Shown: positions 1-64,000 of the stretch, piece after piece | Position numbering within the stretch: the stretch's first letter is position 1 | How the letters are laid out: each line of letters starts with the position of its first letter | DNA from: Desulfuromonadales bacterium | Lineage (GTDB): Bacteria > Desulfobacterota > Desulfuromonadia > Desulfuromonadales > BM103 | Length of the DNA: 64,000 bases | Reading direction: 5' to 3' | Assembly (NCBI GenBank): GCA_014860225.1 | Contig: JACZKE010000035.1 | Span: 62,001-126,000 of the forward strand | The notes under the pieces: model-generated | Seen by the model: only the letters and a program-made list of their open reading frames with translations | Databases searched by the model: none | What the model was told of the DNA's origin: nothing | Position numbers and translations under genes: made by a program

Positions 1-2
1 AG

Positions 3-425
3 GACATGCAGGAGGACAAGGAGCCGCTCTTCGACACCATCGATACGGTGCGTGGTTCACTCAAGGTCTTTGCCGAAATGATCGCAAAAATGGCTGTCAA
101 TCCGGAGCGGATGCGGATTGCAGCCGCTCGCGGCTTCTCCACCGCCACCGATGTCGCCGATTACCTGGTACGCAAGGGACTGCCGTTCCGCAATGCCCAC
201 GAAGTCGTCGGCAAAACCGTGCGCTATTGTGTTGAGAACGGCAAGGACATCCCGGAGTTGTCCCTCGAGGAATTTCAGCAGTTTTCCACTGCTATTGATG
301 CCGACATCTTTGATCACGTTACCCTTGAAGCCTCGGTGAATGCCCGCAAGGCGACCGGCGGAACCGCCCGTTCAGCCGTTGAAAAAGAACTCGTACTTGC
401 CCGTCAGGCCCTGGAAGAAAGCTGA
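3..425 (+). CDS. argH: argininosuccinate lyase, C-terminal part (truncated by window start)
   Basis: ORF protein [26 protein letters not shown]...[18 protein letters not shown] matches the ArgH C-terminal domain; frame open at left edge. Confidence 0.93.
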
Positions 426-427
426 AA

Positions 428-1231
428 ATGAAGATTTTCACTGCCTCGCAGCGCTCACGATTTATCTCACACTGCGTCCGGCGCTCTGCATTCAGCATCA
501 TGATCAGTCTCATGCTGATCATGATGATAACAGCCTGTGGCAAAAAGGGCCCGGTGCGGCCCAAGCTTGGCTCCCTTCCCATGGCTCCGGAAAAAGTGAC
601 TCTGCAGCAGCAGGGCAATCTCTTTCTGCTCGGTTGGACCATTCCATCGACAAACCAGGATGGCAGCGACGCCGAAGAACTGACCGGTTTCCGCATCAAA
701 CGCCTCTCTTACGACGCGACCGATGATTGTCCGACCTGTCGCGACCCGCTGGATGAAGTTGCAGATCTCGATCTCGGCTATCCAACGCCGGGGCAACGTA
801 TCGGCAACCGGATTTACTGGCGTGACCTGGACATTCGCATCGGCATCGGTTACCGTTACGCCATCGTACCCTTAACCGTTGGTGGCCAAGAAGGGCCTGC
901 CGCCACAGTACATCTTGCAGCACAAACACCACCACCGCCACCGACGGCTCTGCAGGTTGAAGCCGGTAATGCCCAGGTTGCCGTACAATGGATTGCTCCT
1001 GCCTTATCTGGCGAGATGAAACTGGTCGGCTATAACCTTTATCGCCGGCAGGCCAAGCGCCCGTTTCCAATCGTTCCGGTCAATAGCGATCCTCTGCAAG
1101 AGACACACCTGCTTGATCGCGGCCTTGACAATGGACGGGCTTACGAGTACCGGGTCAGCTCACTGATTCGCATTGGCGACCAGGTTCTGGAAAGCATGGC
1201 AAGCCCCGGTGCCCTGGTCACACCGCAGTAA
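428..1231 (+). CDS. putative lipoprotein with fibronectin type III-like region
   Basis: Signal/lipobox ...MIITACGKKGPVRPK at N-terminus; FN3-like C-terminal strands; directly follows argH. Confidence 0.75.
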   Translation: MKIFTASQRSRFISHCVRRSAFSIMISLMLIMMITACGKKGPVRPKLGSLPMAPEKVTLQQQGNLFLLGWTIPSTNQDGSDAEELTGFRIKRLSYDATDDCPTCRDPLDEVADLDLGYPTPGQRIGNRIYWRDLDIRIGIGYRYAIVPLTVGGQEGPAATVHLAAQTPPPPPTALQVEAGNAQVAVQWIAPALSGEMKLVGYNLYRRQAKRPFPIVPVNSDPLQETHLLDRGLDNGRAYEYRVSSLIRIGDQVLESMASPGALVTPQ

Positions 1232-1283
1232 AGGCGCTTGCACGCACTTTACAAGTACCTGCTGCTATGTTAGGTAGTTTCCA

Positions 1284-1452
1284 TACGGAAACTCCGGACA
1301 ACACCGGCACAGTTTTCGATCTGGACACGAGCAATTTTTCGTAAGGTCAACGAAAACAAGGATTTGAGCGGAGGCGTAGTCCCTTACGCCGCACAATCAA
1401 ATCCGCCGATTGACGCAGAAATTGCGGAAAAGGGCCGTTTCAGGACGAAAAC
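1284..1452 (+). repeat. family-1 interspersed element, near-full copy upstream of dapA
   Basis: Core 1318-1441 matches 48607-48730; degenerate TIR gttttcgatctggacacg / cgtttcaggacgaaaac. Confidence 0.9.
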
Positions 1453-1501
1453 CAGGTAGGGTGCTTTACTAATCAAAGGATATTCAAGCAAGGAGAAGAT
1501 C

Positions 1502-2377
1502 ATGTTTAGAGGATCCATGGTAGCGATCGTCACCCCTTTCGACAGTCAGGGCAAGTTCGCCGAGGAGACCTATCGTCAGCTGATTGATTTCCAGATTGAG
1601 AACGGTACCGATGTCATTGTCCCTTGCGGCACGACCGGTGAATCGGCAACCCTCGATTTTGACGAGCACGAGTACGTCATCAAGGTCTGTATCGATCAGG
1701 TCAACAAGCGCATTCCGGTAATTGCCGGCACCGGCGCCAACAACACGGCCGAAGCGATCCATCTGTCGAAGAATGCCAAGGCCAACGGCGCTGACGGTCT
1801 GTTGCTGGTCTGTCCCTACTACAACAAGCCCTCTCAGGAAGGTATCTACCAACATTACAAAAAGCTCGCCGAGGAGGTCGCCCTCCCCCAGGTGCTCTAT
1901 AACGTGCCGGGCCGTACCGGCGTCAACGTAACCGCCGATACCACCATCCGCCTGGCCGAGTTTGCCAACATCGTGGCCATCAAGGAAGCTTCCGGCGACC
2001 TTACCCAGGTCAGCCAGATTCTGGCCAGGGCCGGCGACAAGATCGACGTCATCTCCGGAGACGACTTTTTGACTTTCCCGATGATGTGCTGCGGCGCCAA
2101 AGGGGTGATTTCGGTGTCCGCCAACGCTATTCCCAGACAGGTCAAGGACATGGTCGAGGCGGTTCAGAACGGTGACTACCTGGCGGGTCGTAAACTGCAC
2201 CTTGAATTACTTGAATTTCACACGGCCATGTTTATCGAATCGAACCCCGTACCGGTCAAAAAGACGCTGGAACTGATGGGCAAGATTGAAGCGCATGTCC
2301 GCCTGCCGCTGGTCGATATGAGTGATGCGACGCTTGAAAAGCTGAAGTCGGTTTTGCAGAGATATAAACTCATCTGA
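1502..2377 (+). CDS. dapA: 4-hydroxy-tetrahydrodipicolinate synthase
   Basis: MFRGSMVAIVTPF...CGTTGESATL...YNVPGRTG...IVAIKEASGD motifs; RBS aaggaga upstream. Confidence 0.97.
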   Translation: MFRGSMVAIVTPFDSQGKFAEETYRQLIDFQIENGTDVIVPCGTTGESATLDFDEHEYVIKVCIDQVNKRIPVIAGTGANNTAEAIHLSKNAKANGADGLLLVCPYYNKPSQEGIYQHYKKLAEEVALPQVLYNVPGRTGVNVTADTTIRLAEFANIVAIKEASGDLTQVSQILARAGDKIDVISGDDFLTFPMMCCGAKGVISVSANAIPRQVKDMVEAVQNGDYLAGRKLHLELLEFHTAMFIESNPVPVKKTLELMGKIEAHVRLPLVDMSDATLEKLKSVLQRYKLI

Positions 2378-2380
2378 TTT

Positions 2381-2426
2381 TTCGCCACAAAGACGCCAAG
2401 GGCTTCAATTAATTTTATGTCTTTGT
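2381..2426. repeat. family-3 repeat fragment between dapA and dapB
   Basis: gccacaaagacgccaag...gtctttgtgtga. Confidence 0.55.
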
Positions 2427-2447
2427 GTGACTCACAAGGGATTGGTC

Positions 2448-3251
2448 ATGATTAAAGTTGCTGTTACCGGAGCCGCCGGCAGGATGGGCGGCCGAATTAT
2501 TACTCTGGTTACCGAAGCCGAAGGGCTTGAAGTGGCGGGAGCTGTCGAAATGGCCGGGCATGCCAGGCTCGGCGACGATGCCGGCTACGTCGCCGGTTGC
2601 GGCGATCTCGGCATTGCGATCACCGATTCCCTTGAGCAGGCATTGGCCGAGGCCGATGTGCTGATCGATTTCACCTGGCCGGAAGTCACCCTGGCCAACG
2701 CTGAAGTCTGTGCCAGGCTCGGCAAAGCGATCGTGGTCGGCACCACCGGTATGAATGCAGAGCAGCGCCGGGTCATTTCACGGGTCGCCGAATCGATCCC
2801 CGTGGTCTTTGCGCCGAATATGAGTGTCGGCGTCAACGTTTGCTTCAAACTTCTCAAGGATATGGCCAGGACTCTCGGTGAAGGCTTCGATGTCGAAATC
2901 GTCGAACTGCATCACAACAAGAAGAAGGATTCACCTTCCGGCACCGCTGTACGCATGGGTGAAATTGTCGCCGATGCTCTCGATCGCGACTACAGCCAGG
3001 TCGCCAACTATCACCGCGAGGGAATGTGCGGCGAACGCACCCGGGAAGAGATCGGTATGCAGACAGTTCGCGGCGGCGACATCATCGGCGAGCACACCGT
3101 TTACTTCATCGGCATGGGTGAAAGAATTGAACTGACCCATCGCGCCATGAACCGCGACATGTTTGCCCGCGGCGCCGTGCGCGCCGCAGGATGGCTGGGG
3201 GGCAGACAAGCCGGGCTTTACGATATGCAGGATGTGCTCGGACTGAAATAA
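2448..3251 (+). CDS. dapB: 4-hydroxy-tetrahydrodipicolinate reductase
   Basis: MIKVAVTGAAGRMGGRI N-terminus, ELHHNKKKDSPSGTA motif; start trimmed from ORF track (2427). Confidence 0.97.
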   Translation: MIKVAVTGAAGRMGGRIITLVTEAEGLEVAGAVEMAGHARLGDDAGYVAGCGDLGIAITDSLEQALAEADVLIDFTWPEVTLANAEVCARLGKAIVVGTTGMNAEQRRVISRVAESIPVVFAPNMSVGVNVCFKLLKDMARTLGEGFDVEIVELHHNKKKDSPSGTAVRMGEIVADALDRDYSQVANYHREGMCGERTREEIGMQTVRGGDIIGEHTVYFIGMGERIELTHRAMNRDMFARGAVRAAGWLGGRQAGLYDMQDVLGLK

Positions 3252-3364
3252 CAGATCAAGACCATTTCTCGACTATTCGCCTGGCTCACTCGAGCGCACA
3301 GCAAAGAAAATGAGCGCGCGTGAGTCCGACATAATAACTCGAACACCGGAGACTTGTTTTTCCT

Positions 3365-4600
3365 ATGGCTAAAATCAACGATAACTACCTCAAGCTCAAA
3401 GCAGGCTATCTCTTTCCCGAAATCGGGCGGCGCATCAAAGGATTTACCGATGGCAACCCCGAGGCCAAGGTCATCCGCCTGGGTATCGGCGATGTCACCC
3501 TGCCGCTGGCGCCGGCGGTCCTCAAAGCCTTTCACGAAGGTGTTGATGACATGGCGAGAAGCGAGTCCTTCCATGGATACGGTCCCGAGCAAGGCTACGA
3601 CTGGCTCTCCCAGGTCATCATCGACAAGTCGTACAAACCCCTCGGTGTCGACCTGAAAACTTCGGAGGTCTTCATCTCCGACGGTTCCAAGTGCGATTGC
3701 GCCAACATTCTCGACATCTTCGACCTCGGCAACAAGGTCGCCATCTGCGACCCGGTCTATCCGGTCTACAACGACACCAACGTCATGATCGGCCGCACCG
3801 GCGAGGCGAATGACAAAGGCTACTATGCCGGCATTCACTACATGCCCTGCACCGGCGCCAACAACTTCACGCCGATGATCCCGAGCGAGAAAGTCGACAT
3901 CATCTACCTCTGTTACCCGAACAACCCGACCGGAGCGGTTGCCACCAGGGATGATCTGCAGAGATGGGTCAAGTATGCGCTGGACAATGATGCCGTGATC
4001 CTGTTTGACGCCGCCTACGAGGCGTTCATCACCGAACCGGGCATTCCTCACTCCATCTACGAGATCGAAGGTGCCCGCGCATGCGCCATCGAATTTCGCT
4101 CCTTTTCCAAGACCGCCGGCTTCACCGGGGTGCGCTGCGGCCTGGTCGTCATTCCCGAGGAGCTGATGGGAACCACCGTTTCCGGCGAAAAATACAGCTT
4201 CAACAAACTCTGGAACCGACGCCAGACCACCAAGTTCAACGGTGTCTCCTACCCGGTGCAGAAAGCGGCTGCGGCCGTTTACTCCGACGAAGGCTGGCCG
4301 CAGGTCAAGGAGGCCATCGATTACTACATGGAGAATGCCCGCATCATCCGAGAAGGCTTGAGTGCTGCCGGCATCACCTGCTTTGGCGGCGTCAATGCTC
4401 CCTATATCTGGCTTGAAACCCCCGAAGGCATGACCAGCTGGGACTTCTTCGACAAGCTTTTGCATGAATGCCATGTGGTCGGCACCCCCGGCAGCGGTTT
4501 TGGCCCCTCGGGCGAGGGCTACTTCCGGCTTTCGGCTTTCGGCGACCGAGACAATGTCACTACGGCCGTGCAGCGGATCAAGGAGAAGTGGGGTAAGTAA
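3365..4600 (+). CDS. dapL: LL-diaminopimelate aminotransferase
   Basis: [24 protein letters not shown]...[11 protein letters not shown]...[17 protein letters not shown]; typical DapL. Confidence 0.97.
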
Positions 4601-4620
4601 CTGTTTCAGCAGATAAACGA

Positions 4621-4651
4621 AAAGGGCGGCCGATTTGGCCGCCTTTTTTTG
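4621..4651 (+). terminator. rho-independent terminator after dapL
   Basis: ggcggcc-gattt-ggccgcc stem followed by ttttttt. Confidence 0.9.
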
Positions 4652-4794
4652 TAATAAGTCGAACATCAATCAGACTACGGCGACAATAGTGAAGATCCTG
4701 CAAGTCGGACAGTCAACCGGTGGAAAGGCTGCGACATGCAAATCCGGGCTGGTCTGCTATGGTAATAGATAAACCGGATTTACGGAGGCCTATT

Positions 4795-6270
4795 ATGCCA
4801 GAAGCTCGGTTCCAGACACCCTGCGACTTCCTGCAGCAGCAACTCGGTACCCTCCCCGCTCAAGATCTATTGCGTGATTACCAAGCATGGTGGAAAGCCA
4901 CCGGCCGCGAGCTGTCGGAGTCGGTCGATCGCGCAGGAACGCCCTGGCTGCGTATCCATGATCGGACCGGTCAGCGCTGCGATGAGATACTGCTCGGCAC
5001 AGGTTACCGGCAGCTGTTGACCGAAGGCTATCGCCGCGGCATCATCTGGCGGGTATTCGCGGAGAACTCCCTGCTGTCAGGTTACTTGCTCGGCTACGTG
5101 ACCGCCTTCAACGATCCCGGTCTCTACTGCCCCTACACCGTCTCGCTCGGCACCGCCGTGCCGCTGTTCAAATACGGCAGTCCGGCGTTACGCAAGCGCT
5201 ATCTCGAGCCGCTGCTGCGCCGGGATGAGCAGGTCTGGCAAGGCGCCACCTGGATGACCGAGATCAAGGGAGGCTCGGATCTCGGCGCCAATGTCGAAAC
5301 TTGCGCCGTCCAGAGCGGCAGTCGCTGGCTATTGAGCGGAGAGAAATATTTCGCCAGCAACGTCGGCGCCGAATTGGCCGTGGTGGCTGCGCGGCCCGAG
5401 GGTGCACCGTCCGGGGTGCGGGGTCTCGCTCTGTTCCTGCTGCCGCGCCAACGTCATGACGGCAGCCTCAACTATCTGATCCGTCGGCTCAAGGACAAGA
5501 TTGCAACGCGCTCGGTACCGACCGGGGAATGCCTCCTCGAGCAGAGCGAGGCGTACCTGCTCGGCCGCGCCGACCAGGGCATCTACCAGATCCTCGAGGT
5601 GCTCAACATCTCGCGGGTCGCCAATGCGGTTGCCAGTGTCGCTCTCGCCCAGCGCGCCCTGAGTGAAGCGTTGCAGTTCGCTGCCCGGCGCCAGGCCTTC
5701 GGCACGTCGATTGACCGGCATCCACTGCTGGCCCGGCAGATCAGGGAACGCAAACTGGGGCTGGAGCTGTCTTTTGCCCTGGCCTGGGAAGCGGTCAACC
5801 TGCTCGACCGGGTCTGGCAACAGAAGCCGCCCTATTCAGCCGACTACCACCTGTTTCGCCTGCTGGCGCATCTGGCCAAGTACTGGACCGCTGAGTTTGC
5901 CGTGCAGACCGCAAAATGGGCGATGGAGGTGCATGGCGGTCTCGGCTCCCTCGCTGAGTATCCGGTGGAACGCTGGCTGCGCGAAGCAATGATTCTGATG
6001 ATCTGGGAAGGCACCTCCCATCGGCAGATCCTCGATGGCATCGAGGTGATGCAGCGCAAGAATGCCCATAACCTGCTGCTGGATTATCTTGCGCCGCATG
6101 TTGCAGAATCCGAGTTGTGCGATTGGCGGCAACAGATAGAGAAATATTTAGAGCTGCCAAAGGAAAAGATCGAAGAGGACGCTGAGGAGTTCTTCGCCAG
6201 GTTGGCACGATTTACTGCGGTGGTGTTGCTGCAAAGAGGTTTGCAGACATGCTCAACTGTGAGGCAGTAA
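4795..6270 (+). CDS. acyl-CoA dehydrogenase family protein (AidB-like architecture)
   Basis: WMTEIKGGSDLG, KDKIATRSVPTGE, RRQAFGTSIDRHPL, VHGGLGSL...EAMILMIWEGTSHRQILDGIE; likely start MPEARFQTPCDF at 4795. Confidence 0.88.
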   Translation: MPEARFQTPCDFLQQQLGTLPAQDLLRDYQAWWKATGRELSESVDRAGTPWLRIHDRTGQRCDEILLGTGYRQLLTEGYRRGIIWRVFAENSLLSGYLLGYVTAFNDPGLYCPYTVSLGTAVPLFKYGSPALRKRYLEPLLRRDEQVWQGATWMTEIKGGSDLGANVETCAVQSGSRWLLSGEKYFASNVGAELAVVAARPEGAPSGVRGLALFLLPRQRHDGSLNYLIRRLKDKIATRSVPTGECLLEQSEAYLLGRADQGIYQILEVLNISRVANAVASVALAQRALSEALQFAARRQAFGTSIDRHPLLARQIRERKLGLELSFALAWEAVNLLDRVWQQKPPYSADYHLFRLLAHLAKYWTAEFAVQTAKWAMEVHGGLGSLAEYPVERWLREAMILMIWEGTSHRQILDGIEVMQRKNAHNLLLDYLAPHVAESELCDWRQQIEKYLELPKEKIEEDAEEFFARLARFTAVVLLQRGLQTCSTVRQ

Positions 6271-6375
6271 ATAAAAACTTTCCGTGAATCGGATGGGTAC
6301 AATACATATTCGAAAAGTAGAAATTACTGAAACATCGCAGCAAATCAAGGAGCAGAAGATCCCTGTCGTACCCTG

Positions 6376-6858
6376 TCAGTCAACAGCAACAATGCTGAAG
6401 GTCTTACGTGACGCACTCTTGCCGATCTGCACCTCATCACCGCAGACCTTGCCGAGCAGAGCGCGCCCCAGCGGCGACTCAGGTGTGATGACTATGCATT
6501 CCTCGCCATCTACATGCAATTTCAAGCCTCCCCCGTCAGGTCCCAGAAAAATCTGCCTGCAGCTGCCGTCATCCGCCTCGATGGTCACGAGAGCGGTCAA
6601 GCGGATGGGCGTTCCATCATCAAAGGGGCGCAGTACCAGGTTACGGTAACTCTCGAGCGACCGGCGAATATCCTGGGCGCGATTGGCCTGCCCCTGGGCA
6701 ACGTAGGAGGCCTCCAGTCCGGTCGTGTCATACTTGTTGTCGGGAAGACACTCCGAGTGCGTCGCCGCGGCATGAGCGGTCTTGGCCGCTTCGGTCAGGA
6801 TTGACAGGTCGGCGTTCAGGGTCGCGATGATCTTGCGCACGAGTTCTGGTTTGTGCAT
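6376..6858 (-). CDS. GreA/GreB-family C-terminal domain protein
   Basis: LPDNKYDTTGLEASYVAQGQANRAQDI and VITPESPLGRALLGKVCGDEVQI resemble the GreA/B C-terminal domain. Confidence 0.75.
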   Translation of the reverse strand: MHKPELVRKIIATLNADLSILTEAAKTAHAAATHSECLPDNKYDTTGLEASYVAQGQANRAQDIRRSLESYRNLVLRPFDDGTPIRLTALVTIEADDGSCRQIFLGPDGGGLKLHVDGEECIVITPESPLGRALLGKVCGDEVQIGKSASRKTFSIVAVD

Positions 6859-6952
6859 AAGCAAAGTTTCTCACAATGAGAAGGATGGATGCAAGAAGCT
6901 ATGGAAACTGTGCATGCCGTATTTGTCGGGTAGAGTTTGCATTGGGTGTTGA

Positions 6953-6974
6953 GGATACTCAATATTGAGTATCC
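6953..6974. promoter_or_regulatory. 22-bp perfect palindrome GGATACTCAATATTGAGTATCC (possible operator)
   Basis: Exact dyad read from sequence; ~95 bp upstream of the minus-strand GreA-like gene start. Confidence 0.5.
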
Positions 6975-7007
6975 CTTTAAAGCGACCCATAATCATTGCC
7001 GCGATAG

Positions 7008-7928
7008 TTACGGTCGAGACATGCCTCGTCTCTTCTCAACCGTGAGCTTGTCAACATAATCACTCATGCCACGGATCGAGTTGCCGAGGAAATAGAGTTC
7101 TCGAGCGCGGATGTCGGCATCAAGCTGTTCTTGATTGCGATAATGTTCATCGTGCAGCAACAGCCAGTCCAGGACCACCTGTTCGCTCGGATTTTTCTTG
7201 CCCCTCTTGAGAAGCGCAATACCCTTGACCCATAACGTTAACTGCTTGCTGGCGATTTGCAGGTAGTCGACAGCGGGCTCAACCAGTCCGTAGTGGGCAA
7301 TGACCATGTAGCGCGGTTGCAGCTCGATCATCCGCTGCAGTGAGTCGAGCGCGACCTCAAGAATAAAGCGGGGTGGCGTTGCCGGACGCAGGTAGATTCC
7401 CTCTTTGACTTTTGAGTGCACGCCGGCGACTTCACCGCCAAAGAGAAGATCATCAAGCAGATAGCAGCAGTGGTGCTGGGCATGACCTGGAGTCTGAAAC
7501 ATCCTGAGGCCGCAGTTTTCGAGTTGCTCGGCAGAGCCGATATTGGTTTCAGGAACCGGCAGAATCTCGCCGTAAACCTCTGCCAGAGCACCGAGCACCT
7601 GCTGTGAACCGCGCCAGAGTTGTTCAGGGTCGAGCAGATGTTTGAGCCCTTGCGGATGGCAGATGACCTGAGCGGCCGGATACTCTTTTAACAGCGCCCC
7701 GGTCCCGCCGGCATGGTCGATGTGAATATGGGTCAGCAGGATATAGTCGAGTCTCTCCACCTTGAGTTTGCGCAATTCTGCAAGCAGGTGCGGGATGGTT
7801 GACAGTGGTCCGGGGTCGACAACAAAGGCGAAACCGTCAGTGCGATAAAGCCAGCAGCTGACAAATTTGCGAAAGCCTTCCATAGCTGGCATGTCGAGGT
7901 CGATGCAGTGTAAGTTGTTTAGCTTCAT
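7008..7928 (-). CDS. MBL-fold metallohydrolase
   Basis: LLTHIHIDHAGG motif, TPGHAQHHCCYLL, downstream His. Confidence 0.9.
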   Translation of the reverse strand: MKLNNLHCIDLDMPAMEGFRKFVSCWLYRTDGFAFVVDPGPLSTIPHLLAELRKLKVERLDYILLTHIHIDHAGGTGALLKEYPAAQVICHPQGLKHLLDPEQLWRGSQQVLGALAEVYGEILPVPETNIGSAEQLENCGLRMFQTPGHAQHHCCYLLDDLLFGGEVAGVHSKVKEGIYLRPATPPRFILEVALDSLQRMIELQPRYMVIAHYGLVEPAVDYLQIASKQLTLWVKGIALLKRGKKNPSEQVVLDWLLLHDEHYRNQEQLDADIRARELYFLGNSIRGMSDYVDKLTVEKRRGMSRP

Positions 7929-8169
7929 TGGGCTGTTCTCTTCCTGTTTGGTTTCATCCGTTTTGGTTATAAGTCCCTTAAATTATCGACTCGTTCTCAG
8001 GTTGTTCTCTGCTTTGAGAGGATCAAACAGGTGTGCTATTTTATCGGGCAATGAATCCTTCTCACCTTAAACATCCAATCTCTTGCTACTGCCTGTCAAG
8101 ATCTAAAGCCTCCCCGTGTCCTGGTGCTGACTTATCTGATGGGTTGCAATCTGTGCCCGGGGTTTCCTG

Positions 8170-9777
8170 GTGACAGATGTCCTGCTGCTCCAACCTCCGG
8201 CGCTGAAGCCCGCCGAGCCGCCACTCGCTCTGGCGATTCTGCTGGCACATCTGCAAGCCCAAGGGTTAACCGCCACTGCGATTGACGCCAACCTGGATGC
8301 CTACCTTTACTTGTTTGATGGCGAGCGGCTGGCAGTTCGGGCCGGAGCCGCGACCGAGACCATGCTGCACCGGGCCCTGCGTCACCGCGCATCCTCGCTG
8401 TCGTTACTGCGCTCGGCATCGGCAACGCAAAACTTCGCGCGCTACAACACGGCCGTGCGTTACCTCAACCGGCTGTTGGCGTTGTGGAACAGCACCGACG
8501 GCGATGAACGCCTGACCCTCGGCGACTACCAGCATGGAGGTCTGTCCCCTTTTAACCCCGAGGACCTTGAGCAACTCGCCAACGGGGCAGCGGCAACCCT
8601 GTTCGCAGCCTATTTCCGTGAGGAGCTGCTGCCGCAGGTTGTTGCGGCGCGGCCGCGCATCATCGCCATCTCGATTAATTTTCTTCACCAGGCCCTGCCG
8701 GCCTTTGAGCTGGCCGGGCTGCTGCGCCGCGCCATGCCTGACGCGCTGCTGGTCGCAGGTGGCGGCTTGATCACGTCGTGGCAAGAGCCACTGCGGCGTC
8801 TCGACCTGCGCTTGTCGCCTTTCGATCGACTGATCTTCGGCCCCGGCGAAACAGCACTGACCGCCCTGGCCAAAGGCGAGGTGGATGACAGCTACACTCT
8901 GGCCGAAGCTTCGATCATCAGCTTTGTTCCCGACTTCTCTTTTGCCCGGCTCACAGATTATTTTTCACCGCAGCCGGTGCTGCCTCTGAGCTCCTCGCGT
9001 GGTTGCTACTGGCAACGCTGCCTCTTCTGTCCGGAGGCGGCTGCGCCGGTCCATGCCTACACCGCCACGCGTCCCGCCGAACTGCCGCAGCTGATGCGCC
9101 GGTTGGCCGATAGCTACGGCGTTCGCCACATCCAGCTGACCGACAACGCCGTTCCGGTGAATATGCTCAAAGTTCTGGCCAATCACGCCGATGGATTGAC
9201 AGATCTCAACTGGTTCGGTTTTGTGCGTTTCGAGCCCGTATTGGAGGATGCCGCCTTCGTTGCCCGTCTGGCACACAGCGGTTGCCGCATGCTGCAGTTG
9301 GGATTGGAGAGTGGTTCGCAGAGCGTGCTCGACCGACTCGGCAAAGGGGTGCAGCTCGCATCAGTCGCCCGCATTCTGGCCAACCTGGCTGCCGCCGGCA
9401 TCGCCAGCTTTGTTTACATCATGCTTGGTACCCCCGGTGAAACCGAGGCCGATGCCGAGCAGACCCTGGCTTTTCTCGAACAGCATGCGGCTGAAATCAG
9501 TTTCCTCAATCTGGCTATTATGAACCTGCCGCGCGCCTCGGGGCTGCTCGACAACCCCCAGCAGTATGGAATTGCTGCGGCGGAGCCAATTGCAGCCAAC
9601 AGCCCTCTTGGCCTTTATCAGAAGTTTCACCCCGTCAATGACTGGAACCGTGCCGCCGCTCGCCGCTTTCTCGAACAGCGGCTGCTTGGCTCAGCAGCGA
9701 TCCGTGCGATTGTCAATCGCACCCCGCCGCTGTTCACCTCCAATCATGCCGTTTTCTTCAGCGGTTCATGTCGTTGA
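8170..9777 (+). CDS. B12-binding-type radical SAM protein
   Basis: GTG start; SSSRGCYWQRCLFCPEA radical SAM cysteine cluster; LGLESGSQSVLDRLGKG; N-terminal Rossmann-like LLLQPPALKPAEPPLALAILLAHL. Confidence 0.85.
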   Translation: MTDVLLLQPPALKPAEPPLALAILLAHLQAQGLTATAIDANLDAYLYLFDGERLAVRAGAATETMLHRALRHRASSLSLLRSASATQNFARYNTAVRYLNRLLALWNSTDGDERLTLGDYQHGGLSPFNPEDLEQLANGAAATLFAAYFREELLPQVVAARPRIIAISINFLHQALPAFELAGLLRRAMPDALLVAGGGLITSWQEPLRRLDLRLSPFDRLIFGPGETALTALAKGEVDDSYTLAEASIISFVPDFSFARLTDYFSPQPVLPLSSSRGCYWQRCLFCPEAAAPVHAYTATRPAELPQLMRRLADSYGVRHIQLTDNAVPVNMLKVLANHADGLTDLNWFGFVRFEPVLEDAAFVARLAHSGCRMLQLGLESGSQSVLDRLGKGVQLASVARILANLAAAGIASFVYIMLGTPGETEADAEQTLAFLEQHAAEISFLNLAIMNLPRASGLLDNPQQYGIAAAEPIAANSPLGLYQKFHPVNDWNRAAARRFLEQRLLGSAAIRAIVNRTPPLFTSNHAVFFSGSCR

Positions 9778-10731
9778 TTCAGCCGCTTCAGTCACCTTGT
9801 TGATGAACAGCATCATGTCAGCGGCCAGCGGCGCGCTCAGGGTGCAGAGAGTTTGCCGTACGGGATGGAAAAACTGCAAGCTATGACTGTGCAGGGCCTG
9901 CCGTCTCAGGTCCGTTTGAATGGGGGGACTGTGCAGCCAGTCAAGATAGTCGGCATCATTCATGCTGTAGAGGGCATCGCCGGCAATGGGATGACCCATG
10001 GCCGCCAGATGCACGCGCAGCTGGTGGGTCCGGCCGGTCTCCGGGGTTAACTCAAGCAAGGTTAAATCAGCGGTGAGCTCGCGGACGGTTTTGTAGTGGG
10101 TAACAGCTGTTTTTCCCCCGGTACTGTCGATGCCGAAACGAGGCACACGGGCATCTTTAACCGGGCCAATCGGCATATTGATAATACCGTTTGCCTGACT
10201 TGGGCGACCTGTGACCACCGCCAGATAGTTCTTGACCACCGAACCCCCGGCAAACTGGTTCATCAACTGGCTAAGGACCTCCTTGTCTCGCGCCAGCAGC
10301 ACCAGGCCGGAGGTGTCTGCGTCCAGGCGGTTGACCAGATTGGCCTCCGGGTAAGCAGGCTGGCGGACATGGCGAAGATGGTAAATAAGGTTGGCATTAA
10401 CGAATTTGCCGCGGCTGTGAACCCGCAGCCCAGCAGGCTTGTTGATACCGATCAGCCATGCATCTTCGTAAACAATGCTGTAGTCGAGGTTGACGGCAGG
10501 CGCTTCGAAATCGGGCAAATAACAACAGATGCTGTCGCCCCTGGCAACAGCCGTTGTCATATCGCAACGGACACCATTGCAAGAGATACGACCTTCCTGC
10601 AGTAACTGGCCCCAGGCCGTTTCCGGCAGATACGTAAAGCGGGCCGCCAAATACGCGGCAACACTCATCCCTCTACATGATGCAGGCACTTTCGAAGAAA
10701 CATTCATGACGGTCATTGTACCGCAAACCAA
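9766..10731 (-). CDS. RluA-family 23S rRNA/tRNA pseudouridine synthase
   Basis: GLRVHSRG...VNRLDADTSGLVLLARDK...ELTPETGRTHQLRVHLAAMGHPIAGD; actual start may be 10707 or later. Confidence 0.93.
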   Translation of the reverse strand: MVCGTMTVMNVSSKVPASCRGMSVAAYLAARFTYLPETAWGQLLQEGRISCNGVRCDMTTAVARGDSICCYLPDFEAPAVNLDYSIVYEDAWLIGINKPAGLRVHSRGKFVNANLIYHLRHVRQPAYPEANLVNRLDADTSGLVLLARDKEVLSQLMNQFAGGSVVKNYLAVVTGRPSQANGIINMPIGPVKDARVPRFGIDSTGGKTAVTHYKTVRELTADLTLLELTPETGRTHQLRVHLAAMGHPIAGDALYSMNDADYLDWLHSPPIQTDLRRQALHSHSLQFFHPVRQTLCTLSAPLAADMMLFINKVTEAAESTT

Positions 10732-10911
10732 GGATTCGTACGCATGATTTCGTCAGGGTTCGAGGGGCAGGCCTGGCATCGGAGCATCCCCTCGTGTGTT
10801 ACAAATTCCTTCAATGCCAACTGAAAAAACACCAAAATTCTAAACGTGCTAAGATGAAGAGCATTTTGTATTCAGATCAGCGTTCTTACAATGGCAGAGA
10901 AGGGAAATATT

Positions 10912-11016
10912 ATGGGCAAAGGCATGGACAGTAAGAAGGCCGAGAAAAAATCACCGGCTAAAAGCATGAAAGAAAAAAAGGCCGAGAAAAAGACCAAAAA
11001 GGCAGAGAAGAAATAG
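10912..11016 (+). CDS. 34-aa lysine-rich small protein MGKGMDSKKAEKKSPAKSMKEKKAEKKTKKAEKK
   Basis: Hand-translated; below the ORF-track length cutoff; RBS-like agaagggaaa upstream; followed by intrinsic hairpin. Confidence 0.65.
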   Translation: MGKGMDSKKAEKKSPAKSMKEKKAEKKTKKAEKK

Positions 11017-11063
11017 TCAAGCGGAGCGTTTTTCCGACCGGTTGACGACATGAAACCAGTGTG

Positions 11064-11098
11064 ACGGCTTGAAATCGCATGATTTCAAGCCGTTGTTT
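11064..11098 (+). terminator. hairpin ACGGCTTGAAATC-gcat-GATTTCAAGCCGT then tgttta
   Basis: 13-bp perfect stem downstream of the small lysine-rich ORF; weak T tract. Confidence 0.6.
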
Positions 11099-11170
11099 AT
11101 ATCGATTGCACAGTCGGATCCTGGCGTCCAGAGATTCCCCTGCGCAGCAAAACCGAATAGAAGAGTCCCT

Positions 11171-12016
11171 ATGAAAATCCCCAAAAGGCTGGAATCCCTG
11201 CTCCAGGATGGCCTGATCGACGAGGTTCTTGGCCAGCTGATGAGCGGTAAAGAGTCAGATGTTTACCTGGTTAGCTGTCATGGCGAAACCCGCTGCGCTA
11301 AAGTTTACAAAGAGATCCAACATCGCAGTTTCCACAAGCAGACGCAGTACACGGAAGGGCGCAAGGTGCGCAACAGCCGCCGCTCACGCGCCATGGAGAA
11401 ACACTCCAGGTTCGGACGCAAGGAGCAGGAGGATGTCTGGCAGAATGCCGAAGGTGATGCCCTCCGTTCTCTGGCCGCTGCCGGGGTGCGTGTGCCCAAG
11501 GCCCATGGCTTTTCAGAAGGAGTCCTGCTCATGGAACTGGTGGTTGATGCTGACGGCGCTGTCGCCCCGCGACTCAATGACCTGTGTCTGTCTGAAACGC
11601 TGGCCCGCACGTATCATCGCCTGTTGATCGACCAGGTCGTGCTCATGTTGTGTGCCGGGCTCATTCACGGCGACCTCTCCGAATTCAATGTGCTGCTCGC
11701 CGGCGACGGGCCGGTGATCATTGATCTTCCCCAGGTTATCGACGCGGCCGGCAACAACAATGCCAAGCGGTTCTTCACGCGGGATGTCGACAACCTCGCC
11801 GCCTATTTCGGTCAGTTCGCTCCTGAACTCCTCGCGACCGACTTTGCCGCAGAGATCTGGCATCTTTACGAAAATGGCGACTTGCAGCCGGGAACGCCGT
11901 TGACCGGCCAGTTTGCGCGCATCGAGAAAGCGGCCGACGACGACCTTGTCATGCGCGAGATCGAGGATGCACGCGCGGAGGCCTTGGCCAGATTCGCGCC
12001 ATCGGGGGCGCTGTAG
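11171..12016 (+). CDS. RIO1-like serine/threonine kinase (PA4780-type)
   Basis: MSGKESDVYLVSCHGETRCAKVYK, LIHGDLSEFNVLLAGDGPVIIDLPQ; start trimmed to 11171. Confidence 0.9.
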   Translation: MKIPKRLESLLQDGLIDEVLGQLMSGKESDVYLVSCHGETRCAKVYKEIQHRSFHKQTQYTEGRKVRNSRRSRAMEKHSRFGRKEQEDVWQNAEGDALRSLAAAGVRVPKAHGFSEGVLLMELVVDADGAVAPRLNDLCLSETLARTYHRLLIDQVVLMLCAGLIHGDLSEFNVLLAGDGPVIIDLPQVIDAAGNNNAKRFFTRDVDNLAAYFGQFAPELLATDFAAEIWHLYENGDLQPGTPLTGQFARIEKAADDDLVMREIEDARAEALARFAPSGAL

Positions 12017-12033
12017 GGACACCAGTGTCCATC

Positions 12034-12085
12034 TGCAAACCCCGGGTGGACACAATGCCGTTTTCAATTTGGAAACGTTTCTTTC
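12034..12085 (+). repeat. family-1 head-only relative
   Basis: atctgcaaaccccgggtggacacaatgccgttttcaatttggaaacg resembles 48571-48618. Confidence 0.55.
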
Positions 12086-12109
12086 CCACGATCTCTGCGT
12101 CAATCAGAA

Positions 12110-13654
12110 TCAGCGCGCAACCTCCGCCCCGGCAATCCTGACTTGCAACGTCTTGAACTGCACAGGCGTCAGTTTCCCTGTCAGACCGAGATCAAAAAGC
12201 TGCTGACTTCCGGAAACGACTGTACCCCGCACGTTGCGCTGCAGCTTCTGCACCTGGCCTGATTCATTTTGGAATTGCATGATCAGCACAATCCCGCTGA
12301 TATGTCTCGGAGTCGGATTACTGACCTGTGCGACAATTCTGCCCTGGGCATCCTGCCCCGCTCTTACACTGACATATTTACCGGGATTATCCTGCAGATC
12401 GAGATCCACCAGTGCACCGTATGCCTGCTGACCCAGTTCGCCCTGGTTGCCAGCAACCTTGGCATAATAAGCCTTGGCATCATTCAAGCGCCCGGCCTTT
12501 TGGGCCAGATTGCCGAGCGAGTTGTAGGCATCGGCCGTGGGCAGCAGCGCGACGCTGCGCTCCAGGTCAGATTGTGCCTGCGCGGCAAGGTTCAGCTGCT
12601 CCTTCACCTTGCCGCGCTGAAGATAGTAGTAAAAGAAGTCCGGATTCAGGCTGGTTGCTTTGTCATACTGAGCTACTGCCGCTTTCAGCTGCCGGTTTTT
12701 TTGTTCCACGTCGCCCATCAGAGCGTAAAAGTGCGCCTCTTTTGGTTCCAGCGCGATGGCTTGTTGTGCCAGACGACCTGCTGATGCAAAATCATCTTTT
12801 GCGAGTGCCTTGTGACCTTCGTCATAGGCTTCGTAAGCCGGTATCGTGCGGGTCAGGTGGGCGATCCTGGCGCGATAACGTTCGACTCCCAGTTCGCCGC
12901 CCCTGGGCAATGTTGCCAACAGCGCGATGTTGTTCTGCAGGCGTTCCTGAGACGGTGGATGGCTGGCAAACAGACCCGTAATCCAGTCTTGCCGCTTGTT
13001 TTCAGAGAGCTTGAGAAAGGTGCGTTGCAAATTGACGGCGCCCTGCGGATCGTAACCGGCACGCACCATGTACTGCATACCGTAAAGGTCCGACTCACGC
13101 TCGGCATCGCGTCCGTACTTCTGGGTGATCAGCTGCGCGCCAAGCCCCGCACCCATTTGTGCCAGGTTCGCATATCCCGTTCCCTGAGTGGCAACTGCAG
13201 CGCCCATGACACCCGCTTGCAGCAGCATCCCCTGCGACAGACTATGGGCACTATGCCTGGCGGCTGCATGCACAATTTCGTGGCTGAGCACGGCTGCCAG
13301 TTCGGCTTCGCTCTGCAATTCCGTCAACAAGCCACGGTTGATGGAAATTTTACCGCCGGGCAGCGCCCAGGCGTTAGGCACGGAACTGTTGATGACTTTG
13401 AACTCATAAGGAAGCTGGCGATCACTCACCGCTGCCAGCTTCTGCCCCACCTGGCTGACATATGCGGACAGCTCCTGATCCACCATGTAATCACCACCCT
13501 GAGACTGGCGTGCGGGTGCATACTGCTGTGCGCCAATGGCAATCTCCTGCTGTTCGCTGACCAGGCTTAGCTCGTTCCTGCCGGTAACCGGATTAACCGC
13601 GCATCCGGCGAGCAGAGCAAACATTATCCAGAGCAACAGTTGTCTCTTTATCAT
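12110..13654 (-). CDS. M48-family metalloprotease lipoprotein with TPR repeats (BepA/YfgC-like)
   Basis: Lipobox LLAGCAVNP, VLSHEIVHAAARHSAHS zinc motif, C-terminal TPR-like helices. Confidence 0.9.
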   Translation of the reverse strand: MIKRQLLLWIMFALLAGCAVNPVTGRNELSLVSEQQEIAIGAQQYAPARQSQGGDYMVDQELSAYVSQVGQKLAAVSDRQLPYEFKVINSSVPNAWALPGGKISINRGLLTELQSEAELAAVLSHEIVHAAARHSAHSLSQGMLLQAGVMGAAVATQGTGYANLAQMGAGLGAQLITQKYGRDAERESDLYGMQYMVRAGYDPQGAVNLQRTFLKLSENKRQDWITGLFASHPPSQERLQNNIALLATLPRGGELGVERYRARIAHLTRTIPAYEAYDEGHKALAKDDFASAGRLAQQAIALEPKEAHFYALMGDVEQKNRQLKAAVAQYDKATSLNPDFFYYYLQRGKVKEQLNLAAQAQSDLERSVALLPTADAYNSLGNLAQKAGRLNDAKAYYAKVAGNQGELGQQAYGALVDLDLQDNPGKYVSVRAGQDAQGRIVAQVSNPTPRHISGIVLIMQFQNESGQVQKLQRNVRGTVVSGSQQLFDLGLTGKLTPVQFKTLQVRIAGAEVAR

Positions 13655-13928
13655 TGCGTATCCTTTTCGTTCTGCGTCATATCTCATAGCAAGGCTGCCA
13701 AGGAGTGCGTCTTCAAGCGTTGTCTGATGTCCATGTTTATTGTGTGCTTACCATCGTAATCAACTCATATCACAAAGTAAATATACATAGGACTCGAATC
13801 AAGGCGTAGGAGACACTTCCGGCAGTGTTTCCAAAGCCTTGGAGTGCTGCACCCATGATCATGCAGAAGCTCTATCCGTCAAGAGCAGCGCCAGGGCAGC
13901 CTGGCCGGGCACATGGAGAGGGCCCGTT

Positions 13929-13994
13929 CGGAAACCCCTGATGGTACGAACACAGTTTTCAATCCGGGGAGAAACTATTGCGGATTGAAAAACT
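13929..13994 (+). repeat. family-1 head-like segment forming a hairpin cagttttcaatcc...ggattgaaaaactg
   Basis: cggaaacccctgatggtacgaacacagttttcaatccggggagaaac similar to the 1284 head. Confidence 0.45.
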
Positions 13995-13996
13995 GG

Positions 13997-15133
13997 TTAC
14001 TGAGCGGGATGCGGAATGCGTTGTACAGCCAGCAGGGAAACCAGGCTGAGAAAAGCGCCGGCGACAAAAGGGATACGGTAATCGATCATCCAGAGCGCTC
14101 CGCCGATGGCCGGCATGACCACGGCAGCGATATGATTGATGGTGAAACCGACCGCCATGCTCGGAGCGATATCCTTGGGATCGGCGACCTTCTGGAAATA
14201 GGTGCGGATGGCGATAGAGAAGTTAAACAGAATGTGATCGAGAACGTACATCGTGATAACTACCAGCTTCGAGTCGCTGAAGGCATAAATCAAAAAGATG
14301 GCGATCAGGCCACCATACTCAAGGGACAGTACACGGCGCTCACCGAAACGGACAATGGCCCGGCCGATGACAGGACTCAGCACGAAGTTGATGGCATTAT
14401 TGGCAACAAACAGCAGGGTGATCTCGGTCACGGTACAGCGGAACACCTTGACCAGAAGATACACCGAAAAAGCGATGAAGATCTGGCGCCGGGCACCGGC
14501 CATGAAGGTGAGAAAGTAATACAGGGAATATTTGCGCCGGAAGATCATATTGCGGTGCTGCAGTGCAACGTCTTTGTGGGTGGGATCCTGCAACAGCCCC
14601 CAGAGACCGGCCGCGACAATCAGAATGCCAACCGATAAAAACATGACCCGATAACTGAAGGCCAGGCTCATCAGGAAAAGCATAAGACCGACGACGATAC
14701 TGGTAGCCGCAGCCAGACTGCGCAGACGGCCGAAGATCAAGGGAGAGGTCGCGGTGTTGAAATACTGCAGGGTCAGGGACTGGTTGGTCGTCTCGAAATA
14801 GTGAAAGCCGAAACTCATGATCAGGGTGGTGATCACCAGGCCCGTAAAACTGGGGAATAGACCTGTCAGGCCGGTGCCCAAGCCGAGAAAGACGATGGAG
14901 ATGGCTGAGAGTCGGTGTTCCCTGATCACCAGCATGACGAAAACTGCCAGCAGCGCCAGAAATCCAGGTATCTCACGCACCGAGCCGATGATCCCGATCT
15001 GCAGACCGTCGAGGCCGGCAACCTCCACGGCGAAGTTGTTGAACAGGATCATCCAGCACTGCAGCCCCACGACCGAAGCAGCGGTCTGAACAATCAGAAA
15101 ACGCAGCATGGGCCGCTGCTCGTTTGTCACCAT
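13997..15133 (-). CDS. MFS transporter
   Basis: Multiple hydrophobic segments, GIIGSVREIPGFLALLAVFVMLVI..., MFS-type 12-TM pattern. Confidence 0.8.
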   Translation of the reverse strand: MVTNEQRPMLRFLIVQTAASVVGLQCWMILFNNFAVEVAGLDGLQIGIIGSVREIPGFLALLAVFVMLVIREHRLSAISIVFLGLGTGLTGLFPSFTGLVITTLIMSFGFHYFETTNQSLTLQYFNTATSPLIFGRLRSLAAATSIVVGLMLFLMSLAFSYRVMFLSVGILIVAAGLWGLLQDPTHKDVALQHRNMIFRRKYSLYYFLTFMAGARRQIFIAFSVYLLVKVFRCTVTEITLLFVANNAINFVLSPVIGRAIVRFGERRVLSLEYGGLIAIFLIYAFSDSKLVVITMYVLDHILFNFSIAIRTYFQKVADPKDIAPSMAVGFTINHIAAVVMPAIGGALWMIDYRIPFVAGAFLSLVSLLAVQRIPHPAQ

Positions 15134-15456
15134 TTTCGAGGCCCTTTTGAATTGGCGCGGGAGATTTCCATCGGCAGACAGTCTGTAACAGTTCCCGGCA
15201 AAAGATAAAGGAAAACTTTCTGCCCGGCAGAATTATCGTTCCGGAGACAACACCAATTCCAAGAGGAGTCAAGTTGTCAAAGGATGTCATATACTTAAAA
15301 CAAAAACCGATACGGCGTGTCACGACAGACAGTCACATCTACCTCAGCGGGCTGCCCGGCCATGCTTGTCAGTCGGCCCGGGTCGCCAGATTCAGGAATG
15401 TTTCTTGCTTTATTATATCTTCGGAGGGCCTGCTGCCTTTTAAAAAGAGGTCATCG

Positions 15457-16221
15457 TTGAGAAAACAAAAAGAGACTATTGTTCGTCAGGAAGAAGAGGT
15501 TCCCGCGGAGGACGTCTCCGACTCTCAGCGACGGCTCGAACAGCTTCGGGAAGACGTTGACTTCCTGTTTCATGAAATCCGTACCCCGCTGACGGCAGTG
15601 ATCAACTATGCGGATTTCCTGATGACTCATGATCTTCCTGCCGCCGAAAGGAACCCTTTGCTCGACATTATCCGAAGAGAAGGTTTGCGTATAGACGACC
15701 TGCTGAACGATTTTTCCCGGATCGGCAATAGCGAGGTCGGCAACTGGCTGACGGAGGTTGTTCTTACCGCGATCGTGATAGATGATCTTCTACAGGATGC
15801 CGCAGAACGTTTAGCGAATGCTTCGCCCCGGCACTTGATCCGGGTCGAGATCCCATCGGCGTTACCAATGGTCCAGGGAGACCGGCAAAAAATCGACCTG
15901 GTGCTGCGCAATCTGCTGGCCAACGCGATCAAGTATTCACCCGATGGTGGTACGATCATCATTTCGGCAATGGACGGTCCGGAAGAAATAATTATCAGCG
16001 TGAGCGACCAGGGAATAGGCATCCCCGAAGAGTGCATTCAAAGCATCTTCAACCGGAAGTTCCGGGTCGAGCAGCACCCCCAAAGCCAAAAACGGCGTGG
16101 ATCCGGTCTCGGCTTGACGATGGTGGAGCGCATCATTGCGCATCACGGGGGACAGATCCGGGTTGAAAGCGAACCTGGCAAGGGGAGTGCCTTCTTTTTC
16201 TCACTACCCAAGATCAAATAG
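15457..16221 (+). CDS. cytosolic sensor histidine kinase (HisKA + HATPase_c, no sensor domain)
   Basis: FLFHEIRTPLTAVINYADF H-box, NLLANAIKYSPDGG N-box, VSDQGIGIPEE G1, GSGLGLTMVERII G2; TTG start at 15457 with aaagagg RBS preferred over track start 15274. Confidence 0.85.
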   Translation: MRKQKETIVRQEEEVPAEDVSDSQRRLEQLREDVDFLFHEIRTPLTAVINYADFLMTHDLPAAERNPLLDIIRREGLRIDDLLNDFSRIGNSEVGNWLTEVVLTAIVIDDLLQDAAERLANASPRHLIRVEIPSALPMVQGDRQKIDLVLRNLLANAIKYSPDGGTIIISAMDGPEEIIISVSDQGIGIPEECIQSIFNRKFRVEQHPQSQKRRGSGLGLTMVERIIAHHGGQIRVESEPGKGSAFFFSLPKIK

Positions 16222-16290
16222 TGTAGCCTCACACCCTGCCCATTCAACAATTTTCGTCACCCGCCCTCCGCCATTTAGCGCCCATAAAAA

Positions 16291-16330
16291 ATTCAGGACA
16301 ACAAAAGCACAGTTTTCGATCCAAAAACCC
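16291..16330 (+). repeat. family-1 head fragment
   Basis: ttcaggacaacaaaagcacagttttcgatcca vs ctccggacaacaccggcacagttttcgatctg. Confidence 0.55.
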
Positions 16331-16520
16331 GTACTGAACGTATCCTGTATTAGTAAACCATAGGACATCTGTGACCGGGTGGAAATCTTGATTCCCCCTG
16401 ACTCTACTCATCGAAAACGTCACCCTTATATCTATTTGCCAAGTCAATTGTGCCTGCTAAGCTTGACGAAAGTCTGTCACATGATTTTCAACACCCAAAC
16501 GCAAAGAAGGAGGCATAAAC

Positions 16521-16979
16521 ATGTTGCGAATCACCAAGGTGTTCCTGATCGGATCTGCTTTTATGCTGGTTATGGTGAACCTGGCTGTGGCGCATTGCGA
16601 GATACCCTGCGGAATTTACGGGGACGAAATGCGTATCCAGATGATCCTGGAAAACATCACAACTATCGAGAAATCAATGCAGCAGATCACATCGATCGAA
16701 CAGGAAAAGCCGCTCAATTCGAACCAGCTGGTGAGGTGGGTGGTGAACAAGGAAAAACATGCGGATGATCTGCAAGAGATCGTCAGCCAGTATTTCCTGA
16801 CCCAGCGGATCATGCCAGAGGCCGAAAATTACCAGGCATTGCTGTCAAACCTGCATGAAATGCTGGTTATCAGTATGAAGTGCAAGCAGACCACTGACGT
16901 GACGAATGTCAGTAAACTCAGGGCATTGGTCATCGAATTCGAAAAACTTTATTTCGGCAAGCCTCATGACCACAAGTAG
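16521..16979 (+). CDS. sodN: nickel superoxide dismutase with Sec signal peptide
   Basis: MLRITKVFLIGSAFMLVMVNLAVA|HCEIPCGIYGDEMRI: Ni-hook HCxxPCGxY directly after an AxA signal peptidase site. Confidence 0.88.
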   Translation: MLRITKVFLIGSAFMLVMVNLAVAHCEIPCGIYGDEMRIQMILENITTIEKSMQQITSIEQEKPLNSNQLVRWVVNKEKHADDLQEIVSQYFLTQRIMPEAENYQALLSNLHEMLVISMKCKQTTDVTNVSKLRALVIEFEKLYFGKPHDHK

Positions 16980-17228
16980 AAAGGGTCAGCCTTTGGAACA
17001 GGGTGGACAGGCGTAAAAGCTGTCCCCTTGTTCCTGTCTGCACAACCTCAGATTTCGTGAAATTCCTCCCCGTCAAGATGTCCTGATATGCTAGTATTAC
17101 CCACCCCAAAAAAATTGTTCTACAATTGACTACTTTCACAGCACCTGGTGCCTTGGCTTTGGCACTATTTTCAGGTTATTAGTCCCGAAAACAAACCCCT
17201 CAAAACCACCTGTAAGGACAAACCGGTT

Positions 17229-19523
17229 ATGCCCGTAACAGCGAAAGACACAACCCTGCATATCCTGGTTGAAGAAACCGGCCTGAAAACAGCACAAGTC
17301 AAACAGACCGTTACCCTTCTTGAAGAAGGCGCGACAGTGCCGTTCATAGCCCGTTACCGTAAAGAAGTAACCGGCGAACTCGACGAAGTACAGATTCGCT
17401 TGATACAGGAACGCCTTGAATATCACATGGCTCTGAACGAGCGCCGGGACACGATTCTTAAATCGATCGAGGAGCAGGGGAAACTAACCCCGGAACTACG
17501 GCAAAAGATTGAGGCAGCCCGCCAGAAAACCGAGTTGGAAGACCTCTACCTGCCCTTCAAGCCAAAACGTCGCACCAAGGCATCGATTGCCAAAGAACGC
17601 GGCTTGGAACCTCTTGCTGAGCAATTACTGGCCGCGCGCGGCAGCGGAAATGCTGCCCTGCAGCTGGCGGAAGTGTTTATCAACCCGGAGCTGCAGGTTG
17701 CCACTGCTGCCGAGGCCTTGACCGGAGCCGGCCATATCCTCGCCGAGCAGTTCGCGGATGCCGCCGAGGCACGGGCGATTGTCCGCGACTTGACCTGGCA
17801 GCAGGGGTTGTTCTGTTCCCAACCGGCCCGGGGCAAGGAAGAGTCTGTCAGCAAGTACGAGATGTACTACGATTTCAGCGAACCGCTCCGGCAGATCCCT
17901 TCGCACCGCATGCTGGCGATGCGAAGAGGCGAAAAGGAGGAGGTGCTGCGCTTACGGATCGAAGCACCGGAGGAGGAGATCCTCGGTCGCTTGTCCTTGC
18001 TGTTTGTCCCTGCCGAAAGCCGCTTCGCCGAACTGCTTCGCGAGATCATCGCCGACGCGTATAAACGTCTGCTGACCACTTCCATTGACCTGGATTTGCG
18101 CCTGCAGGCGAAAAGAGCGGCCGATGATGAGGCGATCAGAGTTTTTGCGGAGAACTTGCGCAACCTGCTGCTTGCCGCTCCGGCAGGCAGCCATAGAGTT
18201 CTCGGCGTCGACCCTGGACTGCGCACCGGTTCCAAGCTGGCGGCCGTTGATGCAACCGGCCGTTTTCTCGGGCACGTCACCATTTATCCCCACGCGGGAG
18301 GCGGTGGCAAGCTCGAATCTGCCAAACGAGAACTGCTCAGGCTCATTGAGACGCATGCCATAGAGATGGTTGCTATCGGCAACGGCACTGCCGGCAGGGA
18401 AATGGACCAGTTTGTGCGGCTCTGCCTGAAAGAAGCGGGATTGAAACTGCAGGTAGTCATGGTCAGTGAATCCGGCGCGAGTGTCTATTCGGCATCCGAC
18501 CTCGCCCGCGAAGAATTTCCGGAGCTTGATCTGACCGTTCGCGGGGCCATTTCCATCGCCCGTCGTTTGCAGGATCCCCTGGCCGAGCTGGTCAAGGTCG
18601 ATCCCAAGAGCATCGGCGTCGGTCAGTATCAGCACGATGTCAATCAGACCGCGTTGAAGAAAGCTCTCGATGAGGTGGTTGAATCCTGTGTCAACTTCGT
18701 CGGCGTCGATCTGAATACCGCCAGCTGGGCGCTCTTAAGCTTTGTTTCGGGGATCAGCGAAGCGCTGGCCAAGGCGATCGTTCATCAACGTGACAACGAA
18801 GGCGCCTTTGTCCGGCGGAATCAACTCCTTAAGGTGCCGCGTTTCGGCCAGAAAGCGTACGAGCAGTCAGCCGGTTTTCTGCGGATCAGAATGGCTGAAC
18901 AGCCGCTGGATAATACGGCGGTGCACCCGGAGCGCTACCAGCTTGTCGAACAGATGGCTGCGGATCTCGGTGTAACCGTGACAGCGCTGATCGCCGCACC
19001 GAATTTGCTCGACAAAATAAAACTGGAGCAGTATGTCGGCCCCGGCGTTGGCTTGCCAACACTGCGTGATATCGTCACCGAGTTGAAGAAGCCTGGCCGC
19101 GACCCGCGTGAATCATTTGCTACGACCAGCTTCCGCGAGGATGTCATGGAGGTCAAAGACCTCAAGGAAGGCATGACGCTCAACGGGATTGTTACCAACG
19201 TCGCCGCATTCGGTGCCTTTGTCGATATCGGCGTGCACCAGGACGGCCTGGTGCACGTCAGTCAGCTCGCTGACCGCTTTATCAAAGACCCGAACCAGGT
19301 GGTCAAGGTCGGTCAGCAAGTGCAGGTCAGGGTCCTGTCAGTCGATATGGATCGCAAGCGCATTGGCCTGACCATGCGTCGCGGTGAGCTGGAGAAGCCA
19401 CCGGAGCAGAAGGACCTGCCCGGGAAATCACAGCCCGGGAAAAAGGCTGTCATGACCGTTTCAACGATGGCTGAAGCTTTGGAAAAATCCGGATTACGGG
19501 TCAAAAAAAACAAAAAGAATTAG
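17229..19523 (+). CDS. tex: Tex-family transcription accessory protein / S1 RNA-binding
   Basis: PFIARYRKEVTGELDEVQ, VLGVDPGLRTGSKLAAVD, C-terminal S1 domain GIVTNVAAFGAFVDIGVHQDGLVHVS. Confidence 0.96.
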   Translation: MPVTAKDTTLHILVEETGLKTAQVKQTVTLLEEGATVPFIARYRKEVTGELDEVQIRLIQERLEYHMALNERRDTILKSIEEQGKLTPELRQKIEAARQKTELEDLYLPFKPKRRTKASIAKERGLEPLAEQLLAARGSGNAALQLAEVFINPELQVATAAEALTGAGHILAEQFADAAEARAIVRDLTWQQGLFCSQPARGKEESVSKYEMYYDFSEPLRQIPSHRMLAMRRGEKEEVLRLRIEAPEEEILGRLSLLFVPAESRFAELLREIIADAYKRLLTTSIDLDLRLQAKRAADDEAIRVFAENLRNLLLAAPAGSHRVLGVDPGLRTGSKLAAVDATGRFLGHVTIYPHAGGGGKLESAKRELLRLIETHAIEMVAIGNGTAGREMDQFVRLCLKEAGLKLQVVMVSESGASVYSASDLAREEFPELDLTVRGAISIARRLQDPLAELVKVDPKSIGVGQYQHDVNQTALKKALDEVVESCVNFVGVDLNTASWALLSFVSGISEALAKAIVHQRDNEGAFVRRNQLLKVPRFGQKAYEQSAGFLRIRMAEQPLDNTAVHPERYQLVEQMAADLGVTVTALIAAPNLLDKIKLEQYVGPGVGLPTLRDIVTELKKPGRDPRESFATTSFREDVMEVKDLKEGMTLNGIVTNVAAFGAFVDIGVHQDGLVHVSQLADRFIKDPNQVVKVGQQVQVRVLSVDMDRKRIGLTMRRGELEKPPEQKDLPGKSQPGKKAVMTVSTMAEALEKSGLRVKKNKKN

Positions 19524-19537
19524 GAGGCTGTCCGGGC

Positions 19538-21160
19538 GTGAACATGGGAAGACAGAAGAGCTTACGGCAGTTAAAAGCTGGCCACACCTTCGACCTGATC
19601 ATCATCGGTGGAGGAGCAACCGGCTGCGGCGTCGCACTTGATGCGGCGACCCGTGGTCTTAAAGTTGCGCTGATTGAAAAAAATGATTTTTCCGAAGGCA
19701 CCAGCAGCCGCAGTACCAAGCTGATTCACGGCGGCGTCCGTTACCTGGAAATGGCTGTGAAGAAACTGGACCGTGTACAGTACAACCTGGTCAAGGACGG
19801 CCTGCGTGAACGAGGTCTCCTGTTAAAGAATGCGGCTCACCTGTCAAACCGATTAGCCCTGGTCACTCCGCTCTACAAATGGCTTGACGTCCCCTATGTT
19901 TTCGCCGGCCTCAAACTCTACGATATGCTGGCCGGCAAGCAGAATATCGGCCACAGCCGCCTACTGAGCCGCAAGGAAGCCCTGCGGCGCTTCCCAACCT
20001 TGAAAGCGGAAGGACTTAAAGCCGGCGTGCTCTATTATGACGGCCAGTTTCACGATGCCCGCATGGCTCTATCCCTGGCATTGACGGCAGAAAAACACGG
20101 TGCCGTCATTGCCAACCATGTTGCTGTTTCCGGATTATACAAGAAAGACGGGCAGATTGCCGGAGCCGAGTTAACCGACTCTTTGACCGGGGAAGTCTGG
20201 CAACTGCAAGCCAGGGGAGTTATCAATGCCGCCGGACCTTTTGTCGACCAGATCAGACAGATGGACGACCCGGCCGCACCCGGGATGCTTGCTGCGAGTA
20301 CCGGGATTCACATCGTACTCGATAAACGCTTCGCGCCACCAGACACCGGTCTGATGATCCCGGAAACCGAAGACGGTAGGGTCTTGTTCGTGCTCCCCTG
20401 GGAAAATCACGCCCTGGTCGGCACCACTGACGAACCGGCGGAAATCAGCGAGCACCCTCGCCCCATGGAGTCGGAAATTGACTACCTGCTGCGCCACGTC
20501 ACCCGGTACTTCAACCTGCAGGTTACAAGATCAGACGTCAAGGCCGTCTGGTCGGGTTTGAGGCCGCTGGTATCCGATCCGGGATCAGCCGATACTGCGC
20601 AGTTGGCCCGCGACCATGTGATCGAGATCAGCAACAGCGGTCTGCTGACCATTGCCGGCGGCAAATGGACCACATATCGGAAAATGGCGCTCGACGCGGT
20701 AGATCATGCGTTACGGCAGTTTAGCCTGTCGGCATCTGAGCCGACCTGCCAGACCGCACAGTTACCGATTCTCGGCAGTGCCGGCTATGACGCAAAAGGC
20801 GATCTCGCACTGATCAGGAAATTTGGTTTTGAAGAAGATGTCGCTGCTTACCTGAACCGGACCTACGGCGATCAAGCCGAACAGGTCGCAAAATTGGCAG
20901 AGGCAGGCTACCGCGCACGGTTGGTCAATAATCACCCAGTTCTCGAAGCGGAAGTCCTCTACGCAGCGCGCTATGAATTCGCTGAACGTGTCATCGATGT
21001 TCTCGCCCGGCGAACACCGCTGGCGCTGCTGGATACTGCGGCCGCAAAGCTGGCGGCACCCAGGGTACTGGAGATCATGACGGAGGAACTCGGCTGGAAT
21101 CAGCAGCGCCGTGAAGAAGAGACCTTATTGACAAACAGGAGATTGTCCGATGCGCTTTAG
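19538..21160 (+). CDS. glpD: glycerol-3-phosphate dehydrogenase
   Basis: FDLIIIGGGATGCGVALDAATRGL, SRSTKLIHGGVRYLE, GTTDEPAEI, GGKWTTYRKMA. Confidence 0.94.
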   Translation: MNMGRQKSLRQLKAGHTFDLIIIGGGATGCGVALDAATRGLKVALIEKNDFSEGTSSRSTKLIHGGVRYLEMAVKKLDRVQYNLVKDGLRERGLLLKNAAHLSNRLALVTPLYKWLDVPYVFAGLKLYDMLAGKQNIGHSRLLSRKEALRRFPTLKAEGLKAGVLYYDGQFHDARMALSLALTAEKHGAVIANHVAVSGLYKKDGQIAGAELTDSLTGEVWQLQARGVINAAGPFVDQIRQMDDPAAPGMLAASTGIHIVLDKRFAPPDTGLMIPETEDGRVLFVLPWENHALVGTTDEPAEISEHPRPMESEIDYLLRHVTRYFNLQVTRSDVKAVWSGLRPLVSDPGSADTAQLARDHVIEISNSGLLTIAGGKWTTYRKMALDAVDHALRQFSLSASEPTCQTAQLPILGSAGYDAKGDLALIRKFGFEEDVAAYLNRTYGDQAEQVAKLAEAGYRARLVNNHPVLEAEVLYAARYEFAERVIDVLARRTPLALLDTAAAKLAAPRVLEIMTEELGWNQQRREEETLLTNRRLSDAL

Positions 21161-21179
21161 TATCGTGTTTTTACAGGAT

Positions 21180-21228
21180 CTAGCAGCCGGTTCATGGATA
21201 GTCCGACAGGCTGCTAGAGAAGTTTTTT
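21180..21228 (+). terminator. intrinsic terminator formed by a family-2 repeat copy
   Basis: CTAGCAGCC...GGCTGCTAG stem with gaagttttttt tail; contains TCATGGATAGTCCGACAG. Confidence 0.85.
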
Positions 21229-21308
21229 TCTTCAGTGCGCCATTGTCGGCATCTACTTGATATACTTAACACTTAACAGAAACTCATACCACGTCCGGTC
21301 AAGGCCTC

Positions 21309-21689
21309 ATGAAAAAGATTTTGCTCATCGACGACGATCGCCTCTTCCTCGAATCCCTTACGAATTATGTAAGCGAACACTATCCTAAGTTGGAGCTCCT
21401 CGCGTACAACAACTCGCTACAGGGACTGGCCCAGATTAATCCCGATCTCGACCTGCTGTTGCTAGACCTGGAAATGCCGGATCTCGACGGCTGTAAACTC
21501 CTCGCTTACGCCCTCGAAAAGGGGGTCGACAAAAGTCGCATCATCATCCTTTCCGGCCGGGATGCCGACTATCTGCACAAATGCTTCCCCATGGGACAAT
21601 GCCTCGCGGTGTTGAATAAAAATGAAGCCCGGCAAAAAGTCGTGCTGGAGATGGTGTTTGATGCTCTGCAGAAAAAAGCAGGTGAGTGA
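21309..21689 (+). CDS. stand-alone response regulator receiver protein
   Basis: KKILLIDDDRLF...LLLLDLEMPDLDG...IIILSGRD receiver motifs. Confidence 0.85.
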   Translation: MKKILLIDDDRLFLESLTNYVSEHYPKLELLAYNNSLQGLAQINPDLDLLLLDLEMPDLDGCKLLAYALEKGVDKSRIIILSGRDADYLHKCFPMGQCLAVLNKNEARQKVVLEMVFDALQKKAGE

Positions 21690-21773
21690 ATCTATTGCGA
21701 CTTAACCGGACAGCCGTTGTCGTGGCTTCCACTGTTATTTTTTTTGATGTGACAACCATGTTGACACAGGGGA

Positions 21774-22925
21774 TTATCGCGGGAGAAGGCTTGGCAACTC
21801 GCCCGGCAGCAGAGGGCGCGGCGTCAGGTAGTCCGGCAGTTGCAGGACTCGTGTGCCTCGCAGCTGATCAAGCTCCTCATACAGGCGTTGCGTATCGCCG
21901 ATGTATGACTTGCTCAGATGCATTGGCAACAGAAGGCTTGGTCTGATTAGTCGGCTGATCCGGTTAAGATCGGTTGTACAAAGGTGAGAAGAGATGCGAG
22001 CCTTCTCTTCATCTTCAGCAAGAAATGTGCACTCCGAAACCAGCAGCGTCACACCGCTCATAAGATCACAGACCCGGCCCAGGTTTTCCGGCGTCATGCC
22101 AATATCGCTGATATAGCCGATACTGTCGGGCGACACATCACGACATATCTTTCGATAGAGCGCTTCCGAATTATCGACCGTCTCGATCGTGTAACCCCCT
22201 TTCGTCACTTTCCATACCTCAACAGGCCCGATGTCCCAGCTGCCGGCATAAAAACGCTTCTCCAGGTCCTTGAGCCATGGCCCCGGCAGAAGGTTCTCTT
22301 CAAGCAAACGTTGCCGGTCGAGCAGGAAAGCCCGTGTTTCCGTTATCCTGAAAATCAGCACCGGTATCTTATGATCGCAGATCTCGGCCTCGACCTTCAG
22401 GTGACGGGTTTGGTAAATGACTCGATCGTCCCGGGGTATGGTTTTCCGGTGTCGTGACGTGAATCCCCGGCTTCCGGCAAATTCGAACTGCTCGACTTGT
22501 CGCGGATGAACTTCGTAAACCACGAAGGTGCACCAGGTTTCCTCGGTCAGGTTCCATTCATATCCAGCGAGTTTGTGGTTGATCCGTTCGGCGATGCCGG
22601 TGGGTCCGTAAACCGCTATGGTCCGAGGCGCAACATGAACGTGCCGTAGAAGATGGTCGAAGCCCATCAGGTGGTCCATATGAGCGTGGCTGACGAACAC
22701 GGCATCAATAGAACGCAAGACTCTTTTCGCCAGGTGGTGGAGTTGTCCGCAGTCGAGCAGGAGGCCGCGACCGGTCGGCCGGACATTGATGAACATGACC
22801 GGATCATCGAGCAGACCGGAGAACATGCTCGGCTGCAGATAGCGGAACTGACCAAGATTTTGCATGGCGTCTCCGTGGTTTCTGTCGCTAAGTATACCGG
22901 CCAGAACGCCATGTTGCCAATACAT
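21774..22925 (-). CDS. RNase Z-like MBL-fold protein
   Basis: VFVSHAHMDHLMGFDHLLRH, VSECTFLAEDEEKARISSHL, LLPMHLSKSY. Confidence 0.85.
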   Translation of the reverse strand: MYWQHGVLAGILSDRNHGDAMQNLGQFRYLQPSMFSGLLDDPVMFINVRPTGRGLLLDCGQLHHLAKRVLRSIDAVFVSHAHMDHLMGFDHLLRHVHVAPRTIAVYGPTGIAERINHKLAGYEWNLTEETWCTFVVYEVHPRQVEQFEFAGSRGFTSRHRKTIPRDDRVIYQTRHLKVEAEICDHKIPVLIFRITETRAFLLDRQRLLEENLLPGPWLKDLEKRFYAGSWDIGPVEVWKVTKGGYTIETVDNSEALYRKICRDVSPDSIGYISDIGMTPENLGRVCDLMSGVTLLVSECTFLAEDEEKARISSHLCTTDLNRISRLIRPSLLLPMHLSKSYIGDTQRLYEELDQLRGTRVLQLPDYLTPRPLLPGELPSLLPR

Positions 22926-23080
22926 GCGTCGCTTAAAACTCTTTGTGTTATTGACGCCCTGTCAGAAAAACGAAACTGAGCGTTGCAGAGAGAGGCTGAC
23001 ATGATCGACTCGAATCCAATGACACAATAATTAAGCGCACTGCTCTTTACCTCATGCTATCCATGGATATAATTATTGTC

Positions 23081-23135
23081 TATCCGGAAACTGTGCCTGT
23101 GTTTTCCGGAGTTTTCGTCGGAAACGAGCAATTTT
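23081..23135 (-). repeat. family-1 head, opposite orientation
   Basis: Reverse complement cgtttccgacgaaaactccggaaaacacaggcacagtttccggata matches the 1280-1325 head. Confidence 0.65.
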
Positions 23136-23161
23136 CCCAAACCCCTGGAAAGGTGAACCTG

Positions 23162-23890
23162 ATGTCTGTTACGAATAGTCACTCCGGGACCAATGTGCAT
23201 GAGGTTGCTGACGGTATTTATCGCATTAACACTCCGGTCAAGGTTCTAGGTGCAGGTGGATTCTCCTTCAATCAGTATCTGATCATTGATGATGATTGCT
23301 TGCTCTTCCATACCGGCCTGCGAAAGATGTTTCCACTCGTTCGTGAAGCGGTGGCGAGCATTATACCGGTCGAGAACCTTCGCTATATAGCATTTTCCCA
23401 TGTGGAAGCAGACGAGTGCGGTTCGCTCAATGAGTGGCTTGCGGCTGCTCCCCGGTCTATGCCTCTTTGCGGCTCTGTGGCGGCCATGGTGTCGGTCGGT
23501 GACCTCGCCGACAGGGCTCCCCATGCTGCCGCCGACAATGAGTTGATCCCTTTGGGTAAGCACACTGTTCGCTGGTTCGACACACCGCATTTGCCCCACG
23601 CGTGGGATTGTGGATTTCTGACTGAAGAACTGACTGCGACCTTGCTGTGTGGAGACCTGTTCACGCAGGGAGGCTCGGCACATCCTCCCATCACAGAGAC
23701 GGACATTCTTGGGCCCAGTGAGGCTTTCCGTCACAAGATGGATTACTTCTCGCACACGAAAAACGCACGCGGGATGATCGAGAGGCTCGCCTCGACAAAT
23801 CCGTCAACGCTTGCGTGCATGCACGGCAGCGCGTGGCGTGGTGATGGTGCAAAGCTGCTGCGCGATCTTGCTGATGCTCTCTCTGCATGA
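23162..23890 (+). CDS. flavodiiron-like (ODP-type) MBL-fold diiron protein, no flavodoxin domain
   Basis: FSHVEADECGSLNEW = HxExD motif; DTPHLPHAWDCGFL; LLCGDLFTQGG; start 23162. Confidence 0.8.
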   Translation: MSVTNSHSGTNVHEVADGIYRINTPVKVLGAGGFSFNQYLIIDDDCLLFHTGLRKMFPLVREAVASIIPVENLRYIAFSHVEADECGSLNEWLAAAPRSMPLCGSVAAMVSVGDLADRAPHAAADNELIPLGKHTVRWFDTPHLPHAWDCGFLTEELTATLLCGDLFTQGGSAHPPITETDILGPSEAFRHKMDYFSHTKNARGMIERLASTNPSTLACMHGSAWRGDGAKLLRDLADALSA

Positions 23891-23939
23891 TTCGATCCTC
23901 GCAGGCGGCAAGCTCTCCGGAAAAATTTTTAAAAAAATA

Positions 23940-23971
23940 CCCCACAGTCAGGAGGGGGGGAGACTGTGGGG
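23940..23971 (-). terminator. strong minus-strand intrinsic terminator
   Basis: CCCCACAGTC / GACTGTGGGG 10-bp stem; on the minus strand followed by a T-rich tract (complement of aaaaatttttaaaaaaata). Confidence 0.7.
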
Positions 23972-24204
23972 CAACAGGGTAACGGGTTTTTTAGGAGGTT
24001 TATAAAAAGGTTGCCGCAGACCCGTTAGCTGCAACAACTCTTTGATGGCTCCTAAGGTACCTGTTTGCTCAAAAGGAATAAACGTGGGAACTCGTAAAAT
24101 ATGAATCGATATAGAACAAATCTCAATTGCGCAAATACACATTCGGGGATCAGTTCTGAGCACCCGCTTGCGAGGAGACCACCGCGGCAATGGTGATTAA
24201 CGAC

Positions 24205-24228
24205 AAAGGGCAGCCGCTTGGCTGCCCT
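24205..24228 (-). terminator. terminator of zinc-ribbon gene
   Basis: AAGGGCAGCC-gctt-GGCTGCCCTT. Confidence 0.75.
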
Positions 24229-24251
24229 TCATGCTTCTGACCAATTCACTT

Positions 24252-24443
24252 TTAGAGTGAACAACTCATATCTTCTCCACAGCACATCGGTGATTTGATC
24301 TTGCCATGCCCGTTCGGGCATTTCGAAACTTGCACAGTCTTGCCGTCGCCCAAAACCAGTGAGTCGTTTTCGAGAGGACTGTCGCACTTGGCGCAGGTCG
24401 CATTGACTGCCATTCCACATTTTGCACAGGTATAAGTGGCCAT
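24252..24443 (-). CDS. small zinc-ribbon protein
   Basis: MATYTCAKCGMAVNATCAKCDSPL...CPNGHGKIKSPMCCGEDMSC: multiple CxxC; RBS aaggaga upstream. Confidence 0.8.
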   Translation of the reverse strand: MATYTCAKCGMAVNATCAKCDSPLENDSLVLGDGKTVQVSKCPNGHGKIKSPMCCGEDMSCSL

Positions 24444-24559
24444 GGTAAATCTCCTTCTTTTGCTGATATCGGGTTAGTAAAAGTGGTTTCGTTGATCTTC
24501 CAGCGGGGTAAACTGTCCTCTTGATTTTTACAGTAGCCGGCAGGACCTGTCAAACGCAG

Positions 24560-25393
24560 TCACGACTTTTCTTTCAGCCGGACCCCTTCACCTGTCAGCT
24601 CGACCAAGTCAGCCTTATACAGACCACCGATACCTTTCTTGAAGAGCTTTTTGCTCAAACCGAGCATTTCCTGAATCTGACTGGACGGACTCTTGTCGTG
24701 CAGCGGCAGAAAGCCCTGATTTTCCAACAAGGCTTGCATGATTTTCTCTTTGGCGTCGTCTCTGTCATCCCTGGTGCCCATGCTCAGGGTACAGTCGATT
24801 TTTCCATCAGAGCGAATCTGGCGGATATAGCCTTTCAACTGATCACCGTAGTTGAGACGATCACCGATTTCGTCATGGTAGAGCAAACCGCCAAAGCGAT
24901 GATTGATGATCACCTTGGCGCCGAGATCGGTAAACTGCCAGACGATCAGGTCTACCTCCTGACCGTCGCCAATGGTATTATCGGCGCTGGAGAGACATTT
25001 ATCGATGCGCGCCGTACCGATCGGTCGGCCCTCGCGGTCAAGGCGGACGTTAACCAGGTAACTACGTCCCGGCTTCATCACTTCCGGCTGTTCTTTAAGC
25101 GGAACCAGGAGGTCCTTGGCCAACCCCCAATCCATGAAGGCGCCATGGACAGTGACCTGACTGACGCGCATCAAGGCAAACTCGCCGACTTCGGCCTTTG
25201 GTTTACGAAGAGTTGCGACCGGATGTCCGGCGGAGTCAGCATAGACAAAAACATCGAGCATAACGCCGGGGGTGATTGCTTCCGCCAGTTCACGCTTCGG
25301 CAGCAGGACCTGCTCCCGTCCGGACTGCAGCCAGGCACCATCTTCATCAATCGCATGCACTTTGAGCCGGTTCATGCGGCCAAATTCAAGCAT
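24560..25393 (-). CDS. CvfB/YitL-family S1-type RNA-binding protein
   Basis: RVSQVTVHGAFMDWGLAKDLLVPLKEQ, LGAKVIINHRFGGLLYHDEI, YIRQIRSDGKIDCTL. Confidence 0.88.
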   Translation of the reverse strand: MLEFGRMNRLKVHAIDEDGAWLQSGREQVLLPKRELAEAITPGVMLDVFVYADSAGHPVATLRKPKAEVGEFALMRVSQVTVHGAFMDWGLAKDLLVPLKEQPEVMKPGRSYLVNVRLDREGRPIGTARIDKCLSSADNTIGDGQEVDLIVWQFTDLGAKVIINHRFGGLLYHDEIGDRLNYGDQLKGYIRQIRSDGKIDCTLSMGTRDDRDDAKEKIMQALLENQGFLPLHDKSPSSQIQEMLGLSKKLFKKGIGGLYKADLVELTGEGVRLKEKS

Positions 25394-25491
25394 CTAAAGT
25401 CTCCGTGTAAATCGTTTTTTTATTTATCCACTTCGCTCAAGTAGATTATTAATGGAAGGCCTTGCAAAGCAATTTGAAATTACAACCATTA

Positions 25492-25621
25492 ATCTTAACG
25501 CCCGTTCGCTTCGCTCACTCAAGACGCAAAGAGGTCAAGCAAGACGCAAAAAACATGTTTTCTTAAAAAAGCTTCTCTTTGCGTCTCTCTTTATCCTTTA
25601 CGCCTTTGCGTTAATCAAATA
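25492..25621. repeat. family-3 repeat (GCAAAGACG type)
   Basis: caagacgcaaagaggtcaagcaagacgcaaaa...ttctctttgcgtctc...cgcctttgcgttaa. Confidence 0.75.
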
Positions 25622-25834
25622 TTTATATGACCGCGACTAAGGTCTCAACTTGAGTAAAGTAGATAACCAGTATAGCTTTTTCTGCATGTCAGTTTAACAC
25701 TAAGATTCTTTTCTTATGAAGGAAATCTACTAAAGGCGGTTTTAGTGGGAACAGAACCGTCCTATTGCCGTTTTACTTTGCATCACAGTACACTTCTGCC
25801 ATAATCCTCAACTCTCTTTCAAGAAAAGACCTGT

Positions 25835-27712
25835 ATGGCTCTTATCAATCTACGCAATATCAGCCTGGCCTTCGGCGGGCCACCTCTTTTTGAGGACGTC
25901 TCCCTGCGCATTGCCAAGGGCGAGCGCATCTGCCTGCTCGGTCGCAACGGTACCGGCAAATCGACCCTGCTTAAAGTGATTTCCGGAGAAATACCACCGG
26001 ATGGTGGTGTCATCGATCGCCGGCAGGGTTTGCGTGTCGCCCGTCTGGAGCAGGACATCCCCCGCGACCTTCAAGGGACAATTTATGAATCCATTGCGCA
26101 GGGCATCGGTCCTATCGGCCAGCAACTCAGCCGTTATCACAACCTGAGCCTACGCATGGCACAAGGTGAGGCCGATCTGCAAGACGAGTTGTCGGTTGTA
26201 CAGCAGAAACTGGAGAATGATGACGGCTGGGCGCACCAGCAACGCATCGAGCAGGTTCTCTCGCGTCTCAAGCTGCCAGCCGACCTCCCGGTCGCAAGTC
26301 TCTCCGGTGGATTGAAGCGTCGCGTCCTGCTGGCCAGAGCTCTGGCCGTCGAACCCGAGATCCTCTTGCTCGATGAGCCGACTAACCACCTGGACATCGA
26401 GTCGATCATCTGGCTGGAGGAGTTCCTGCAGCGCGAGAACCTGACCCTGGTGTTTGTCACCCATGACCGGGCCTTCCTACGCAGTCTGGCAACCCGGATC
26501 GTCGAGATCGATCGTGGTCGGCTGTTCGATTTCGCCTGCGACTACGATACTTTCCTGGAACGCAAGGAAGAGCTTCTGCACGCAGAATCCCAGGAAAACA
26601 GCCGTTTCGACAAAAAAATGGCCGAAGAGGAGATCTGGATCCGTAAAGGCATCAAGGCTCGGCGTACCCGCAATGAAGGACGCGTACGCGAGCTGAAAAG
26701 GATGCGCGAAGAGCATCGCCAGCGGCGAGAACGCCTTGGCACAGCCCGCTTCAACCTGCAGGAGGCTGAAAGCAGCGGTAAGCTGGTCGCCGAAGTAAAG
26801 GAATTAACCTTCGCCTACGATGATTTACCCGTGGTCAAAAACTTTTCAACGACGGTGATGCGCGGCGACCGCATCGGTATTATCGGTCCGAACGGCGTTG
26901 GCAAAACCACCCTGCTTAAACTGCTGCTAGGCGAACTGTCGCCACAGCAGGGGAGCGTCAGGCTCGGCACCAACCTGCAGATCATTTACTTCGACCAGTT
27001 GCGCGAACAGCTGGATCCCGATTTGACCGTTCAGCAGAACCTCGCTGGAGATCAGGATACGGTGGTGATCGGTGGCAGGTCCCGCCACGTGATCGGCTAC
27101 CTGCAGGATTTCCTGTTCAGCCCCGACCGCATTCGCAGTCCGGTGCGCATCCTCTCCGGCGGTGAACGCAACCGGCTGCTGCTGGCCCGTTTGTTCACTC
27201 GCGAAGCAAATGTTCTGGTCCTTGACGAACCAACCAACGACCTTGACCTGGAGACCCTCGACCTGCTTGAAGAGCTTCTGGCTGATTTCAAGGGCACGCT
27301 ATTTCTGGTCAGTCATGACCGGGCATTTCTCAACCGCGTCGTCACCAGCACCATTGTCTTCGAGGATAATGGCCAGATCAACGAATACGTCGGTGGATAT
27401 GACGATTGGTTGCGTCAGCGACCGCAACCGGAGAGTGCACTCAAAAGCAAAGAACCGCTCAAAGAAAAACCGAAGAAAGCACGGTCGCGTAAGCTAACTT
27501 TCAAGGAGAAGCGCGAGCTGGAAGCGTTGCCGCTGCAAATCGATGCGCTGGAAACTGAAGTTGCCGGGCTGCATGCAAAGATGGCGGACCCTGCCTTTTA
27601 CAGAACAGCGGGGGAACAGGTCGCCGCGACGACAAGCCGCCTGAAAACACTCGAAGCCGAACTTGCCGAAACCTATGCCCGTTGGGAAGAGCTGGATTCT
27701 TTAAACGTTTGA
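25835..27712 (+). CDS. ABC-F family ATPase (Uup-like)
   Basis: Two Walker A (GRNGTGKSTLLK, GPNGVGKTTLLK), two LSGG signatures, LLLDEPTNHLDIES, VLDEPTNDLDLET, coiled C-terminus. Confidence 0.95.
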   Translation: MALINLRNISLAFGGPPLFEDVSLRIAKGERICLLGRNGTGKSTLLKVISGEIPPDGGVIDRRQGLRVARLEQDIPRDLQGTIYESIAQGIGPIGQQLSRYHNLSLRMAQGEADLQDELSVVQQKLENDDGWAHQQRIEQVLSRLKLPADLPVASLSGGLKRRVLLARALAVEPEILLLDEPTNHLDIESIIWLEEFLQRENLTLVFVTHDRAFLRSLATRIVEIDRGRLFDFACDYDTFLERKEELLHAESQENSRFDKKMAEEEIWIRKGIKARRTRNEGRVRELKRMREEHRQRRERLGTARFNLQEAESSGKLVAEVKELTFAYDDLPVVKNFSTTVMRGDRIGIIGPNGVGKTTLLKLLLGELSPQQGSVRLGTNLQIIYFDQLREQLDPDLTVQQNLAGDQDTVVIGGRSRHVIGYLQDFLFSPDRIRSPVRILSGGERNRLLLARLFTREANVLVLDEPTNDLDLETLDLLEELLADFKGTLFLVSHDRAFLNRVVTSTIVFEDNGQINEYVGGYDDWLRQRPQPESALKSKEPLKEKPKKARSRKLTFKEKRELEALPLQIDALETEVAGLHAKMADPAFYRTAGEQVAATTSRLKTLEAELAETYARWEELDSLNV

Positions 27713-27845
27713 GCGTTACAAACGTTCACGTCTCGGACAACTTATACCTTTCAGCGGCTTTCACTTTTTATTGATTGCGTTATCATTATAGTTGCAAAAG
27801 AGTTGCCAAGTCCGTCCGGTCAAAGAGCATAGCTATGGTGACAAG

Positions 27846-28856
27846 ATGAGTATTTTGATTGTCGATGACTCGATAATTTCCAGAACTTTCATTGCCGATC
27901 TCCTTAATGAGGTCGGATACGCAGATTTGATTCTCTGCGACTCAGTTGAGGAGGCCTATCAGGAGATCGGGTTCAATGAGCCGGACAAAACGGAAACAGA
28001 CCTGGACCTGATCCTGCTGGACGTCAACCTGCCGGACAAAAGCGGGATCGATGCCTGCCGGGAACTTTCCGGGCATGAAGTCTTCTGTGATGTGCCGATC
28101 ATTATTATCAGTGGGGTTGATTATCTCGAGGGCATGGACGCAGCTTTCTCTGCAGGTGCTACTGACTACATAACAAAGCCGCCAAGTCATACGGAGCTGC
28201 TGGTCAGAGTCCGTTCTGCCCTGCGCCTGAAAACCGAAATGAATCGTCGCAAGGCCCGAGAAGAAGACCTGCTGGTTCTCAACGAACGCCTTGCTGAATT
28301 GAACCGGGAGTTGGAAAGACTGACTATTACAGACACTCTCACCAGCCTTGCGAACCGGCGCTATTTTAATGAATTTTTGAACCGTGAGTGGCTGCGCGAG
28401 CTGCGCGAGCGAAAACCATTTTCCGTGCTCATGATCGATATCGATCATTTCAAAAATTTCAACGATCACTACGGCCACCTTGAAGGAGATATCTGTTTGC
28501 AGAAAGTTGCGTGGGCGTTACAAGGCGCACTCTGTCGAGCTGGTGATATGCTGGCCCGTTACGGGGGTGAGGAGTTTGTTGCCGTTCTTCCCAATACCGA
28601 TGTGCACGGGGCAGCTGAACTGGCCGCAGCCTTTCATGCCCGCGTTCGGGAGTTGGCATTACCGCATGCTGAATCGCCGGTGTCGCCGCTTGTCACCATC
28701 AGTATTGGCATCGCCAGCGTTGTCCCCAACCAGAGTCTCTCACCCTCTCAAGTGGTCGCCATGGCTGATGGAGCCCTTTATCGGGCCAAACAGTCTGGCC
28801 GCAACCAGAGCGTGATAGCCGACCTTCCGGCAGGCGACAAGCAAACACCGGGTTAA
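27846..28856 (+). CDS. response regulator diguanylate cyclase (REC-GGDEF)
   Basis: SILIVDDSIISRTFIADLL receiver; FSVLMIDIDHFKNFNDHYGH and RYGGEEFVAVLP active site. Confidence 0.95.
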   Translation: MSILIVDDSIISRTFIADLLNEVGYADLILCDSVEEAYQEIGFNEPDKTETDLDLILLDVNLPDKSGIDACRELSGHEVFCDVPIIIISGVDYLEGMDAAFSAGATDYITKPPSHTELLVRVRSALRLKTEMNRRKAREEDLLVLNERLAELNRELERLTITDTLTSLANRRYFNEFLNREWLRELRERKPFSVLMIDIDHFKNFNDHYGHLEGDICLQKVAWALQGALCRAGDMLARYGGEEFVAVLPNTDVHGAAELAAAFHARVRELALPHAESPVSPLVTISIGIASVVPNQSLSPSQVVAMADGALYRAKQSGRNQSVIADLPAGDKQTPG

Positions 28857-28869
28857 CTGACGAATCACC

Positions 28870-29865
28870 ATGCCTGCCAATCAACCCACGTCTGCCGTTT
28901 CAGACAACCTGCGCACACTGCCCTGGAAAGAGGGTACAAAGCCCCTGATGCTGGCCCCGTTACAGGGATTGACCAACCGGGCTATGCGCGCCCTCTTCAT
29001 TGACTGGGTTCGTCCTGATACGGTTTTTACCGAGTTCATGCGGGTCAGTTCTGTCAGTCGCAAAAACCTTGCCCGCAATGATCTGAAAGAAGTCGCCAGT
29101 ACAGCCGGAGATGTCCCCCTGGTAACTCAACTGGTCGGCAACAGCAGCAAGGCCCTGGTAGCCGCTGTCCGCAAGGCGGAAGCTGCCGGTGCCCGCCACA
29201 TCAACCTCAACATGGGTTGTCCTTACGGACGCATGACCACCGGCGCAACGGGTGGTGCCATGTTGCAGCATCCGGAGATACTGGACGAGATCATCCCTGC
29301 CCTGCGTAACGCCATATCCGGGAGCTTCTCAATCAAATTGCGGGCCGGCTACGACGATCCCGAACAGATCTTTTCACTCCTGCCCCTTTTTGCAAAAGCT
29401 GAAGTTGATTTCCTGGTTCTGCACCCACGCACTGTCGTACAGAAATATGCCGGATCAGCTGACCATAGCATTACCGGACGGGTTATTCGAGAGACCACAC
29501 TGCCTGTAATCGCCAATGGCGATATCCGCAGCGCCGCCGAAGGATTGCGGATCCTTGAAACTACCGGCGCAGCCGGGCTGATGCTCGGCCGCGGTGCGAT
29601 CGCCGACCCATTGCTCTTTGAACGCTTGCGGAATCGAAACACAAAGGATCCGACAGAAACGGAGACGACAGACATGTTGCATCGTTATCTGCACGATCTT
29701 CTGATCCGTTACAGCAAACTCTTTTGCGGCGAAAGGCAAATCCTCGACAAAACCAAAAACGTCGTGGCTTTTATCGATGACCCGGCCTTTTCCAAGCTGG
29801 TCAGCAAAATGAAACGAGCCAAAAGCATCGTCACTTTGACCACCCTGATTGATGCCATCAAGTGA
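28870..29865 (+). CDS. tRNA-dihydrouridine synthase
   Basis: LAPLQGLTNRAMRALF, NLNMGCPYGRMT, KLRAGYDD, LHPRTVVQKY, VIANGDIRS. Confidence 0.92.
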   Translation: MPANQPTSAVSDNLRTLPWKEGTKPLMLAPLQGLTNRAMRALFIDWVRPDTVFTEFMRVSSVSRKNLARNDLKEVASTAGDVPLVTQLVGNSSKALVAAVRKAEAAGARHINLNMGCPYGRMTTGATGGAMLQHPEILDEIIPALRNAISGSFSIKLRAGYDDPEQIFSLLPLFAKAEVDFLVLHPRTVVQKYAGSADHSITGRVIRETTLPVIANGDIRSAAEGLRILETTGAAGLMLGRGAIADPLLFERLRNRNTKDPTETETTDMLHRYLHDLLIRYSKLFCGERQILDKTKNVVAFIDDPAFSKLVSKMKRAKSIVTLTTLIDAIK

Positions 29866-29869
29866 GCTT

Positions 29870-30094
29870 ATGAGCGAAACCCCGGTTTTTGATCACAGTG
29901 AGTTCCTCGAACTGGTTGCGGCCCGCATGCCGTTCGGCAAGTACGAAGGACGACGGATTATCGATCTGCCTGAAGATTATCTGGTCTGGTTTGCCGGTAA
30001 AGGGTTTCCGGAAGGAAAGCTGGGCAGGATGATGCAGGCTGTCTACGAGATCAAGCTCAACGGCCTCGAAGCGCTTTTTGATCCCTTGCGCTGA
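29870..30094 (+). CDS. DUF3820 family protein
   Basis: MPFGKYEGRRIIDLPEDYLVWFAGKGFPEGKLG. Confidence 0.85.
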   Translation: MSETPVFDHSEFLELVAARMPFGKYEGRRIIDLPEDYLVWFAGKGFPEGKLGRMMQAVYEIKLNGLEALFDPLR

Positions 30095-30115
30095 GAGGAG
30101 GGTTGCCTCGTACGA

Positions 30116-30421
30116 CTACGTCACAGCATTGAAGTCGTAACGTCCCACACCCTGCACCAGAAGATATTTAGCTATTTCTGGTCCGGTGTTGACAACCCGG
30201 TGCACTCGTTCGACCGTGACCTCACAGCGTCCACCCGGGTGGAGATCGACGCGTTCCTGCGGGCCCTGATACTCGATGGCAATCTGTCCCTCCAGACAAA
30301 GCATCTTGTCAGTCACTTCTGAATGAAAGTGCCAGGCGGTTGCCTGTCCGGCATCGAGAGTCAGAATGCGGACACGGACATCTTCGGTCTCAAGGATGAC
30401 TTCATCTCGATTCTTCATCAT
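30116..30421 (-). CDS. cupin-domain protein
   Basis: WHFHSEVTDKMLCLEGQIAIEY...HPGGRCEV...VHRVVN. Confidence 0.8.
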   Translation of the reverse strand: MMKNRDEVILETEDVRVRILTLDAGQATAWHFHSEVTDKMLCLEGQIAIEYQGPQERVDLHPGGRCEVTVERVHRVVNTGPEIAKYLLVQGVGRYDFNAVT

Positions 30422-30444
30422 GCCTCCCCTGCCGTGTTAAAAGA

Positions 30445-31482
30445 TCAGGTCACCTGCTCCGTCTTTGAAACATTTGCCTGATGTGCCGGCATGATCTCGC
30501 CTGCGGAGTTCACATAACGGACCTCACAGCAGAGGTCAAAACCAATCCGCTCACGCACAGTGCGACGAATTAGATCAATCAAACTCAGCACATCCTTTGA
30601 TGTGGCACCGTTGCGGTTCACGATGAAGTTGGCATGTAGTGCGGAGACTTCGGCATTGCCGATACGTGTGCCTTTAAGTCCTGCATCCTCAATGAGTTTG
30701 CCGGGTGGGCCAACGCTCGCATGCATCTCACCGGTACTAAGGAAGACCGAGCCGCAATTGGGAAGCTTGCGAGGGAATTTACGACGTCGTTCACGCAAAT
30801 CGTCGAGCATCAGCTGGCGAATCCACTGCGGCGTCTGGCGTTCGCACTCTAGTTCCACTTTGACCACGACGGCACCGCCGCCCTGCAGAGCACTGTGTCG
30901 ATAGGAAAAGGCACACTGGTCACGCCTTAGCTCAAGCAGCTCTCCCTCACCATCGACGGTCCAGACCCGCCGCACGTTGTCGCCGATGCCTTTGCGTTGG
31001 CTGCCACCGTTCATCAAAACCAGGCCGCCAAGGGTTCCGGGAATGCCGATGGTATGCTCAAGACCGGTCAAACCGGCCAGCATCGCTTTACGTGCGAGAC
31101 CAGGCACCCAGGCGCCGGCTTCGGCTGTAATTCTGTTATCGTTTATGGCAATTCTGGAAAATTTGTGCCCCATCTTGAGGACAATGCCACGCAAGCCGGC
31201 GTCATCGAAAAGCAGGTTGGTTCCCTGACCGATGACAATCAACGGGATGCGGTGACTGTGGGCAAAACGGACAACAGTGGTTACCTGGTCGACAGTCCCG
31301 GGCTCAACCAGCAGGTCAGCTGGACCACCGATCTGCCAGCTGGCGTGCTCGGCGAGAGGCGCATTGCAAACCCAGCTGCCGATGTCAGCTTTCACCAGCT
31401 GACTGAGTTGCTCTGGGTATGATTGAGGAGATAACCGGGTTTTCATTGAGGCCTTATTTGAAGAATCTGTCTTACTGCTCAT
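30445..31482 (-). CDS. murB: UDP-N-acetylenolpyruvoylglucosamine reductase
   Basis: HASWQIGGPADLLVEP, VIGQGTNLLFDDAGLRGIVL, GLEHTIGIPGTLGG, PNCGSVFLSTG. Confidence 0.95.
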   Translation of the reverse strand: MSSKTDSSNKASMKTRLSPQSYPEQLSQLVKADIGSWVCNAPLAEHASWQIGGPADLLVEPGTVDQVTTVVRFAHSHRIPLIVIGQGTNLLFDDAGLRGIVLKMGHKFSRIAINDNRITAEAGAWVPGLARKAMLAGLTGLEHTIGIPGTLGGLVLMNGGSQRKGIGDNVRRVWTVDGEGELLELRRDQCAFSYRHSALQGGGAVVVKVELECERQTPQWIRQLMLDDLRERRRKFPRKLPNCGSVFLSTGEMHASVGPPGKLIEDAGLKGTRIGNAEVSALHANFIVNRNGATSKDVLSLIDLIRRTVRERIGFDLCCEVRYVNSAGEIMPAHQANVSKTEQVT

Positions 31483-31516
31483 CTGCAGGAGATTTTACTC
31501 GTACCGGAAAACCAAG

Positions 31517-32233
31517 TCATGCATTTTTTCGTACGGCTTGTTGTAGTGCTGCCGCTGTCGCTAACGTTGCCACGAACACCACATGACGGAGTCCACCCCG
31601 GCCGGGTCGTTCATGCCTGACGGTAAAGCCAGCCGCGCACAATCGTTTGTCGAAGCCCTCATCGTAGTTTTCCCCCCAGACAGTGAACACGCCGCCGGGC
31701 TTCAAAGCCAGACGGACATTGTCGATTGCCCGGCTGCCGTAGAGTGGATCATTACTTTTGTCGGTATGATAATGCGGCCCCTTGTAAAGGTCGAAAACAA
31801 TAGCGTCAAATTTTTTGGCCCTTGCATTGCTGGCGGTGTTGCGTACTACCTCCGCCACGTCACCAATCACAACATCAACCCGCGGATCGTTTGCGGCACC
31901 ATTGGTCAGATCTGCCAACGGACCCCGGCACCACGTTAACACGGCCGGATTGATTTCAGCTACCACCACCTCAGCCGTTGCTGGCAACGAATCCAGGACA
32001 GCGCGCAGCGTACAGGCCATTCCCAGACCGCCGACCAGAACCCTTGGCCGAGGATGGTTGTGCAGATGCTTACAGCCAAGTTGACCGAGGGCCACCTCGG
32101 AACGGTTAGCCATGCTGTTCATCAGCACCATACCACCGATGGTGATCAGGAAATCATACTCATCGCGCTGCCGAAGCTCGAGCACACCTTCATCGGTGTC
32201 GATGCTGTCAATGGTTTTCCAGGGTTTCGCCAT
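31517..32233 (-). CDS. spermidine synthase-like methyltransferase
   Basis: VLVGGLGMACTLRAVLDSLPATAEVVVAEINPAVL, DVVIGDVAE; probable start MAKPWKTID at 32233. Confidence 0.82.
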   Translation of the reverse strand: MAKPWKTIDSIDTDEGVLELRQRDEYDFLITIGGMVLMNSMANRSEVALGQLGCKHLHNHPRPRVLVGGLGMACTLRAVLDSLPATAEVVVAEINPAVLTWCRGPLADLTNGAANDPRVDVVIGDVAEVVRNTASNARAKKFDAIVFDLYKGPHYHTDKSNDPLYGSRAIDNVRLALKPGGVFTVWGENYDEGFDKRLCAAGFTVRHERPGRGGLRHVVFVATLATAAALQQAVRKNA

Positions 32234-32256
32234 GATAAAAGCCTTAGCAAGACAAA

Positions 32257-32283
32257 CGGGGATAGTCATCACGACTATCCCCG
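32257..32283. terminator. hairpin CGGGGATAGTC/GACTATCCCCG between hflC and downstream gene
   Basis: 11-bp inverted repeat. Confidence 0.5.
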
Positions 32284-32330
32284 CTCTCACTTCGTTAAAC
32301 ATGGTTCAGAACAAGCGAGTCCCGAAGGTC

Positions 32331-33260
32331 TTACTGCGCCTGTTTCAGGTAGCGATAATAATCGGAGTCGGTGGAAATTACCAGCCGGCCGTTTTTCTGG
32401 ATCGACTTCTTATAGGATTCGAGAGTCCGCAGAAAGGCATAGAACTCTTTATCCCTGTTGTAGGCGTCAGCATAGATTGCGGCGGCCTCAGCATCAGCAC
32501 CACCGCGCACTTCGAGCACCTTGCGGTAGGCCTCTGAACTGATTGTCTTAAGCTCGCGCTCCATCTGGCCGAGGATATCAGCCTGCTCGCCTTCACCCTC
32601 GGAACGATACTGGGCAGCGACCTTCTTGCGCTCGTTGATCATGCGTTCGTAGACCCGGGTGCGCACCTGCTCGACGTAGTTGATGCGCTTGATCTGCACA
32701 TCGAGCAGCTCGATGCCGTAATCAGGGGTATTGGCCCGCGCCTTGTCGAGGATGCCCGCCATGATCTCTTCACGACCGATCAACTCCTCCGTGGGGACGA
32801 CCACCCCTTCTACCTCGAACTGCTCTTCGTTCTGGTCCTGGGCCTTGTAATCGCTGCCGCGAACCAGTTCCACCAGCAGGCGTCCGGAGACGGCATCGCG
32901 CACCACCGAATCAAGGATATCGTCGAGGCGGCTCAAAGCGCCGCGCTCGGTGGCAACCGTCGTGTAGAAGAGCAGCGGATCCTGGATGCGCCAGCGCGCA
33001 GTGGTATCGATCCAGATGAATCGCTTGTCCTTGGTCGGAATCTGGTTCGGCGCACCGTCCCATTTCAGGATGCGTCTCTCGAAACGTGTGACTTTCTGAA
33101 CGAACGGCATCTTGAAATGCAGGCCAGGTTGGGCAACGTCCCCTATCGGCTTGCCGAACTGCGTGATAATCGCCTGCTCCGCTTCATTAACCACGTAGAG
33201 GCCATCCATACCGATAAAAAGCACGGCTACAATGAGAATTAGGATTACGGGTGCTTTCAT
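32331..33260 (-). CDS. hflC: protease modulator HflC
   Basis: Band 7 domain: VNEAEQAIITQFGKPIGDVAQPGLHFKMPFVQKVTRFERRIL. Confidence 0.94.
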   Translation of the reverse strand: MKAPVILILIVAVLFIGMDGLYVVNEAEQAIITQFGKPIGDVAQPGLHFKMPFVQKVTRFERRILKWDGAPNQIPTKDKRFIWIDTTARWRIQDPLLFYTTVATERGALSRLDDILDSVVRDAVSGRLLVELVRGSDYKAQDQNEEQFEVEGVVVPTEELIGREEIMAGILDKARANTPDYGIELLDVQIKRINYVEQVRTRVYERMINERKKVAAQYRSEGEGEQADILGQMERELKTISSEAYRKVLEVRGGADAEAAAIYADAYNRDKEFYAFLRTLESYKKSIQKNGRLVISTDSDYYRYLKQAQ

Positions 33261-34288
33261 TATTTTACCCCTCCTTCCGGCGCCTTGCGCAGGGGAAGCA
33301 GCGGCAAGAGTCCACCACTCTTATCGTCCATGACGTAGATCTCATCCAAACGGGGCAGGACCTCTTCGAGTGTCTCCAGATAAATCCTGCTCCGGGTGAC
33401 CGACGGGGCTTTGCGATATTCGGTGAGCAGGGCCAGAAAGCGGTTGGTCTCGCCACGGGCCTTGTTGACCCGTTCGACGGCATAGCCTTCTGCCTCCTGC
33501 AAAACCTTCTTCGCCTCGCCGCGTGCGCGTGGCACCTCGCGATTGTACTGTTCGCGCGCCTGGAAGATCAGGCTCTCTTTCTGCTGCTCAGACTCGTTGA
33601 CCTCGTTGTAAGCCGCCTTGACCGGATCGGGAGGCGTCACATCTTGAAATTTAACAGTGACGATGCGCACACCGATATCATACTGGTTGAGGGTGGCCTG
33701 CAGGTTCACCTGAATATCGTTGGCCAGATTGGCACGCTCGGTGGTCAAGACCTCGGTGACGTTGGCATTGCCGATCGACCTGCGCACCATCGCCTCGGCG
33801 ATGTCACGGATGGTTTCGACCGGATCTTTGATGCGGAAGATGAATTTGTAGGGGTCGGAGACCTGAAACTGCACGATCCACTCGACGTCACTGACGTTGA
33901 GATCGCCGGTCAGGGTCAACGACTCATCCTCCAGCCCCTTCTTGGTGTAGGTGGTGCGCACGTCAGGCGTAACGGTGCGGAAGCCGAATTCCTCTTTCAA
34001 AACGCGCCCGGTCGGCACCAGGTAAATCTTGTCAACGCCGAAGGGAACTTTGAAATGCAGCCCCGGATCGACAAATTTGGAGAACTCGCCAAAACGCAAG
34101 ACCACCCCGGTCTCTTCAGTGTCCACCTCGTACATGCTGCTGTAACCACCGAAAATGACCAGAAAGATCACAATCACTATCGGCAAAATGGACTTTTGCG
34201 GTCCGAACTTGTTCTTCAGATAATCCTTGATTTCGATGACCTTCTTTTCCAGGTCCTCGCTCGAGGGACCCTTGCCCCAATCCTGCAT
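33260..34288 (-). CDS. hflK: FtsH protease activity modulator HflK
   Basis: YEVDTEETGVVLRFGEFSKFVDPGLHFKVPFGVDKIYLVPTGRV...EEFGFRT. Confidence 0.94.
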   Translation of the reverse strand: MQDWGKGPSSEDLEKKVIEIKDYLKNKFGPQKSILPIVIVIFLVIFGGYSSMYEVDTEETGVVLRFGEFSKFVDPGLHFKVPFGVDKIYLVPTGRVLKEEFGFRTVTPDVRTTYTKKGLEDESLTLTGDLNVSDVEWIVQFQVSDPYKFIFRIKDPVETIRDIAEAMVRRSIGNANVTEVLTTERANLANDIQVNLQATLNQYDIGVRIVTVKFQDVTPPDPVKAAYNEVNESEQQKESLIFQAREQYNREVPRARGEAKKVLQEAEGYAVERVNKARGETNRFLALLTEYRKAPSVTRSRIYLETLEEVLPRLDEIYVMDDKSGGLLPLLPLRKAPEGGVK

Positions 34289-34408
34289 TATTAGACTCCT
34301 TTGGTTATAGGAAATTCACATCTTTATACTGTGACGTCTGTCGACCAGTTCAGATGCCATGACTGAAAATTTATAGCAGGTTTATGCGACGAAATAAAGG
34401 ATATGCGG

Positions 34409-35680
34409 CTATATTGTTGTGATATCGCTACGATTGTCCTGGCGCCCGGCCGCATTGACTCCCGCAAGGTAGCCGGTTGACCAGCACTCCTGCAGGTTAA
34501 AGCCACCGGTCGGACCATCAAGGTCGATCATTTCGCCGGCGAAGAAAAGGTTTTTCACCTGTTTCGATCGCATACTGCGCATATCAATATCTTCAAGTGA
34601 AACGCCCCCCGAGGTGATGATGGCTCGCCGGAAACCTTCGCAACCGGCGACATGAAGTTCGAATTCCTTGAACAGTTTCAGCAGTCGCTGCCGCTCCACC
34701 CGTGTTACCGAATGGCACTTCTTCTTCGGGTCTATGCCCACCAGGCGTACAAAGACCTGGATCATATCACGTGGCAGCAGTTGGCCGAGTGAATTGGCGA
34801 AATCCTGGTTGCTGTGCTCGGCCAGCTCCCGCTGCAAGCGCTTGTCGAACAGATCAGAGGCAACTGCCGGCTTGAGGTCCAGCAGCAGCTTCACCTCTCC
34901 CTGCTTGAGAGCATCGCGTATGCGACTGCTCATATCGAGGACAATCGGCCCACCGATTCCGGAACGGGTAAAGAAGGCTTCACCGAAACGTTCATCGATC
35001 TTTTTACCATCGACACAAAGTGTAATCCTGACATTCTTGAGATTAAAATGACTGACCTCAGAAGTCCAGGGGTCGCTCAACGTTACCGGCATCAGGGCGG
35101 GTTCGGGAGTTATCAGGTGATGACCGCATGCCTTGGCCCAGGTATATCCATCTCCGGTACATCCGGTTTCCGGGTAGGACAGGCCGCCGGTTGCGAGGAC
35201 AACGCTGTCGGCGGTAAACGTTCCGATCGAGGTCTCAACCTCTTTGACCACACCCTCATCAAACAGCAGGTTTTTCACTTCGCACCCGGTATGTACGGTA
35301 ACGCCTGCATCACGGACAAAGGTTTCCAGAGCCCTTTGAACATCTGCCGCTTCACCATGCTCAGGAAAGATGCGGCCTCCCCGTTCATTTTTCAGCGGCA
35401 CCCCTTGTTCTTCAAAAAAGGCCACCACTTCTTTAACGCCAAAAGCATAGAGCGCCGTCAGCAAGGCCCGACCGTTGCGTCCGAAATGTTCGACGAACTT
35501 GCGTGGATCATCCTCACTATGGGTAATGTTGCAACGGCCCTTGCCGGTAATCAGGATCTTCTCACCGCAGCGCGCATTCTTCTCCAGAAGCGCAACCCGG
35601 GCTCCCTGGCGTGCGGCAAATCCGGCGGCGAACATTCCCGCAGGGCCACCACCGACAACTATAACGTCAAATCGTTTCAT
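34409..35680 (-). CDS. HI0933-family NAD(P)/FAD-dependent oxidoreductase
   Basis: FDVIVVGGGPAGMFAAGFAARQGARVALLEKN, GKGRCNITHS, FFAGEMIDLDGPTGGFNLQECWSTGYLAG. Confidence 0.93.
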   Translation of the reverse strand: MKRFDVIVVGGGPAGMFAAGFAARQGARVALLEKNARCGEKILITGKGRCNITHSEDDPRKFVEHFGRNGRALLTALYAFGVKEVVAFFEEQGVPLKNERGGRIFPEHGEAADVQRALETFVRDAGVTVHTGCEVKNLLFDEGVVKEVETSIGTFTADSVVLATGGLSYPETGCTGDGYTWAKACGHHLITPEPALMPVTLSDPWTSEVSHFNLKNVRITLCVDGKKIDERFGEAFFTRSGIGGPIVLDMSSRIRDALKQGEVKLLLDLKPAVASDLFDKRLQRELAEHSNQDFANSLGQLLPRDMIQVFVRLVGIDPKKKCHSVTRVERQRLLKLFKEFELHVAGCEGFRRAIITSGGVSLEDIDMRSMRSKQVKNLFFAGEMIDLDGPTGGFNLQECWSTGYLAGVNAAGRQDNRSDITTI

Positions 35681-35858
35681 GCTCTATCCATTCTCAAATA
35701 AACGACGGGAGTCTTTTCCCCTTTATATCTGCTGGCAGGATAGCAGGCTTCAGGAAGAAATCGTAAGTTTCTTGAATCTATCCATCTTAAATCATGACAG
35801 CTGTGAAAAACATGCCTATAATAATGGCCCTTATCCAACATTTAAAACGAGGCAACCC

Positions 35859-37040
35859 ATGAATGACGAAACATTCGACGATCAGGAAATGAGTGAAGAA
35901 GGCAGTTTTGCCGAGATGTTTGAGCAAAGTATGGTCGGCAAGACCAAACTTGAACCGGGACAAAAGATCGATGCCAAAGTGCTGCAGATCGGCAGCGAAT
36001 GGATTTTTCTTGATGTCGGCCAGAAGGGTGAAGGGGTCCTCGATTCCAGAGAGCTTCTCGACGAAGAGGGCAACCTGACCGTCTCAGTCGGCGACCGGGT
36101 CAGTGCCTATTTTCTGTCAGGCAAGGGCGGCGAGTTACGCTTCACCACACGTCTCGGCGGCGGCTCTTCCGGAACTGCACAGCTCGAAGAAGCCTGGCGC
36201 AGCGAGATCCCGGTGGAGGGGCGCATCGAAAAAGAGATCAAGGGCGGCTACGAGATCAAGCTGCCGGGCAATGTGCGTGCCTTCTGCCCCTTCTCCCAGC
36301 TTGGCCTGCGTCGCCAGGACGACTCGGAAGACGTCACCGGAACGACCCTTTCCTTCCGAGTCACCCAGTTCAGCGAGCAGGGACGCAACATCGTCGTGTC
36401 ACATCGGGTCATCCTTGATGAAGAACGTCGCCAGCAGCGTGCCGAATTGATGAAAACCCTCAAGGAAGGCATGGTGGTCACGGGCACGATCACCAACATT
36501 CGCGATTTCGGCGCATTTATTGATATCGGCGGCCTGGAAGGTCTCCTGCCGATCTCCGAAATCTCCTACGGCCGAGTAGACAAGATTGAAGACGTTTTGC
36601 ACATCGGCCAGCAGCTTGATGTCGCCGTCAAAAAATGCGACTGGGAGAAAGAGCGTTTTTCCTTCAGCCTGCGCGACACCCTGGCTAATCCGTGGGCCAA
36701 GGTCGCGACTGCTTACCCGGTCGGCTCGATTCATACCGGCACCGTATCGCGACTTGCCCAGTTCGGCGCCTTCGTCACCCTGGAAGAAGGCATCGATGGC
36801 CTGATGCATATTTCCAGGATCGGCGGTGAGCAACGCATCAAGCACCCTCAGGATGTGCTGAAACTCGGCCAGCAGTTGCAGGTCACCGTGGAGAAGGTCG
36901 ACCTCGACGAGAAGCGCATCTCTCTGGCGCCGGTTGGTGACAAAACGGATGAGTCGGAAGAGACCTCATACGAAGAGAAAACCACAGGGGGGATGGGCTC
37001 ATTTGCCGATCTCTTCAAAAACGCCCAAAAGAAAAAGTAG
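35859..37040 (+). CDS. multi-S1-domain RNA-binding protein (RpsA-like)
   Basis: Four S1-like repeats (GTITNIRDFGAFIDIGGLEGLLPISEIS; GTVSRLAQFGAFVTLEEGIDGLMHIS); true start 35859. Confidence 0.88.
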   Translation: MNDETFDDQEMSEEGSFAEMFEQSMVGKTKLEPGQKIDAKVLQIGSEWIFLDVGQKGEGVLDSRELLDEEGNLTVSVGDRVSAYFLSGKGGELRFTTRLGGGSSGTAQLEEAWRSEIPVEGRIEKEIKGGYEIKLPGNVRAFCPFSQLGLRRQDDSEDVTGTTLSFRVTQFSEQGRNIVVSHRVILDEERRQQRAELMKTLKEGMVVTGTITNIRDFGAFIDIGGLEGLLPISEISYGRVDKIEDVLHIGQQLDVAVKKCDWEKERFSFSLRDTLANPWAKVATAYPVGSIHTGTVSRLAQFGAFVTLEEGIDGLMHISRIGGEQRIKHPQDVLKLGQQLQVTVEKVDLDEKRISLAPVGDKTDESEETSYEEKTTGGMGSFADLFKNAQKKK

Positions 37041-37068
37041 CAGCCACCAGAACGATACAATCCGTTTA

Positions 37069-37099
37069 AAGAGGGGCACTTCAGAAGTGCCCCTCTTTC
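37069..37099 (+). terminator. perfect hairpin terminator AAAGAGGGGCACTTC-AGAAGTGCCCCTCTTT
   Basis: Self-complementary 31-nt segment just after the S1 gene. Confidence 0.9.
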
Positions 37100-37189
37100 A
37101 TTGACAGCGAAGGTGCCCACTGCCGGCCTGTTTACAGACGACAACCCGGCCAGCCAGCCCGGCTTTCATAAGCGCAGCCGCCAGGACAA

Positions 37190-37264
37190 TAAGGGTCAGG
37201 TCTACACATTCCACTTTTTCTGTGCATAGTGCATTTTTTATGGAATGTGTAGACCTGACCCTTA
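37190..37264. repeat. REP-like element: 24-bp perfect inverted repeat TAAGGGTCAGGTCTACACATTCCA...
   Basis: Arms 37190-37213 and 37241-37264 are exact reverse complements, 27-nt loop. Confidence 0.85.
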
Positions 37265-37705
37265 GATTTCACCAAGAACCAGTTTTGCGACCACCAGGTA
37301 ACGGATAAATTTTCCTGAGGTGACCAGAAGGAGAAATCGCCAGAGCCTGGTTCGCAGGATACCACTCACCAGGCAGAGCGGGTCGCCAAGGATCGGAAGC
37401 CAGGAGAGCAGAAGCGCCCAGCTGCCGTAACGGGAAAAAAAACGCTCAGCGCGTTGTCGGCTCGACTGACTGATCCGCAAAATACGCTGTACCAGAAAAG
37501 GCCCGCCCCATAAACCGATGGCATAAGTCACCAGGGCACCACAACTGTTGCCGATCGTTGCGACGATAACAACGGTTGACGGATCAAAGCCATTGAACAG
37601 CAGGACAGCCAGCAGCCATTCACTGCCGAGGGGCAACAGTGTAGAGGCCAGGAAGCTGAGCAGGAAGAGAGCGGGATAGCCATGTTCGAGCAGCCAGAGT
37701 TCCAA
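37262..37705 (-). CDS. YqaA/DedA (VTT)-family membrane protein
   Basis: LLSFLASTLLPLGSEWLLAVLLFNGF, SWLPILGDPLCLVSGILR. Confidence 0.85.
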   Translation of the reverse strand: MELWLLEHGYPALFLLSFLASTLLPLGSEWLLAVLLFNGFDPSTVVIVATIGNSCGALVTYAIGLWGGPFLVQRILRISQSSRQRAERFFSRYGSWALLLSWLPILGDPLCLVSGILRTRLWRFLLLVTSGKFIRYLVVAKLVLGEI

Positions 37706-37768
37706 CTGGAGTATTCCTTTTTGGACGTCATCTATGTCATGATAGAAGCAGTTTGATCCAGGAATCTA

Positions 37769-37814
37769 TCGGACTATCCATAACCCGGATTTGCAGCCGG
37801 CTCATGGATAGTCC
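37769..37814. repeat. family-2 repeat: CGGACTATCCAT...ATGGATAGTCCG inverted pair
   Basis: 12-bp perfect arms 37769-37780 / 37803-37814. Confidence 0.8.
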
Positions 37815-37896
37815 GACAGACTGCGAGGCAGTCATCAATTTCGAGACTACCCTTTTCCGCATGAACACCAGGCCATTATCCTGACACGAGATCGGC

Positions 37897-38520
37897 ATGC
37901 ACCGAAACACTTTCCTTATCTTTACCCTCTTTTTTTCCATCACCTGGCTTGCTGGTTGCGACTCAGGGCCGCGCATCGCCCCGCTCGGTCACGACGCCCT
38001 GGTGCTGGCATTTGGCGACAGTCTCACGTACGGCACAGGAGCCTCTGCAGGACAATCCTATCCCGATATTCTGGCCAGGCGGCTCGACAGGCAGGTCGTC
38101 AATGCCGGCATTCCCGGCGAAGTTTCCTCTGACGGCCTCAAGCGACTCCCCGGCATACTTGACAGCTACAACCCGACCCTGGTTATTCTCTGTCATGGCG
38201 GCAACGATTTTCTGCGTCGTCTCGATCAGGAGGACACCATCCGCAATCTCAATGCGATGATCGGATTGATCCGTGCGCATGGTGCCGATGTCATACTGGT
38301 TGGCGTGCCCAAATTGGGTTTTGGCCTGCAGGTGCCGAAATTCTACTCCGTCATAGCCGAAGAGTTCACCATCCCCTTCGAGAGCGACATTCTTCTCGAC
38401 CTGCTGGGTGACAACAGCATGAAAAGTGACTCGATCCACCCCAACGCCACCGGCTACCGGCTGATGGCTGAGGCGATTCATAAAGTCATCAACAAAGCGC
38501 AGAGCCAGGGTATTCATTGA
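37897..38520 (+). CDS. SGNH-family arylesterase/lysophospholipase (TesA-like) lipoprotein
   Basis: Lipobox TWLAGCD; LAFGDSLTYGTGA; DSIHPNATGYRLMAE. Confidence 0.9.
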   Translation: MHRNTFLIFTLFFSITWLAGCDSGPRIAPLGHDALVLAFGDSLTYGTGASAGQSYPDILARRLDRQVVNAGIPGEVSSDGLKRLPGILDSYNPTLVILCHGGNDFLRRLDQEDTIRNLNAMIGLIRAHGADVILVGVPKLGFGLQVPKFYSVIAEEFTIPFESDILLDLLGDNSMKSDSIHPNATGYRLMAEAIHKVINKAQSQGIH

Positions 38521-40355
38521 CAGAAACACATCACGACAGATTCATACCGTGCAGCCGGGCGGACATGACACAACGAGGTTGGGACGAACTTGATGTGCTC
38601 TTCGTCAGCGGCGATGCCTATATCGATCATCCTGCCTTCGGCACACCGCTTCTGGCCCGCCTGCTCGAGGCCGAAGGTTTCCGGGTCGGCATTCTCGCCC
38701 AACCGGACTGGCGCAATGCGGAAGCCTTTAAAGTCATGGGACGCCCGCGTCTGTTTGCCGCCATCTCTGCCGGCGCCATGGATTCAATGGTCAACCACTA
38801 CACCGCAGCCAAAAAGGTGCGCAATGACGATGCCTACACGCCGGGTGGTCGTGCCGGGTTCCGGCCAAACCGGGCGGTCATCGCTTACACCGCAGCCGTC
38901 AAGGGCGCCTTCAAGGGTCTGCCAACGGTGATCGGCGGCATCGAAGCCAGCTTGCGGCGACTCGCCCACTACGATTACTGGGACAACAAGGTCAGACGTT
39001 CGGTGCTGGTCGACAGCAAGGCGGATCTGCTGCTGTTCGGCATGGCCGAATCGACGCTCTCAGCGCTTGCCGCGCGGATGAATGCAGGAGAACCAATCGA
39101 GCGTATCACCGATCTGTGCGGATCTGCTTATATGGCCACAGGCTGTCCGGACGATGCTGTCGAGCTACCCTCGTACGAAGAGGTTTCCAGCAGTACCGAC
39201 GCTTACAACCATGCCTTCAAGCTGGCCTCAGAGCAGAAAAACCCTTTCAGCGGCAAGGCCTTGTTCCAGCCCCACGGCAAACGCCAGGTCGTGGTGAACC
39301 CGCCGGCCATGCCGCTCACGGAAGCACAGCTCGACCGTATCTACGCCCTGCCCTTCACAAAGCTGCCGCACCCATCGTACCGCGAACCGATCCCGGCCTA
39401 TGCACAGATCAAATTTTCCATCACCAGTCACCGCGGTTGCTGTGGCGGCTGTGCCTTCTGCGCGATCACCCATCATCAGGGTAAAACCATCCAGTCGCGT
39501 TCCGCAAAATCGTTATCGGATGAACTTGATCGTTTGAGTCGGCACCCGGACTTTCGCGGTACAGTAACCGACGTCGGCGGACCAACTGCGAACATGTACG
39601 GCCTGCGCTGCCGCGACCCGCAGGCGCAGACCGCCTGTCGCCGCGAGAGTTGTCTCTACCCGCAGATCTGCAGGCATCTCGACACCAGCGACGACCGCGC
39701 CGTGGCTCTGTTGCGCAGACTGCGCAGCCATCCAGCCATCAAGCACCTGTTCGTCGCCTCGGGAATCCGCTTCGACCTGCTCAACCGGCAACCGGACTAT
39801 TTTGCGGACCTGATCGAGCATCACGTCGGTGGTCTGCTCAAAGTAGCCCCCGAATCGAGCAGTCCGAAGGTCACAAAAATTATGCGCAAACCGGGACCGC
39901 AGGTTTTTGAGCAGTTTCTGCAGCGTTTCCGCGATCAGAGTCTCAAGCTGGGGAAAAAACAGGCGATCGTTCCCTACTTCATCAGCTCTCACCCGGGCTG
40001 CACTCTCAACGACATGATCGACGTCGCCCTCTTCCTGCAAGAGAACAACTTGCGCGTGGAGCAGGTTCAGGAATTCACCCCGACCCCGGGCAGCCTGGCT
40101 ACTTGCATCTACCATACCGGTCGTGATCCTTTCAGCGGAGACGTGATTCACGTACCGCTCAATGCGATTGAGCGGCGCCTGCAGAAGTCCCTGCTGCTCT
40201 GGCATCTACCGGAAAGCCGCAAAGATGTGACCGAGGCGCTCAGGCAGTGCGGTCGAGAAGAATTAACCGAAAGGCTGACAACGAATCACGACCTGTCCAT
40301 TGACAAGTCATTCAGGCCTTCCGCGCGGCTGAAAAAACGCACCAGGAAGAGATAA
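38517..40355 (+). CDS. YgiQ family radical SAM protein
   Basis: DVLFVSGDAYIDHPAFGTPLLARLLEAEGF; SHRGCCGGCAFCAITHHQGK; start TTG 38517 or ATG 38565. Confidence 0.93.
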   Translation: MTETHHDRFIPCSRADMTQRGWDELDVLFVSGDAYIDHPAFGTPLLARLLEAEGFRVGILAQPDWRNAEAFKVMGRPRLFAAISAGAMDSMVNHYTAAKKVRNDDAYTPGGRAGFRPNRAVIAYTAAVKGAFKGLPTVIGGIEASLRRLAHYDYWDNKVRRSVLVDSKADLLLFGMAESTLSALAARMNAGEPIERITDLCGSAYMATGCPDDAVELPSYEEVSSSTDAYNHAFKLASEQKNPFSGKALFQPHGKRQVVVNPPAMPLTEAQLDRIYALPFTKLPHPSYREPIPAYAQIKFSITSHRGCCGGCAFCAITHHQGKTIQSRSAKSLSDELDRLSRHPDFRGTVTDVGGPTANMYGLRCRDPQAQTACRRESCLYPQICRHLDTSDDRAVALLRRLRSHPAIKHLFVASGIRFDLLNRQPDYFADLIEHHVGGLLKVAPESSSPKVTKIMRKPGPQVFEQFLQRFRDQSLKLGKKQAIVPYFISSHPGCTLNDMIDVALFLQENNLRVEQVQEFTPTPGSLATCIYHTGRDPFSGDVIHVPLNAIERRLQKSLLLWHLPESRKDVTEALRQCGREELTERLTTNHDLSIDKSFRPSARLKKRTRKR

Positions 40356-40450
40356 ACACGGGAAAGGCTCCGCACTGATAACGTTGGCTTTTCATATCTT
40401 TCGTGCTGGTGTTTTATATTAACCAGAGATCAAAACAAAGAAGGTTCATT

Positions 40451-41107
40451 ATGGAACGTCTGCTTGATGAGATCGAAGTCAGGGTCCTCGGCTGCCTGGT
40501 CGAAAAAGATTTGGCGACACCTGAGTACTATCCGCTGACCCTCAATGCCCTGACCAACGCCTGCAACCAGAAATCGAATCGCGAACCGGTTATGCTGCTG
40601 GACGACACCGACGTGGTCCGGGCGCTTGACAGCCTCCGTCAGAAACAAATGGCCCACCAGTCAGCAGAAGGCGTGCGCGCGGCCAAATACTGCCATAACC
40701 TGGAAGGACTGTTGCGGCTGGACCCCGAGGAATTGGCGATCCTTGCAGAGCTGCTGTTGCGTGGTCCGCAAACGGTTGGTGAACTGCGCAACCGTGCCGA
40801 ACGCATGTGCCCGATCGGTGAATTGGCCGCAGTGGAAGAATTGCTGCAAAACCTGATGACAAGGGACGATCCATTGGTAATGCGCATGCCTCGCCAGCCG
40901 GGACGCAAGGAACATCGTTTTGCGCACCTGATGGCCGGCACACCGCAGATCGATGAAGCCTCTGCTTTGCCGGCCGAACCGGCCAGACTTCAGGTTACGG
41001 CTGAGAATGATCGGATTACAAAACTTGAGAATCAGGTAGCCGCACTCCGGGCCGAGCTGGATGAGGTGCACAGTCAGCTGAAAGCATTTCAGGCGCAGTT
41101 CGAGTGA
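40451..41107 (+). CDS. YceH/DUF480 family protein
   Basis: VRVLGCLVEKDLATPEYYPLTLNALTNACNQKSNREPVM. Confidence 0.93.
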   Translation: MERLLDEIEVRVLGCLVEKDLATPEYYPLTLNALTNACNQKSNREPVMLLDDTDVVRALDSLRQKQMAHQSAEGVRAAKYCHNLEGLLRLDPEELAILAELLLRGPQTVGELRNRAERMCPIGELAAVEELLQNLMTRDDPLVMRMPRQPGRKEHRFAHLMAGTPQIDEASALPAEPARLQVTAENDRITKLENQVAALRAELDEVHSQLKAFQAQFE

Positions 41108-42864
41108 ACCGCTTGCAACCGACAAGCAACAACATGCCCGCACTCGCCGTTCTATACGACCCGAAAGCTGGACACTGGCTGCGCTTCAGCGAACCCCTTG
41201 AAGAGATTGAAGTCCACGATCCGGACAAGGTTCTTCCGACTCTGGAGTACATTGAGCAACGTGTGGAAAAAGCAGGGCTGTTTGCTGCCGGCTTTATCAG
41301 CTATGAAGCGGCCCCGGCATTTGATGCGGCCTTGCAAACCCATGCCTCTGGCGAGTTTCCGCTGCTGCGTTTCAGTCTCTTTGTCAAGGTAGAGCGGATC
41401 GACCTGCCGATGCCTGTCGGGCACACCGCCCCCACGGACTGGAGGTCGGAACAAACTGAGGCCGAATTTTCCAGAAAAGTCGATAACATCCGCGCGGCCA
41501 TTGCCCGTGGAGAAACTTATCAGGTCAATCTGACCTTCCCACTTTCCAGCGAGTTCTCACAGGACCCCTGGCCATTTTTTTTACAGCTGGTTCACGGCCA
41601 GCAGGCCGGAGGTGCCGGCTACCTGCAAACCGGCCGTTGGGCGATCTGTTCCGCTTCTCCGGAACTCTTCTTCAGCAGGGACGGTGATCAGCTGAGGATG
41701 CGTCCCATGAAAGGGACTGCACCACGTGGCCGCACTCTTGCAGAGGATCTTCACCTAGCAGAAGATCTGCAGAAATCCGAAAAAAACCGCGCCGAAAACA
41801 TCATGATTCTCGATATGGTGCGCAACGATCTGGGACGACTGGCACCGCCCGGCAGGGTTCAGGTTGAAGCAATCTGCACCCTGGAAAAATACCCGTCTGT
41901 CTGGCAGCTGACTTCGACGGTTACAGCTCACAGCAAAGCATCCCTGGCGAACATCTTTCAGGCGCTCTTCCCTTGTGCTTCGATCACCGGCGCTCCCAAG
42001 GTCAAGACCATGCAGATCATAACCGCTGCCGAAACCAGACCGCGCCGGATCTACACCGGCACCTTCGGCTGGCTTGCACCGGGTCGCCAGGCTCACTTCA
42101 ATGTCGCCATCCGTACCGTGCTGGTTGATCAGCTGCACAAGTGCGCCACCTATGGCGTCGGTGCCGGGATCACCTGGGATTCGGACAGCGCCGACGAGTA
42201 CCGTGAGTGTCTCGACAAAGCCGCGGTGCTGTCACGGCCAGCTGTTGACTTCGCCTTGATCGAAACCTTGCGCTGGACGCCCAACAAAGGTTACTTTCTC
42301 CTGCCAGAGCATATGTCGCGGCTGCTGGCCTCGGCAGAATATTTCGACATTGCCTGCTGTGGTGAGCACGTTAACGACTATCTGCAGGCTCTGACGGGGG
42401 GCTTCCCGGCAACACCTCAAAGGGTTCGATTCCTCCTGCACAATGACGGTCGCATGGATTCAACCTTCGCGACGATTGATCCTGCCCTGTCGACACCATT
42501 GAAGATATGCCTGGCACGACAACCCGTTGACTCGCATAATGCACGGCTCTATCATAAGACTTCGCAGCGCCGGGTGTATGAAATCCGTCTTGCTGAAGCC
42601 GATGGGGTTGATGAAGTTGTTCTCTGGAATGAACGCGGTGAAGTGACCGAATGCTGTACGGCAAATCTGGTTGTACTTATGTCCGGGAAGCTTGTAACAC
42701 CGCCCGTAAACAGCGGGCTTTTAGCGGGAACATATCGTGATTTCCTGTTAAAACGCGGCATCCTGACCGAGCAGGTCCTGACACCTGACGATCTGCTTAA
42801 CACGTCTCGCATCTTTTTGATCAATGCTGTCCGCAAGTGGCGGCGGGCAGTGTTTTGTCAGTAA
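41104..42864 (+). CDS. pabB: bifunctional aminodeoxychorismate synthase component I / 4-amino-4-deoxychorismate lyase fusion
   Basis: PabB motifs GTAPRGRTLAED, ENIMILDMVRNDLGR, SITGAPKVKTMQII; C-terminal PabC-like ALIETLRWTPNKGYFLLPEHMSRL...DEVVLWNERGEVTECCTANL. Confidence 0.93.
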   Translation: MNRLQPTSNNMPALAVLYDPKAGHWLRFSEPLEEIEVHDPDKVLPTLEYIEQRVEKAGLFAAGFISYEAAPAFDAALQTHASGEFPLLRFSLFVKVERIDLPMPVGHTAPTDWRSEQTEAEFSRKVDNIRAAIARGETYQVNLTFPLSSEFSQDPWPFFLQLVHGQQAGGAGYLQTGRWAICSASPELFFSRDGDQLRMRPMKGTAPRGRTLAEDLHLAEDLQKSEKNRAENIMILDMVRNDLGRLAPPGRVQVEAICTLEKYPSVWQLTSTVTAHSKASLANIFQALFPCASITGAPKVKTMQIITAAETRPRRIYTGTFGWLAPGRQAHFNVAIRTVLVDQLHKCATYGVGAGITWDSDSADEYRECLDKAAVLSRPAVDFALIETLRWTPNKGYFLLPEHMSRLLASAEYFDIACCGEHVNDYLQALTGGFPATPQRVRFLLHNDGRMDSTFATIDPALSTPLKICLARQPVDSHNARLYHKTSQRRVYEIRLAEADGVDEVVLWNERGEVTECCTANLVVLMSGKLVTPPVNSGLLAGTYRDFLLKRGILTEQVLTPDDLLNTSRIFLINAVRKWRRAVFCQ

Positions 42865-42873
42865 CGGCATAAA

Positions 42874-42908
42874 CAAGAAAAACAGGCCCCGCAGAAACCT
42901 GCGGAGCC
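42874..42908 (-). terminator. terminator of the cold-shock gene
   Basis: ggccccgcag-aaac-ctgcggagcc; T-run on the minus strand. Confidence 0.8.
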
Positions 42909-42934
42909 CATTTCGATATATTGGTTAAGTAACT

Positions 42935-43135
42935 TCAGGCTTTCCTTACATTGGAAGCCTGGAGACCTTTAGGTCCGTTCTCAATGTCAAAAACGACGCG
43001 CTCGCCCTCAGCCAGTGATTTGAAACCGTCCCCCTGAATGGTAGAAAAGTGTACAAAAACATCCGGTCCGTCATCCTGAGAAATAAACCCGAACCCCTTC
43101 GCATCATTGAACCATTTCACTGTTCCCTCAGCCAT
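42935..43135 (-). CDS. cold-shock protein (CspA family)
   Basis: [33 protein letters not shown]; start at 43135. Confidence 0.97.
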
Positions 43136-43459
43136 TTCTACTACTCCTTCTTTCTGCTCATTCTTTTGAGCCTTGTTTGGTTGTGCCAAAAAATACAGCC
43201 TGAAAACAAGAATACCGCACGGACCCTCTTGTCTATGCGGTGCGACGTCGTGCTTACATGTCTATCATGCTTTACCAGCCTTTTTATCAGACACAAACTT
43301 CTAAGCGATTTTGTTATTAAACCAATTACACGGTCAAATGCAAGGGTTAATAACACCAACCATGAGAAATCTCTGATAAAGTCGTACCAACAAATATTTA
43401 CATTTTTTGGCTGTTTACGTTACTCAAGTTGAGAAGTGCATGGGAAAAACCGAATCGCC

Positions 43460-44194
43460 ATGAACAAAACTCAGAGAGTCCGATTTTTGAATCAACACGA
43501 TCAGTTTGAGAAATTCAGCCGTATGTGGCGAACACAATACTGTGCATCAGGCAAGACGATCTATTGCCGCGAAAACTGCGGCGGCTGCTGTCAACTGGCT
43601 GTGCATGCGACCTATCCTGAAGCCGTTGCTGTTGCAGAGGCCTTGACTGAATCACTGTCAAAGAGACTTTCAGGCTACATTGAACGCTTAAAAACCGCCC
43701 TGCCGGAATTGACCGATGTGAAGAGCTATCTCAAAGAACATCGCCAGGCAATCGGCCCTTGTCCGTTCCTGGACTCACGCGGATCTTGCTTGATTTACGC
43801 TATACGACCACTCTCTTGTCGAGCCTTGTTATCGACACGCCCGGCAGCGTGGTGTACAGTCGACTTTGCAAAACTGGACAACTGGGATAAGCAGGCCTAT
43901 GAAAGCGGCCTTGACCATCAGGTCGTTGCCTGGCCGACACATTATGTTGCTGCGACCCGGGACTTCGCGAGGACACTGGAAAAAACGCTGCTCGAATCGA
44001 TGCAGAGGGAACAGGGCTGGTCACTGTCAGGCAACTTTGCCGTAATGGTCTGGATTGAGAAGAACAACCGATTGGGCAGACGCAATAACGCAACGATACA
44101 ACAGGTTCGCGACATCCTGGCTGCCAGCGAACTCAACAACCCACTGCTGCTGAATTTCACCGACGGCAGCCAGAAGATGTCGGACTATCCATGA
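43460..44194 (+). CDS. YkgJ-family cysteine cluster protein
   Basis: IYCRENCGGCCQLAV...GPCPFLDSRGSCLIYAIRPLSCR; last codons overlap a family-2 repeat. Confidence 0.82.
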   Translation: MNKTQRVRFLNQHDQFEKFSRMWRTQYCASGKTIYCRENCGGCCQLAVHATYPEAVAVAEALTESLSKRLSGYIERLKTALPELTDVKSYLKEHRQAIGPCPFLDSRGSCLIYAIRPLSCRALLSTRPAAWCTVDFAKLDNWDKQAYESGLDHQVVAWPTHYVAATRDFARTLEKTLLESMQREQGWSLSGNFAVMVWIEKNNRLGRRNNATIQQVRDILAASELNNPLLLNFTDGSQKMSDYP

Positions 44195-44212
44195 ACAGGC
44201 TGCAAATTCAGC
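44172..44212 (+). repeat. family-2 repeat overlapping the 3' end of the YkgJ-family gene
   Basis: agaagatgtcggactatccatgaacaggctgc. Confidence 0.75.
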
Positions 44213-44304
44213 GGCTTGACCCGGATTGCAATTTTTCGCTTATGCCCGTATAGTCCGGCAACCTCCGCGAACGCAACGCTGGCAGAATAACTATCGAGGA
44301 AGAC

Positions 44305-44751
44305 ATGTTCGAACTTCATCCACGCCTGGCAGAAGACACACTGGCTGTCGGCGATTTCCCGCTCTGTCGCCTGCTGCTGATGAACGACGCCAGCTACCCC
44401 TGGTTCATACTGGTCCCGCGCCGTGCAGAGATCCGTGAAATTTTCGAGCTTGCGCGCCATGACCAGCAACAACTTCTTGATGAATCGTCACAGCTATCGC
44501 AGGTGCTGAACAAGGTTTTTCATGCCGACAAACTGAACATTGCCGCCCTGGGGAATATGGTCCCACAGCTGCACATCCATCATATCGTCCGTTATCAGAC
44601 AGATCAGGCGTGGCCGAATCCCGTCTGGGGTCTGTTCCCTGCTCAACCTTATACCGAGAGAGTCCGCCAGGAAACCTGTGCCGGTCTTCTCGATCATCTG
44701 ATTGACTTTATCCCCGACAAAAACTGTATTGTGGCTCCCGGAATCTGCTGA
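44305..44751 (+). CDS. HIT-family protein
   Basis: DASYPWFILVPRR..., VPQLHIHHIVRYQTD (HxHxH). Confidence 0.9.
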   Translation: MFELHPRLAEDTLAVGDFPLCRLLLMNDASYPWFILVPRRAEIREIFELARHDQQQLLDESSQLSQVLNKVFHADKLNIAALGNMVPQLHIHHIVRYQTDQAWPNPVWGLFPAQPYTERVRQETCAGLLDHLIDFIPDKNCIVAPGIC

Positions 44752-44779
44752 ACAATCACCCTTCTCAAAGCAAGCATCC

Positions 44780-45343
44780 ATGAACATTGCTGATCCGAAA
44801 TATCTTGAGCACTTGCGAGACCTGCCCTCCGGTTATCTGCTCGATCTGCTCGCCGACAACGAGGACATCGACAAGGAATCGTTTTACTGGGTACTGCAGG
44901 AACGTGGCCTGACGCGAGAAGAACTTGACCAGAAACTGCAGCGCAGACGTAATTCAAACTGGCCACGGCCGTATAGGCTATGGACTGCAGCACGCTGGCT
45001 GACACTTTTTAACACCCTGGTCGTGACTTACTTCAACAGCACCAGTCTCTATCAACTGCTGCACAGTGACCACCCCTTCAGGGGCCCGCTGCTTTTCCTT
45101 TCGGTCGGCTGTATCCTGTGCGGATTTGTGGTCGGCTTCAAACTGACGACCCACCTTTATCAGGGAGACAGATCAATCCTTTACTGCGGATTTCCGGTCC
45201 CGGTAGGGTTCGTAGATTTACAGACAGGTCAGGAAATTCTTATAGGTAAAACCCCTATGATTTTACGCATGGCCGTGAACGCCCTGGTCGGTGTCAACCT
45301 CACTCTCTTCCCGCTTATCTTCATCTATATCATGATGGATTAA
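44780..45343 (+). CDS. hypothetical membrane protein
   Basis: MNIADPKYLEHLRDLPSGYLLDLLADNEDID...; two to three TM segments. Confidence 0.65.
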   Translation: MNIADPKYLEHLRDLPSGYLLDLLADNEDIDKESFYWVLQERGLTREELDQKLQRRRNSNWPRPYRLWTAARWLTLFNTLVVTYFNSTSLYQLLHSDHPFRGPLLFLSVGCILCGFVVGFKLTTHLYQGDRSILYCGFPVPVGFVDLQTGQEILIGKTPMILRMAVNALVGVNLTLFPLIFIYIMMD

Positions 45344-45352
45344 TTCGTGCCC

Positions 45353-45415
45353 GTCCGAAAACTCCAGACAACACAGGCACAGTATTCATCCGGAAAAGGG
45401 TCGTTACCGGACATT
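45353..45415 (+). repeat. family-1 head-only relative
   Basis: ccgaaaactccagacaacacaggcacagtattcatccgga. Confidence 0.6.
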
Positions 45416-45510
45416 TCGTCATCTAAAGTTCTTCCCGGGAAAATGCAACCAGGCCCCAAACAGTTGACAGTGCCACGACGAGCAGGTAATACATGATGCA
45501 CTCGCAAAAC

Positions 45511-45651
45511 TCATGGGATGGCTAAGCAAAAATTTCATCCTACAAGGCTTGGTGTTTTTTCAGGGGCGAAGGCATACATATGGTATGTCGAGGTCCTGAA
45601 AAAACGCCGTAACGCCGTAGGGTGGACTTTTTGCGACGCCATCATACATGA
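45511..45651. repeat. family-4 long imperfect palindrome (hairpin element)
   Basis: tcatg-ggatggctaagcaaaaatttcatcctac...gttttttcag...catacatatggtatg...ctgaaaaaac...gtagggtggactttttgcgacgccatcatacatga; arms pair around ~45580. Confidence 0.75.
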
Positions 45652-45682
45652 CTTTTACAAATTCCCCGGGAGGTTAACAACT

Positions 45683-46063
45683 GTGATTAAGATTAATTTT
45701 GACAAGATGGGCGGCCTGATTCCCGCGATTATTCAGGACCATGAAAATGGTGAAGTACTGATGGTTGCTTTTATGGACGAGAAAACACTGGCCAACACGC
45801 TGCGCGATGGCAAGACCTGGTTTTACAGCCGCACCCGCAACAAGTACTGGATGAAAGGCGAGGAATCTGGCAACACCCAGGACGTCGTCGAAGTTCTCAC
45901 TGACTGCGATGCGGACACTGTTGTAATCAAGGTCAAGCAGAATGGCCCGGCTGCGTGCCATACCGGCAACCGCAGCTGTTTTTACGTGCGTTGGGAAGAC
46001 GGCCAGTGGGTTGAACATTCCAACCCCCTCTTTGATCCTGAGGAAGTCTACAAAAAGAAGTAA
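45683..46063 (+). CDS. hisI: phosphoribosyl-AMP cyclohydrolase
   Basis: [43 protein letters not shown] start at 45683 after gggaggt. Confidence 0.95.
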
Positions 46064-46069
46064 TTTTTT

Positions 46070-46155
46070 GCCACTGAGGCAGAAAGACGCTGAGTCAAAA
46101 CAAAGCCCATGGATATGCATTAAGGGTTTTCTCCGTACCTCTGTGTCTCCGTGGC
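46070..46155. repeat. family-3 repeat (GCCACtGAGGCAgAaAGAC...CTGTGTCTCCGTGGC)
   Basis: Imperfect inverted repeat in hisI-hisG spacer. Confidence 0.7.
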
Positions 46156-46179
46156 CATAGCCCTTACTGAGGTTTATTC

Positions 46180-47055
46180 ATGGCAAACGAACTGAAACTC
46201 GGACTTCCAAAAGGAAGTCTCGAAGAGGCAACCATAGAACTCTTTGCAAAGGCCGGCTGGAAGATCAAAACATCTTCGCGCAGCTACTTTCCCTCCAGCG
46301 ATGACGATGAGCTGAAATGCAGCCTGCTGCGTCCCCAGGAAATGGCCAAGGTTCTTGAGCGCGGCAAGCTTGATGTCGGCATCGCCGGGCGCGACTGGGT
46401 CAGGGAAAATGATTCAGACGTCATCGAAGTCGGAGAGATGGTTTACTCCAAGGTTTCGCGACGACCGGCGCGTTGGGTGCTGGTGGTCGGGCCAGACTCC
46501 AAGGTTGAAAAACCGGAAGATCTTGCAGGCGCCACCATCTCAACTGAACTGGTCGGATTCACCAAACGCTTCTTTGCCGAGCGCAACATTCCGGTCGAAG
46601 TCGAATTCTCCTGGGGTGCGACCGAAGCAAAAATCCTCAAGGGCCTGTGTGACGCCATTGTCGAGGTCACGGAAACCGGCTCAACAATCAAGGCCAACAA
46701 TCTGCGGATCGTCTGTGAACTGATGGAATCAGTCCCTGTGCTGATTGCCAACAAGGATGCCTGGGCAGATCCATGGAAACGTGCCAAGATTGAACGTATC
46801 TATACAATGCTGCAGTCTGCTCTACGTGCAGAGGGAATGGTCGGCCTGAAGATGAATGCACCAGGAGACAAGATTGAAGAAATCATCAAGCTCCTGCCGA
46901 GCCTCAACCGCCCTACGATTGCACATCTTTACAAATCTGACTGGGTTTCAATTGAGACGATTATGCCGGAAGCAGAGGTACGCAAGATCGTTCCTGAACT
47001 GATGAATCAGGGAGCTGAAGGGATTGTTGAGTACCCGCTCAACAAAATCATCTGA
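46180..47055 (+). CDS. hisG: ATP phosphoribosyltransferase, long (HisZ-independent) form
   Basis: [57 protein letters not shown]-terminal regulatory domain present. Confidence 0.95.
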
Positions 47056-47194
47056 TTCGTGTTTCAAAAAAAGGCGGCAAATCGATTTTTACGTATTTGA
47101 TCACTATTATTTTGAGATGATTTTGAGAACCTTGCTGTATGATTCATTATCTTCTGGGGCTTTCAACAAGTACGGCTGTAAAGAGGTACAAACC

Positions 47195-47389
47195 ATGACG
47201 ATCCAGGTGGAATTGACAGACGGAACCCGCTGCAGGGTGGTCCCGAAAGGACTGGACCTGCTGCTGCGCCAAAACCTGGTGAAACGCTTTCGCCGTTCTG
47301 CCGGTTGGGTGGTCGTTGGCAAGGATCAGATTCGCCATTCGAACCGAGTTGTCGGCTATGATGGCCAGGAGCGCAGAACGGCATCCTGA
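47195..47389 (+). CDS. GSU3473-family small protein
   Basis: MTIQVELTDGTRCRVVPKGLDLLLRQNLVKRFRRSAGWVVVGKDQIRH; start 47195. Confidence 0.75.
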   Translation: MTIQVELTDGTRCRVVPKGLDLLLRQNLVKRFRRSAGWVVVGKDQIRHSNRVVGYDGQERRTAS

Positions 47390-47427
47390 TATTTTTTAAT
47401 AACTCCTTATCACTTCTCAAAAGGATG

Positions 47428-47458
47428 CGGGCGCATTGTTCAATGCGCCCGTATTTTT
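47428..47458 (+). terminator. intrinsic terminator
   Basis: CGGGCGCATTG-tt-CAATGCGCCCG then tatttttta. Confidence 0.9.
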
Positions 47459-47551
47459 TAACCGGTCTTCGACAAAGCACCGACAATTCCTCCTTGCAGT
47501 ATTAACATATCATGATTAAACTACATCAACCTCAAAGGAGACAGAGTCGAC

Positions 47552-48505
47552 TTGCCCAAAAACCTTTCACAAAGATCATCTTTTCAGTTGTTTCTATGGG
47601 GATTACTTCTGATCCCTTCTGCTATTATAGCAGAAGCGGTTCTCACTGCAGTTCTCTTCGACGAAGGGAGCATAAGAGAGCAATTGTTCTCACCCTCTAA
47701 TCACGCGTTATCCCTTCGCATTCTTTTCAGCATTTTCATCATTGCATCTATCTATCTGGGCATGCACTATTTGGCAAACATTGCCAAGAAGGAAGGCCTC
47801 CTGCAGCAAAGCAACAAAGACCTGCAGATGGTCAGGCAGGACCTGGAAGAATTTCATGACGATATGTTGCGACAATTACGCAACACTTCAGCGCAACTGA
47901 CAACCTCCGTCGACATGCTCAAAACTCAGTGCGATCAGGATGTTGGCGAAAAAACCCGATTCTTCCTGGAAAATGTTCGCAGCACCAGCGCCAGGCTGAA
48001 TGAACTGCTTGAGATCAGTCTGGTGCTTACCGAACTTCCCTCCGGTGAACCACAGCGTGCACTTGTCAAACTCGACCAACTGGCCCTTGATATAGGCGAA
48101 GAGTTAAAAAGCAATCAACCCGACAGACAGATCGAATTCAAGATTCAACCCTGGATAACCGCTTGGTGCGATCAAAAGATGCTGCGTCGGGTTATTTACA
48201 ATTTATTCTGCAATGCCATGGACTTCATCCCTCAGTCTCGCAAGGGACAAATCGAACTCGGCATGTTTCACAGAAACGGCCAGAAAGTCTTTTTTGTCCG
48301 CGACAACGGTACAGGGTTCAGCGCCGCACAGGCAAATCGGCTCTTCGATGCATTTCGAGACAGTTCACAAGATTCAGACCTGCCCAAAGACAGCATCAGG
48401 CTGGCAAGCGCCAGGCGCATCATCCGCAGACACGGAGGACGAATCTGGGCAGAAGGGATTCAAGACGCTGGTGGAACGATTTATTTTACCTGTGATGAGA
48501 ACTGA
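47552..48505 (+). CDS. membrane histidine kinase-like protein with degenerate H-box
   Basis: Two TM segments; NLFCNAMDFIP N-box; VRDNGTGFSAAQ G1; ARRIIRRHGGRIWAEG; H region EFHDDMLRQLRNTS. Confidence 0.75.
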   Translation: MPKNLSQRSSFQLFLWGLLLIPSAIIAEAVLTAVLFDEGSIREQLFSPSNHALSLRILFSIFIIASIYLGMHYLANIAKKEGLLQQSNKDLQMVRQDLEEFHDDMLRQLRNTSAQLTTSVDMLKTQCDQDVGEKTRFFLENVRSTSARLNELLEISLVLTELPSGEPQRALVKLDQLALDIGEELKSNQPDRQIEFKIQPWITAWCDQKMLRRVIYNLFCNAMDFIPQSRKGQIELGMFHRNGQKVFFVRDNGTGFSAAQANRLFDAFRDSSQDSDLPKDSIRLASARRIIRRHGGRIWAEGIQDAGGTIYFTCDEN

Positions 48506-48570
48506 CAACGACCTCTGGACAGATGTGCCGCTCAAAGGATATCCTCCGACCATCGATCATTAGCCATTCC

Positions 48571-48742
48571 TGTCTGGAACCTCGGGATAGTACAAATGCC
48601 GTTTCCGATCTGGAAACGAACAATTTTTCGCAAGGTCAAGGAAATCAAGGGTTTGAGCGGAGGCGTAGTCCTTTACGTCGCACAATCAAATCCGCCGATT
48701 GACGCAGAGATTGCGGAAAAGGGCCGTTTCCAGATCGGAAAC
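48571..48742 (+). repeat. family-1 interspersed element, near-full copy
   Basis: Perfect 18-bp TIR gtttccgatctggaaacg (48601-48618) / cgtttccagatcggaaac (48725-48742); 124-nt core matches 1318-1441 with 9 mismatches by eye. Confidence 0.9.
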
Positions 48743-48759
48743 TAACTACGGAGGAAACA

Positions 48760-49518
48760 ATGTCGCAATCAAAATCGGCCAAACCGCAACACTCCTGTTC
48801 AAGTTGCAGTTCGATCTGGCAAAAACAAGGCACCACCAATTGTTGGAGCGCCCCGGACAGCAAACCCGCCAGACCAGTTTACTGCCCTTCAGAACCTTAT
48901 GCAGAGATAATTGACGATTCCTTTCTTCAGTACCAGGGAGACGATTCTGATGCCCGCCTGGCACGCGTTGCGGCCAAAGTCGAGGGGCTCTGCTACCAGC
49001 CGGTTCCCGGCTCAGACGCGGTCAACGCTCGCTGGACCCGGGTTGAAGACATGATTGCACTGGCACGGTTGATGGGCTACAAAAAGATCGGCATCGCCAC
49101 TTGTATTGGCCTGCTCGAGGAGTGCAGCCGATTGAGCGACATTCTGCGCGCGCAGGGGATGCAGCCTTTTTCAGCCTGTTGTAAAGCCGGCAGCATCGAC
49201 AAAATGGCGCTCAACCTGAAAGAAGAGGACAAGGTAAGGCCGGGCACTTTTGAGCCGGCTTGCAACCCGATCGCCCAGGCACGTATCCTGAATGCCGAAG
49301 GAATGGAGATGAATATCATTATGGGGTTGTGCGTTGGCCACGATATGCTCTTCAACAAATACTCAGAAGCGCCGGTCACCACGCTGGTAGTCAAGGACCG
49401 TGTCACCGGCCACAATCCGGCGGCCGTCCTGTACGGGCAGAATTTCTACTATAAACGCCTGCAGAAACAGCCGGTGATGAGCGATGATGAAGTTGTCGGG
49501 CATCAGGCTGATATTTAA
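48760..49518 (+). CDS. DUF1847 cysteine-rich metal-binding protein
   Basis: CSSCSSIWQKQGTTNCWSAP, KIGIATCIGLLEECSRLSDILRAQG, NIIMGLCVGHDMLFNKYSEAPVTTLVVKDRVTGHNP. Confidence 0.88.
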   Translation: MSQSKSAKPQHSCSSCSSIWQKQGTTNCWSAPDSKPARPVYCPSEPYAEIIDDSFLQYQGDDSDARLARVAAKVEGLCYQPVPGSDAVNARWTRVEDMIALARLMGYKKIGIATCIGLLEECSRLSDILRAQGMQPFSACCKAGSIDKMALNLKEEDKVRPGTFEPACNPIAQARILNAEGMEMNIIMGLCVGHDMLFNKYSEAPVTTLVVKDRVTGHNPAAVLYGQNFYYKRLQKQPVMSDDEVVGHQADI

Positions 49519-49561
49519 AACCGAAAAAGTTTAACTGAACATCACCGACGCATAACAACAT

Positions 49562-49591
49562 CAGGGGGACGAAAGATATTTCGTCCCCCTG
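49562..49591. terminator. bidirectional terminator CAGGGGGACGAAA/TTTCGTCCCCCTG
   Basis: 13-bp perfect stem between convergent genes. Confidence 0.85.
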
Positions 49592-49613
49592 TTGCATTTT
49601 CATACCTTGCCGG

Positions 49614-50591
49614 TCAAGGAATCAACACTGTCGAACCTGTGGTTTTCCTGGCTTCGAGATCCCGGTGCGCCTGCGCGGCCTCGCTGAGGGGGTATGTCTG
49701 TTTGACTTCAATTTTCACGGCACCGGATTGGACAACCTCGAACAACTCTGCAGCGCTGGCAAGCAGGTCATCACGTCTGGCCGTATAGGTCATCAGCGTC
49801 GGCCGGGTCAAAAAAAGCGAGCCCTTGGCAGCCAGCAAACCGGGATCAAATGGTCCAACAGGTCCGGATGCCTGGCCGAAGCTGACCAGCATGCCCAACG
49901 GTCGAAGACAATCAAGCGATTTTATAAAAGTATCCCTGCCGACCGAATCGTACACGACTGCGACCCCTTCGTCAGCGGTGATCTCCCTGACCCTGGCCAC
50001 CCAGTCCTCTTCACGGTAGAGCAACGGATAGTCACAGCCGTGCGCCTTGGCAAGCTCCGCCTTTTCGCGACTGCCGACCGTACCGATCACTGTCGCACCG
50101 ATATGTTTGGCCCATTGGCAGGCGATCAAGCCAACGCCGCCGGCCGCTGCATGGAAAAGAACCGTGTCACCCTTCTTGACGTGAAAGGTTCTGCGCAACA
50201 GGTATTGCGCCGTCATCCCTTGCAGCATCATGCCGGCGGCCTGTTGATCACTAATGGCATCCGGGATTTTCACCAGGCGGTGGGCCGGCATTAAACGCTC
50301 TTCGGCGTAAGCCCCCGGCGGCAGGCCGGCATATGCAACGCGATCACCCGGGGAGAAATCATCAACGCCCTCACCCGTTGCAACCACAGTACCTGCGGCT
50401 TCCATCCCTGGAGTTGCCGGCAGCTCACCCAAAGGGTAGAGACCGGTGCGATGATAGATGTCGATGAAGTTCAAGCCAACAGCAGTCTGACGGAGATGAA
50501 CTTCACCCGGCCCCGGCTTGCCGATTTTAACCTCCTCCCAGCACATGACTTCAGGACCACCCGTCTCATACAGACGAATTGCTTTACTCAT
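49614..50591 (-). CDS. quinone oxidoreductase (zinc-independent MDR family)
   Basis: SKAIRLYETGGPEVMCWEEV, GLNFIDIYHRTGLYP, VLFHAAAGGVGLIACQWAK. Confidence 0.93.
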   Translation of the reverse strand: MSKAIRLYETGGPEVMCWEEVKIGKPGPGEVHLRQTAVGLNFIDIYHRTGLYPLGELPATPGMEAAGTVVATGEGVDDFSPGDRVAYAGLPPGAYAEERLMPAHRLVKIPDAISDQQAAGMMLQGMTAQYLLRRTFHVKKGDTVLFHAAAGGVGLIACQWAKHIGATVIGTVGSREKAELAKAHGCDYPLLYREEDWVARVREITADEGVAVVYDSVGRDTFIKSLDCLRPLGMLVSFGQASGPVGPFDPGLLAAKGSLFLTRPTLMTYTARRDDLLASAAELFEVVQSGAVKIEVKQTYPLSEAAQAHRDLEARKTTGSTVLIP

Positions 50592-50821
50592 TATAATATT
50601 TCTCCCATTTAGATTCAGATAACAACTTAACATCCTCGCTGCGATCGTCAAGCAGTTAAAACAGTCAAACACCTGGAAACATTGTTATGCAGTCATTGAC
50701 AACCCAGTACTTTCAGGCGATAGTTACTGAGTCTATTAATGGTTACTTATCAGGAGCGGCCTGGGCTGTATTGATTCAGGCTGCGAAGAGAATGTCACTC
50801 TACACGCAAGGAGGAGAAGCA

Positions 50822-51946
50822 ATGAAACAGCTGAAACATGTCCTGAAGCTACTTACCGGATTCATGGTCCTCATCGCCTTTTTGGGCTTGACGGCCTGCG
50901 GTGAACAGCAACAGGCGCAGGCGCCACAGGCCGAGGCCAAGAAAGAAGAGAAACAAGTCATTGTCTGGAAACTGGCCCAGACCTGGGGATCCGGGTTTCC
51001 GATCTTCGGTGATGCGGTTATCAAGATGGCCGATTTGGTCAAGGCCATGTCCAACGGCGAGATGGAGATTCGCATCGACTCGGCTAACAAGCACAAGGCA
51101 GCCTTTGGCATTCTTGATATGGTCAATGCAGGCCAGTATGAGATGGGTCACTCAGCCTCCTACTACTGGAAGGGCAAGGACCCCAGCACCATGTTCTTCA
51201 CCACCATGCCTTTCGGCATGATCGCCCCCGAGCAGTACGCCTGGTTTTATTACGGCGGCGGCATGGAATTGATGAAAAAAGTCTACGACAAGCACGGTGT
51301 TTATGCCTTTCCCGGCGGCAACACCAGCAATCAGATGGGTGGCTGGTTCCGCAAAGAAATCAACACCCTCGATGACTTCACGGGCCTGAAAATGCGTATC
51401 CCCGGCTTCGCCGGTGAAGTCCTCTCCAAACTCGGCGTCGTTGTCACCAATATTCCGCCGGGTGAGCTCTACACGGCGCTTGATCGCGGCACCATCGATG
51501 CCCTCGAATGGGTCGGCCCATCCCTTGACCTCAATATGGGCTTCCAAAAGATTGCCCCCTATTATTATACCGGCTGGCACGAGCCGGCGACTGAACTGCA
51601 GTTTCTTGTCAACCAGGCCAAGTTCGACGCCTTGCCCAAGCATCTGCAGGAGATTCTGACCATCGCCATGCAGTATGCTGCCTACGACATGTACGCCCGT
51701 TCCTACCACGAGAGTGCAGTTAACTGGGCATCGATCGAGAAAGAGTATCCAGAGGTGAAGATCCGCACCTTCCCTGCGGACATCATTGCCGCAATGAAGA
51801 AAGCCAATGACGAGCTGCTGAGCGAAGCTGCCGCGAACGACGCCACCTTCAAGGAAATTCTCGATTCCCAGACGGCCTACATGAAAATGGCCCGCAAATG
51901 GACCGAAATTTCCGATTACGCATACCTGAAAGACAACATCGAATAG
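50822..51946 (+). CDS. TRAP transporter substrate-binding protein, DctP family
   Basis: Lipobox LTACGE; FGDAVIKMADLVKAMSNGEMEIRID; NIPPGELYTALDRGTIDALEWVGP. Confidence 0.95.
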   Translation: MKQLKHVLKLLTGFMVLIAFLGLTACGEQQQAQAPQAEAKKEEKQVIVWKLAQTWGSGFPIFGDAVIKMADLVKAMSNGEMEIRIDSANKHKAAFGILDMVNAGQYEMGHSASYYWKGKDPSTMFFTTMPFGMIAPEQYAWFYYGGGMELMKKVYDKHGVYAFPGGNTSNQMGGWFRKEINTLDDFTGLKMRIPGFAGEVLSKLGVVVTNIPPGELYTALDRGTIDALEWVGPSLDLNMGFQKIAPYYYTGWHEPATELQFLVNQAKFDALPKHLQEILTIAMQYAAYDMYARSYHESAVNWASIEKEYPEVKIRTFPADIIAAMKKANDELLSEAAANDATFKEILDSQTAYMKMARKWTEISDYAYLKDNIE

Positions 51947-51953
51947 TCCGAAC

Positions 51954-51981
51954 CGGGCTCCCGGCTATGGCCGGGAGCCCG
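51954..51981 (+). promoter_or_regulatory. intercistronic stem-loop CGGGCTCCCGGC-tatg-GCCGGGAGCCCG
   Basis: 12-bp perfect stem between dctP- and dctQ-like genes, no T tract. Confidence 0.75.
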
Positions 51982-52004
51982 ATGGCTGCAAGACAAGGTA
52001 TCTT

Positions 52005-52547
52005 ATGCTCTTGAAACTTGAAAAACTCTTTAACCGCTTCTCCAACTTGATGGGCTGGATCGCCGGTTTTTTGAATCTGGTTATGCTGGTCAACGTCTTC
52101 TACGATTCCATCATGCGCTATTTCTTCAATACCGGCTCAATCGCCATGCAGGAAATGGAATGGCACCTGTTCTCCATAGTCTTCCTGTTCGGCATGGCCT
52201 ACACGCTCAAGGAGGATGGCCACGTCCGGGTCGATATCCTTTACGATCGTTTCACACCGCGCTGGAAAGCCATCGTCAACATCGGCGGCGCCCTGCTGTT
52301 CCTGATCCCGTTGAGCGTGCTGATCACCGAGGGTTCCTTCTGGTACGTGCATGAGGCGTTTACCTCTGGAGAGATTAGTGGCGATCCCGGCGGTTTGGGT
52401 TATCGCTGGCTGATCAAGTCGGTGATCCCGGTCTCCTTTGTCTTCCTGATTGTCTCGGCCATAGGCTTTGTGCTTCACAACATCAATATCTTCAGAGGGA
52501 TCGAAGCGCCGACGGTGCATCACATCGAGGACAAGGCGATCCTGTAA
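52005..52547 (+). CDS. TRAP transporter small permease, DctQ family
   Basis: Four TM segments, GSIAMQEMEWHLFSIVFLFGMAYTLKEDGHVRVDI. Confidence 0.93.
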   Translation: MLLKLEKLFNRFSNLMGWIAGFLNLVMLVNVFYDSIMRYFFNTGSIAMQEMEWHLFSIVFLFGMAYTLKEDGHVRVDILYDRFTPRWKAIVNIGGALLFLIPLSVLITEGSFWYVHEAFTSGEISGDPGGLGYRWLIKSVIPVSFVFLIVSAIGFVLHNINIFRGIEAPTVHHIEDKAIL

Positions 52548-52662
52548 TGCCGGCAAACCGGGCTCGAAAATACAAAAATCCGAGATTCAATGATCGCGTT
52601 GTGCTCGCTGCCCTGGGCTCTCCCGGGCATCCCTATCAAAAAGTAATGGAAAGTCCTCTGAT

Positions 52663-53958
52663 ATGATTGGTCTTGTAATGTTCGGTACCGCCCTCGCGAT
52701 GTTGCTTCTGGGCTTCCCGGTGGCGTTCACTTTCGGCGGCGTGGCGGTCTTTTTTGGTCTGCTGGCCGAGGGAACACAGATTTTTTCCCTGATGCCGCAC
52801 CGTATCTGGTCGATCATGAACAACACTATTCTGATGGCAATCCCCCTGTTCATCTTCATGGGGATCGTCTTACAGAAATCGCGACTGGCCGAACGCCTGC
52901 TCGAATCGATGGGCTTCCTGTTCGGCGAGATTCGCGGCGGCATCGCCATCTCAACGGTGCTGGTCGGTGCGCTGCTTGCGGCATCCACTGGCGTAGTCGG
53001 AGCCAGCGTGGTCGCCATGGGGGTCATCTCTCTGCCGGTCATGCTCAAGCACAATTACGACAAACGACTGGCAACCGGCGCAATCTGTGCCGCCGGCACC
53101 CTGGGGCAGATCATCCCGCCTTCAATCGTCCTGATCATTCTCGGCGATGTCTTTCAGGAGCCGGTCGGTGACCTGTTCAAGGCTGCACTCTGGCCGGGGC
53201 TGTCGCTGGTCGCCTTCTATGTCGCTTACATTGTCATCATCACCATCATCAGAAAGGACCTGGCGCCACCGGTCCGCCTCGCAGCATCGAGCGGCACCAA
53301 GAAGCAGCAGATAGGCCACGCCCTCAAGGCGATCGTACCACCGCTGGTCCTTATCGTCCTGGTACTCGGTTCAATCCTGACCGGAGTGGCGACACCGACC
53401 GAATCGTCTTCGGTAGGTGGCATCGGTGCCATTGTCCTGGCTCTGCTCTACCAGCAGTTCTCATTCCGCATGCTCTGGGATAGCTCTCTGGAGACAATCA
53501 AGATCAGCGCCATGGTGTTCGCCATCCTGATCGGCGCCACCGCTTTCTCGATGGTATTCACCTACACCGGCGGCGACTGGATTGTTGAGCAATTCATGAT
53601 GGGCCTGCCGGGCGAGAAATGGGGCTTCATAATCCTTTCCATGTTGCTCATCATGATTCTCGGCTTTTTCATCGACTTCGTTGAAATCTCCTACATCATC
53701 GTGCCGATTCTGGCACCGATTGCGGCTAACCTCGGCATTAACCCGGTCTGGTACGCCATCCTCGTGGCCATGAACCTGCAGACATCGTTTTTGACTCCGC
53801 CCTTCGGTTTCAGCCTCTTCTACCTGAAAGGTGTCGCTCCACCCGAAGTGCGAACCATGGATATCTACTACGGTGTCTTGCCTTTTATCGTTTTGCAGGT
53901 AATCGTGCTCGGCATCCTGGTAATGTTTCCGCAATGGTTCGGATTCTCTTCACACTAA
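52663..53958 (+). CDS. TRAP transporter large permease, DctM family
   Basis: [71 protein letters not shown]. Confidence 0.95.
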
Positions 53959-53966
53959 GCTCAGTT

Positions 53967-54710
53967 ATGAATGTTCTCGGAATCGATATCGGCGGTTCAG
54001 CAATCAAAGCCGCTCCGGTCAACTCTTTGAACGGCGTCCTTGCCGCTGAACGCGTACGCATTGCGACACCACAGCCAGCGACACCCGATGCCATCGCGGA
54101 CACAGTGGTCAAAGCCGTTGGTCATTTTAACTGGTCTGGTCCGATCGGTTGCGGCCTGCCGTCGGTTGTCCGCAACGGTATCGCGTGCACTGCAGCGAAC
54201 ATTGACCCGGCCTGGATCGGCCTGGATGTTGTCGAACTGTTGTCGACAAGAACCCGGCTTGATGTCACGGTCCTGAATGATGCCGATGCCGCCGGTCTGG
54301 CTGAGATGCATTTTGGCGCCGGCAAAAATACGTCCGGGACAACCCTTGTCGTAACCGCCGGCACAGGCCTGGGCACGGCTCTGTTCCGCGACAACACCCT
54401 GGTTCCCAACACCGAGCTTGGTCATCTGTACCTGCATGGCAGAATCGCTGAACAAATTGCCTCAGCAGCGGTACGTACAGAGCTGAACCTTTCCTATCCT
54501 GAGTGGGCAAAACGCTTTGACGACTATCTGCATCGCCTCGAAGAGCTGTTCTGGCCGGACCTGTTTATCATCGGTGGTGAAATCAGCAAAGACCACGCTC
54601 AGTTCTTTCCGTATCTGACCATTAAAACCAGGATACTGCCGGCGGCATTGCGCAATGATGCCGGCATTATCGGTGCTGCCGTAGCTGCCCTGCAGCGAGG
54701 TCAGGGTTGA
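53967..54710 (+). CDS. ROK-family (polyphosphate) glucokinase
   Basis: [56 protein letters not shown]. Confidence 0.88.
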
Positions 54711-55951
54711 TGTCACTACGTCCTGTCTTACTCCTGCGAGTTTTTATCCCTTTCGCCCTCGGATACTTTCTTTCTTATCTCTTCCGTACCGTGAATGCGG
54801 TCATTGCCCCGGATCTGGTCCGCGACGTAGGTGTTGACCCAGCCAGCCTGGGGCTGCTGACTTCAGCTTACTTTCTCGCTTTTGCCGCATTTCAGCTCCC
54901 CCTGGGAGTGCTGCTCGACCGCTATGGGGCGCGCCGCGTTGAAGCAACCCTGTTATTGTTCGCAGCCGCAGGTGCCTTTATCTTCGCCCGGGCCGAAACC
55001 CTCACGGGGTTGATGCTCGGACGCGCCCTGATCGGACTCGGCGTATCTGCCTGTCTGATGGCAGCGTTCAAAGCTTTTACCCTCTGGTTTCCACCGGAGC
55101 GCCTGCCGTTGGCCAACGGTATTCAGATGATCTCAGGCGGTATCGGCGCTCTGGCGGCGACAACACCGGTCGAACTGTCTCTGCAACTGACTGACTGGCG
55201 CGGGGTTTTTCTGATCCTTTCAGGTGTCACCGTGTTAGCAGCAATCTGTGTGTTCCTGGTTGTCCCGGAAGCGGAAGGGACCCAATCCGGAGAGACCCTG
55301 CGGGAACAACTTGGCGGCATCAGAAGGGTCTTTACCAGCAGAACTTTCTGGACGATAGCTCCATGGGCGGTTACTGCCCAGGCTGCGTATCTCTCTATCT
55401 CCGGACTCTGGTCAGGACCCTGGCTGCGGGACCTGGCAAATTACGACCGCATGGCAGTGGCAAACACCCTGATGGGCGTTTCTCTTGCCATGATTGCCGG
55501 ATATTTTGCTTTCGGCGCACTTGCCGAGCGCCTGGCGCGGCGCAATATTCAACCGATGACCGTAGCTGTGGCGGGGATGCTGATTTTTATTTTCGTGCAG
55601 TGCATGCTGGTCTTGCAGTGGACAGCATTAACCTTGCCTCTCTGGGTGCTCTTCGGCTTTTTTGGCACCGCCTGCATCCTGCCGTACGCTGTCCTCTCCC
55701 AGAGCTTTCCCAGGAACCTCTCCGGTCGAGCCAACACAGGACTCAACCTGCTGGTCTTTGTTGCCGCATTTGCCGCACAATGGGTCATTGGCCTGATCAT
55801 TGATCTCTGGCCTCAGACTGCTTCAGGAGGCTATAATGCCGCAGGATACAGCACCGGCTTTGGCTTGATCATGATGCTGCAGCTCGCAGCTGCCATCTGG
55901 TATTTCGTGTCAATCCGAAGTAAACCAGGTGCTGAGTCCGACATGGCATAA
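54707..55951 (+). CDS. MFS transporter
   Basis: [55 protein letters not shown]. Confidence 0.9.
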
Positions 55952-56127
55952 CCCTTCTTTGCCAGGTTTCTCCTATCTCTTCCGTTTCCATCATCCTTCA
56001 TCCTGCTTGTCTTTTCCGACCTGATCGGTTATATTTCACAGCTTAACTACAACTTTAGAATTAATCTGAACCCTGTTGTAAATTATCACACGTGTCTTTA
56101 AGACTCAGGACTCAAGGAGTTTTCGCT

Positions 56128-57396
56128 ATGCCCATGCCGCAATCTTTTCAGGACCGACTTTTCCCTATAGCTGAGGATATCGCCAAGCACTACGGCACTC
56201 CATATCATATCTATGATGAGGCAGGCATCCTTGCTACGGGAGAAAAGTTAAAAAAAGCTTTCGCCGGCGTTGCAGGATTTCGTGAATACTATGCCGTCAA
56301 GGCATTGCCCAACCCCCACATCCTGAAATTGATGAAGACATTGGGCTTCGGCTTTGACTGCAGTTCCATTCCGGAACTGATCATCAGCCGGGAGGTTGGC
56401 GGCAAAGGTGAAGACATCATGTTCACCTCCAACAACACGACCCGGGAAGAATTCCAGGCAGCGGCCGCTGAAGGCGGCAGCATCCTGAACCTCGATGACA
56501 TTTCTCTGATCACCAAAGTTCCGGAATTCCCTGAGTTGGTCTGCTTCCGTTACAATCCCGGCCCCCGCCGAACCGGCAACATCATCATCGGCAATCCGGT
56601 GGAAGCCAAGTACGGCATCACTCACGAACAGCTGGTTTCGGCATATAAACTGGCAATGGGACGCGGCGCAAAACGATTCGGCCTGCATACCATGGTGGCT
56701 TCCAATGAACGAGACTATACCTATATTGTCGAAACGACCCGCATGCTCCTGGACATTGCGCAAATGATCGAAGAAGAGCTCGGCATCCGTTTCGAATTCC
56801 TTAATATTGGCGGCGGCCTGGGCATCCCTTACAAGCCGGAAGACAATCCCCTTGATTTGGACTCAATGGCCACGGAGATTACTGCACTTGTTGACAATTT
56901 CAAAGCTTCTCATGGCTACGCACCGCGCATTTACATGGAGAGTGGCCGCTGGGTCACTGGACCGCACGGTGCATTGGTTACCAGGGCAATCAACCACAAA
57001 AGTATTTACCGTCAGTACATCGGCGTCGATGCCTGCATGTCATCCCTTATGCGTCCGGCAATGTACGATGCCTATCATCACATCGACGTTATCGGCAAAA
57101 CAGATCAAGAGAAATCAGAAATTTACGATATTGCCGGATCGCTCTGCGAGAACAACGACAAGTTTGCCGTACAGCGCAGTCTGCCGCCTATTCAGGAGGG
57201 TGACCTGCTGGCGATTCATGACAGCGGCGCTCACGGTCACGCCATGGGCTTCCAGTACAATGGCCGCCTGCGCCCCAAAGAACTGTTGCTGCGTACCGAC
57301 GGCTCTGTCCAGCTGATTCGCCGCGCTGAAACCAATGAAGACTACTTCCAGACGTTGAATTTCAAGGATGATATTTTGCCGGCAAAAGAGAGCTGA
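56128..57396 (+). CDS. diaminopimelate decarboxylase-like PLP (fold III) enzyme
   Basis: YYAVKALPNPHILKLMKTLGFGFDCSS, NIGGGLGIPY, ESGRWVTGPHG, DIAGSLCENNDKFA, IHDSGAHGHAMGFQYNGRLRPKELL. Confidence 0.9.
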   Translation: MPMPQSFQDRLFPIAEDIAKHYGTPYHIYDEAGILATGEKLKKAFAGVAGFREYYAVKALPNPHILKLMKTLGFGFDCSSIPELIISREVGGKGEDIMFTSNNTTREEFQAAAAEGGSILNLDDISLITKVPEFPELVCFRYNPGPRRTGNIIIGNPVEAKYGITHEQLVSAYKLAMGRGAKRFGLHTMVASNERDYTYIVETTRMLLDIAQMIEEELGIRFEFLNIGGGLGIPYKPEDNPLDLDSMATEITALVDNFKASHGYAPRIYMESGRWVTGPHGALVTRAINHKSIYRQYIGVDACMSSLMRPAMYDAYHHIDVIGKTDQEKSEIYDIAGSLCENNDKFAVQRSLPPIQEGDLLAIHDSGAHGHAMGFQYNGRLRPKELLLRTDGSVQLIRRAETNEDYFQTLNFKDDILPAKES

Positions 57397-57440
57397 CAGA
57401 AAACCGGTTGCCGCTGCTTCCGGATATCACGACTCCCTTT

Positions 57441-58157
57441 ATGAATCTCATTTTGCTGTGCAAGGAAGACTTTATCAGTATCAATCGCGTCAGATTGCAG
57501 GGCCGGCGCTATGAACACGCTCGCGAAATCCTCAAGGTGACAAGTGGCAAAATCCTTCATGTTGGGTTGCTTGGCGGCAAAACCGGATCCGGGACCGTCA
57601 TCTCCATCACGGAGAAAGAACTGGAGCTTGAAGTCCTGCTGACACATGAACCACCGGAACCACTGTCAGTAACAGTCATTCTGGCCATGCCTCGACCAAA
57701 GGTCCTTAATCGTGTCCTGCAAGGGATAACAGCGATGGGTATAAAACAAGTGTTCCTGCTCAACACATGGCGAGTTGACAAGAGTTACTGGCAAAGCGCA
57801 GCACTTGAGCCGGCTGCGATACAGGCACAGCTCATCCTTGGCCTGGAACAGGCCCGCGATACAATCCTGCCCGAAGTTCAACTTCAGCCGCGCTTCAAAC
57901 CCTTTGTCGAAGATATCCTTCCGACGATCGCTGCCGGAACCTGCGCCCTGGCAGCCCACCCCGTTTCGTCGCAGCCTTGCCCTGCAAACGTACAGCAGGC
58001 GGTGACGCTGGCGATCGGCCCGGAAGGTGGATTCACGACCTATGAAATAGAGAAACTGGTCGCAGCAGGCCTGACTTCAATTCATTTAGGCAACCGTCCC
58101 CTGCGCGTCGAGACAGCTGTCCCGGCATTGATCGGTCGCCTTTTGCCCTGTTCATGA
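57441..58157 (+). CDS. rsmE: 16S rRNA (uracil1498-N3)-methyltransferase
   Basis: RVLQGITAMGIKQVFLLNTWRVDKSYW; LAIGPEGGFTTYEIEKLVAAGLTSIHLGNRPLRVETAVP. Confidence 0.93.
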   Translation: MNLILLCKEDFISINRVRLQGRRYEHAREILKVTSGKILHVGLLGGKTGSGTVISITEKELELEVLLTHEPPEPLSVTVILAMPRPKVLNRVLQGITAMGIKQVFLLNTWRVDKSYWQSAALEPAAIQAQLILGLEQARDTILPEVQLQPRFKPFVEDILPTIAAGTCALAAHPVSSQPCPANVQQAVTLAIGPEGGFTTYEIEKLVAAGLTSIHLGNRPLRVETAVPALIGRLLPCS

Positions 58158-58181
58158 ACGTTGTCGGAGAATATGGGAAAA

Positions 58182-58222
58182 ACGCCGGATTTACAGCCAA
58201 CTCATGGATAGTCGGACATGTT
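58182..58222 (-). repeat. family-2 repeat after rsmE
   Basis: gccggatttacagccaactcatggatagtcggacatg. Confidence 0.65.
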
Positions 58223-58520
58223 CCCGGATACATCTCTGGTATGACGAAATCTTCACCATCCCCCCGGGAAGACCGTGAAAACCTTCGTTAAAACGAAAAA
58301 TTAATCAAAAATAATTTCTAATCGGCAAAAAATAAGGATTAGACATCAGCGGTTTGTACCTGTAAGCCATTACAATAATTTACTTTTACTAATTCTAATC
58401 CTGTAATTAAACAAGATTAAATTATTTTTTTCTAACTGGACTGCCTCTCCGCAAACAGGGAAAATAGATTCAACATCATCGTATAATTGAGAACAATCGC
58501 ACCTGACTCGGGAGATCAAC

Positions 58521-58997
58521 ATGTTCCAGAAAATCAGAGTTGCAGTCATTAAAAGTACCCGCCCGGTTTATCTTGCCGGCCTGATGTCGTCAATCTTTTT
58601 TGCCGTCGGTGTTCAAAAAATCGATGCACACGCTGGATTGCTTGCCCGGCACGCTGTCTACACCGGCATTTTCTTTGTTTGCCTATGGGCAGCCTGCCGT
58701 CTCTTTGCCGGCAGCCTGAATCGTCGTCTTGCACTCGAAGGCGTATGCTCGGAGTCTGCAGGCGACATGGTTTACACCTTTGTCATCTACCTGGAAATCA
58801 TTAAACATGTTGTCGGTGTAAGCTTTACTCTCGGTTGGATTGCCGGTGTGATGTTCTGTTGGGATTATCTGGGACACCAGATGTTTCTTATTCCTGCCGG
58901 AGCCAGTTTGGCCGTATCCATGGTGGCCTTCCTGGTGACCTACGGAATTGCCTCCTTCGTCGACAATCTTCACTGGCCAGAGGCAGAAGACGAATAA
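58521..58997 (+). CDS. hypothetical membrane protein
   Basis: About four TM helices; ggagatcaac upstream; followed by a strong terminator. Confidence 0.6.
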   Translation: MFQKIRVAVIKSTRPVYLAGLMSSIFFAVGVQKIDAHAGLLARHAVYTGIFFVCLWAACRLFAGSLNRRLALEGVCSESAGDMVYTFVIYLEIIKHVVGVSFTLGWIAGVMFCWDYLGHQMFLIPAGASLAVSMVAFLVTYGIASFVDNLHWPEAEDE

Positions 58998-59025
58998 CCG
59001 TCAACTGCGTATTACTACAATGAGG

Positions 59026-59053
59026 AAAGGGCCGGCTATTCAGCCGGCCCTTT
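59026..59053 (+). terminator. terminator AAAGGGCCGGCT-attc-AGCCGGCCCTTT
   Basis: 12-bp perfect stem. Confidence 0.85.
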
Positions 59054-59080
59054 CGTTTACAGATAAAGACATGACCGATG

Positions 59081-59590
59081 TCATGAATGCCCCAACGGCC
59101 TCAATGGATGAATTGCGCAGAGGTCAGGGATATCGACCGGATCTATAATGACATTTTCTCGATGCACACGAACCACATCCCCACAAAGATCGGTGTCAAA
59201 GCAGGCATTAATCAGCTGGCCACCCACACATTCAATCTGTACGGCACAACCAAGCAATCGGGGGGCCACAGCAGCAACGCCTGGCACACAAGCGTAACCC
59301 AGGTCCAGCTCGGCATTGAGACACAGCCTCCCCTGGCTCATAACTTCGCGAATCTTAACCAGCTCACTCTCGTGTGGCATATTCAAGACAAAATCAGCAC
59401 CAGCCCAGAAACGGGACAAAGACTCGTGGCGGCCGTGCCATGCCGTCCTGAGGCGCGGTCTTTCCCCACCGACCAGAGCAACCCAAGCAGTCACCAGTGT
59501 AATCGGCAAACCACCGACTCCGTACCAGCTGATCAGTCCTGCCGGCAACCAGGCCACCGGGGCTTTAATTCCAAAAGGATGTTCAATCAT
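59081..59590 (-). CDS. flavin reductase-like FMN-binding split-barrel protein
   Basis: GGLPITLVTAWVALVGGERPRLRTAWHGRHESL...FVLNMPHESELVKI. Confidence 0.75.
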   Translation of the reverse strand: MIEHPFGIKAPVAWLPAGLISWYGVGGLPITLVTAWVALVGGERPRLRTAWHGRHESLSRFWAGADFVLNMPHESELVKIREVMSQGRLCLNAELDLGYACVPGVAAVAPRLLGCAVQIECVGGQLINACFDTDLCGDVVRVHRENVIIDPVDIPDLCAIHPLRPLGHS

Positions 59591-59730
59591 GCAAGAACTC
59601 TTTCATGGTACGATAAAATCAAGTATATGTCATTTCCGGTTCTGGCAAAAGCTTAATGACAACTATGTTCTTGACAAGTAAAATAAACTTTACTAAAAAT
59701 TTAACCAACTAAGATTTCGGGAGATTATTT

Positions 59731-60198
59731 ATGCGTTTATCCACCAAAAGCCGATATGGTTTGCGTGCTCTCTTTGATATGGCCTATCATGCTGGAAACC
59801 TGCCCGCGCAGATTAAAGATATCAGCCGCCGCCAGAATATCTCTCCACGCTATCTTGAACAGATTTTTCAGGACCTGAAGCGTGGGGGACTGCTGAAAAG
59901 CCGAAGAGGGCCTCAAGGCGGCTATCTTTTATCCCGCAAACCTCATGAAATCACGGTTCACCAGGTCATTACGGCAGCAGAAGGCGAGATGTCCCTGGTT
60001 GACTGCGGAAAATCAGGCAAAGGGAGCAAAGAAGAGTGTGAGTTCGGCAACGAATGTGTCACTCAAAAAGTCTGGCAGGAAGCAAACAAGCGTCTCAAAG
60101 ACTACCTGGATTCCGTCACCTTAAAGGACCTGTGTGATGACGCCAAGGCCATGGGACTGGATAAGGAACTGGACCACCGCTTCATGTACTTCATCTAG
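59731..60198 (+). CDS. Rrf2-family transcriptional regulator with three-Cys Fe-S motif
   Basis: MRLSTKSRYGLRALFDMAYH...ISRRQNISPRYLEQIFQDLKRGGLLKSRRGPQGGYLL; CGKSGKGSKEECEFGNEC. Confidence 0.93.
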   Translation: MRLSTKSRYGLRALFDMAYHAGNLPAQIKDISRRQNISPRYLEQIFQDLKRGGLLKSRRGPQGGYLLSRKPHEITVHQVITAAEGEMSLVDCGKSGKGSKEECEFGNECVTQKVWQEANKRLKDYLDSVTLKDLCDDAKAMGLDKELDHRFMYFI

Positions 60199-60205
60199 GA
60201 GCCCA

Positions 60206-60243
60206 TTTAGCAGCCTGTCGGTCTATCAATGAACAGGCTGCCT
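60206..60243. repeat. family-2 repeat as hairpin GCAGCCTGT...ACAGGCTGC
   Basis: agcagcctgtcggtctatcaatgaacaggctgcc between the Rrf2 gene and cysK. Confidence 0.75.
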
Positions 60244-60271
60244 GAGTTATGCCCTTAAGGAGGCGCACTTC

Positions 60272-61183
60272 ATGGCAGAAAGATTTTCCTCAACACTCGA
60301 CCGCATAGGTAACACCCCGTTAGTGAAACTAGGTACGCCGGAAGGTTCGGCAACACTTTGGGGAAAACTGGAGAACGCCAATCCAGGCGGCAGCGTCAAG
60401 GACCGGATCGCCAAAGCAATGATTGAGCAGGCTGAGCAGGACGGCCTGCTGAAACCGGGAGACACTATCGTTGAACCGACCAGCGGCAACACTGGCATCG
60501 GCATCTCTCTGGTGGGTTCAATCAAGGGTTACCAGGTTGTTTTGATCATGCCCGACACCATGTCCATGGAACGTCGGCGCCTGCTCGGTGCTTTCGGTGC
60601 CGAGCTTATCCTCACTCCTGGGGCAAAGGGGATGCGGGGAGCGATAGAAAAAGCGGAAGAGGTTGCAGCCGAACGCAAGGCGTTCATGCCTCAACAATTC
60701 TGCAATCCTGCCAACCCGAGAGTTCACCTGCAAACAACAGGGCCTGAGATCCTGCGTGACCTGGACAATAAAGTCGATGCCCTTGTCGCCGGCGTCGGCA
60801 CAGGCGGTACAATCACCGGCGCTGGTCAGGCGATTAAGGGAAAAAACCCTCACGTACTGATCGTCGCCGTAGAGCCAAGCGATTCACCGGTTCTCTCTGG
60901 CGGTGAACCTGGCCCGCACAAAATACAGGGGATTGGTGCCGGCTTTATACCTGATGTCCTCAACATGGACCTCTTAACAGAGATTATGACAGTCACCAAC
61001 GAGCAAGCCGCGCAAACAGCCCGCGACCTTGCCCGGGAAGAAGGGATTTTTGTCGGCATCTCTGCGGGGGCAAACGTTTTTGCCGCACGCCAGATTGCCG
61101 CACGGCTCAAGCCGGGGCAGAATGTCGTGACGATCCTCTGCGACACCGGTGAACGTTATCTCTCCACCGACATATTTAACTGA
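60272..61183 (+). CDS. cysK: cysteine synthase
   Basis: [51 protein letters not shown]. Confidence 0.93.
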
Positions 61184-61250
61184 CCTGCCCTTTAACAACC
61201 CATCAGCCAGGCGGCCTTCGGCTCATTGGCCGGAGCCCTTCATTGATCCC

Positions 61251-62072
61251 ATGCAACTTGACACTAAATTTCAAAAGCTAAAGGATATTCTGACAGAGTC
61301 AGGCTCAGCTGTAATCGCCTTTTCCGGTGGCGTCGATTCTACCTTCCTGCTGCAAACGGCCCGCGACGTGCTTGGTGCCGAGCATGTTATTGCCCTGACG
61401 GCCACATCGCCAACCTACCCGAGCCACGAATTCAACGAAAGTGTGAAGCTGGCAAAGCAACTTGGCGTTCAGCAACTTGTTGTAGACAGCAACGAGTTGG
61501 AAATTCCCGGCTTTGCTGACAATCCACCGCGGCGCTGCTATCACTGCAAGAAGGAGCTTTTTGAAATCTGCCTGAACAAGGCCAGAGAGCTCGGTTACGC
61601 CGAAGTCTTCGACGGTTCAAACCTCGACGACTTGAATGACTATCGCCCGGGCAGGGAAGCAGCTCTGGAGCTCAAGGTACGTTCGCCTCTGCTCGAAGCC
61701 GGTCTTACCAAGGAGGACATCCGCACCCTGAGTCGTCGGAGCGGTCTCTCAACGGCCGACAAACAGCCCTTCGCCTGTCTCGCCTCGCGCTTCCCCTACG
61801 GAACGCGTATTACCGCAGAACGTTTACAGCAGGTCGATCGTTGTGAAACCTTCTTGCGCGAAAAAGGCTTTCACACCTTCCGCGTCCGTTATCATGATGA
61901 AACCGCCCGCATCGAGGTCGCCCTTGACGACCTGTCGAGAATCATTGATGATAAGATGCGCTTGCCGCTGCTGGCCGAGTTCAAATCGGCGGGGTTCACC
62001 TACGTGGCCCTGGATCTTCAGGGCTACCGAACCGGCAGCATGAACGAGACGACTGCCCTGAACAAAACTTGA
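61251..62072 (+). CDS. larE: ATP-dependent sacrificial sulfur transferase LarE
   Basis: VIAFSGGVDSTFLLQTARDVLG PP-loop; RCYHCKKELFEIC; KQPFACLASRFPYGT. Confidence 0.92.
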   Translation: MQLDTKFQKLKDILTESGSAVIAFSGGVDSTFLLQTARDVLGAEHVIALTATSPTYPSHEFNESVKLAKQLGVQQLVVDSNELEIPGFADNPPRRCYHCKKELFEICLNKARELGYAEVFDGSNLDDLNDYRPGREAALELKVRSPLLEAGLTKEDIRTLSRRSGLSTADKQPFACLASRFPYGTRITAERLQQVDRCETFLREKGFHTFRVRYHDETARIEVALDDLSRIIDDKMRLPLLAEFKSAGFTYVALDLQGYRTGSMNETTALNKT

Positions 62073-62075
62073 AAC

Positions 62076-62144
62076 CTGGCAGCCTGTCCGACGATACGGG
62101 CCGAAGCGAAAATCCGGCTCATGGATAGTCCGATAGATTGCCAG
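62076..62144. repeat. family-2 repeat pair after larE
   Basis: ctggcagcctgtccgacgatacg...ccggctcatggatagtccgatagattgccag. Confidence 0.7.
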
Positions 62145-62219
62145 CCTCAAAAGGTTTCCGGATGATCTACCCCCTGTAAATTCGGATCAATGCTTGGATG
62201 ACATATTCCAGGAGGAAGT

Positions 62220-62645
62220 ATGCTACGCAGCAGAACCTTGATGACCGTCTGTTTCTGTGCCGGGATGCTCGGCGCCCTCTGCTGCAGCCTGGTTGCCTGG
62301 CAAGCAGGCCAGCTGGGCCTTCCCGCAATGGCAGGCGTGCGCATGGCGCCCTCGCTGACACCTGACTGGCTCTATCCCCGCTTGATTTGGGGAGGCCTCT
62401 GGGGATTGATTTATTTTCTCGTCGTCGCCCCGCCCAAGGCACGTCGTCACTGGGTCCGCAAAGGCCTGTGGATCAGTCTGCTGCCCACCGCTTTTCAACT
62501 CCTCGTTGTTTTTCCTCACATGACTGGTCACGGTTGGCTCGGCCTTGATCTCGGACAACTCACACCAATTTTCGTTTTCTTCAATAACCTGGTCTGGGGA
62601 TTCTTCACCGGTGTTTTCTGCCGTTTGTTCTGGGGTCGCGGGTGA
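62220..62645 (+). CDS. hypothetical membrane protein
   Basis: Four hydrophobic segments; ccaggaggaagt RBS. Confidence 0.65.
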   Translation: MLRSRTLMTVCFCAGMLGALCCSLVAWQAGQLGLPAMAGVRMAPSLTPDWLYPRLIWGGLWGLIYFLVVAPPKARRHWVRKGLWISLLPTAFQLLVVFPHMTGHGWLGLDLGQLTPIFVFFNNLVWGFFTGVFCRLFWGRG

Positions 62646-63154
62646 TTTCCAGAAGCTTCTCCCTGTTCCTCTGTCTGAGCTTCTTGCTGATCCTGTCAGC
62701 CTATGCCGAAGAACCGGTTCCCGCACTACAGGGCACGGTCACCTGGATCTACGATGGCGACACCCTGGAAATTGACACGCTTGGCAAGGTGCGCCTGATC
62801 GGCATCGATGTGCCGGAAAGAGAGAGCTCGAGCCGAGACCGCTATCTCGCCAACAGGGGAATTGCCGCGGCAAGACAACGGGAAATCTATCGCGACGCCA
62901 AGCAGTTCAACATAAGTCAGGTCAAAGGACAGAGGGTCAGCCTGATCCTCGACGAGCCGCCCCGCGACCGTCATGGCCGCCTGCTTGCCTATGTCTACCT
63001 GCCTGACGGCCGCCTGCTCAATCGACTGCTCATCGAGCAGGGGCTGGCAGTTGTTTACCGGCGTTTCAACTTCAGCATGAAGGACGACTTCCTGGCGGCT
63101 GAAACAAGGGCCAAACGCGATGGGGTGGGGATGTGGGCAGGGATATCCCCCTGA
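62642..63154 (+). CDS. secreted thermonuclease (SNase)-like nuclease
   Basis: Signal peptide; WIYDGDTLEIDTLGKVRLIGIDVPERES; DRHGRLLAYVYLPDGRLLNRLLIEQGLAVVYRRF. Confidence 0.92.
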   Translation: MISRSFSLFLCLSFLLILSAYAEEPVPALQGTVTWIYDGDTLEIDTLGKVRLIGIDVPERESSSRDRYLANRGIAAARQREIYRDAKQFNISQVKGQRVSLILDEPPRDRHGRLLAYVYLPDGRLLNRLLIEQGLAVVYRRFNFSMKDDFLAAETRAKRDGVGMWAGISP

Positions 63155-63214
63155 GCTTCCACGAGAGAGGTGTGCGGGCATGCATGACGCCCGTTTTGAC
63201 GGCAAGGGATAATA

Positions 63215-63781
63215 ATGATCAAACGTTGTGCATGGTGTGGCAGTGACCCGCTCTACATCGCCTATCATGACCAGGAATGGGGTGTTCCCCTTCGAGACGA
63301 TCACCGGCTCTTCGAGATGCTGATCCTCGAAGGCGCCCAGGCCGGGCTCAGCTGGATGACGATCCTGAGGAAGCGGGAGAACTATCGCAAGGCATTCGCA
63401 GGGTTCGATCCGGAACAGGTTGCGCGTTACGGCGAACAGGAGATCGCGAGGCTGCTGCAGGATGCCGGTATCATCCGCAACCGGTTGAAGATTGAAGCAG
63501 CCGTCAAAAATGCCCGGGGCTTCCTGCAAGTCCGTGAAGAATACGCTTCTTTCGCCGATTATATCTGGCGTTTCGTTGACGGCACACCCGTCGTCAATCG
63601 CCGGGCGACACTTGCAGAAATCCCGGCTCACACTCCTGCATCAGCACAAATGAGCAAAGACCTGAAAAAGCGCGGCTTCAACTTCGTCGGTCCCACCATC
63701 TGCTACGCCTTCATGCAGGCCGTCGGCATGGTCAACGACCATACCACCGACTGTTTCCGTTACGAGCAACTCTTACATTAA
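63215..63781 (+). CDS. tag: DNA-3-methyladenine glycosylase I
   Basis: RCAWCGSDPLYIAYHDQEWGVPLRDDHRLFEMLILEGAQAGLSW; FNFVGPTICYAFMQAVGMVNDH. Confidence 0.95.
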   Translation: MIKRCAWCGSDPLYIAYHDQEWGVPLRDDHRLFEMLILEGAQAGLSWMTILRKRENYRKAFAGFDPEQVARYGEQEIARLLQDAGIIRNRLKIEAAVKNARGFLQVREEYASFADYIWRFVDGTPVVNRRATLAEIPAHTPASAQMSKDLKKRGFNFVGPTICYAFMQAVGMVNDHTTDCFRYEQLLH

Positions 63782-64000
63782 ACAGGCTGCCTGCTGATCA
63801 GAAAGGTATGCCAGGGTTCTCTCCAGGGAAACTTAGCGACCCACCTTCTTAAGCTTTCGACCGTGATTTCACCACCATCAACAAGCCGGCCGCGCACCTC
63901 GACAGCAGTGGTCTACCTCAACACCGGCCCTTCGTGACCTATCTGTTTTACCATGCGAGGCTTGAAGTGCTTACACATGCCGCTGTTGCAGGCCATATAA

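Follow-up and report, generated by a model that had tools for sequence, protein, structure and literature searches.

A class-wide MITE with a covarying fold at a promoter-like dapA site, and its likely ISNCY-type transposase

What is the structured repeat that fills the gap before dapA in this window, the whole 64,000-nt stretch analysed here: a piece of mobile DNA, an RNA element of the gene behind it, or both? A sequence-only reading had left it as either MITE-like or a cis-regulatory RNA, and the observations behind that choice were reproduced. Its ungapped alignment of 1318-1441 with 48607-48730 contains exactly the 9 mismatches in 124 nt that had been counted by eye, and our repeat search pairs 1287-1441 with 48576-48730 at 86%. 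The hairpin GGCGTA...TACGCC is present, as is its TACGTC variant that retains a G-U pair, and each near-full copy closely precedes a plus-strand gene in the same orientation: dapA, starting at 1502, and a DUF1847 gene, starting at 48760. In the second copy the right end comes 7 nt ahead of a sequence resembling a ribosome-binding site (GGAGGA) and 17 nt ahead of the DUF1847 ATG. Coordinates are collected in Table 1.

Table 1. Copies, parts and neighbours of the element, and sites of a second repeat family, in the window.
Feature	Position	Strand	Evidence or remark
Promoter-like -35 of dapA, TTTACA, remaining on the upstream side of the insertion	1248-1253	+	motif match
Left target duplication TAGGTA	1271-1276	+	empty versus filled site; coincides with the promoter-like -10, 17 nt after TTTACA
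Full element, copy 1 (176 bp)	1277-1452	+	
Left end: inverted repeat GTTTCCATACGGAAACTCC, remains of small 5' hairpin, linker	1277-1311	+	alignment of the genome's own copies
Core: nested helices (model R1), right inverted repeat GTTTCAGGACGAAAAC at its end	1312-1452	+	151.7 bits to R1; alignment, pair counts
Right target duplication CAGGTA, 1 base off TAGGTA	1453-1458	+	
dapA (DHDPS family)	1502-2377	+	PF00701, E 9.5e-98; 49 nt downstream of the element
Fragment, right part of core	12061-12107	-	
Decayed left-end fragment	16267-16327	+	repeat search (family D3)
Short related element without core: left end and decayed right end	45347-45416	+	left end, 1 mismatch at 45347
Copy 2, core	48601-48742	+	left hairpin degenerate, about 48564-48600
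Second-family sites	21183-21218, 37757-37827, 44173-44213, 58183-58227, 60208-60241, 62110-62144		

The assembly that holds the window (3.94 Mb, 68 contigs) was searched with the core of copy 2 as a BLAST query, giving 42 matches, and with a covariance model, giving 95; at least 6 of the latter are the opposite strand of a place already counted, which leaves about 89 distinct places. The two window copies are therefore not special, and the family reaches far beyond the pair first noticed. Several contigs stop inside a copy, since a repeat is expected to break assemblies.

An alignment of 31 copies with their flanks defined the anatomy of the element. It starts with G[TG]NNCCATCCGGAAACTCC, and a short linker connects this end to the core, GTTTTCGATCTGGAAACGAGCAATTTTTCGC...GCGGAAAAGGGCCGTTTCCGGACGAAAAC, so that about 35 bp of left end and linker precede the core. 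The terminal inverted repeats GTTTCCATCCGGAAAC and GTTTTCGTCCGGAAAC are identical at 10 of their first 12 positions, and motif searches placed the left end at 127 sites and the right end at 103 (reversed control patterns, 0). The left part folds in relatives into a neat small hairpin, such as GTGTCCATCCGG-AAACT-CCGGATGGACAC, and the large nested hairpin comes after it; the small 5' hairpin is intact in relatives such as those at L118, L160 and L175. Pairs of left and right ends mostly span 175 bp, and forms of about 29, 50, 57 and 71 bp also occur. Very short forms (about 29-50 bp) were seen in L035, L036, L044, L047 and L055, some with 6-7-bp duplications, which suggests from sequence that the two ends alone may be able to move. 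One stretch of 1 kb (L120 5150-6120, G000:C63) carries three shortened forms, including versions of about 95 bp without the mid-core. A coding remnant was considered, given a frame that stays open in 30 of 45 sequences, and rejected: the core has no codon periodicity (phase diversity 0.223/0.243/0.247 for the three phases) and indels break the frame.

The insertion upstream of dapA can be compared with an empty site. Locus L264, in a genome of the same taxonomic family, reads CTATGTTAGGTAGGTGCATTA, where the window reads CTATGTTAGGTA-element-CAGGTAGGGTGCTTTA. Copy 1 is thus 176 bp long, 1277-1452, inside a 6-bp target duplication; of the extent first proposed, 1284-1452, the right end stands, and the left end moves out to 1277 on the evidence of the duplication and the L264 site. 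Among 91 copies, the 6 bases before the left end and the 6 after the right end are identical in 37, compared with 1.5% when flanks were re-paired randomly, and the mean identity of these target flanks is 0.72 versus 0.486 +/- 0.015. The duplication length is exactly 6 bp, with no other length found, and target sites such as TAGTTA, TAAATA and TAGCTA resemble TANNTA. Together with insertion sequences of the order that bear the same ends (below), the inverted repeats, the duplications and the empty site strongly support the earlier MITE-like label, and it is near certain that the element is a non-autonomous transposon (MITE).

A candidate for the enzyme that moves it came from looking for ISNCY-type transposases, a choice guided by duplication lengths. 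The first such insertion sequence found has ends GTGTCCGTCCATAAAC and encodes a protein matching Pfam DDE_Tnp_1. Relatives of this transposase occur in 12 of 136 genomes of the order, and many of the corresponding insertion sequences have GTGTCCATCCGGAAAC-type ends 1.66-1.69 kb apart, flanked by 6-bp duplications such as TAGTTA, TAACTA, TACCTA, TAGGTA and TAATTA; two look like 7. One of these insertion sequences, L220, comes from G009, a genome belonging to the same genus that has at least 22 copies of the element; a protein search of the present assembly found no ISNCY-type transposase of this kind. The ISNCY-family insertion sequences (NCBIfam NF033593) of Desulfuromonadales thus have the ends GTGTCCATCCGGAAAC and the TANNTA-like 6-bp duplications in common with the element, but differ from it in being 1.66-1.69 kb long, carrying a transposase gene and having no core inside. 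Searching them for the core returned one match only, an adjacent separate copy in L219. Because ends, duplication length and target are shared, the ISNCY-type enzyme is the best transposase candidate, and judging from these sequences it very likely moves the element. The DDE transposase would recognise GTGTCCATCCGGAAAC-type ends, insert at TANNTA-like sites and leave the 6-bp duplication, mobilising the element in trans. The three PF01609 transposases of this genome were rejected, as their borders lack these ends, and so was a left-right end pair 3.1 kb apart on contig C51, which has no transposase between. At L208 in genome G007, a further transposase locus is bounded by other ends (GTGCCCGTCCGA...) and perhaps by a CTAG duplication.

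The element was found by BLAST in 31 of 58 relatives, and the covariance model matched 95 of 146 sampled genomes of the class, covering 45 of 59 genera, with at least 22 copies in many genomes. Core identity across the order is 73-96%. Copies in genomes that belong to the class but not to the order, taken to be Geobacterales, share the left hairpin and are flanked by the duplications TAGCTA, TAAATA and TAGTTA. Genome G024 is presumably P. carbinolicus, and G161, which also has a duplicated phosphate operon with an insert of about 235 bp, we take to be G. uraniireducens. No plasmid or phage carrying the element was matched by blastn. The only matches to an exact 47-mer were in a MAG from Desulfuromonadales and in a single contig, L093, of another MAG that is labelled Halomonas; that contig, which has a perfect core and a TAGCTC duplication, is probably mis-binned.

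To examine the fold, 45 diverse cores (core length 140 nt) were aligned and analysed with RNAalifold, which gave 41 pairs, 22 of them with compensatory changes on both sides, a strong covariation signal. Alignment cells at paired positions are paired in 95.0% of cases, versus 84.5% in shuffles, which ignore relatedness, and at most 52% when slid, a control that retains it; the covariation score is 0.334 versus 0.153 in shuffles (0/500). Singly, copy 2 folds at -69.5 kcal/mol (z -8.3, 0/200 shuffles) and copy 1 has a z of -4.7. The plus strand is the more stable in 43 of the 45 sequences, by a mean of 11.4 kcal/mol, and G-U outnumbers A-C by 91:28 in mostly Watson-Crick pairs, a ratio partly biased by RNAalifold favouring G-U on the given strand. 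The earlier hint of RNA-level structure, drawn from a single G-U pair, is supported by class-wide covariation, the G-U versus A-C asymmetry and the better folding of one strand. The one-strand bias suggests a constraint at the level of RNA (or of single-strand DNA), and selection on the single-strand fold is likely; the 140-nt core would be maintained as a folded single strand, the plus strand as written. A search of Rfam gave no match, neither at the gathering threshold nor with E values allowed up to 5, and a riboswitch or other catalogued RNA was rejected on this result.

The fold could also belong to an ordinary MITE, as a by-product of palindromic ends and recent spread with no RNA function, which we regard as a real possibility that falls short of being probable. 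The inverted repeats and duplications are clear, and the genomic context described below fits a TANNTA preference, which overlaps stop codons and -10 boxes, combined with purging from genes. MITEs usually shed internal identity fast. Against this reading stand the conservation of the core across the order, its occurrence across the class with heavy compensatory change, the strand asymmetry, and nine copies beside dapL, dapB and nifK, perhaps old residents, that keep structure and covariation. On function, the main alternative to RNA is that the fold is kept as single-stranded DNA for transposition, which we think unlikely: hairpins in a DNA strand would give the same one-strand bias, but target duplications and a DDE-type enzyme are signs of cut and paste on double-stranded DNA, and core-only copies keep the fold. 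That the core fold acts as an RNA structure in leader, intergenic or 3'-end RNA of neighbouring genes is, for us, about an even call.

The position of copies relative to genes was next considered. Genes were called with a home-made hexamer score, and the counts are approximate and the copies non-independent. For 103 copies without an overlapping ORF call, the arrangement is tandem antisense in 55, tandem sense in 20, convergent in 18 and divergent in 10. No more than 8 nt separate the right end from the stop codon of a gene on the opposite strand in 59 of 115 cases, and the left end abuts a sense stop in 12. The idea that the copies are 5'UTR elements in general is contradicted by the excess of tandem antisense over sense copies, the commonest contact being the 3' end of an opposite-strand gene, and no general bias to gene starts appears in these counts; the same excess weighs against a simple sense-UTR role. 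Since the target TA followed by the G of the element reads TAG, insertion at TAG or TAA stops would leave a stop codon in place.

The dapA copy is a more favourable case. A pattern TT[TG]AC[ATC]-N14/15-TG[TC]TA, drawn up after the sequences were seen, occurs upstream of dapA in 23 of 29 loci (this one included), compared with 0.04 expected from mononucleotide shuffles. In the window the motif reads TTTACA-17-TAGGTA, a pair that a generic promoter scan did not list. As TAGGTA is the duplicated target, a -35/-10 pair survives the insertion on its upstream side, and the element comes to lie in sense at the expected transcript start. The 5'UTR reading, which fails as a general rule, is thus plausible for this copy, whose insertion site coincides with the conserved promoter-like -10. 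The element would have inserted in sense into that site, the duplicated TAGGTA preserving the presumed -10, and transcription would start just inside it, so that the folded RNA would form the 5' end of the dapA mRNA. On these motifs the window copy probably begins the dapA leader, and an RNA role at dapA is plausible.

Copies also occur near other metabolic genes. In six Desulfuromonadales genomes (G016, G012, G115, G045, G025 and G094), the interval from dapB to dapL holds a divergent core-only copy, in sense and immediately ahead of the ribosome-binding site of dapL; antisense copies occupy the same interval in four class genomes outside the order (L300, L301, L304 and L346), and the majority of the remaining intervals of this kind examined across the class have no copy. 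The order in L264, L262, L268, L271, L273 and L195 is mostly dapB, a terminator-like hairpin, a divergent core copy and the dapL ribosome-binding site. Copies adjoin nifK in two families, where they are antisense. The nine copies by dapL, dapB and nifK retain the fold with covariation in an alignment that was fitted to the model; they may be old residents, and the sequences at dapL are at most suggestive of orthologous copies. A wider proposal, which we hold only tentatively and think somewhat unlikely, is that of a portable regulatory RNA on ISNCY-type ends, its fold selected class-wide, landing at promoters and gene ends and repeatedly adopted as a part of the mRNA by metabolic genes, among them dapA in this genome and dapL and nif in others.

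The reverse order of events, an ancestral cis-regulatory RNA such as a dapL leader that was captured by insertion-sequence ends and then spread, appears doubtful. The sense core-only copies before the dapL ribosome-binding site agree with it, as does Aklujkar 2009 (PMC2700814), which places the element between dapAB and dapL and also 5' of lysine/arginine genes; the scarcity of the element in the other dapB-dapL regions and the antisense copies there and at nifK argue against it.

A second repeat family, TAGCAGCCTGTCGGACTAT...ATAGTCCGACAGGCTGCTA, has a full form of about 190 bp and occurs in the window (Table 1) and also inside or against first-family copies (L054, L065, L082, L086 and L090). 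At about 928-1933 of L097 (the end of G000:C63), there is a RAYT-like Y1 transposase gene (322 aa) whose start is 16 nt away from a family-2 palindrome, and this second family might be the REP of that RAYT. For the first family, spread as REP-type palindromes by a RAYT (Y1) transposase is most improbable: minimal hairpin forms of about 29 bp occur and RAYT-like genes are present, but the element makes 6-bp duplications, and at the 7 Y1 transposase loci checked the gene borders carry no matching palindromes or ends.

Taken as a whole, we consider it probable that the repeat is a class-wide MITE, moved in trans by an ISNCY-family DDE transposase, with a core kept as a folded strand and a copy inserted at the promoter-like site of dapA. 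A MITE with a class-wide compensatory fold and up to about 90 copies per genome offers a system in which to ask if mobile DNA spreads working RNA, and the insertion in the dapA promoter region is a concrete, testable case. The 'short RNA elements' of Geobacter, which had lacked an explanation, are further linked to a transposon by these results.

Aklujkar 2009 (PMC2700814) described the core in Geobacter metallireducens under the name 'predicted short RNA elements', 24 copies with a central palindrome GRCGTAGCGCTGCTACGCC, one of them between dapAB and dapL (Gmet_R1005 = GSU0160.1). That palindrome is the exact reverse complement of the central hairpin GGCGTAGCAGCGCTACG(C/T)C in L193, L262, L268 and L271, and the dapB-dapL location is the same as that of copies found here; the loop of the window copies (GGCGTAGTCCCTTACGCC) differs from it. 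The passages of its main text used here give no terminal repeats, duplications, transposase or covariation, and we found no earlier literature report of the element's mobility. Another MITE from this bacterial class is Chunjie of Geobacter uraniireducens Rf4, 178-235 bp long (PMC10969869). It was rejected as a relative: its insert, recovered as the stretch of about 235 bp by which two duplicated phosphate operons differ, ends in CAGCGTTGTCCGGTTTGG and shows no visible resemblance to the element. YPAL/RU-2 was likewise set aside, being without terminal repeats and having duplications of 3-26 bp (PMC2229807), in contrast to the inverted repeats and 6-bp duplications here. Linking a MITE to an insertion sequence through the ends and target they have in common has a counterpart in RUP of Streptococcus pneumoniae with IS630-Spn1; RUP differs in its TA target and was reported without a further structure or function signature (PMC2229807). 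NEMIS differs in its repeats and in the TA motif at its ends, but Correia/NEMIS and YPAL/RU-2 are, like the present element, small mobile sequences with RNA folds, and they can affect neighbouring mRNA (PMC2229807).
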